Below are positions 1 to 38,281 of a stretch of DNA of 38,281 nucleotides, in pieces (position 1 is the first letter of the stretch; each line of letters starts with the position of its first letter). A program made the position numbers and the translations under genes. The notes under the pieces were generated by a model. The model was not told the origin of the DNA. It ran no database searches and saw nothing but the letters and a program-made list of their open reading frames with translations. This DNA comes from Verrucomicrobiota bacterium (lineage in GTDB: Bacteria > Verrucomicrobiota > Kiritimatiellia > RFP12 > UBA1067), in assembly GCA_016280825.1 (NCBI GenBank), contig JAEEHL010000029.1, positions 1-38,281 on the forward strand. Reading direction: 5' to 3'.

Positions 1-1695
1 ACCCCCCTCTCGCTGCTTCCGCCGCTTCTCGGGGGCCTTGGGCTGTTCCTCCTCGGGATGAAGCACCTTTCCGAGGGGCTTCAGGCGACGGCTGGCGGAG
101 GCCTCAGGAAGTTCATGGCCAGGGCGACGAGCCACAGGATCGTCGGCGTGGGCTCCGGTATCGTCTCGACGATGATAGTGCAGTCTTCCTCGATAATAAC
201 CGTAATGCTCGTCGGGTTCGTCTCCACTGCCCTCATGACGCTGCCGCAGGCGTTCGCCGTCCTTATCGGCGCGAATATCGGCACTACGGCCACGATATGG
301 ATCATCGCCTACGCGCCCGATCCGCAGATGCTCGGCTTCGTCGGCCTTGGGCTTGGCGGGGCACTCTACTTCTTCCTGCGCGGAGAGCGGGTGCACAACT
401 TCGGACTTACGGTCATTGGCCTTGGGCTTGTCTTCCTCGGGCTGTACATCATGTCGAAGGGCGTCTCGCCGATTCGCGAGAACGCTGCCATTGCATCGGT
501 CTTTACGCGCCTTTCGGCGGATTCACTGCCTGGCGTCCTGGCCGTGGCGTTCGTCGCAATGCTTTTCACGGCGGTCGTGCAGTCCTCTGCGGCTACGATA
601 GCGATAGCGATGGCGATGGCGGCACAGGGCCTCATTGCCTATGAAGTGGCGGTGGCGGTGCTGTTCGGCGCGAACATCGGCACTACCGCAACGGGCTGGA
701 TAGCGGCCATAGGCGGCACTGCGGACGCCCGGCGCACGGCGCTCGCGCATACGCTCTCGAACTTCCTCGGCTCGCTTTTGCTCATCTGGTTCTTCCCGCT
801 CTTCGTCAAGTTCGGGCAGGCGCTTTTCCCGTCATGGAACGCTGCCACGACGACGGTCGTCTCGGGGCGCGAGGTGCAGGCGTTCACGCACATGATGGCC
901 CCGATCGCCGTCACGGACACGTTGTTCGCCGTATGCCGCGGGCTTCTGTTCCTCCCTCTAGTCAAGCCGTTCTGCCGCCTTGTCGAGAGGCTTGTGCCCC
1001 AGCCGGAGGACGAAAAGCCCCATCTTTCGGCGCTTCGCTTCGGCGCGAGGATATCGCCTGTCCTTGCGTGCGACCAGGCGCTTCTCGAAGTCGATTTCAT
1101 GAAGCAGTCGAACCTCGAGCTCCTCGACTGCGCCCGCAAGGTCCTTTCGGGCGAGACGGAGGACGACGAAGGGCCGGAGAGGCACATCGTCCATCGCGAG
1201 GACATTCTCGACAACGTGCAGAGGGAAGTGACCGAGTTCCTCGGCAGCATAATGTCGAAGCGCCTTCCCCGCGATGTCGCGGAAAGGGCGCAGCGGCTTC
1301 TGAGGCTTACGGACGAGCTTGAGTCGGTCTCCGACGAGTGCGCCACCGTTCTCAAGGTAGTGAAGCGCCTGAGAAAGCAGGGCGAGAAGATGTCGGAGCG
1401 GTCTGTTGCGCTCCTTCTCGACGTCCACGACAAGGTTGCCGCGTTCGCCTCAGACATAACGCCCCTCATCTGCTCTCCGCGCGTTCCCTTCGACCTCGAG
1501 TCGTTCCAGAGGCGGTCTTCCGAACTTCACGCCTTCATCCGCGAGTGCCGCCTTGCGCAGCTCGGGCGCGTTGGACCGGAGGACCCCGGCTCGTCGATGC
1601 GCGTTCTCGGAGAACTTGACATAATCAACGCCTACGAGCGCATCCGCGCATACTACCTCAACTGCGCAGAGACGCTTGCCGGAGGCAAGAAGTGA
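1..1695 (+). CDS. Na/Pi-cotransporter family protein with C-terminal PhoU-like domain (5' truncated by window edge)
   Basis: Frame is open from base 1 (TPLSLLPPLLGGLGLFLLGMKHL...), so the listed ATG at 58 is internal. Duplicated QSSS/QSSAAT and GANIGTT motifs are typical of NptA/PNaS transporters; helical PhoU-like tail. Confidence 0.92.
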   Translation, partial: TPLSLLPPLLGGLGLFLLGMKHLSEGLQATAGGGLRKFMARATSHRIVGVGSGIVSTMIVQSSSIITVMLVGFVSTALMTLPQAFAVLIGANIGTTATIWIIAYAPDPQMLGFVGLGLGGALYFFLRGERVHNFGLTVIGLGLVFLGLYIMSKGVSPIRENAAIASVFTRLSADSLPGVLAVAFVAMLFTAVVQSSAATIAIAMAMAAQGLIAYEVAVAVLFGANIGTTATGWIAAIGGTADARRTALAHTLSNFLGSLLLIWFFPLFVKFGQALFPSWNAATTTVVSGREVQAFTHMMAPIAVTDTLFAVCRGLLFLPLVKPFCRLVERLVPQPEDEKPHLSALRFGARISPVLACDQALLEVDFMKQSNLELLDCARKVLSGETEDDEGPERHIVHREDILDNVQREVTEFLGSIMSKRLPRDVAERAQRLLRLTDELESVSDECATVLKVVKRLRKQGEKMSERSVALLLDVHDKVAAFASDITPLICSPRVPFDLESFQRRSSELHAFIRECRLAQLGRVGPEDPGSSMRVLGELDIINAYERIRAYYLNCAETLAGGKK

Positions 1696-2786
1696 AGATT
1701 CTCTCGAAATACGTCCTTCGCGAGTTCCTAGTGCCGCTCTTCTACTGCATGGCGGGCTTTATCGCGATCTACGTGCTCTTCGAGCTCTTCGGCTCGTTTT
1801 CACGCCTCGCCGACGCGAAGCTGCCGCTTTATGCGACGGTGCACTACTTCTGCGGCTATCTCGCGCCTCACTTCAAGTGGCTCGCGCCGCCCGCGCTCAT
1901 GCTCGCCACGCTCTACACGATGTGGAACTTCTGCAGGCATTCCGAGATTGTGGCGATGAGGGCGAGCGGGGTTGGGTTCTTCTCGATCGCCTGCCCGATT
2001 CTCGCGATGTCGCTTCTCGTGGCCGCGTTCGTCGCGTGGGTCGGCGAATGCTACGTGCCGGCGCGCGCACAGTGGGCGAGGATGCTTCGAAGCGAGAAGT
2101 TCGATCTTTCGAAGGCGGGCACCGGCAGCAACATCACGTACCGCGACAGCGAGTCGGGGCGAACATGGACCGTCGATTCAGTCGGCGCAGACGGTGTTTT
2201 CCACGGCGTCAAGGTCGTCCTCGACCGCCCGGGGCACGCGACGCGGCTTGCGAACGTCACGGCGAAGGAGGCGCGCTGGATAGACGGCGAATGGTGGCTT
2301 TCCGGGGTTAAGGTGCAGCACTACGACGCCTCCGGTTCGGAGACGTTTTCGCCTACGCCTGAGCTTGACTCTCTGGAGCTTCGCGTCTTTCCGCAGTTCC
2401 GCGAACGGCCCTCCGACATAATGGCGCAGAACAGGGCGTGGGAATTCAACTCCGTCAGGGACAAGTTCCGCTACCTGCGCCGCCACCGCAGCCTTGCCGA
2501 GGAGCGCCGCCGCGAATACGTGTACGACGCGTGGGCGGGGATGCTTGCGCCGCTTGCCTGCTTCGTAATAACGCTCCTTGCGATACCGGCGGGCGTCGCC
2601 AGCGGCCGGCAGAGCGTTTTCAAGGGCGTCCTCGGGGCGATAGGGATGTTCTTCGCGTTCTATGCGCTTACGATCCTCTGCATGGTCGCGGCCCAGACGG
2701 GCTATCTGCCGCCCGTAGCGGCGGCGTTCCTGCCGCACGCCGTTTTTCTCTTCGCCGGAATCACGCTTTTCCGCCGGCAACGCTGA
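1692..2786 (+). CDS. LptF/LptG (YjgP/YjgQ) family LPS export permease
   Basis: GTG start overlapping the upstream TGA. MKILSKYVLREFLVPLFYCMAGF N-terminus, multi-TM, C-terminal helices with IPAGVASGR typical of the family. Confidence 0.88.
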   Translation: MKILSKYVLREFLVPLFYCMAGFIAIYVLFELFGSFSRLADAKLPLYATVHYFCGYLAPHFKWLAPPALMLATLYTMWNFCRHSEIVAMRASGVGFFSIACPILAMSLLVAAFVAWVGECYVPARAQWARMLRSEKFDLSKAGTGSNITYRDSESGRTWTVDSVGADGVFHGVKVVLDRPGHATRLANVTAKEARWIDGEWWLSGVKVQHYDASGSETFSPTPELDSLELRVFPQFRERPSDIMAQNRAWEFNSVRDKFRYLRRHRSLAEERRREYVYDAWAGMLAPLACFVITLLAIPAGVASGRQSVFKGVLGAIGMFFAFYALTILCMVAAQTGYLPPVAAAFLPHAVFLFAGITLFRRQR

Positions 2787-2848
2787 CTGGCCCTTGGAGG
2801 CAATGCGGAGCAAGGGTGAATGCGATGGAGGAAATGAGGGGAACGAGG

Positions 2849-5065
2849 ATGTCCGCTGCGAAATCGCGGAAGGGCGCGGCAGTCCTTCTGGCGTTTTTCG
2901 CCGCCCTTTCGGCTCGTGCTGAAATGCTGCGGATTCTCGACTTCGAAAACCGGAACGAGAGATTCGAGGCGAGGGCATGCGACGGCTGCAGCGCCGCGTT
3001 TTCGACGAACTTCGCGACAAGCGGCTCGTCGTCATTGCGCCTTCATTCGCGCCACTGGCAGTCGAGGGCCGACAAGTGCACAAAGGCGACTTTCCCCGTC
3101 GATGCCGATTTCTCGCGCTTTGACCGCATTGCCTTCGACGTGCGGCTTGACCACGTGAAGGGGTGCGGCGGCACGATTACCTTCTCCGGCGGCTCCTTCA
3201 ACGAGATAGTCAGCTTCAGGCTGCCGCGCCCCGGGACTAGGAGGTTCGTCATTGACCTGCCGCCGTGGACGCGCACAAATCGCGTGGAGAGCGTCACGTT
3301 CACAAGCTCCCGCCCGGTCTGCGAAATCGACGTGTATGTCGACAACGTCGTTCTTCTCGACGCTGGCGAAACGGGGTACGGGGCGCTTGACGGCTACATT
3401 GAATCTCTTGAGGGGGAGTGTTCCGCGCTTGAAAGCGAGCGCGACCATCTGCGCGACTACGCCCGTTTCTACAAAGACGCGGCGAAAGCGTCTGGCGTTG
3501 CAGGCGGCGTTCTTGTCGGCAAGGCGACGAGCATGGACAGGGTTCGCCCGCGCGCCGCGTTCAAGGTCGACTGCTCCATGCCGCTTGGGATTGCCCTCGC
3601 AGGCAACGAGGCCGAGGCGGTGCAGCTTCTTCTGTCTCCTGCCGACGCTGACCTGCTTGACGTCAGGGTGGAGCTTGAGGGCGATCTTGTGTCGGACGGC
3701 GCGACATTCAAGAAGGAGTGCGTCAAGGTCGTTCCCATGGGATACGTCCACTCCAGGATGCGCGAGTCGCGGTTCGAGCAGCCGGAAAGGCCGCTTTCGG
3801 GATGGTGGCCGGAGCCGCTTCTCGACTTCCCGTTCAGGCTCGACATCAGGGGCACGGACGTGCAGAGCTTCTGGGTTCGCGCAAGGGCGCCTTACGGGCA
3901 GAAGGCGGGAACCTACAGGGGGACGCTCGTCATTTCCTCTTCTGGCGCGGAGACAAGGAAGGTCCCCCTTGAAGTGCGCGTGAGGGCGTTTTCGCTCCCA
4001 AAGGGCTTTCACATGCCGGCCATAGTGGCCATGTCGCCGTGGGGCATGAGGAAGGTCCCCGAGGACAGACGCCAGAAGTGCGCACAGACACTTGGGAGAG
4101 GGCGGCTGAAGGAATACGTGGAGTTCTTTGAAGAATACGAATTGCCCTACACGAAGCTCTATGCGCGGGCTCCTGAATGGGGAATTGTGGACTTTGCCCA
4201 TTCGAGGGGCAAGCTCGAGACGCTTGTCCTCGGCTGGATCGAGGCAGAGCGGAACATGGCCAAGCCGTTCGACCTTGAGGCATGGCGGGCTGAGTGCATG
4301 CCGCAGCTCGAAAGGAGCTGCAACGAGGCGAAGAAGCGCGGCATTCTCGGCAAGTGCGTTTTCTTTCTCTGCGACGAGATGCCCGTCGCGGCGCAGGGGC
4401 GGATGCGTGCCGTCGCAAAGGAGGTTAAGGCAAAGTTCCCCGACGTGCCCATCTTGACGACGGCGTTCAATCCCGAGCTTGGTGCGGAAGGGTCCGTGCT
4501 TGACCTGATGGACGGGTTCTGCCCGACGACGAAGTACTACTTCGACAACCTCGCGGCGGTTTCAAATGCGCGTTCGCGCGGCCAGAAGGTATGGTGGTAC
4601 ATCTGCAAGGACCCCGAGCCGCCATACGCCAATGCATACGTCTCGTCTCCCGCGCTTGCGCTCCGCGCCATTGCCGGCGCGATGACGGCGAAGTGGCGGC
4701 CCGACGGCTTCCTCTACTATGCGCTTTGCCTCTGGAACGACAACATGCCGATAGAGGGCGGCCCATTCACGAACTGGAACCCGCTTTCATGGGAGGACTA
4801 CGAAGGCGACGGCTGCTGGGCCTACTGCGGCCCCGGCGGCAAGCCCCTTGCGTCGGTGCGGCTCGAGAACTACCGCGACGGCGTCGAGGACTATGCGTAC
4901 GCCTGCCTCCTCGAGTCGCTTGGCGGGAAGGCGGTCGTGCCGCCGTCGCTCGTGGCGACTCCCAAGGACTATTCCCTGAATCCCGCCGACTACTACAGGT
5001 GGCGCGAGTCGATGGCGGACGAGATAGAAAGGCGCCTTGCGGCGCAGGATGGGGGCGCGCGATGA
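2849..5065 (+). CDS. Secreted DUF4091-type (glycoside hydrolase-like) protein
   Basis: Signal peptide (MSAAKSRKGAAVLLAFFAALSARA), beta-rich N-terminal domain, C-terminal RLENYRDGVEDYAYACLLESL typical of DUF4091. Start could also be ATG 2825; the ORF-track start at 2438 overlaps the permease gene. Confidence 0.82.
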   Translation: MSAAKSRKGAAVLLAFFAALSARAEMLRILDFENRNERFEARACDGCSAAFSTNFATSGSSSLRLHSRHWQSRADKCTKATFPVDADFSRFDRIAFDVRLDHVKGCGGTITFSGGSFNEIVSFRLPRPGTRRFVIDLPPWTRTNRVESVTFTSSRPVCEIDVYVDNVVLLDAGETGYGALDGYIESLEGECSALESERDHLRDYARFYKDAAKASGVAGGVLVGKATSMDRVRPRAAFKVDCSMPLGIALAGNEAEAVQLLLSPADADLLDVRVELEGDLVSDGATFKKECVKVVPMGYVHSRMRESRFEQPERPLSGWWPEPLLDFPFRLDIRGTDVQSFWVRARAPYGQKAGTYRGTLVISSSGAETRKVPLEVRVRAFSLPKGFHMPAIVAMSPWGMRKVPEDRRQKCAQTLGRGRLKEYVEFFEEYELPYTKLYARAPEWGIVDFAHSRGKLETLVLGWIEAERNMAKPFDLEAWRAECMPQLERSCNEAKKRGILGKCVFFLCDEMPVAAQGRMRAVAKEVKAKFPDVPILTTAFNPELGAEGSVLDLMDGFCPTTKYYFDNLAAVSNARSRGQKVWWYICKDPEPPYANAYVSSPALALRAIAGAMTAKWRPDGFLYYALCLWNDNMPIEGGPFTNWNPLSWEDYEGDGCWAYCGPGGKPLASVRLENYRDGVEDYAYACLLESLGGKAVVPPSLVATPKDYSLNPADYYRWRESMADEIERRLAAQDGGAR

Positions 5066-5847
5066 AAGTCTCGATAGTGACCGTTTGCAGGAATTCGCTC
5101 CGCACCCTGCCGGACGCGATTGAAAGCGTCGCAAGGCAGGTACTGCCGCATGGAGTGGAGGTGGAACACATTGTCATCGACGGCGCTTCGACCGACGGCA
5201 CGCGCGAGTTCCTCGCCGAGTACGCGAAGACCCACCCGCTCAAGTTCGTCTCCGAGCCGGACAAGGGGCTGTACGACGCGATGAACAAGGGGATTCTCGC
5301 CAGCACGGGCGATGTCGTCGGGATCCTCAATTCTGACGACGTCCTTGCCGCGGACGACGTCGTTGCGCGCATTGCGGAGGCGTTTGACGATTCCATCGAC
5401 ATTGTCTATGGCGACGTGCGGTTTGCGCGGGGCGCGGCGCTTTCCGGCGTGGACGCGATGCGCTGCGCCGGCACTCTGCGCTACTGCTCGGGCAGGCAGT
5501 TCAGGAAGTGGATGTTCCGCTTCGGCGTCTTTCCGGCGCATCCCTCGACGTTCGTGAGGCGCGGCGCCTTCGAGCGGTTCGGCCTCTATTCGCTCGACTA
5601 TTCCATCTGCGCGGATTTCGAGATGATGCTCAGGCTCTTCGTCAAGCATTCGCTCAAGGCGAAGTACGTTGGCGTCTGCACCACGGCGATGCGGGCAGGA
5701 GGGGTATCGACGAAGGGCATCAGGGCGAATCTCGAGATAAACCGGCAGGACGCCCGCGCGCTTAAGGCGCATGGCATTTTCTCCTGCCTGCCGCTAATAT
5801 ACTTGAAGTACTTTGGAAAGGTCTTTGGCTATGTACGTCGTAAATAA
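5062..5847 (+). CDS. Family 2 glycosyltransferase
   Basis: ATGA overlap with upstream gene; MKVSIVTVCRNSLRTLPDAIESV, IDGASTDGT, SEPDKGLYDAMNKGI, LNSDD motifs. Confidence 0.92.
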   Translation: MKVSIVTVCRNSLRTLPDAIESVARQVLPHGVEVEHIVIDGASTDGTREFLAEYAKTHPLKFVSEPDKGLYDAMNKGILASTGDVVGILNSDDVLAADDVVARIAEAFDDSIDIVYGDVRFARGAALSGVDAMRCAGTLRYCSGRQFRKWMFRFGVFPAHPSTFVRRGAFERFGLYSLDYSICADFEMMLRLFVKHSLKAKYVGVCTTAMRAGGVSTKGIRANLEINRQDARALKAHGIFSCLPLIYLKYFGKVFGYVRRK

Positions 5848-6562
5848 GCTCGTCTGGTTCTTCCTCAACCCGCTTACGTTCTCGCTCGTCGTCGCCTTTG
5901 CAGGGCTCGTCGTCGCGCGCCGCCGCCTCAAGGCCGGCCTTTGGACGGCCGGGATCGCGCTCGCCGCGCTCTGGTTCCAGGGCACGTTCACATGTGCGCT
6001 CGTCACGGGGTGGCCGCTTGAACGCCCATATGCGGAGATGCAGGATGCAGATGCCTCTCCCGAAGCCAGTGCGATTGTCCTTCTCGGCGGCGGAATGGTC
6101 TATCTTGAGGGAATGACCTATCCCGACATGGCGGATTGCGCCGACCGCGTATGGCACGCCGCCCGCCTCTACAAGGCAGGCAAGGCACCGAAGGTGGTGG
6201 TGGCCGGAAGAATGGACCTTCAGGCTACCGTCCCCCTGCTTCTCGACTTCGGTGTGCCGCGAGAGGCGATAGTGGTGGACAACGATTCGCGCAACACATA
6301 CGAGAATTCGCGCAATGTCGTTCAAATCGTCGGCGAAGGCGGGCGGATTCTCCTCGTGACGTCCGCATGGCACATGGGAAGGTCGATTGGCAACTTCAAG
6401 GCGGCGGGACTCGACCCCATTCCCGCGCCATGCGACTTCAAGGCGTACAGGGCTAATTTTGACGATGTGCACTTCTGGAGCTGGTTCGCTCCGACGGCAG
6501 ACAACCTCCTCTCGGTGCAGACGTTCGCGAAGGAGTGGATGGGGAGACTTGCCCGCAGGTAG
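5831..6562 (+). CDS. YdcF/ElyC/SanA-like DUF218 membrane protein
   Basis: Two N-terminal TM segments, IVLLGGGMV, NDSRNTYENSRN, LVTSAWHMGRS motifs. ATG 5831 preceded by ggaaagg; ORF track offers 5813. Confidence 0.86.
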   Translation: MYVVNKLVWFFLNPLTFSLVVAFAGLVVARRRLKAGLWTAGIALAALWFQGTFTCALVTGWPLERPYAEMQDADASPEASAIVLLGGGMVYLEGMTYPDMADCADRVWHAARLYKAGKAPKVVVAGRMDLQATVPLLLDFGVPREAIVVDNDSRNTYENSRNVVQIVGEGGRILLVTSAWHMGRSIGNFKAAGLDPIPAPCDFKAYRANFDDVHFWSWFAPTADNLLSVQTFAKEWMGRLARR

Positions 6563-6581
6563 GGAGCGCGGCATCGCGAAT

Positions 6582-6610
6582 TTGATTTTGCCAGGCGATT
6601 ATGGTAAACT
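6582..6610 (+). promoter_or_regulatory. Sigma70-type extended -10 promoter: TTGATT-N17(..TGG)-TAAACT
   Basis: Read directly; 29 bp upstream of ATG 6639. Confidence 0.65.
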
Positions 6611-6638
6611 ATCTTCCAAAGGAAAGGGGGAAGTGGCA

Positions 6639-8261
6639 ATGAAAACAGACAGGATCGGCGGGCTTTTCAAGGCGGGGTTGCGCAATGCGGCTTTCGCGGC
6701 GGCCTTTTTCGCGGCAGGCGCGGCATTTGCCGACGGCGACCTTGCAGATGCGGTAAAGGCCGACCTCAAGAACGTCGTGCGCCAGGGCGGAATCGGCGAC
6801 AGGCCGTTCTGGAACGCGAACGCTTCGATGTTCATGTATCCGCCGGCGTTCGACTTCAGGGAAGTGGGCAACGTGAAGCGGTATTCCTTCCGAGTGCTCG
6901 CTTCCGACGGCAAGCTCCACACCTTTGTGGCGAAGTCCCCGAAGGCCTCCCTTGCCCCGGTATGGGACAAGCTCCCCACTGGATGGACGGCAGTCGAGTG
7001 CTACTACAACGTCCACCAGGTCGTGGGCTCGAGGTTGTTCTGGAAGTCCGCTCCGTACACCCCAGGCAAGTACCCGCCTGCGGCGATGCCGTATGCCGAG
7101 GCCGTGAAGCGCGGCTACGAATACGTCTTCAACCACCCGCTTTCGCAGCATGTCCTGAAGACGGGCGAGCCGGATTTCACGGTGTACCATTCGTGCTATC
7201 CGTCGAAGATGTACTCGGCGATAATAAAGTCGATGGTCTCGTATGCCGACTACGCCCCCGAAAAGGCGGAAGAGGCAATCGCAATCGCGAAGGCCTCCGC
7301 CGACTGGCTTATCTCGGTGAGCGAACCGAAGGGCGCGCCGCTTGAGTTCTGGCCGCCTACATACTGGGGCGAGAACGCGGCGGCGAAGTCCAACAAGGGC
7401 AGGGTGATGCTCATATATCCTGCCCAGGCGGCCGTGGCGTATGCCGCGCTCTACAGGAAGACGAAGGTCGAGAAGTACCTTGACGCGGCGGAGAAGATCG
7501 CCGCGCACTTCCTGCGCCTCCAGGGCGAGGACGGGACGTGGCCGCTTATCATGACTTTTGCCGACGGCCAGGTGCACGGCAAGAACAGGCTCGTCCCGAT
7601 CCAGGGGGCGATTCCGATGTTCGCCGCGCTCCACGGGATCACCGGCAAGGCGGATTACAAGGCGGCGCTCGACAGGGCGTTCGAGTACATGGACAAGGGC
7701 CCGATGGCGACGTGGAACTGGGAAGGCCAGTTCGAGGACGTCCGCCCGTCCTCGCCGTACTCGAACCTTACGAAGCACAACGCATGCGACATGGCGCTCT
7801 ACATCCTCGAGCGCTTCCCCAAGAACAGGAAGCGCATTGCCGAGGCGCGCGAGATACTGCGCTTCGCGGAAGACCAGTTCGTCTGCTGGGAGCTTCCGTT
7901 CGACGGGGCCGCGAAGGAGACGTTCTTCGGCGACGGCGACTGGAAGGAAGGCGTCGGGCGCGAGAAGTGGGGGCTTCCAGGGGTGCTGGAGCAGTACGGC
8001 TGGTACGTGCCGATCGACGCGAGCGCCTCGAAGCTCATCAAGCTCTACCTCGCGCTCTACCGCGCCGAGGGCAAGCCACTCGACCTCGCGAAGGCGCGCA
8101 CGCTCGGCGATTCCATAACGCGCAACCTCCATACGGAGGACAACCACATCTCGACCCACTGGTACGGCTTCGAGCCGGTGGCCCACCAGTGGCTTAACTG
8201 CCATATAGCGTCGGTGGCGGCACTCGACGAGCTTGACGCGGTTGTGCAGGCGACCAAGTGA
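6639..8261 (+). CDS. Secreted alpha/alpha-toroid (six-hairpin glycosidase / pectate lyase-like) hypothetical protein
   Basis: Signal peptide MKTDRIGGLFKAGLRNAAFAAAFFAAGAAFA; repeated helical units (PAQAAVAYAALYRKTKVEKYLDAAEKIAAHFL...). SD and promoter upstream. Confidence 0.72.
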   Translation: MKTDRIGGLFKAGLRNAAFAAAFFAAGAAFADGDLADAVKADLKNVVRQGGIGDRPFWNANASMFMYPPAFDFREVGNVKRYSFRVLASDGKLHTFVAKSPKASLAPVWDKLPTGWTAVECYYNVHQVVGSRLFWKSAPYTPGKYPPAAMPYAEAVKRGYEYVFNHPLSQHVLKTGEPDFTVYHSCYPSKMYSAIIKSMVSYADYAPEKAEEAIAIAKASADWLISVSEPKGAPLEFWPPTYWGENAAAKSNKGRVMLIYPAQAAVAYAALYRKTKVEKYLDAAEKIAAHFLRLQGEDGTWPLIMTFADGQVHGKNRLVPIQGAIPMFAALHGITGKADYKAALDRAFEYMDKGPMATWNWEGQFEDVRPSSPYSNLTKHNACDMALYILERFPKNRKRIAEAREILRFAEDQFVCWELPFDGAAKETFFGDGDWKEGVGREKWGLPGVLEQYGWYVPIDASASKLIKLYLALYRAEGKPLDLAKARTLGDSITRNLHTEDNHISTHWYGFEPVAHQWLNCHIASVAALDELDAVVQATK

Positions 8262-8989
8262 AGTACGAATACCTATACCAGACGAAAACCAATGAAAACC
8301 GCCGCGGCGAAATCGTCGCGCGGAACAGGGCGGAGGCGTACTTTCTCCTTCGCAAGCAGGGGATAAGGCCGTATCGCGTGATAGGCGACGACCCCGTCCG
8401 CTGGCAGCCGTGGGCGATAGGCGCGGCGGGCGCGCTTCTTGCGGCCATCGCGGCGACTGCGCTCGTCATCGCCTTCTCCGGCAGCGGAAGCGCGGCGGCG
8501 AGGCAGAACAGGCGACAGATAGGAGGCGATTCCTCGCTTGTCGTGAAGGGCTTTGCCGACGGCTGGCAGGACGCCTTCGGGGAAAAGCTCTACAGGCATT
8601 TCGCGATGTACGTGCAACCAGGGTGGGACGTGGTGCCGGCAGACTTCACGAAGGAGCAGATCGAGGAGTTCAAGGGCGAGCTTTCGCGCCCCGTCGTCAC
8701 GCTCAGGAAGGGCGTTCCCGAGTACGAGGAGCTTGCGGGGATGGTGGCGGCGATGCGAGAGGACGCGCTTTCCCACATTGCCGCGGGCGGCACGCTCGAA
8801 GACTACCTTTCGATGCTCGACGGGCGGCAGGAGCTTGAGAGCGCGCTGCGCTCGAAGGCACATGAATCGCTTGTGAAGGCGGGGCCGTCGCTGCGGCATA
8901 CGATGTGGAGCAGCATCAACCAGCGCCTTGAGTCGCTTGGGATGAAGCCGCTTGACGAGGAACTCGATTCCGGGGAGGAAAGGCAATGA
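8258..8989 (+). CDS. Membrane protein with GspF/PilC N-terminal-like segment followed by one TM helix; unknown function
   Basis: ATGA overlap with upstream gene; YLYQTKTNENRRGEIVARNRAEAYFLLRKQGIRPYRV resembles the T2SF N-terminal domain; TM at AIGAAGALLAAIAATALVIAF. Confidence 0.68.
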   Translation: MKYEYLYQTKTNENRRGEIVARNRAEAYFLLRKQGIRPYRVIGDDPVRWQPWAIGAAGALLAAIAATALVIAFSGSGSAAARQNRRQIGGDSSLVVKGFADGWQDAFGEKLYRHFAMYVQPGWDVVPADFTKEQIEEFKGELSRPVVTLRKGVPEYEELAGMVAAMREDALSHIAAGGTLEDYLSMLDGRQELESALRSKAHESLVKAGPSLRHTMWSSINQRLESLGMKPLDEELDSGEERQ

Positions 8990-9669
8990 AGGGATTTATT
9001 GGATGGATTCTGGCCCTTGTGGCAGCTATCGCCGTCGCGGGCGCGGTGGCGATGCTCAAATACCCCGATACCGTCGCGGGGGAGATATCCATTGCGGCGT
9101 GGGAGGCGCTACGCGAGAGGTCGGTCGAGCTTTGGCAGAAGGCACGCGAGGCGATGGACAGGAAGGGCGGCGAGGAATCCGAGACAAGGCAGGGCGATAT
9201 CCCCGCAGAACTCGACCAGACGCCCGCGAAGGTCGAGGAGCAGGTCGAGAGGGCGGTTCTCGTCGAAGAGGGATGGAGGGCGCTTGAGGACTGCAACCGC
9301 TATTCTGGTCCGAAGATCGCGGGACGGGAACTGAGGGGGAAGGTCGTCCTCGTCTACGTCTGGAACATCGAGGACCCCGACAGCGCGAAGGCGCTGCCGC
9401 GCATCGAGCAGATATGGCAGAGCTTCAAGCACAGGAAGTTCGCCGTACTCGCGTCGCACCGCGGCGGAAGGTCCGACAGGGTGAAGCGCATCGCCGCGCA
9501 GAAGAAGCTCTCGTTTCCGTTCTACGAGGAGGCGGGTTTCGCGAAGGAGCCGAAAGTCGCGTCATATCCGCTCATCTACGTGGTGGATTCCAAGGGCAAG
9601 GTAGTCTATCGCGGAAAGAGCGACCGCAGCGCGACGGAAGCGGTCGTCGACGCCTTTTCGCGACAGTAG
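8986..9669 (+). CDS. Membrane-anchored TlpA/thioredoxin-like protein lacking CXXC
   Basis: ATGA overlap with upstream gene; N-terminal TM; GKVVLVYVWNIEDPDSAKALPRIEQIW... PLIYVVDSKGKVVYRGKSD is a TlpA-like fold with no CXXC. Confidence 0.72.
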   Translation: MKGFIGWILALVAAIAVAGAVAMLKYPDTVAGEISIAAWEALRERSVELWQKAREAMDRKGGEESETRQGDIPAELDQTPAKVEEQVERAVLVEEGWRALEDCNRYSGPKIAGRELRGKVVLVYVWNIEDPDSAKALPRIEQIWQSFKHRKFAVLASHRGGRSDRVKRIAAQKKLSFPFYEEAGFAKEPKVASYPLIYVVDSKGKVVYRGKSDRSATEAVVDAFSRQ

Positions 9670-9672
9670 CGG

Positions 9673-10434
9673 TCAGTCAAGGACTTTTGCAACGGGGCCT
9701 TCGCCCGAATACGAGTCAAGCCCAGAGAACGACGCTCCACCCTTGACCTTTGGCCGCTCCCCGAAGAGGACGGTGCCGAGCCTGATCCATGTGGCTCCCT
9801 CCTCCACGGCCACTTCGTAGTCGCCGCTCATTCCCATCGAAAGCCGCGGGAGGGAGATGCCGAACCTGCGTTCGGTCTCGTCCCTCAGGTTCCTGAGCGC
9901 GCGGAACACGGGGCGGGAGTCCTCGGGATTCGCGCTAAAGGGGGCCATTGTCATGAACCCCTCGAGTTCGATGCGCGGGCATCGCTCGAGGATTGCCCGC
10001 ACGGCTTCGTCGACAAGCCCCGGCTCCATGCCGGTCTTTGACTTCTCCCCGCTTACGTTCACTTCGAGGAGGATGTGCGGGCGCGCGCCCGTCTCCTCGG
10101 AAATGGAGGATATCCTCTCTATCAGCCTGAGCGAGTCGACGCTGTGAATGAAGTCGAAGAGCATGAGCGCAGGCCGCACCTTGTTGCCCTGGAGGTGCCC
10201 GATGAGATGCCAGCTTGGGCCAGTAACGCTTTCGGGCTTCTTCCACGCAGCCTCCTGGACCTTGTTTTCGCCGACTATCGATAGCCCTGCGTCCCACGCC
10301 TCCCTGACGGTTTCCGGACCATGGGTCTTCGTGACTGCGACGATTTCCACTTCGTCGCGGCTCCGCCCCGCCCTTGCGCAGGCAGCTTTGATTTTTGCGT
10401 TTACCGCCGAGAGTATCTCGCTAAGTTCTGTCAT
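9673..10434 (-). CDS. yggS: YggS/YBL036C family PLP-binding protein
   Basis: EIVAVTKTHGPETVREAWDAG, GENKVQEA, WHLIGHLQGNK, LSMGMSGDYEVAVEEGATWIRLGTVLFGER. Start chosen at MTELSEIL (10434); ORF track start is 10455. Confidence 0.93.
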   Translation of the reverse strand: MTELSEILSAVNAKIKAACARAGRSRDEVEIVAVTKTHGPETVREAWDAGLSIVGENKVQEAAWKKPESVTGPSWHLIGHLQGNKVRPALMLFDFIHSVDSLRLIERISSISEETGARPHILLEVNVSGEKSKTGMEPGLVDEAVRAILERCPRIELEGFMTMAPFSANPEDSRPVFRALRNLRDETERRFGISLPRLSMGMSGDYEVAVEEGATWIRLGTVLFGERPKVKGGASFSGLDSYSGEGPVAKVLD

Positions 10435-10472
10435 TGTTCCCGCTTTCTCCCCCATGTCGAGGAGGTGGCTGA

Positions 10473-10501
10473 ATTATACCATTTAGAACCGCGATTCTCA
10501 A
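10473..10501 (-). promoter_or_regulatory. Extended -10 promoter for yggS: TTGAGA-N17(..TGG)-TATAAT
   Basis: Read on the reverse complement upstream of the minus-strand CDS. Confidence 0.7.
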
Positions 10502-10588
10502 CCTAAAAATCGCAGTTGAAAGCCCATTTGCATTTTGCCTGCAGAGTCTCGCCTTGCCTGTCAGGCCTTCACTTGCGTCTTGGCCTTG

Positions 10589-10598
10589 CCTTGCAAGG
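10589..10598. promoter_or_regulatory. Palindrome CCTTGCAAGG abutting the -35 of the 10683 gene
   Basis: Perfect 10-bp palindrome. Confidence 0.4.
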
Positions 10599-10627
10599 TG
10601 ACAGCGCGCGTGGGAATGTGATATAAT
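10598..10627 (+). promoter_or_regulatory. Extended -10 promoter: GTGACA-N18(..TGA)-TATAAT
   Basis: Upstream of the CDS at 10683. Confidence 0.68.
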
Positions 10628-10651
10628 TCACGGCAATACACGCAAAGCAAT

Positions 10652-10667
10652 GCCCGCTGGTGCGGGC
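10652..10667 (+). other. 5'-leader hairpin GCCCGC-TGGT-GCGGGC
   Basis: Perfect 6-bp stem, tetraloop, 6 nt upstream of SD GGAGGA. Confidence 0.5.
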
Positions 10668-10682
10668 GCAACTGGAGGACGC

Positions 10683-13600
10683 ATGAAAAAACTGATTGCC
10701 GCCGCAGGACTTCTCGCCCTTGCTCACGCTACAGAGGCGAAGACGATTGGGATATGGGTTGACGGGCGGAGCTACGTCTCCGACGGCTTTACGAATTCCC
10801 TCGCCGAAGCCGGCTGGAACATCGAGTGGTTCTCCAAGAACGACCTCGAGAACGTCGAAAAGCTCGACAAGACCGATGTCATGTACTGCGGCGGCGGCTG
10901 GAACGCCTACTTCTTCCCGACGCCAAAGTCGCGCCTGAACCTCGTCCGCTACGCGGCTGGCGGCAAGGGAGTCTTTCTTTCCGGCTTCCGCTCCGGCTAT
11001 CCGCGTACGGCGAACCGCCCCATGTTCCCCGAGATAGGCGCTGTGTACAACCGCGTCTCCTGCCCGTGGATATGGCCGGTCGGCAAGAGCGCCCTCGCCA
11101 AGGCGTTCAACGGCAAGCCAGTCGTCGGGTCCGGCAACGACCATCTCTGCCTTCGCAAAGGCGACTGGGGCGAGGTCTTCTGCTGCAGCGGCGAAGACAT
11201 CGTAGGGACGTTCGGCGACTACTACTGCGGGCGCGTAGTCGTGTACGGCGGGCATTTCTCGTATGGAGTCGTGGACGAAACCCGTGCCGACGCGGAGAGG
11301 CTTCTTCTGGCGTCGCTCAAGTACCTGACGGGGCAGAAGAAGCCGTCGCCGCAGGAGCAGGAGAAGGCCATGTCGAAGGCGGCGATGGCGCTCATAAGGC
11401 GCGAGCTGATCTGGACATGGACAATCGACGACCGAGGCCCCGACAGGCGGCCCGGCATAGTGGCAGAGTGGCGCGACAGGACGACGGTCGAGCCGGAGGC
11501 GCTTTCGTACAAGCTCGACTACTACGCGAAGTTCCTGAAGGCCGACGAGGCCAAGAAGTGCGTCAACGCGTCGAGGATTCTCAAGGGCGACGTCGCCACC
11601 ACGCGCAAAGTCGCCGCCGCGATCTGCGACGAGCTGCGCCGCAAGGTGGAGGGCATGGACATGTTCGACCTGACGTTCGCATACGTCTCCGGCAATCCGC
11701 CGGTCGAGCTTGAGGCCATCAAGAGCCGCCTCCAGCGCCAGATAAGGGAACAGTTCGTGACGTCGGCCAGGAAGCTCATTGCCGAGATGCAGCCCAAGGT
11801 GAAAGCCGCGAAGAAGGCAGCCCTCGAGAAGGAGGTCGCTGAAGACCTCAAGTCGGTCCCCGCGCTCGTCGAGAAGCTTTCCTCGAAGTGCCCGAAGGAG
11901 CGCTACGAGGCAGCGCTTGAGCTGGGGCGCATCTCTCCCGACGACGGAAAGGCCGTCGCGGCCCTTTGCGCGGCGCTTTCCGACGCGGACGACAAGGTTC
12001 GCACGCAGGCGGCGATATCGCTCGGCTGGATGCAGGCTTTAGGCGCGGTCGACGCGCTCGTGAAGAACCTCTCGGCGAAGTCGGTCTTCGACCGCCGCCG
12101 CGCGATACAGGCCCTTGGCTTCATTGGCGAGAAGAAGGCCGTCCCCGCGGTCATGAAGATGCTTTCGGATCCCGACCCCGACTGCAGGATGTACGCGGTC
12201 GTCGCCCTTGGCCACTTGAGGGCGACGGAGGCGGTGGAGAGGATTCTTTCCATTGCACAGGACGAGAAGGCCGACATCGACCTCAGGTGCACGGCGATTC
12301 TCGCCCTCGGCGACATCGGCGACAGGCGCGCTCAGGCCGCGATCGAGAAGATCGACTCCGAGGCGAAGCCCTATGCCACTCGCGACAGGCGGGGCGTCGT
12401 CAGCGGCAACTACCTTTCATGGCGGTACGGCTGCAACCTGAAGCTCGCCGCCGAAAGGGCGCTCAAGGCGCTTGCCGCGGGCGGCAGGGCCGCGCTCGGC
12501 GTGAAGCAGCCGGAGGAATACCGTTCGCGCGCCATGTTCTACGCAATAACGAAGAAATGCAACTTCTTCGCCGGGCGCACAGGAATGGGCGGCTCCGGCG
12601 GGCTGTTCGGCGGCGACAGGCAGAAGCTTCTCTGGGCGCACCTGAAGGACGCCGGCTTTACGGGGGTGCACAATTCGTGGGGGGCGCCGTCCGGGCTGAC
12701 GCCAGAGGAGTTCAAGGACATCGTCTGCGAGGCCGACGACCTCGGGCTTGTCTGGATAGACGTCATGCCGGGCTGGGTGCGCTGCAACTGCCCGATGTCT
12801 GAGATACTTCTCGAGGAGTTCAAGGACGTCCCTGCGTACCACGGCCTTTGGGCGGAGGAGACGTGGCCGGAGCTCGGCGCGAACGTCGGGGAGTTCAAGA
12901 AGTTCCTTGCCGAGCGCTACGGCAGCGACTGGGCGAAGACGCTCAAGCTGAGCGACGCGGAGCTTAAGGTCATTTCCAGCGAGAAGTCGCCAGACTGGAA
13001 CCCCGACTGGATAGGATTTGGGTGCGCCGGGCCGGGCAAGAAGCTTGAGGCCGGCTTTGCGCCGCCGTGGGACGGCGTCTTGAGGACGCTCGTCCTGGAG
13101 TTCGGCGGCAAGCTTCTCGAGAACGCATGGCGCGAGTCGCAGGACTACCTGCACGCCCGCCGCAAGGGCTTTGCTCAGACGTACGTCATATCGACTGCAG
13201 ACCCGACAAAGCCAATCGGCGGAATGCAGGCCGTGGAGAAGCTCGACTCGCTCGGCCATGAGTCGTACGAGTGCTTCGGGCGCGGCAGCGCATATCTAAT
13301 GGAGCGCTACCGCAACGGCGGTGCGCCGAGAAGCGTGATGAGCGAGCAGTACCACTGGTACTGCCCGTCGAACGCGCATGCGCTCAGGGGGTTCTGGCAG
13401 AACGCGATCCACTCGAAGTGCTACTACGACTTCTCGCTTCACCAGATGTTCGCATATCCAAGCTGGGTTGACATGTGGAGCTGGGAGCGCGGCCGCTGGG
13501 AGGCCGCGAAGGAAGTCTTCACCCGCGTAGCGAAGACGCCAGACCTCTACGCAATCTCGCCCTCTGCGGCGAACGCGGCGGTCGTCTTCTCCGAGCGCTC

Positions 13601-14669
13601 GTCGAGCGCCGTCAAGGAGCAGGTGTACTTCATGTGCGGTGTGCCGCCTCGCAACGACCACAACGCGATGGCTGCGTGGGCGGCCCTGAACGAACTTCAG
13701 GTGCCTTCGGACGTCGTCTGGGCCGAGACCTTGGACAAGTCGAAGATCTCCAAGTACAAGTTCCTCTATCTCCCGACGGCGAAGTACCTCCTTGATTCCG
13801 AGGTCGAGACAATCCGCGAATGGGTGAAGGAGGGCGGCGTTCTCGTCGCCGAGGGCACGACCTCGCTCTTCGGCGGCCACAGCCTCAAGAACCGCGGCAA
13901 CTATGCGCTTGCAGACGTCTTTGGCTGCGACTGGAAGGAGACAAAGTTCCGCACGGGCGACGACAGCGACACTTTCGCAGGCCGCCACGGCGTCTCGTCG
14001 GCGTTCAAGGCAGTGCCCGGCCTTGACAGCCCGCTTCACATCGACGACTCGATACACAGGGCTGCCAAGCCCGAGAAGTCGATAGTCCGCGCGAAGGTCG
14101 CCGAGGACGCAGGCGAGCTCCTGCCGGGATTGAAGAAGGGCGCGGAGATAGAGATGGACGGTGCGCTTGGTTTCGATGTTGTGAAGCCCACTACGGCGAA
14201 GGTGCTTGCCGAATGGAACGGCAGCCCCGCGATTCTCGCGAACGACTTCGGCAAGGGGCGGTGCTACTTTGTCGCGGCGAACTACTTTGCGCACGCGCAT
14301 GTTGCGTCCCGCTGGGAGATGCTGCCCGGGAAGTTCGACTTCTGGGGCAACGTCCTCGAGTCGATAGGCGCGATGGCCAAGTCGGGCTACGCGGCGGTCG
14401 GCGCGACGCTGCCCGTCGAGGTAAGCGGCGTCTCGAAGGAGGTCGAGGTTTCCGCCGCAGACTTTGGCGGCAAGTACGTTGTCCACATGCTCGACTACGA
14501 CGTCTTCTCCGAGGGCGTCGCTGGCGCCAAGCTTTCAATCCCCGGCGAGAGGAAGATAAAGAAGGTCTACTACCCGGGCGAGAAGGCGCCGTTGAAGCTT
14601 GACGGCCGCACGGCGCAATTGAGGGATTTCAAGGTCTACGACATGTTCGTCATCGAGTTCGACGACTGA
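10683..14669 (+). CDS. Very large secreted protein: GATase/ThuA-like N-terminal domain, HEAT repeats, GH42-like C-terminal region
   Basis: Signal peptide MKKLIAAAGLLALAHA; IGIWVDGRSYVSDGF... MYCGGGWN; HEAT repeats around 11860-12350 (VPALVEKLSS... ALELGRI... AVDALVKNL... AIQALGFIGEKKAVPAVMKML); TIM-barrel plus Rossmann-like C-terminal region. Confidence 0.75.
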   Translation: MKKLIAAAGLLALAHATEAKTIGIWVDGRSYVSDGFTNSLAEAGWNIEWFSKNDLENVEKLDKTDVMYCGGGWNAYFFPTPKSRLNLVRYAAGGKGVFLSGFRSGYPRTANRPMFPEIGAVYNRVSCPWIWPVGKSALAKAFNGKPVVGSGNDHLCLRKGDWGEVFCCSGEDIVGTFGDYYCGRVVVYGGHFSYGVVDETRADAERLLLASLKYLTGQKKPSPQEQEKAMSKAAMALIRRELIWTWTIDDRGPDRRPGIVAEWRDRTTVEPEALSYKLDYYAKFLKADEAKKCVNASRILKGDVATTRKVAAAICDELRRKVEGMDMFDLTFAYVSGNPPVELEAIKSRLQRQIREQFVTSARKLIAEMQPKVKAAKKAALEKEVAEDLKSVPALVEKLSSKCPKERYEAALELGRISPDDGKAVAALCAALSDADDKVRTQAAISLGWMQALGAVDALVKNLSAKSVFDRRRAIQALGFIGEKKAVPAVMKMLSDPDPDCRMYAVVALGHLRATEAVERILSIAQDEKADIDLRCTAILALGDIGDRRAQAAIEKIDSEAKPYATRDRRGVVSGNYLSWRYGCNLKLAAERALKALAAGGRAALGVKQPEEYRSRAMFYAITKKCNFFAGRTGMGGSGGLFGGDRQKLLWAHLKDAGFTGVHNSWGAPSGLTPEEFKDIVCEADDLGLVWIDVMPGWVRCNCPMSEILLEEFKDVPAYHGLWAEETWPELGANVGEFKKFLAERYGSDWAKTLKLSDAELKVISSEKSPDWNPDWIGFGCAGPGKKLEAGFAPPWDGVLRTLVLEFGGKLLENAWRESQDYLHARRKGFAQTYVISTADPTKPIGGMQAVEKLDSLGHESYECFGRGSAYLMERYRNGGAPRSVMSEQYHWYCPSNAHALRGFWQNAIHSKCYYDFSLHQMFAYPSWVDMWSWERGRWEAAKEVFTRVAKTPDLYAISPSAANAAVVFSERSSSAVKEQVYFMCGVPPRNDHNAMAAWAALNELQVPSDVVWAETLDKSKISKYKFLYLPTAKYLLDSEVETIREWVKEGGVLVAEGTTSLFGGHSLKNRGNYALADVFGCDWKETKFRTGDDSDTFAGRHGVSSAFKAVPGLDSPLHIDDSIHRAAKPEKSIVRAKVAEDAGELLPGLKKGAEIEMDGALGFDVVKPTTAKVLAEWNGSPAILANDFGKGRCYFVAANYFAHAHVASRWEMLPGKFDFWGNVLESIGAMAKSGYAAVGATLPVEVSGVSKEVEVSAADFGGKYVVHMLDYDVFSEGVAGAKLSIPGERKIKKVYYPGEKAPLKLDGRTAQLRDFKVYDMFVIEFDD

Positions 14670-14688
14670 ACTAAAGCCGACCCACTGG

Positions 14689-14716
14689 CTACTGATCCCT
14701 GACTACTGACCCCTGA
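14689..14716. repeat. Two-copy 14-bp tandem repeat CTACTGAyCCCTGA
   Basis: ctactgatccctga / ctactgacccctga, one mismatch. Confidence 0.85.
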
Positions 14717-14730
14717 CACCGGCCAGCTGG

Positions 14731-14743
14731 AACAATCATTGTT
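14731..14743. promoter_or_regulatory. Operator-like palindrome AACAAT-C-ATTGTT overlapping the rpoD -35
   Basis: Perfect 6+1+6 inverted repeat read directly. Confidence 0.5.
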
Positions 14744-14770
14744 GCATTTGGCGGGCAGTTATGATATAAT
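14742..14770 (+). promoter_or_regulatory. rpoD P1: TTGCAT-N17(..TGA)-TATAAT
   Basis: Upstream of the rpoD ATG at 14826. Confidence 0.75.
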
Positions 14771-14825
14771 ACCCAGAACGCTTGACAAAGTGCCAATGGG
14801 TGGATTGTATACTTGAAAGGATTGG

Positions 14826-16796
<1,971 letters not shown>

Positions 16797-16835
16797 GGGC
16801 GCATGCTCGAGGGGGAAGCAGGGTAGAGACAGACA

Positions 16836-16850
16836 GCCGGGAGGCCCGGC
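16836..16850 (+). other. Intergenic hairpin GCCGGG-AGG-CCCGGC between rpoD and the RRM gene
   Basis: Perfect 6-bp inverted repeat; no T-tract follows. Confidence 0.5.
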
Positions 16851-16880
16851 AACGAAGGAAAAAAGAAGGAGAGGTAAACA

Positions 16881-17372
16881 ATGGAATGCATAGTCAAAAG
16901 CGCAATTGCGCTCTTCGGAGGGCACCAGGCCGCATGCCCGCAGGGCGCGGCAATCGCGATAGCGGTCGCGGCGTTCGTCGCCGGGATGATCTTCAGCTGC
17001 GTCGTCTGCAGGCTTCGTAGCGGCTGCAGGTGCAAGGGCGGCGCCCAGGGCGCCGGCCAGTCGAGGAAGCGCCGCGAGCAGCCGAAGTTCGAGAAGACCC
17101 ATCCCGCCCCGGCGGACGGGTCCATCGAGATCTACGTAGGCAACCTGAGCTACGACCTTACCGAGGACGTGCTACGCAGGGAGTTCGAGGCGTACGGAAA
17201 GGTAAACTCGGCGCGAATCATAATGAACCGCTACAATGGCAAGTCGAAGGGGTTCGGGTTCGTCCACATGCCGAACCGCGACGAGGCCAACGCGGCCATT
17301 GCAGCGCTTTCCGACAAGGAAATTCTCGGCAGGCGGCTTCGCTGCAACGAGGCGAAGAACGTCGCCCTGTAA
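16881..17372 (+). CDS. RRM-type RNA-binding protein with predicted N-terminal transmembrane anchor
   Basis: RNP2 IYVGNL and RNP1 KGFGFVHM; N-terminal hydrophobic stretch AAIAIAVAAFVAGMIFSCVVC followed by RLRSGCRCK; SD aaggagagg upstream. Confidence 0.9.
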   Translation: MECIVKSAIALFGGHQAACPQGAAIAIAVAAFVAGMIFSCVVCRLRSGCRCKGGAQGAGQSRKRREQPKFEKTHPAPADGSIEIYVGNLSYDLTEDVLRREFEAYGKVNSARIIMNRYNGKSKGFGFVHMPNRDEANAAIAALSDKEILGRRLRCNEAKNVAL

Positions 17373-17389
17373 AACGTTGAACAGTCATA

Positions 17390-17409
17390 GGCCGCGCATC
17401 GCCGCGGCC
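17390..17409 (+). other. Intergenic hairpin GGCCGCG-CATCGC-CGCGGCC between the RRM and DJ-1 genes
   Basis: Perfect 7-bp inverted repeat directly abutting the purine-rich SD of the next gene. Confidence 0.55.
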
Positions 17410-17423
17410 GGGAGGGAGCGAGG

Positions 17424-17981
17424 ATGAGCAAAGCCATAGTTCCGCTTGCCGAAGGCTTCGAGGACGTCGAAGCTGTCACGGTCGTCGACGTGCTTCGCCG
17501 CGGCGGCGTGGAGACCGTTGTCGCGGCCACTGGGCAGGACCTCGAGGTCGTCGGGGCTCATGGCACGCGGATCAAGGCCGACGCGATCTTCTCCGACGTT
17601 TCGTCCCAGGCGTTCGACGCGATCGTCCTTCCCGGCGGGGGGCAGGGCGCGGAACTCCTGAAGGCCGACGAGAGGGTCATCGCGCTTCTCCGCCGCATGA
17701 ACGACGAAAGGGCGCTCATCTGCGCGATCTGCGCCGCCCCCGTCGTGCTCGTCGAGGCGGGCGTCCTGCACGAAAGCCAGCACGTCACGTGCTATCCAAC
17801 GCTTGTCCCGCAGCTCGACCGCCCGTGCGCCAACGTGCCCGTCGTTGCGGACCGCAACGTCGTCACTGGCCAGGGGCCGGCCGCCGCGATGCTCTTCGCC
17901 CATGTCGTCCTGAGTCGGCTTGCGGGCGAAGCCGTCGCCCGCAAGGTGGCGCGCGGGATGCTCTTCGACGCGTTCAGATGA
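17424..17981 (+). CDS. DJ-1/PfpI (ThiJ/YajL) family protein
   Basis: VPLAEGFEDVEAV, VLPGGGQGAELL, ICAICAAP nucleophile elbow, NVVTGQGPAAAMLFA. Confidence 0.92.
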   Translation: MSKAIVPLAEGFEDVEAVTVVDVLRRGGVETVVAATGQDLEVVGAHGTRIKADAIFSDVSSQAFDAIVLPGGGQGAELLKADERVIALLRRMNDERALICAICAAPVVLVEAGVLHESQHVTCYPTLVPQLDRPCANVPVVADRNVVTGQGPAAAMLFAHVVLSRLAGEAVARKVARGMLFDAFR

Positions 17982-19177
17982 AAGTCTGGATAGAAAACCC
18001 CTTTGACAACATTCCCCCCGAGGGGTTCAGGCCGCAGAGATACTGGCTCATGGCGCAGGCGTTTGCGCAGGCGGGCCACGATGTCGTCTACTGGACGAGC
18101 GACTTCTCGCATTCGCTCAAGACGCGCCGCAAACTGCAGTGCGAGCTTTTCGGCAATCCCTTTCCCATGAGGCTCGTGAAGACGGAGCCGTACTCCCGCA
18201 ACGTTTCGGTTGCGCGGGCGAGAAGCCACAGGCGCTACGCGGCGAAGTGGCTTGAGGACGCGCGGGCCGCCGCCGCGGCGGAAGGCGCACCAGACGTGGT
18301 TGTAGTGTCGGTTCCGCCGCTTTCGGCGCCAGGCGCCGCCTTCAGGCTGAGGGACGAATTCGGCTGCAAGGTCGTAGTGGACGTGATGGACGCCTGGCCA
18401 CAGACCTTCAGGCGGCTTCTGCCGCGTCAGGCCGGGTGGCTTTACCCGATTCTCTTCGCCCCGCTTTTTCGAATGGCGAAGAGGGCCTACAGCAAGGCCG
18501 ACCTCGTCACCGGCGTCTGCGACGGATACAGGGAGATGGCCCTTTCCGCAGGGGCGAAGTCGTACTACAGGGCGTACCACGGCATAGACCTTTCGCCACC
18601 GCCGCGGATCGAGCGGCGCCATGACGGACTGAAGCTCGTCTATGCCGGCGGAACCGGGCGGACGTACGACCTCGAGACGCCGGTCCGGGCACTGGCGCGG
18701 CTTGAAGGCGCTACGCTTGCCGTCGCCGGGGCGGAGGGGCCCGCGATGGCGTCGCTGAGGGGCCTTGCCGCCTCGCTTGGCTGCGCAGACCGCCTGCTGA
18801 CGCCGGGGTATCTCGGGGCGGACGCACTCGAAAGGCTGCTGAGGTCGTGCGACATCGGCATCGTCCCCATGGACGGCGGGAGCTTCGTGGGGATGCCGTA
18901 CAAGCTCGCCGACTACTCTGCCGCCGGGCTCGCCGTGGCAAGCTCCCTCGGGGGCGAAAGCGCCGCGCTCCTGTCGCGCTACCGCGCCGGCGCATCGTAT
19001 CCGCCTTCTGACGCAGACGGGTTCGTCGCCGCGGTCCGCGAGATTGCCGCGGACCTCCACGGTTGCAGGAGCCGTGCGCGCGCAATGGCCGAGGCGGAGT
19101 TCGACGCCGGGAGGATCTACCGCGAGTACGCGGAGGTTGTCAGGCGTCTTTACATGGGCGGGGCGAAACTGATATAA
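17978..19177 (+). CDS. Glycosyltransferase (GT4-like, GT-B fold)
   Basis: ATGA overlap with upstream gene; LVYAGGTGRTYDLETPVRAL, GYLGADALERLLRSCDIGIVPMDGGSFVGMPYKLADYSAAGLAVASSLGGES. Confidence 0.87.
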   Translation: MKVWIENPFDNIPPEGFRPQRYWLMAQAFAQAGHDVVYWTSDFSHSLKTRRKLQCELFGNPFPMRLVKTEPYSRNVSVARARSHRRYAAKWLEDARAAAAAEGAPDVVVVSVPPLSAPGAAFRLRDEFGCKVVVDVMDAWPQTFRRLLPRQAGWLYPILFAPLFRMAKRAYSKADLVTGVCDGYREMALSAGAKSYYRAYHGIDLSPPPRIERRHDGLKLVYAGGTGRTYDLETPVRALARLEGATLAVAGAEGPAMASLRGLAASLGCADRLLTPGYLGADALERLLRSCDIGIVPMDGGSFVGMPYKLADYSAAGLAVASSLGGESAALLSRYRAGASYPPSDADGFVAAVREIAADLHGCRSRARAMAEAEFDAGRIYREYAEVVRRLYMGGAKLI

Positions 19178-19178
19178 T
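19150..19178 (+). promoter_or_regulatory. Extended -10 promoter: TTACAT-N17(..TGA)-TATAAT overlapping the upstream stop codon
   Basis: TATAAT 19173-19178; stop TAA 19175-19177; mlaE ATG 19189. Confidence 0.65.
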
Positions 19179-19188
19179 ACGCGGCTAC

Positions 19189-20007
19189 ATGGAGATATCT
19201 AGAGAGCAGGTCTGGGACGAGGCGCCGCGCACATTTGCGGAGGCTGCGCTTCGCCGTCTCCTTCGCCTTTTGTCCGGGGTCGGCCACGCGGGGAAGATAC
19301 TCTTCCTCTCCGTTACATCGTTCCCGGCGGTGGTCTTCAGGAAGTCAGGCCGGGCGGACCTTGCGCGGCACCTCTATTCGACTGGCATACGCACGCTCCC
19401 CGTGACGACCGTCGTCTCGCTCTTTACAGGCATGATACTCGCCCTGCAGGTGGGGCTTGAGCTCCGCCGCTTCAACCAGGAGATGCACCTTGGCGCGGCG
19501 GTCATGATATCGCTCATCCGCGAGATGGGGCCGTTCAGCTGCGCGATGTGCCTTGCGGCCTGCGTCGGCAGCGCGATCGCGGCGGAGATAGGCACGATGA
19601 AGGTGAACGACGAGGTGGCGGCGCTCGAGATAATGTCCATTTCGCCCGTGAGGTACCTTGCCGCGCCGCGCATCCTCGCGCTCGTCCTCATGTCGCCCCT
19701 TATGGCGTTTTTCTGCTGCGTCGTCGGCACGATGGGCGGCGGCATCGTGGGGCTTACGCAGCTCAACGTCGACTTCGGCCAGTACATGGCAAGCGCAATG
19801 TCGATTGCCGAGGCGAAGGACCTTTTCGTCGGCCTTGCGAAGGCGCTCGTCTTCGGCCTCGTGATCGGCGCGGTCTCCGTTTCGGAGGGCTTCTCGACTT
19901 CGCTTGGCGCGACGGGCGTGGGGCGCTCGACGCAGAGAAGCGTGATACTGAGCTTCCTCCTCATTCTCATGACGGGGTACATGATAACCCGCGTCGCATA
20001 CAGGTAG
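19189..20007 (+). CDS. mlaE: MlaE/YrbE family ABC transporter permease
   Basis: VTTVVSLFTGMILALQVGLELRRF, REMGPFSCAMCLAACVGSAIAAEIGTMKVNDEVAALEIM, LAAPRILAL. ATG at 19189; ORF track extends upstream into the GT gene. Confidence 0.93.
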   Translation: MEISREQVWDEAPRTFAEAALRRLLRLLSGVGHAGKILFLSVTSFPAVVFRKSGRADLARHLYSTGIRTLPVTTVVSLFTGMILALQVGLELRRFNQEMHLGAAVMISLIREMGPFSCAMCLAACVGSAIAAEIGTMKVNDEVAALEIMSISPVRYLAAPRILALVLMSPLMAFFCCVVGTMGGGIVGLTQLNVDFGQYMASAMSIAEAKDLFVGLAKALVFGLVIGAVSVSEGFSTSLGATGVGRSTQRSVILSFLLILMTGYMITRVAYR

Positions 20008-20012
20008 AGGTC

Positions 20013-21131
20013 ATGGAAAAGCGCGTTTGGACGGAGTTCCACGGGGACAGGCTCGTCTCCAACTACAGGCGGATGGTGGAGAGGGTTCGCCCGGCGAGGG
20101 TGCTCTGCGTACTGAAGGCGAATGCATACGGCCTTGGAGTGGATTTGGTCGCAAAGGCGCTTTACGGGGCAGGCTGCCGGCTTTTCGGCGTGGCCGATCC
20201 GTTCGAGGCGCTAGAACTGAAAGGGCTCTGCCCCGGAAGCCACGTGCAGATGCTCTCTGGCGTCCTGCCTGGCGAGATACCCGACATGGTGAAGGAGGGG
20301 ATCGTCCTCCCCGCCATCGACCTTGCAACGGCAAGGCTCGTCTCCCGCGCGGCATGCCGGCTGGGCACGAAGGCCAGAATGCATTTCAAGGTCGACAGCG
20401 GCATGGGACGGCTTGGAGTGCCAGTGTCCGGGGCGATGGACGTTCTCTCGAAGGCGGCCGCGCTGCCCTCGCTGGAAATCGAGGGGGTGTTCTCGCACCT
20501 CGCCACGGCCGGCACGCCGGGTGACGCGTACGCGCTTGCGCAGATAGCCGACTTCAAGGCCTTTCTCCGCGACGCGAGGAGTGCGGGCTTCAGGTTCAAG
20601 GCGGTGCACATCGCCGCGTCCGACGCGATCAACAACTTCCCGCAGTGCGCCAGGAGGCCGTTCAACATGGTCCGCGCCGGCATAGACCTCTACGGCAGCT
20701 TCGACCCGAACGGGCGGCGCGAACTCGGGGTGGAATGCGTCTTCTCGCTGAAGGCGCGGGTGGCGCAGGTCCGCACGCTCCCGGCGGGGACGTCGCTCGG
20801 GTACCTGCGTACATGGCGCCTCGGGAAGCGCTCCCGCATAGCAACCATCGCCGCGGGATACGCCGACGGGCTGCCGCTCGCGCTCTCCAACAGGGGCAAC
20901 GTGCTCGTCAACGGACGCCTCTGCCCCGTCGTTGGGCGCATTTCGATGGACTACGCGACGGTGGACGTCTCCGGCGCGGGCGACGTGCGCCCGGGCGACG
21001 AAGTCGTCTGCCTTGGGAGCGACGGCAGGCATTCCGTATTTCCCGACGACTGGGCCGCCGCCAAGGGAACGCACGCCTACGACATAATCTGCTCTCTTGG
21101 CCGTCGCGTCGAGCGCCGCAGCGCAACATGA
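20013..21131 (+). CDS. alr: Alanine racemase
   Basis: VLCVLKANAYGLG PLP lysine; FKVDSGMGRLG; FNMVRAGIDLYG; SLGYLRTW; AAGYADGLPLALSN; VVGRISMDYATVDVSG. Confidence 0.95.
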   Translation: MEKRVWTEFHGDRLVSNYRRMVERVRPARVLCVLKANAYGLGVDLVAKALYGAGCRLFGVADPFEALELKGLCPGSHVQMLSGVLPGEIPDMVKEGIVLPAIDLATARLVSRAACRLGTKARMHFKVDSGMGRLGVPVSGAMDVLSKAAALPSLEIEGVFSHLATAGTPGDAYALAQIADFKAFLRDARSAGFRFKAVHIAASDAINNFPQCARRPFNMVRAGIDLYGSFDPNGRRELGVECVFSLKARVAQVRTLPAGTSLGYLRTWRLGKRSRIATIAAGYADGLPLALSNRGNVLVNGRLCPVVGRISMDYATVDVSGAGDVRPGDEVVCLGSDGRHSVFPDDWAAAKGTHAYDIICSLGRRVERRSAT

Positions 21132-21176
21132 AATTGCGGTAAACACGGCAGGTCGCAAACCAGTCATGGGGCAATT

Positions 21177-21206
21177 TTGACAAATAGGCCGCATATTTGA
21201 TAAAAT
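21177..21206 (+). promoter_or_regulatory. Extended -10 promoter: TTGACA-N18(..TGA)-TAAAAT
   Basis: Upstream of ribH at 21238; consensus -35. Confidence 0.78.
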
Positions 21207-21237
21207 ACGCGTCCTAAACGGAAGGAGAGGGAGAAAT

Positions 21238-21699
21238 ATGACGGAGATATCTGCTGGGCTAGTGGCCAAGGACATGAAAATCGCGGTGGTTGCGAGCCGC
21301 TTCAACAGTTTTCTCACCGACCAGCTTGTAAAAGGCGCCATCGACGCCTTTGTGAGGCATGGTGGAAAGGACGCCGACATCGTCATCGTGAAGGCGCCTG
21401 GCGCATACGAGCTGCCGCTCGCTGCCAAGAAGCTTGCGAAGTCGGGCAAGTTTGACGCTGTGGTTGCGCTCGGCGTTGTCGTGCAGGGCGCAACTCCCCA
21501 CGCATCGCTCATCAACGAGACGACGGCGCGCGCCTTCAGCGAGATTTCGATGGCGGAGATGGTTCCGGTGATCGACGGGGTCGTCAGCGCCGAATCGCTT
21601 GAACAGGCGGTCGAGCGCTGCGGCACGAAGCAGGGCAACAAGGGTTTTTCCGCAATGCAGGCGGCGATTGAAATGGCCGACTTGATGAGGAAAATGTAA
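21238..21699 (+). CDS. ribH: 6,7-dimethyl-8-ribityllumazine synthase (divergent active-site loops)
   Basis: VASRFNSFLTDQLVKGAIDAF, APGAYELPLAAKKLA, ATPH, EQAVERCGTKQGNKG. Confidence 0.88.
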   Translation: MTEISAGLVAKDMKIAVVASRFNSFLTDQLVKGAIDAFVRHGGKDADIVIVKAPGAYELPLAAKKLAKSGKFDAVVALGVVVQGATPHASLINETTARAFSEISMAEMVPVIDGVVSAESLEQAVERCGTKQGNKGFSAMQAAIEMADLMRKM

Positions 21700-21724
21700 T
21701 TGCAATCGAAAGGAGGATGGTAAA

Positions 21725-22966
21725 ATGGCAAAGGAAGTGAAAAAGGTTGCGTTTCTGACGGCTGGCGGCCTTGCGCCGTGTCTCTCCAGCGCAATCGGCT
21801 TTCTCATAAAGCAGTACACCGACAAGGCCCCGAACGTGGAGATGATAGGCTACATCAACGGCTACATGGGGCTTTTGAAGGGAGAGTCGATTCCCGTCAC
21901 GGACGTCGTGCGCAAGAACGCGCTCGTCCTCACGATGCACGGAGGCAGCCCCATAGGCAACAGCCGCGTCAAGCTCACGAACGTGAAGGACTGCGTCAAG
22001 CGCGGTCTTGTGAAGGAGGGCGAAGACCCCCTCAAGGTCGCGGCGGACCAGCTCGTCAAGGACGGCGTCGACGTGCTCCACACGATCGGCGGCGACGACA
22101 CCAACACGACCGCGGCTGACCTTGCCGACTACCTTGCGAAGAACAACTACCCGCTCATCGTGGTGGGCCTGCCGAAGACGGTCGACAACGACGTCTACCC
22201 GATCAAGCAGTCGCTCGGCGCGTGGACCGCCGCCGAGGAGGGGGCGAAGTTCTTCTTGAACGTCGTAAAGGAGAACAGCGCGAACCCGCGCGCCCTCACG
22301 ATCCACGAGGTCATGGGGCGCAATTGCGGCTGGCTTACGTACAAGACGGCCTTCTACTACCGCAAGATGCTCGAGCGCAAGGTCAAGTTCCTGCCGGAGT
22401 TCGGGCTCAACATGAAGCGCCAGGACGTCCACGCCATCTACGTGCCGGAGTCGCGCATAAACTTCGCGAGCGAGGCAAAGCGGCTCAGGGCGATAATGGA
22501 CGAGGTCGACGCGGTCAACATCTTCGTCTCCGAGGGGGCGGGGGTTTCGGAGATCATCGCCGAGATGAAGAGGCGCGGCGAGGAAGTGCCGGTAGACGCC
22601 TTCGGCCACCCGAGGCTCGACAAGGTGAACGTCGGCCAGTACGTCGGCAGGCGCTTCGGCGAGCTTCTCGGCGCGGAGAAGGTGCAGGTGTTCAAGTCCG
22701 GCTATTTCGCGAGGTCCGCGAAGCCCAACCCGAAGGACCTGCGCCTCATCTCGAAGTGCTGCGCGAAGGCCGTCGAGTGCGCGCTTTCCGGAGTGTCGGG
22801 GGTGGTCGGCCAGGACGAAGACGCCCTCGGCAAGATACGCGCCTGCGAGTTCAGCCGCATCAAGGGCGGCAAGCCGTTCAACGTGCGCAAGGGCAGCTTC
22901 CGGGCGATGTGCAAGGAGATCGGCCAGCCGAATCCGCGCAAGAAGCGCTTTGACGCCGTCAAGTGA
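21725..22966 (+). CDS. pfp: 6-phosphofructokinase, pyrophosphate-dependent type
   Basis: Strong SD (aaaggagg); TIGGDDTNTTAADLADYL (GGDD rather than GGDG), GLPKTVDNDVYP, EVMGRNCGWL. Confidence 0.9.
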   Translation: MAKEVKKVAFLTAGGLAPCLSSAIGFLIKQYTDKAPNVEMIGYINGYMGLLKGESIPVTDVVRKNALVLTMHGGSPIGNSRVKLTNVKDCVKRGLVKEGEDPLKVAADQLVKDGVDVLHTIGGDDTNTTAADLADYLAKNNYPLIVVGLPKTVDNDVYPIKQSLGAWTAAEEGAKFFLNVVKENSANPRALTIHEVMGRNCGWLTYKTAFYYRKMLERKVKFLPEFGLNMKRQDVHAIYVPESRINFASEAKRLRAIMDEVDAVNIFVSEGAGVSEIIAEMKRRGEEVPVDAFGHPRLDKVNVGQYVGRRFGELLGAEKVQVFKSGYFARSAKPNPKDLRLISKCCAKAVECALSGVSGVVGQDEDALGKIRACEFSRIKGGKPFNVRKGSFRAMCKEIGQPNPRKKRFDAVK

Positions 22967-22984
22967 CCTTTTGGAGCCCGCGAC

Positions 22985-23677
22985 ATGATTTCGCTGGAGA
23001 AGGGCCTGATTGTCGAGCTCGACTACGTTGCCCCCGGGGGGCTCGAGTTTCTGTTCGGCACCCTGCGCAAGACGCTTTCCTCCATTGACCCGAAGCTGTC
23101 GCTGACGGCTGTGGACGAGGCGCGCTATTTCGCGGGGAGGGACAGCGAGGCGGCCCTTGCGGAGTACTTCTCCCGCAACAAGTGCAAGAAGACCGCGCCT
23201 AAGGCCGCGCGCGACCTTGCCGCCGCGATGAAGGCCGCGTTCACGAAGAAGCTCCCCTCGCTCGTCACGCAGCCTGTCAGGAACTTCCTGAAGGTTGCCG
23301 CGGACAGCGGCCTCAGGACGGTACTCGTGACTTGCGCCGATGTCGAGAGCCCGGCGATCGCCGCCCTCGCGGCGCAGCTCCCGGGCGGCGGCAGGACGGT
23401 TCTCGTGCACGAGGAGATGACGCGCTACGGCGGAATCTCCGGCGCCGCGGTGAAGCGCGTAGTTAACCTAATGCGCATCCATCCTTCGCGCCTTGCGATT
23501 GTCGCTGGGTCCGGCCATTCCGTGAAGGAAGGCCTCAAGTACGGCATCGGCTCCATGGCCGTATCGTGCCCGCGCAACGAATATCAGGATTTCAGCGGCG
23601 CGTGCGCTATGGTGGGCGAGATGGGCGCTCCCGCAGCAAGAAAGGCCGCGGCGGTTCTGCGCGTATGTCCGGCATAG
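22985..23677 (+). CDS. HAD-like protein, probably catalytically degenerate
   Basis: GLIVELDYVAP (single motif-I Asp), TVLVTCAD motif-II-like, LAIVAGSGHSVKEGLKYGI motif-IV-like; layout resembles a HAD fold. Confidence 0.5.
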   Translation: MISLEKGLIVELDYVAPGGLEFLFGTLRKTLSSIDPKLSLTAVDEARYFAGRDSEAALAEYFSRNKCKKTAPKAARDLAAAMKAAFTKKLPSLVTQPVRNFLKVAADSGLRTVLVTCADVESPAIAALAAQLPGGGRTVLVHEEMTRYGGISGAAVKRVVNLMRIHPSRLAIVAGSGHSVKEGLKYGIGSMAVSCPRNEYQDFSGACAMVGEMGAPAARKAAAVLRVCPA

Positions 23678-24309
23678 AGAGGCTCCACGAGATAATGAAG
23701 CGCCTGCGCGACCCCGAGAGGGGCTGCCCGTGGGACCGCGAGCAGACGCTTGACACCCTGAAGCCGTGCGTTCTCGAGGAGACGTACGAGCTTCTCGCGG
23801 CGATGGATGATCCGTCTGACAGGGAGTCCTACGTAGAGGAACTGGGCGACGTCCTCCTGCAGGTCATGTTCCAGAGCGTAATGGGCGAGGAGCGCGGCGA
23901 CTTCACCTTTGACGACGTGGCGAACGCCGTTGCCGACAAGCTCGTCCACCGCCACCCGCACGTCTTCGGCGACGTCAAGGCCGACGATTCAGCCGCCGTG
24001 CTCAGGAACTGGGAGCGCATCAAGGCCATGGAGCGGGCGAAGAAGGCCCGCCGCAGCGCCCTCGACGGAGTGCCGCCGTCGCTGCCTGCGCTTCTCAAGG
24101 CGCGGCGCATGATGGAGAAGGCTTCGCGCGCCGGCTACGAGGAGCCGATTCCGGAAGTCGACGCCGCAGCCGACCCGGGGGGGTACATGCTTGCCGCGGT
24201 GAAGCGGCTTGCGGATCTTGGAATTGACGCCGAGGCGGCCCTTGAAAAAAGGCTTTCGGGATTTGCAGGCCGGTTTCGCGCGTTCGAGGACGCGCACAGG
24301 GCCGACTGA
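23665..24309 (+). CDS. mazG: MazG nucleoside triphosphate pyrophosphohydrolase
   Basis: LRDPERGCPWDREQTLDTLKPCVLEETYELLAAMDD... EELGDVLLQVMFQS... KLVHRHPHVFGDV. Overlaps the upstream gene by 13 bp. Confidence 0.95.
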   Translation: MSGIERLHEIMKRLRDPERGCPWDREQTLDTLKPCVLEETYELLAAMDDPSDRESYVEELGDVLLQVMFQSVMGEERGDFTFDDVANAVADKLVHRHPHVFGDVKADDSAAVLRNWERIKAMERAKKARRSALDGVPPSLPALLKARRMMEKASRAGYEEPIPEVDAAADPGGYMLAAVKRLADLGIDAEAALEKRLSGFAGRFRAFEDAHRAD

Positions 24310-24321
24310 GGCGCGCTCTCG

Positions 24322-25488
24322 ATGGTGAATTCGCGCAGAACCGCCGCGTTCGCCCTCATGCGATGGCTCTCCACCAAGGAGTTCCCTGCCGGGCTTGTCG
24401 CCGACGCGGAAGACAGGGCGTTCGTGCAGGATCTCGTGTATACTGCAATACGCAGGCTGCGCGCGCTGCGGCTCGTCCTCGGCAAGTTCGTCGCCAGGTG
24501 GCCGAAGGGGGAGCTTGAAGCCCTGCTGTACGTCGGCGCCGCGCAGCTCCTGTACATGGATTCCGTCCCCGACTTCGCCGCGGTAAACGAGACCGTCGCG
24601 GCGGCGCGGCTCTGCAGGAACGCGAGCGTGCCGAAGGTCGTGAACGCGGTCCTGCGCAACGTCGCGAGGAACCGCGACGCGGTGGAGAGGGAGCTTGCGG
24701 AGGCGCCCGTCGACGCGAGGGAGAGCTTTCCATCGGTTCTTGCAAGGCGATGGTCGGCGAGGCTTGGCGCGGAGAGGACAGCCGCCCTCATGAGGGACCT
24801 GAACGTGCCGGCGAAGACGTTTCTCGCCCGCAGGGACGGTTCCTTCGTCGAACTGGAGCGCGGGCGCAGGGTTGAGGACGTGCCGGGGTACAGCGAAGGC
24901 GAGTTCATCGTGCAGGACAGGGCGACCGCAGCCGCCGTCGAGCTAATGGGGGTTTCGTCCGGGGAGAAGGTCCTCGACGCATGCGCGGCTCCGGGGGGCA
25001 AGTCGGTTCAGCTCCTGTGGCGTGGCGCGGACCTTGTCGCCTGCGAGGTGAACGCGGCGCGCCGCCGCCGGCTCGAGGAGAACCTTGCGCGCACAAGGCT
25101 CGGCGCCCGCGTCGTGAGTTCGCTTTCTGAGATCCCGGAGGGTGAGTCGTTCGACGCGGCGCTTGTCGACGCGCCGTGTTCCAACACGGGCGTTCTCAGG
25201 CGGCGGCCCGACGCGAGATGGAATTTTTCGGAGGAGAAGCTTTCCCGCCTTGTCGGGCTGCAGAGGTCGATTCTTGACAACGCAGCGAAGTTCGTCCGCC
25301 CGGGCGGGAGGCTCGTCTATTCGACTTGTTCGCTCGAGCCGGAGGAGAACGCCATGCAGACGGCGGCATTCCTGTCGCGCCATCCCGATTTCGCGCTTGG
25401 TGGCGAACGCGAGATGTTGCCCTCTGAGGACGGTTCCGACGGCGCGTACGCGGCGCTTCTTCGCCGGGAGGGCGGCGCGGCGAAATGA
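24322..25488 (+). CDS. rsmB: 16S rRNA m5C methyltransferase RsmB/Sun family (NusB-like domain plus MTase)
   Basis: NusB-like N-terminus; VLDACAAPGGKSVQLL; DAPCSNTGVLRRRPDARW; LVYSTCSLEPEEN. Confidence 0.92.
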   Translation: MVNSRRTAAFALMRWLSTKEFPAGLVADAEDRAFVQDLVYTAIRRLRALRLVLGKFVARWPKGELEALLYVGAAQLLYMDSVPDFAAVNETVAAARLCRNASVPKVVNAVLRNVARNRDAVERELAEAPVDARESFPSVLARRWSARLGAERTAALMRDLNVPAKTFLARRDGSFVELERGRRVEDVPGYSEGEFIVQDRATAAAVELMGVSSGEKVLDACAAPGGKSVQLLWRGADLVACEVNAARRRRLEENLARTRLGARVVSSLSEIPEGESFDAALVDAPCSNTGVLRRRPDARWNFSEEKLSRLVGLQRSILDNAAKFVRPGGRLVYSTCSLEPEENAMQTAAFLSRHPDFALGGEREMLPSEDGSDGAYAALLRREGGAAK

Positions 25489-28424
25489 ACGGCAACAAGA
25501 TAATCGAGGCCTCGGCCGGCACAGGCAAGACCCACCGACTCGCCTCCCGCATCATCGCGCTCCTGAGGGCCGGCGCAAAGCCGCAGGAGATAGTCGCGCT
25601 CACGTTCTCCCGCGCTGCCGCCGGCGAGATATTCGTGAGGTTTGTCGGCATGCTCGCGAAGTCCGCGAGGCGCAGGCCCGCCGACATCGCGCTCCTGCGC
25701 CAGGCGATAGGCACGCAGCACCTTTCGCAGATCGGCACCCTGGACAGCTTCCTCATGCGCATGGCGAGGGTCTTTCCGCTCGAGCTCGGCATCTGCGGGG
25801 AGATGCAGATAATGGACGAGAGCCGCGCGGAGGACGAGCGCGCGAAGACGTCGTTTTCGATCCTCCGCCGCACTGACGAGACGTCGCGCAGGCATTTCGC
25901 GGAGGCGTTCTCGCTTGCGATGAACCGCGAGGAGCCGCGAAGCTTCATAGCGGCGTACAACAGGTTTGTCGGCGAATGGCACGGCCTCGTGCTCGAGAAC
26001 GGCGACGAAGCAGCCTGGAACTGCGTCCGCGGAGTTTTCGGCGACAGGCCCCCGGAGTGGATTGGCGCAACGGAAGCCGACCTTGCGCGTGCCGCAGACG
26101 GGCTTCTGGACATCTTCCCCGGCGATGCCGCCTGGGCGGCGTTCGCGGAATGGGTGAAGGGTTTCCGCGGCAGGCTTTCAGGTCTCGTCGGGATTGCGGG
26201 GAAGGTCATGTCGCTTGCGGAGGAGGACCTTTCCCGCGCCGTCATAGAGTTCAAGTACAGGAAGCGGTATGCGGTTGCCGGCGAGGACGCGCGAAAGCTG
26301 CGCGACGCCGTGCATCTCGTTGCGGGATACTGCATGCGCATGAAGATCGAGGAGACGATGGGAGTCTATCGCCTCATCTCGGCGTTCGAGCGCGAATACA
26401 ACGCGAAGGTGCGGGCGAAGGGCAACCTGGTCTTCGGCGACATCCCGCGACTCGTAAGCTCCCTCCCGGAGCACGTGAGGAGGAACCTCGAGTACCGCAT
26501 GGACTGCAGGATACGCGCATGGGCGCTCGACGAGTTCCAGGACACGAGCCGGCCGCAATGGAGGGCGTTGGCCGACCTAGTAGACGAGGCCAAGCAGTCT
26601 GGCGGCGAAAAGCCGGTTTTCGTTGTCGGGGACTTCAAGCAGGCGATATACGGCTGGCGCGAGGGGGATGTATCCATCTTCGAGAGGGAATGCGACGACG
26701 AGGCCGTCTACAGGAGGATCCACCTCGACCGTACGTGGAGATCGGGGCCTGCCGTCGTCGAGGCGGTGAACAGGGTGTTTGCGGGCGGGGCCGTCGGCGA
26801 CCTGTTCCCCAGGTGGAAGGCGAAGTGCCATGAGCACAGGTCGGCACGCGGCGACATCGAGGGGCTTGTGCAGGTCATGGACGCGCCCGGCGCGAAGAAG
26901 GAAGACTTCCTCGAGCCGGTCTACAACGCGCTTGCCGCCGCAAGGCCCGTGGAAAGGGGGCTTGAGGCGGCGGTTCTCGTGAGGGACAACAAGCTCGGCC
27001 GCAAGATCGTCAACTACCTCAAGGGCCGCGGCATGAACGACGTGGAGTTCGAGGGCGACGGCGATTCGTGCGAAACCACCGCCCTCGGCGGTTTCCTCGA
27101 CCTTGTGGAGCTTGCCGACCATCCGGGCGCTACGATGACGTGGCGGCATTTCATGTTGACCAACGTTGCAAAGGCGGCGTATGGCGACAGGCTTCCGCAG
27201 CCGGACGAAGTGTCACGGGACTTCTCGCGCGCATTCACGGAGAAGGGGCTTGTGCGCACGTTCCGCGAGCTGCGTGAGGCCATTCGCGCCTCCATGCTGC
27301 CAGACTGGGGCGAGTACGTCGAAAGCCAGTACGTAGGCATGCTGAAGGCGGCGGAGGAATTCGAGCTTTCAATGCGGCCGGACACGCGCCTTTCAGACTT
27401 CCGCTCGTTTCTCCAGTCGCGCAGGAACAGGACCTGCGCCGCCGCCGGCAAGGTGCGCGTGATGACGATCCACCACTCAAAGGGGCTTGGATTCGACTAT
27501 GTCGTCCTGCCGCTCTACGAGCATTGCGGCATCGGCAGCGGCGGGGAAAAGGGCCCCGTTGTCGGCGACGGGTGGGTGCTTGGCGACCCGGGCGCGGCGG
27601 GGAAGTACGCCGGCGCCCTGTCCAGGGCGATGGACGAGCGCAAGTGCAGGAAGGAGCTCGAGGAGCTTTGCACGTACTACGTGGCGATGACGCGGGCGAA
27701 AAGGTCCATGACCGTCATATTGCATCCGCAGGCCGCCAGGGATTCCTCCACGGTGAGGTTCTCCGACATCGTTCGGCAGTCTCTCGGCTCTCCTGCCGAA
27801 ATCGGCAACCGCCGCTGGGCGGAGGCATTGGCGGGGACGAATGCGCCTGCGAGCGGCAGCGGATGCGAGCTCCCGGTGCCGAGGACGGAGCCGCGCAAGG
27901 CGCGGCAGTCCTTCAGGCGGCGCCTTCCCTCCAGGAAGTTTGCCGACGGCGAGGTCGCGAGCGCCCTCTTCATGCGCGATTCCGCGAGAAGGCGGGCGAT
28001 CGAGCGCGGCGTCGAGGCGCACAGGGAGTTCGAGGCATTGGACTTTGTAGACGGGGAACTCGCCAGGGACGACTTCGACCGCGCCCTTGTGCGCCCCGCC
28101 GGGTTTACGGACCTCTGGCGCGAGCGTTCATACGAGATTCTCTCCGGCGGCGTCTGGGAGAGCGGGCAGTTCGACCGCGTCGTATTCGCGGGCGGCCGCG
28201 CCGTTATACAGGACTTCAAGACCAACAGGCCCATGAGGGGAGAGTCCCGAGAGGAGTTCGAGGCGCGGATGGCCATGACGTATCGCGCGCAGATGACGGC
28301 CTACCGCCGCGCGCTCGAGAGGTTGACCGGCATCCCCGCCGAGGCGATATCATGCGAGCTTCTCCTCGTGGCCACGAGATCCAGGGCCGTCGTCGGGGAC
28401 ATGCAGGGGGCAGGTGCGCATTGA
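25485..28424 (+). CDS. UvrD/RecB-like helicase with C-terminal PD-(D/E)XK nuclease (AddA-like)
   Basis: Motifs I ASAGTGKTHRLASRI, II ALDEFQDTSRPQW, III FVVGDFKQAIYGWR, V VMTIHHSKGLGFDYVVLP, VI YVAMTRAKRSM; nuclease VIQDFKTNRP... YRAQMTAYRRAL. Confidence 0.9.
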   Translation: MNGNKIIEASAGTGKTHRLASRIIALLRAGAKPQEIVALTFSRAAAGEIFVRFVGMLAKSARRRPADIALLRQAIGTQHLSQIGTLDSFLMRMARVFPLELGICGEMQIMDESRAEDERAKTSFSILRRTDETSRRHFAEAFSLAMNREEPRSFIAAYNRFVGEWHGLVLENGDEAAWNCVRGVFGDRPPEWIGATEADLARAADGLLDIFPGDAAWAAFAEWVKGFRGRLSGLVGIAGKVMSLAEEDLSRAVIEFKYRKRYAVAGEDARKLRDAVHLVAGYCMRMKIEETMGVYRLISAFEREYNAKVRAKGNLVFGDIPRLVSSLPEHVRRNLEYRMDCRIRAWALDEFQDTSRPQWRALADLVDEAKQSGGEKPVFVVGDFKQAIYGWREGDVSIFERECDDEAVYRRIHLDRTWRSGPAVVEAVNRVFAGGAVGDLFPRWKAKCHEHRSARGDIEGLVQVMDAPGAKKEDFLEPVYNALAAARPVERGLEAAVLVRDNKLGRKIVNYLKGRGMNDVEFEGDGDSCETTALGGFLDLVELADHPGATMTWRHFMLTNVAKAAYGDRLPQPDEVSRDFSRAFTEKGLVRTFRELREAIRASMLPDWGEYVESQYVGMLKAAEEFELSMRPDTRLSDFRSFLQSRRNRTCAAAGKVRVMTIHHSKGLGFDYVVLPLYEHCGIGSGGEKGPVVGDGWVLGDPGAAGKYAGALSRAMDERKCRKELEELCTYYVAMTRAKRSMTVILHPQAARDSSTVRFSDIVRQSLGSPAEIGNRRWAEALAGTNAPASGSGCELPVPRTEPRKARQSFRRRLPSRKFADGEVASALFMRDSARRRAIERGVEAHREFEALDFVDGELARDDFDRALVRPAGFTDLWRERSYEILSGGVWESGQFDRVVFAGGRAVIQDFKTNRPMRGESREEFEARMAMTYRAQMTAYRRALERLTGIPAEAISCELLLVATRSRAVVGDMQGAGAH

Positions 28425-28435
28425 AAGGGGAAAAC

Positions 28436-29776
28436 ATGGAAGACATCATCGGCAGGGCGCTTGCACGGGCGACCGACACGAAGGCGTGCGTAATAGGCGA
28501 AGGGGTTCTGGACGAGGCGCCGGAGCTCTTCAAGAGGCACTTTCCGGGCGCGAGGCGCGCATTCGTCGTCTGCGACCCGAGGACGCGCAAGGCGGCGGGG
28601 GAGAAGGTTGCGGCGCTCCTTTCCTCCGCGGGGGTGGAGGCAGGCGAGCACGTGCTCGAGCCAGGCGGCAGGACGTTCCACGCCGACTACCGCTATGTCG
28701 AGGAGACGAGGGATGCGTTCTTGGCCTTCGGGGCCGAGGGCGCGGTTCCCGTTGCGGCGGGGAGCGGCGTAGTGAACGACATCGCCAAGAGGACTGCAGG
28801 CGAGACGGGCGTTCCGTACATGACCGTCGCGACTGCGGCGAGCGTCGACGGATACTCGAGCTTCGGCGCCGCGCTGAGAAGCCCCGAGGGGTCGAAGATG
28901 ACGTATCCCTGCCCGGCGCCGAGGGTGATCGTTGCGGACATCGACGTCATGCGCACGGCGCCCGCGTGGATGGCGGCAAGCGGCTTTGCGGACCTGATGG
29001 CGAAGGTCCCGGCCGGGGCGGACTGGATACTCGCAAGCGAACTTGGCGCCGCGGAATGGCACGAGGGCGCATGGCATACCGTGCAGGACAACCTCAAGGC
29101 CTCGCTGGAGGACGCGGACGGCGTGGCTGCGGCGCGCGCGGAGCCGTTCACAAGGCTTGTGGAGGGGCTCATGCTCGGCGGCTTCGCCATGCAGGACATG
29201 CAGAGCTCCCGCCCCGCCTCGGGCGCGGAGCACCTCTTCAGCCACCTTCTCGAGATGCGCGACCACGTCTTCAAGGGCGAGATCGTGCCACACGGGATAC
29301 AGGTGGGGGTGTTCACGCTTTTCATGTGCCGCGTGTACGAGGAGATCCTCGCCCGCGACTATTCGCAGCTCGACGTCGAGGCCTGCCTCGGGAACTGGCG
29401 ACCGCTCGAGGAGGAGTGCAGGATAGGGGAGGCGATGTTCGCCGGCACGAAGTTCCCCGATCTCGGCGTAAAGGCGGCTAAGGCCAAGTTCGTCGGACGC
29501 GAGGAGACCCGGGCCAGGCTCGAGGGCTTCAAGGCAAGGTGGCCGGAGATACGCGCGAGGCTAGTCGCGCAGCTCGTCCCCTCGGAGACGGTGGAGCGCA
29601 AGCTCAGGGCGGTCGGGGCGCCAGTTGCTCCGGAGGAGATCGGCTCTACTGTCGCCGCGACGCTCGCGGACGCGAGGAAGACGGTCTACATGCGCGACAG
29701 GTACATGTCGCTTGACTTCCTTTCGCTCACGGGCGAGCTCGACCTTTTCGCCCGCAGGGCCCTCGGTTGCGCTTGA
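28436..29776 (+). CDS. araM: sn-glycerol-1-phosphate dehydrogenase / AraM-family Fe-ADH-like protein
   Basis: VAAGSGVVNDIAK, TVATAASVDGYSSFGAAL, MQSSRPASGAEHLFSHLLEM, HGIQVGV, close to the remembered B. subtilis AraM pattern. ORF-track start 27524 is inside the upstream gene. Confidence 0.85.
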   Translation: MEDIIGRALARATDTKACVIGEGVLDEAPELFKRHFPGARRAFVVCDPRTRKAAGEKVAALLSSAGVEAGEHVLEPGGRTFHADYRYVEETRDAFLAFGAEGAVPVAAGSGVVNDIAKRTAGETGVPYMTVATAASVDGYSSFGAALRSPEGSKMTYPCPAPRVIVADIDVMRTAPAWMAASGFADLMAKVPAGADWILASELGAAEWHEGAWHTVQDNLKASLEDADGVAAARAEPFTRLVEGLMLGGFAMQDMQSSRPASGAEHLFSHLLEMRDHVFKGEIVPHGIQVGVFTLFMCRVYEEILARDYSQLDVEACLGNWRPLEEECRIGEAMFAGTKFPDLGVKAAKAKFVGREETRARLEGFKARWPEIRARLVAQLVPSETVERKLRAVGAPVAPEEIGSTVAATLADARKTVYMRDRYMSLDFLSLTGELDLFARRALGCA

Positions 29777-29801
29777 TTCCACGGCGAATATTTGGTAAAA
29801 T
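29773..29801 (+). promoter_or_regulatory. Extended -10 promoter: TTGATT-N17(..TGG)-TAAAAT
   Basis: Upstream of tatA-uvrC. Confidence 0.72.
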
Positions 29802-29837
29802 AGCGAACAACAAAGGAACAACAAGGAGGACAAGACA

Positions 29838-30059
29838 ATGGTTTTCGGATTTCTTCAGAACTGCGGCCCGTGGCAGATAGTGATACTCGTCGTCGTGGCG
29901 TTCGTCCTTTTCGGCGGCGCGAAGAAGATACCCGACCTTGCCCGCAGCCTCGGCAAGGCGAAGAACGAATTCAAGAAGGGGCTCGCCGAAGGCGAGAAGG
30001 AGGCCGACGAGGACTTCAAGGCGAAGAAGGAGGACGAGCCCGCGAAAGAGCTCGCGTAG
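29838..30059 (+). CDS. tatA: Sec-independent translocase TatA/E component
   Basis: GPWQIVILVVVAFVLFGGAKKIPDLARSLGKAKNEFKKG; SD aaggagg. Confidence 0.96.
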   Translation: MVFGFLQNCGPWQIVILVVVAFVLFGGAKKIPDLARSLGKAKNEFKKGLAEGEKEADEDFKAKKEDEPAKELA

Positions 30060-30060
30060 C

Positions 30061-31512
30061 GTGGCGAGCGACCTCATAAGGGAGCGGGTGAAGAACCTGC
30101 CCGACCGCCCCGGCTGCTATCTCATGCGAGATCGCCGGGGCGCGATAATTTACGTGGGCAAGGCGAAGAACCTCAAGAGGCGCGTCTCGCAGTACTTCCG
30201 CCCCGGCGCGCGACACGCTCCCAAGGTGCGCTCGATGGTCAATACCGTGTGGGACTTCGAGGTGATGACCGTGAAGAACGAGGAGGAGGCGCTTCTCACG
30301 GAGTCGGCGCTCATAAAGAAGTACAAGCCGCGCTTCAACATCCTCATGCGCGACGACAAGCGCTATCTCGCGCTCCGCGCCGACGCCTCGGCGAAGTGGC
30401 CTCGCCTGGTCTGCTGCCGAATAGTGCGCGACGACGGCGCGAGGTACTTCGGGCCGTTCCCTTCCAGCCCCGTCGTGCGCATGGCGAAGGACTTTGCGGA
30501 GAAGAGGTGGGGGCTTCGCGGATGCAACGCGATCGAGCCCGATGCCGAGTGCCACCGCCACTGCGGCGCGGATGTCATAAGGTCGTGCTCGGCACCGTGC
30601 CTTGGGAGGATATCCGAGGCTGAATACCGGGAGCGTTTCGAGGAGGCCTGCGCGTTTCTCGGCGGCTCGCGCCCCGAGACGTTCGACGAGCTTGTCTCCG
30701 AGATGTCGGGTGCAGCGGAGAAGGGCGACTACGAGCGGGCCGCGAGGCTGCGCGACATGATCGCCGCGCTTCGCCAGATGACGAAGGCGCATTTCGTTAG
30801 AAGGGACGGCGCGGCGCGCGCGCAGCAGGCGATGAAGGGGATCGCCGACCTTGCCGAGGCAATCGGACTTCCCGCGCCGCCGCGCATAATCGAGTGCGCC
30901 GACATCTCGAACCTCTTCGGCACGCACAGCGTGGCGTCGCTCGTAGTGGCGAGGGACGGCATCCCCGACAGGCGGTACTACAGGCATTTCAGGATAAAGA
31001 CCGTCGAGGGGGCAGACGATCCGCGCTCGATGGCGGAGGTGGTGAAGCGGCGCTTTGCCGACGAGTCGATCAGGCTGGAGCGCCCGGACCTTTTCATCTG
31101 CGACGGCGGGATAACGCAGCTCAACGCCGCGCGCGCAGCGCTTGCGGAAGTCGGCCTGGGCGACATCCCCACGGTCGGGCTTGCCGAGCGCCAGGAGGAG
31201 ATCGTGCTGGGCGACGGCAGGCCGAGCCTCATGCTGCCGCGCGATTCCGAGGCGCTTTTCGTCTGCACGCGACTCAGGGACGAGGCGCACCGCTTTGCGA
31301 TTTCGTACCATCGCAACCTGCGCGATAGGACGATAAGGGAGTCGGCGCTTGATTCGGTCCCCGGAATCGGCGAGGCGAAGAAGATGAAGCTCTTGAGGCA
31401 TTTCAAGTCGATCTACGGAATAAGGCGGGCAGACGTGAAGGAGATTGCCTCCGTCGCCGGCGTTGGCGAGGCCGTAGCCGCAGAAGTCCTTCGAGCCGTC
31501 TCGGCCAGATGA
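30061..31512 (+). CDS. uvrC: Excinuclease ABC subunit UvrC (compact)
   Basis: GTG start 1 nt after the tatA stop; GCYLMRDRRGAIIYVGKAKNLKRRV (GIY-YIG), Cys cluster, UVR motif, IIECADISNLFG / FICDGGITQL RNase H motifs, C-terminal HhH. Confidence 0.95.
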   Translation: MASDLIRERVKNLPDRPGCYLMRDRRGAIIYVGKAKNLKRRVSQYFRPGARHAPKVRSMVNTVWDFEVMTVKNEEEALLTESALIKKYKPRFNILMRDDKRYLALRADASAKWPRLVCCRIVRDDGARYFGPFPSSPVVRMAKDFAEKRWGLRGCNAIEPDAECHRHCGADVIRSCSAPCLGRISEAEYRERFEEACAFLGGSRPETFDELVSEMSGAAEKGDYERAARLRDMIAALRQMTKAHFVRRDGAARAQQAMKGIADLAEAIGLPAPPRIIECADISNLFGTHSVASLVVARDGIPDRRYYRHFRIKTVEGADDPRSMAEVVKRRFADESIRLERPDLFICDGGITQLNAARAALAEVGLGDIPTVGLAERQEEIVLGDGRPSLMLPRDSEALFVCTRLRDEAHRFAISYHRNLRDRTIRESALDSVPGIGEAKKMKLLRHFKSIYGIRRADVKEIASVAGVGEAVAAEVLRAVSAR

Positions 31513-31651
31513 AGTCCAGTTCCGCGATTTTTCAGGTGAACTTCTCGAATCCACCGCTTGTCGCCCATTGCTGACCCTGCCCCCAACTGCTATCAACCAA
31601 TCAGGATCGGCTGGAGTTGCGAGGCGGGGAGTGGTGCTACCGTTTTTTGGG

Positions 31652-31680
31652 TTTACTCTTTTGGGATTATTTGATAAAAT
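31652..31680 (+). promoter_or_regulatory. Extended -10 promoter: TTTACT-N17(..TGA)-TAAAAT
   Basis: Upstream of the secreted GH-like gene at 31725. Confidence 0.68.
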
Positions 31681-31724
31681 TCGTGGCTAAAAGGAGTTTG
31701 GGTGGTCATTCCAATGGGGGAGAG

Positions 31725-33776
31725 ATGAAACGGTTGCTGGTGCTTGGTCTTGTCGTGCAGCTGTCGATGCTGCATGCTGCGGTGAAGATGCCTTCGGAGT
31801 TCGGGCGCGACTATGCCTTCCTGAACATCGTGCCAGCGCAGACTTCCGAAGAGGGGCTGCGCCAGCTCGCGAAGGACATTGTCGAGTACCGCGAGCTTAC
31901 GGGCTGCAGGCTAGTCCTCCCCTCGCTTTCCTTCCATCCCGATGCGAAGCCAGCGACAAAGAAGGCCCAGCGGCTCCTTGACTTCTACAGGGCGCTCAAG
32001 AAGGAGCTTGCCGGCACGGACATCGAGCTTGGCGTACTCATACAGAGCATCATGGGCCATTGGGCGGTCGAGAAGGCCGGCGGCTACGACGACTGGACGC
32101 GCAGCATCGACATCAACGGCAAGGTCTGGCGCTTCTGCCCGCTCGACCCCGGCTTTCGCAAGTACATCGAATGGTTCGTGACGGAGCTTGCGCGCGAGCG
32201 CCCTGCGTTCATCCTCACCGACGACGACATGCTCTGCAAGGGCGGCATGGAGTGCTTCTGCCCGCTTCACCTGAAGGAGGCGAACCGCAGGCTCGGCATG
32301 AACATGACCGCCGACGAATACCGCGCCGCGGTGAAGGCGGCGCGCGAGGGCGAGAAGGGGCATGAAGACGTCTTTCGCGTCTTCAACGAGCTTGCAATCG
32401 AGTTTACGTCGGGCTGCGCCGCCTTGATAAGAAAGACGATCGACGCGGTCGACCCCTCCATCCCAGCCGGCATCTGCCAGGGCGCGCCGATATACATATC
32501 TACCGGCCCGTGCGCGGAGGCAATAGCGGCAAAGGGCCAGCCGGCCGTTGCGCGGCTCAGCAATTCGTGCTACCGCGAAAGGTCGGCGAAGGACTTCCCG
32601 AGGTACATGCGCTCGTCGTTCGAGACTGAGTGCCTTTCGAGGGACGTGCCGATAAGGCTTGACGAATCAGACACGTTCCCGCATAACCTGTGGAGCGTCT
32701 CGGCCGTGACGTTCAAGGCGAAGATCGCGCTTGCCGCGATGTGCGGCCTCAATGGATCGAAGATCTGGCTCGTGAACATGCACAAGGGCAAGCGCCCCGT
32801 GCCGCGCGAATATACGCGCGTCGTCGCAGAATGCGGCGAGATGTACCGTGCGCTCGCGCGGGAAGTGAGGGGGTCGGTGCAGAAGGGCTTTGCCGTCGTC
32901 GTGCACACGAACGACATTGCGACTTCGACCCTCACCTCATACCTAACCTGGGGCGACCGCTTCGGCGGCGTCTTCGGCGTGCCCTGGCGCTGCACGGCGA
33001 ACCTCGAAGAAGGCGGCGTCTACACCCTCGCCGACGCGCAGGACGTGATGCGCTGTTCTGACGAAGACCTGAAGCGGCTCCTTTCCGGGCGGCTTCTCGT
33101 AGACGGGCGCGCCGCGGCGGAGCTTTGCGCGCGCGGATATGCCGACTTCATCGGCGTTGACGCGATAAGGAAGGGCAAGCCCCCCGCTCCCGGAGTCAAG
33201 ATAGACACCGCCTTCGACATCGTGCAGGTGCGGGAGCGAGTCGAGAAGACCGGCGAGACGCTTTACCATCTCTACACCTCGAACACGCCCGAGCTAAGGA
33301 ACCTGCGCGAAGGGGCGAAGGTTTTCTCCACCTTCGTGCGCGACTCGACCCCTGCAGCAGTCGTCTACGACAACAAGCTCGGAGGCCGCGTCTTCACCGC
33401 CGCGCTCGACCTGGGGCTCGAGAGCTTCGAGCCGTGGTGCCGCCGTGGCTATGACGAGCAGCGCAAGGAATGGTTTCACATGGCGCTTGACGAGCTTTCC
33501 GGCGCGCGCACCGAATACGCCGTCGTGAACGACAAGAACATGGCCGTCATCCACAGGCGCAAGAGAGACGGGTCCGACCTCGTGTGCGTCTGGAACAACC
33601 ACTACGACCCGGTAGTGAACCTTGGCCTGCGCGTCGCCGCGCCGCCCGCGAAGATCGAGGTCCTTTCGCCCGACGGCACATGGAAGGGCGCGGAATGGAA
33701 GACGGCGGATGGAGCGGTCGAGATAAAGGTCGACATGCCGTGCTACGCATTCGCGGTATTCAGGATTTCGAAATGA
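31725..33776 (+). CDS. Secreted glycoside hydrolase-like (TIM-barrel) protein
   Basis: Signal peptide MKRLLVLGLVVQLSMLHA; FILTDDDMLCKGGMECFCPLHLKEANRRLG; beta-rich C-terminus. ORF-track start 31617 precedes the promoter. Confidence 0.68.
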   Translation: MKRLLVLGLVVQLSMLHAAVKMPSEFGRDYAFLNIVPAQTSEEGLRQLAKDIVEYRELTGCRLVLPSLSFHPDAKPATKKAQRLLDFYRALKKELAGTDIELGVLIQSIMGHWAVEKAGGYDDWTRSIDINGKVWRFCPLDPGFRKYIEWFVTELARERPAFILTDDDMLCKGGMECFCPLHLKEANRRLGMNMTADEYRAAVKAAREGEKGHEDVFRVFNELAIEFTSGCAALIRKTIDAVDPSIPAGICQGAPIYISTGPCAEAIAAKGQPAVARLSNSCYRERSAKDFPRYMRSSFETECLSRDVPIRLDESDTFPHNLWSVSAVTFKAKIALAAMCGLNGSKIWLVNMHKGKRPVPREYTRVVAECGEMYRALAREVRGSVQKGFAVVVHTNDIATSTLTSYLTWGDRFGGVFGVPWRCTANLEEGGVYTLADAQDVMRCSDEDLKRLLSGRLLVDGRAAAELCARGYADFIGVDAIRKGKPPAPGVKIDTAFDIVQVRERVEKTGETLYHLYTSNTPELRNLREGAKVFSTFVRDSTPAAVVYDNKLGGRVFTAALDLGLESFEPWCRRGYDEQRKEWFHMALDELSGARTEYAVVNDKNMAVIHRRKRDGSDLVCVWNNHYDPVVNLGLRVAAPPAKIEVLSPDGTWKGAEWKTADGAVEIKVDMPCYAFAVFRISK

Positions 33777-33804
33777 AGAAGAGAGGCAGAGCGAGGAAGA
33801 CACG

Positions 33805-35382
33805 ATGACGAACATTGTAGCAAACGCGGCGCGGACGGCGCTCCAGACCATCGCATCCACGCCCGAGGCCGCGCAGACGGCGAGCGTCGCCTCGACTGTG
33901 GAGGCGACGAACAGCTGGGCGGCGACGATCACGGGGTGGATCGACCACGTCTATTCCTATGTCTGGGGAGCTCCCCTGATCGGAGGAATCCTGATAACGG
34001 GCCTTCTCCTTACGTGCATGCTCAGGATGCACCATGTCCTAAATCTGAAGAAGGGCTTCAAGTACATGTTCCAGCAGAGCGGTTCGAGCGGCGAGGTGAG
34101 CCAGTTCGCCTCCCTCTGCACGGCGCTCTCGGCGACAATCGGAACTGGCAACATCGTCGGCGTCGCGACGGCAATCGGGACAGGCGGCCCCGGCGCACTC
34201 TTCTGGATGGAGGTCGCGGCGTTCTTCGGAATGGCGACGAAATTCGCGGAAGGCCTTCTGGCCGTCAAGTACCGCCGCTTTACGCCCGACGGCAAGGTTC
34301 TCGGCGGGCCTTTCTACTACATCGAGAACGGCCTCAAGGGCAGGTTCGGACTTAAGAGCTGGAAGTGGCTTGCCGTGATCTTCGCCGTCTCCGGCACGAT
34401 AGCGGGCATAATGGGCATAGGCACGATTGCGCAGATACACGGCATAACCTCGGCGGTGCAGCGCTTCTTCGACCCCGCCTTCGACCCTGCGAACATGGCG
34501 ACCGGCATTCGCATCTTCGGAACGACGTATTCCGAGCCGGTCGTCATATCCGGCCTCTTCGTCACCATCTGCGTCGCGCTCGTCGTCATCGGCGGCTTGA
34601 AGCGCATTGCGGCGGTATCGACGATAGTCGTGCCGTTCATGGCCGTTTCCTATGTCGTGATAATCGCGCTCCTTCTTGTCGGCAACCTTTCGAAGGTTAC
34701 TTCGGCGGTCGAGCTCATCGTTCGCGCTGCGTTCAACCCAGCGGCGTTCACTGGCGGCATGGTGGGCACGATCTTCATAGCAATGCAGAAGGGCGTCGCA
34801 AGGGGCATCTTCTCCAACGAGGCAGGCCTTGGCTCCGCGCCGATAGCGGCCGCCGCCGCCAAGACGGACGAGCCGGCGAAGCAGGGCTTCGTCTGCATGC
34901 TCGGCACCTTCATCGACACGATCGTCATCTGCACGATGACGGGGCTTGCAATCGTGGTCACTGGCGCATGGGAGCCGTCGCTCGGGCTTGAGGGCGTCGA
35001 CATCACGATAGAGGCGCTTAGCCGCGGGCTTTCGTTCATCGGCCCGCGCTCTGACTTCTTCTCGAGCCTCTTCCTGATGCTTTCGCTCGCGTTCTTCGCC
35101 TTCACCACGATTCTCGGGTGGAGCTACTATTCGGAGAAGTGCCTTGAGTACCTGATCGGCACGAACAGGAAGCGGCTCGTCCTCGCCTACCGCATCGCAT
35201 ACGTCGCGGTCGTCTTCGTAGGCCCGTACCTGACCGTTTCGGTGGTCTGGGGCGTCGCCGACGTCTTCAACGGGCTTATGGCGTTCCCGAACCTCGTGGC
35301 GCTCGTCCTCCTTTCGCCCGTGGTCTGGCGTACTACGAAGGACTTCCTCCACAGGGAGAAGGCCTCCAGGGCAATGCCATAG
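33805..35382 (+). CDS. Alanine/glycine:cation symporter (AGCS) family protein
   Basis: LCTALSATIGTGNIVGVATAIGTGGPGALFWMEVAAFFGMATKFAEGLLAVKYR; GIFSNEAGLGSAPIAAAAAKTDEPAKQG. Confidence 0.95.
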   Translation: MTNIVANAARTALQTIASTPEAAQTASVASTVEATNSWAATITGWIDHVYSYVWGAPLIGGILITGLLLTCMLRMHHVLNLKKGFKYMFQQSGSSGEVSQFASLCTALSATIGTGNIVGVATAIGTGGPGALFWMEVAAFFGMATKFAEGLLAVKYRRFTPDGKVLGGPFYYIENGLKGRFGLKSWKWLAVIFAVSGTIAGIMGIGTIAQIHGITSAVQRFFDPAFDPANMATGIRIFGTTYSEPVVISGLFVTICVALVVIGGLKRIAAVSTIVVPFMAVSYVVIIALLLVGNLSKVTSAVELIVRAAFNPAAFTGGMVGTIFIAMQKGVARGIFSNEAGLGSAPIAAAAAKTDEPAKQGFVCMLGTFIDTIVICTMTGLAIVVTGAWEPSLGLEGVDITIEALSRGLSFIGPRSDFFSSLFLMLSLAFFAFTTILGWSYYSEKCLEYLIGTNRKRLVLAYRIAYVAVVFVGPYLTVSVVWGVADVFNGLMAFPNLVALVLLSPVVWRTTKDFLHREKASRAMP

Positions 35383-35412
35383 GCAGACGGGGCGACTGGC
35401 ACGCTTTGCGCC

Positions 35413-35811
35413 ATGAAGGGAAAGGCCAATATATCTGGTTCGGTTGCGGCGGGGTTCCCCTCGCCTGCAGAACAGTATTCGGAAGGCGCGCTCGACCTGA
35501 ACGACCTCTTGGTCAAGCGCCCCGCCGCCACGTTCTTCGTGCGCGTACAGGGAGATTCCATGACCGGGCGCGGCATCAACGACGGAGATCTCCTCGTCGT
35601 GGACCGCTCCATTGAGCCGGCGTCAGGCGACGTCATCATCGCCTGCGTCGACGGCGAATTCACGGTGAAGACGTTTCGCATGGGGCATGGGGAACGGGGA
35701 ACGGGAGTGCGGCTTGAAGCGGCAAATCCCAGATATCCTGCGATCGTGCTCAAGCAAGGCCAGGAGCTCGACTACTTCGGCAAGGTGACCGCCTGCATCC
35801 ATCGGTTTTGA
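35413..35811 (+). CDS. umuD: UmuD-like S24 autoproteolytic SOS mutagenesis protein
   Basis: AAGFPSPAEQY cleavage site matching UmuD CGFPSPAADY, RVQGDSMTGRGI (Ser), GEFTVKTF (Lys). Confidence 0.93.
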   Translation: MKGKANISGSVAAGFPSPAEQYSEGALDLNDLLVKRPAATFFVRVQGDSMTGRGINDGDLLVVDRSIEPASGDVIIACVDGEFTVKTFRMGHGERGTGVRLEAANPRYPAIVLKQGQELDYFGKVTACIHRF

Positions 35812-35812
35812 A

Positions 35813-37051
35813 ATGATCGGACTCGTCGACGGCAACAACTTCTTCGTCAGCTGCGAGCGAGTCTTCAACAGGCGGCTCGTGGGGCGCCCGGTGGCCGTCC
35901 TCTCGAACAACGACGGCTGCTGCGTCTCGCGCTCAAACGAATTCAAGGCCCTTGGAATCCCCATGGGCACCCCATACTTCCAGCTGCGCGACAGGGAGCT
36001 TTCCGGCGAACTTGACTTCTGCTCTTCCAACTACGAGCTTTACGCCGACATGTCGCGGCGCGTGATGTCGATTCTGCGCGGCGACGCGGTGGAAGTTGAG
36101 CAGTACTCCATCGACGAGGCGTTCATCCATCCGCCCGCCACCGACTACATCGCCTACGGCCGCCGCCTCCGCGCCAAGATCCTCCGCTGGACGGGAATCC
36201 CGTGCGGCATAGGATTCGCGCCCACTAAGACCCTTGCGAAGATCGCAAACCACATCGGCAAGAAAAGCGCATGCGGCGTGTACGTGCTGCCTGACGACGC
36301 TTCCGAAGTCCTTGGCCGCCTGCCTGCCGGAGAAGTCTGGGGCGTTGGCCGCCAGCTCCAGGCGAAGCTCCGCGCAGAGCGCATCTTCACCGCGAAGGCG
36401 CTGCGCGACGCGCCTGACGATGTCCTCCGCGCCGTCGGGGGCGTAACGCTCCTCAAGACGGCGCACGAACTCCGCGGCGAGCCGTGCCTTGACGAGCGCG
36501 ACTACGACGCAGACCCTGAAAGCATCAGCTGCTCGCGCTCGTTCGGGAAGCCCGTGACGACGATCGAGGGAATCGAGGAGTCTCTCGCCTCGTACGCGTC
36601 GCAGGCGGCGGAAAAGCTGCGCAGGCACGGGATGCTCGCCTCTGGGTGCAGCATTTACGCGCAGACGTTCGTCTCGGGCGGAGGAGGCGAATTCGCTGAG
36701 CGCACAGTGATCTTCCCTGCGCCGACAGACGCCACCAACGAAATGCTGTCGGCGATGCGCCGTGAAATTGCGCCGCTCTTCGCAGAGGGAACTCGCTACC
36801 GTAAGACGGGGGTCGTCTTCTTCGGGCTTGAAAAGGCCGGTGCGGCGCGGCAGATGGACCTCTTTTCCTCCACCCCAGCGGCGGAGGCGTCGCCCCTCTA
36901 CAAGGCAATTGACTCCTTGAACGCACGATATGGGCGCGGCAAGGTCTTCTCGGCGGCCGAGGGGATTGGCAGCCGCCCGTGGGCGATAAGGCGCGAAAAG
37001 GTCTCGCACCGAGCCACTACCCGCTGGGACGAGCTCATGATCGTGCGGTAG
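35813..37051 (+). CDS. umuC: UmuC-like Y-family DNA polymerase
   Basis: MIGLVDGNNFFVSCERVFNRRLVGRPVAVLSNNDGCCVSRSNEFKALGIPMG; YSIDEAFI; GIGFAPTKTLAKIANHIGKK. Confidence 0.96.
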   Translation: MIGLVDGNNFFVSCERVFNRRLVGRPVAVLSNNDGCCVSRSNEFKALGIPMGTPYFQLRDRELSGELDFCSSNYELYADMSRRVMSILRGDAVEVEQYSIDEAFIHPPATDYIAYGRRLRAKILRWTGIPCGIGFAPTKTLAKIANHIGKKSACGVYVLPDDASEVLGRLPAGEVWGVGRQLQAKLRAERIFTAKALRDAPDDVLRAVGGVTLLKTAHELRGEPCLDERDYDADPESISCSRSFGKPVTTIEGIEESLASYASQAAEKLRRHGMLASGCSIYAQTFVSGGGGEFAERTVIFPAPTDATNEMLSAMRREIAPLFAEGTRYRKTGVVFFGLEKAGAARQMDLFSSTPAAEASPLYKAIDSLNARYGRGKVFSAAEGIGSRPWAIRREKVSHRATTRWDELMIVR

Positions 37052-37113
37052 ACTGCGATTTCTTGTATAATCTCTCACCTCTCCCATTAAAATATGAACC
37101 TTTCTTGATGAAC

Positions 37114-37143
37114 TTGCATTTTTTGTGGTAAATTTGATATACT
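37114..37143 (+). promoter_or_regulatory. Extended -10 promoter: TTGCAT-N18(..TGA)-TATACT
   Basis: In an AT-rich gap, ending 8 nt before ATG 37152. Confidence 0.62.
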
Positions 37144-37151
37144 ACTCATAA

Positions 37152-37997
37152 ATGCGGAAGAGAAGTAGAGTCGCTTGGTGCAAGAAAACAGCAATGGCGT
37201 GTGCCATGATGCTGCTTTCCTGTATTGCCTTTGCAGACATTGAGGACAAGCTAATCAACTTCTCAATATCTGGCTCCGACTGCTATGCCGACGGTACGCC
37301 GGTCATGGTCGGGGAGTGCTATGCCCTCGTCTGGTCTCCCCAGGGCAAGACGTTTTCCGGCTTCAACGCAGACGGCACTGCGGTTTCCTCAGGCGACCGC
37401 GTAGTCATGGCCGCGCCGCTTGCCATAGGCAAGGATCACCCATGCCAGTTCCAGGTTCCCAAGGACGAATACGCCGAGCTCGAGGGCGGCGAATGGGCCG
37501 TGTGCCTCGTAGATACGCGCAAGGCGGACGGCACGCCCGCCGGTGTCGTGGACGACGTGCCTCTCCGCGTCAATCGCTGGGGGTTCGTCGGCAGCAACGT
37601 CAATGTGTCGTCTGCATCGGCCCTCACCTCGTTCCTGGGCGGGTCGAAGTCGGCCAAGTCGCCTGCTCGCAGCGGCGCCAAGGCAGCGTCGGTCGAGGAG
37701 CCAATTCCCGAAGATGACGGCGAGGCCGGCGCCTGCGCGAGCGAGCTTTCGGCGGTGCCTGCCACGGCGACGACGCCCCAGATCACGAAGTTCGAGATCG
37801 TGAACGGCCGGGCGAAGCTTACGGTGGCGGATACCGTGCCATACCTTACTTACACCCTTTCAGCCGGCGAAACACCCTTTGCCCTTGCCACGGATGCAGC
37901 AGCTGACGCGGTCGACGGCAATCCTGGCGCGGAAATCGAGATCGAGACGGACGCGACGGATACAACCCGCTTCTTCAGAGTGACAAGGGCCGAATAG
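37152..37997 (+). CDS. Hypothetical secreted protein ending in a FFRV-type beta tail
   Basis: Signal-like MRKRSRVAWCKKTAMACAMMLLSCIAFADIE; beta-rich, C-terminal DATDTTRFFRVTRAE. Alternative start ATG 37194. Confidence 0.65.
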   Translation: MRKRSRVAWCKKTAMACAMMLLSCIAFADIEDKLINFSISGSDCYADGTPVMVGECYALVWSPQGKTFSGFNADGTAVSSGDRVVMAAPLAIGKDHPCQFQVPKDEYAELEGGEWAVCLVDTRKADGTPAGVVDDVPLRVNRWGFVGSNVNVSSASALTSFLGGSKSAKSPARSGAKAASVEEPIPEDDGEAGACASELSAVPATATTPQITKFEIVNGRAKLTVADTVPYLTYTLSAGETPFALATDAAADAVDGNPGAEIEIETDATDTTRFFRVTRAE

Positions 37998-38014
37998 GGG
38001 GAAGGAGGGTGAGA

Positions 38015-38281
38015 ATGAAACGATTTGCCATGATTTATCTCGCGGCGGTTTTTGCCGCGTTTGGCGTGAATGCGGCCGATTCGCTCACGTTGGCCGACTT
38101 CAACCACAAGATAAAGCTGATGGTCGCGGGGTACACCAACGAAACGACGCTCGTCAACTTCCCCGTCCTGGTGCGCGTGTCGGAGACGCGCATCCCCGGC
38201 TTCCGCTTTGCGGACATGTCCGCGAAAAACGTGAACGGGAAGGCGATGGGCTTTGACCTGGCCTTCTTTGCGGAAGACGGC
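38015..38281 (+). CDS. Secreted DUF2341-containing protein (3' truncated by window edge)
   Basis: SD gaaggagg; MKRFAMIYLAAVFAAFGVNAADS signal peptide; NFPVLVRVSETRIPGFRFADM... GFDLAFF resembles DUF2341; frame open to window end. Confidence 0.75.
   Translation, partial: MKRFAMIYLAAVFAAFGVNAADSLTLADFNHKIKLMVAGYTNETTLVNFPVLVRVSETRIPGFRFADMSAKNVNGKAMGFDLAFFAEDG

Follow-up and report, generated by a model that had tools for sequence, protein, structure and literature searches.

Results

Domain organization of the fusion protein

In the window (the whole stretch of 38,281 nucleotides analyzed here), one gene on the forward strand (10683-14669) encodes a predicted secreted protein of 1328 residues, which carries a ThuA-like domain, a helical domain, a HEAT solenoid and a GH42-like half in an order that was also found in its relatives. 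The frame has no internal stop, in agreement with the first-pass annotation, which had described one continuous frame of about 1,330 residues and whose quoted sequence motifs were all found in the protein. A longer in-frame start is present at 10650. The start at 10683 is preceded by CTGGAGGACGC, a ribosome-binding site of the GGAGG type, and yields, by eye, a clean signal peptide (MKKLIAAAGLLALAHATEA, followed by KTIG). This predicted Sec signal peptide (residues 1-19; 10683-10739, +; cleavage after TEA) had been proposed before and is matched by similar sites in the paralogs; the fusion protein is predicted to be exported.

The N-terminal domain (residues 20-228; 10740-11366, +) is ThuA-like. 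In hhalign, a profile of 19 relatives matched one built from 17 true ThuA sequences found in the class (prob 97, E 9.5e-11, 186 columns), and the reversed-profile control gave an E of about 0.5. Pfam ThuA was weakly matched in 8 of the 19 relatives (best E 3.9e-4). The domain of the window copy had no Pfam match, its PF06283 score stayed below the cut-off, and the window's genome contained no PF06283 match. The elbow reads FLSGFRSG (residues 98-105) and lacks Cys: the amidotransferase Cys of the G-x-C-x-G pattern is replaced by R103, which was Arg in all 19 relatives, and Cys occurred at neighboring position 100 in one member and at 104 in six. Thus, a functional glutamine amidotransferase was rejected. 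The ThuA sequence aligned in the hhalign comparison has His at this position, so the absence of Cys is normal for ThuA. The previous description of a ThuA-like domain without Cys therefore holds, but the missing Cys is no oddity of a single protein. Three residues, R103, G105 and D153, were invariant in the 19 sequences. The second half of the domain was poorly modeled by AlphaFold2 (pLDDT below 50), and the fold there therefore rests on sequence comparison only.

The ThuA-like domain is followed by a domain of long helices outside any known family (residues 229-389; 11367-11849, +), which had no consistent Pfam match and whose helices were mostly predicted with pLDDT above 80, and by a HEAT solenoid of about five two-helix repeats (residues 390-565; 11850-12377, +). 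Tandem two-helix repeats forming a solenoid were recovered by Pfam (HEAT_2, E 2.7e-28, about residues 390-565), by an AlphaFold2 model of residues 20-600 (pLDDT about 90-95 in the HEAT part; folding alignments were built without the loci found in the genome searches) and by Foldseek comparison of the HEAT model with the PDB, where alphaRep HEAT designs were the best matches (E 3.3e-9). The HEAT block seen in the first reading of the sequence is thus confirmed by structure prediction. HEAT solenoids are known as protein-binding scaffolds, so that one within an exported glycosidase-like protein is an arrangement for which no role has been described.

The C-terminal half comprises a GH42-like barrel (residues 612-945; 12516-13517, +), a GH42 trimerization-type domain with a GATase-like fold (residues 960-1240; 13560-14402, +) and a C-terminal domain that is probably a beta-sandwich (residues 1241-1328; 14403-14666, +). 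In the window copy, PF08532 (GH42 trimerization) was matched at residues 963-1097 with an E of 2.5e-12, and all 23 relatives matched it at E up to 1. The Rossmann-like region noted earlier lies inside this domain and is not a separate one. The family profile also matched GH42 crystal structures in the PDB (E 3.7e-9). The beta-sandwich assignment came from a match of this profile to the C-terminal domain of the GH151 fucosidase 6tvk and from terminal strands (pLDDT 77-84) in the AlphaFold2 model of the GH half; the rest of that model was poor (mean pLDDT 38.9, shallow alignment) and was not used as evidence. The idea that the ThuA-like domain arose by copying of the GH42M domain was unsupported (hhalign prob 0.5 to 3.7).

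Relationship to GH42 and candidate catalytic residues

For comparison of this half with GH42, PF02449 was used to collect 15 true GH42 sequences from the class. The whole half matched them over 593 columns with prob 99.8 and E 2.7e-27 in hhalign (prob 99.2 and E 2.3e-19 with default settings; E 0.5-0.7 in reversed controls), a signal to which the trimerization domain contributes much. The barrel alone matched the GH42 barrel weakly (prob 76, E 2.4e-5, against about 0.3 in reversed controls). The PF02449 barrel model had two matches in the window's genome (contigs C144 and C207) and none on the contigs of the fusion family; hmmscan of family members listed no PF02449, the GH42 barrel cut-off not being reached. 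These comparisons support the GH half as a distant, divergent relative of GH42, which bears out the earlier suggestion of a GH42-like barrel.

Two sites in the barrel are candidates for catalysis. First, in the hhalign alignment E888 shares a column with the M-E motif of GH42, making it the putative counterpart of the nucleophile Glu that GH42 enzymes carry where strand 7 ends. It was Glu in 20 of the 23 relatives and Gln in three copies from the genome G492 (L110, L111 and L113). Second, the Asn-Glu acid/base pair at the end of strand 4 of GH42 was not found; a W-x-E-E motif (E725/E726) is present instead in all 23 relatives, including those with only about 26% identity. The motif was placed on the GH42 N-E pair by eye only and was not aligned with it by hhalign; one of E725 and E726 is the candidate acid/base. 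A further glutamate, E818, was invariant in the 23 relatives. The three copies in which Gln replaces the putative nucleophile keep W-x-E-E and are possibly inactive or mechanistically altered members.

Comparison with known enzymes

Among the closest known systems are the GH42 beta-galactosidases (PF02449 plus PF08532; PDB 4oif and 3tts), which have the same order of barrel, trimerization and C-terminal domains, with a collinear profile match and with E888 aligned to their nucleophile motif. Unlike them, the fusion protein has no PF02449 match, carries W-x-E-E in place of N-E, and possesses a signal peptide and three additional N-terminal domains. Part of the GH42M-type domain is also shared with PDB 6t5o, a GH42M-domain enzyme which we take to be GH164 (E 0.012; no other domain matched). 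The GH151 alpha-L-fucosidase ALfuk2 (PDB 6tvk) consists of a barrel, a Rossmann-type domain and a C-terminal sandwich, uses D154 and E235 as catalytic residues, and is described without such an N-terminal extension (PMC10154630). The family profile matched 6tvk with an E of 3.3e-7 through the middle and C-terminal domains only, leaving its barrel unaligned. Filing the family under GH151 was set aside, since the match involves accessory domains only.

Long proteins (1161-1328 residues) with HEAT repeats and ThuA also occur in other Kiritimatiellae (L197, L198 and L199), but there the HEAT repeats come first and are followed by a canonical ThuA domain, and no GH42-like half was recognized. The distinctive feature of the fusion protein is therefore its GH42-like half in the given order. 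ThuA-like domains of the same type were found fused to glycosidase-type modules elsewhere in the phylum, namely to GHL10 or GH20b in four proteins from other classes (L205, L206, L208 and L209) and to a GH42M half in a fifth protein (L211), none with a recognized HEAT solenoid. The ThuA-like domain thus looks like a module that recurs as an accessory to glycosidases across the phylum. A literature search, outside of which most subscription journals lay, returned no paper joining HEAT repeat, glycoside hydrolase and ThuA, and none joining Kiritimatiellae and HEAT repeat. A CAZy family number for the fusion family may already exist.

Distribution of the fusion family

The same domain order was found in at least five genomes. 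Among 162 genomes of the order, clear members were present in two other species, the sister species G113 ('Kiritimatiellae bacterium isolate RGIG9599', from yak colon) and the congener G129. A contig scan gave no match with the single window sequence as query; with an alignment as query, its only match was the yak colon metagenome-assembled genome (MAG). The domain order of the window copy was also shared by G492 and G538, two genomes from a different family within the class. When 346 genomes of the class were searched with the N-terminal profile, five gave E below 1e-100 and five more matched weakly; the rest of the phylum sample contained separate modules only (GH42M, or the ThuA-like domain of the same type with GHL10 or GH20b). 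The fusion family is thus patchily distributed. The three segments of the first-pass annotation were borne out in their order by the domain assignments and by the relatives. Its description of an unusual architecture needs to be split: the order recurs in at least five genomes, with many paralogs, and is no single fusion, but with strong matches in five of 346 genomes of the class, and no paper on it in the literature searched, it is no common described family either.

Copy number varied among these genomes. Three contigs of G113 (C15, C37 and C38) have an identical 139-nt end in common, which fits a tandem array of about three copies, whose order and number are ambiguous as the ends are all identical. 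Just upstream of a copy at a G113 contig end lies a gene (L044, 4335-6140) for a protein with a sulfatase-modifying-factor-like domain and a possible esterase. G492 contained 58 matching stretches. Among the open reading frames fetched from it, 15 have the series of ThuA-like, HEAT, barrel and GH42M domains, two lack the N terminus because of a contig end, and the others have HEAT and GH42M, or GH42M alone. Our figure of about 35 reading frames in this genome is our own count from the list of matching stretches, with distant members of the wider family included.

A maximum-likelihood tree was built from 32 members, in which copies belonging to the window's genus grouped with full support. Five dispersed copies of the window's genome formed one clade, and the copy on contig C215 grouped with those of G113. 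In the midpoint-rooted drawing, the genus clade was placed among G492 and G538 sequences. This topology is compatible with one shared origin and later, independent expansions.

Paralogs in the window's genome

The window's genome is a fragmented MAG (2.32 Mb, 227 contigs, 83% complete) with nine matches to the fusion family, several of which end at contig ends. Two pairs of contigs could be merged through exact overlaps at their ends, C58 and C78 over 23 nt, and C140 and C64 over 54 nt. C55 and C68 differ in 6% of bases over 393 shared bases, and their copies are separate genes or strain variants. The nine matches thus represent at least six genes, and probably seven, with identity to the window copy ranging from 92% (a C-terminal fragment) down to 49%.

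When the window copy is compared with its two closest paralogs, the homologous region begins only 3 to 8 nt upstream of the start codon, and the flanks are unrelated; the homologies at the C-terminal end stop at the stop codon. No full-length match to the fusion protein was found on plasmids. Recent duplication together with flanks, or transfer by a carrier element, was rejected on these grounds. Among the closest copies, conservation was higher in the GH half than in the helical part and linker, which could mean that diversification affects placement or binding. A tRNA-Ala (GGC) gene on contig C55 (L051, 10411-10486) ends 28 nt upstream of the start codon of the copy there, which may be co-transcribed with the tRNA or mark an insertion point.

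Gene neighborhoods

The neighbors of the window copy (the YggS family and rpoD) are housekeeping genes that are silent on substrate. The only hints come from those of two relatives. The copy on C68 ends 3 nt upstream of a GH109-type gene (Glyco_hydro_109_C, E 1.2e-42). The copy in G129 has a GH39-type gene upstream and, downstream, a gene of the beta-N-acetylglucosaminidase type (NAGidase, E 2.4e-15) and one for a DHDPS-family aldolase; its cluster includes a Gfo/Idh oxidoreductase gene. These neighbors hint at amino-sugar glycans.

Two other genes in the window were considered by eye. The product of 31617-33776 (+), about 700 residues, looks like an exported glycosidase and had no Pfam match at E 0.001. 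The product of 6387-8261 (+) looks like an alpha/alpha-barrel (YAALYRKTKVEKYLDAAEKIAAHFLRLQGEDGTWP) and had no Pfam match at E 1e-5; its true start probably lies downstream of the one listed.

Discussion

Our results best support a model, which we consider about evenly balanced between right and wrong, in which the fusion protein is an exported, probably retaining GH42-like exo-glycosidase. Its C-terminal half, a divergent GH42 relative with barrel, trimerization domain and C-terminal sandwich, would act through two glutamates, with E888 serving as nucleophile and either E725 or E726 as acid/base. The other parts (ThuA-like, helical and HEAT) would be a non-catalytic scaffold that keeps the enzyme on its substrate, on the cell surface or on a partner protein. 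Fusion of the ThuA-like domain to other glycosidase-type modules in the phylum is what would be expected if it were an accessory part. The substrate would most likely be a glycan rich in amino sugars. Copying and diversification of the gene would allow one bacterium to export related enzymes with different fine specificities. Against a glycosidase stand the weak GH42-likeness of the barrel alone, the lack of PF02449, the three Gln-bearing G492 copies and the presence of W-x-E-E rather than N-E.

The same weak resemblance of the barrel and the same Gln substitutions, together with accessory parts that make up more than half of the protein and the roughly 35 frames of G492, could also indicate that the family is mainly a carbohydrate-binding or surface scaffold, with an inactive barrel and with copies serving adhesion or nutrient capture instead of cleavage. 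However, E725, E726 and E818 are kept in all 23 relatives and E888 in 20, and in the closest copies it is the GH half that outconserves the helical part and the linker. We therefore regard this explanation as rather unlikely, if still a serious one. Much less probable is that the ThuA-like domain itself is catalytic on an oxidized (3-keto) sugar and forms, with Gfo/Idh-type dehydrogenases, a redox route of glycan cleavage. The Gfo/Idh fold of the GH109-type gene after the C68 copy, the oxidoreductase gene in the G129 cluster and the three invariant residues of the domain would agree with such a route, but the window copy has no Gfo/Idh-type neighbor, and a literature search on ThuA with keto and isomerase gave only unrelated papers, so that the idea draws on background knowledge of ThuA/ThuB. 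Finally, an assembly or binning artefact, or a chance reading frame, which the fragmented MAG and the copies at contig ends might suggest, is refuted for the domain order by full-length frames of the same order on several contigs, in the independent yak colon MAG (L042) and in three further genomes, and has a negligible probability given also the housekeeping genes that flank the window copy.

Returning to the glycosidase model, a bolder form of it, which we consider rather unlikely, is that the fusion proteins constitute a new GH family, related to but separate from GH42, in which the HEAT arch would present or position the glycan or a partner protein and which would have multiplied in some Kiritimatiellae to sets of up to about 35 exported enzymes covering the variety of one complex glycan. 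Gut Kiritimatiellae are nearly all uncultured. The copy number makes the family testable and, if the copies differ in specificity, they would be a natural panel for complex-glycan breakdown by these gut bacteria. In addition, the fusion family would supply a GH42-related group that is missed by the present Pfam barrel model.
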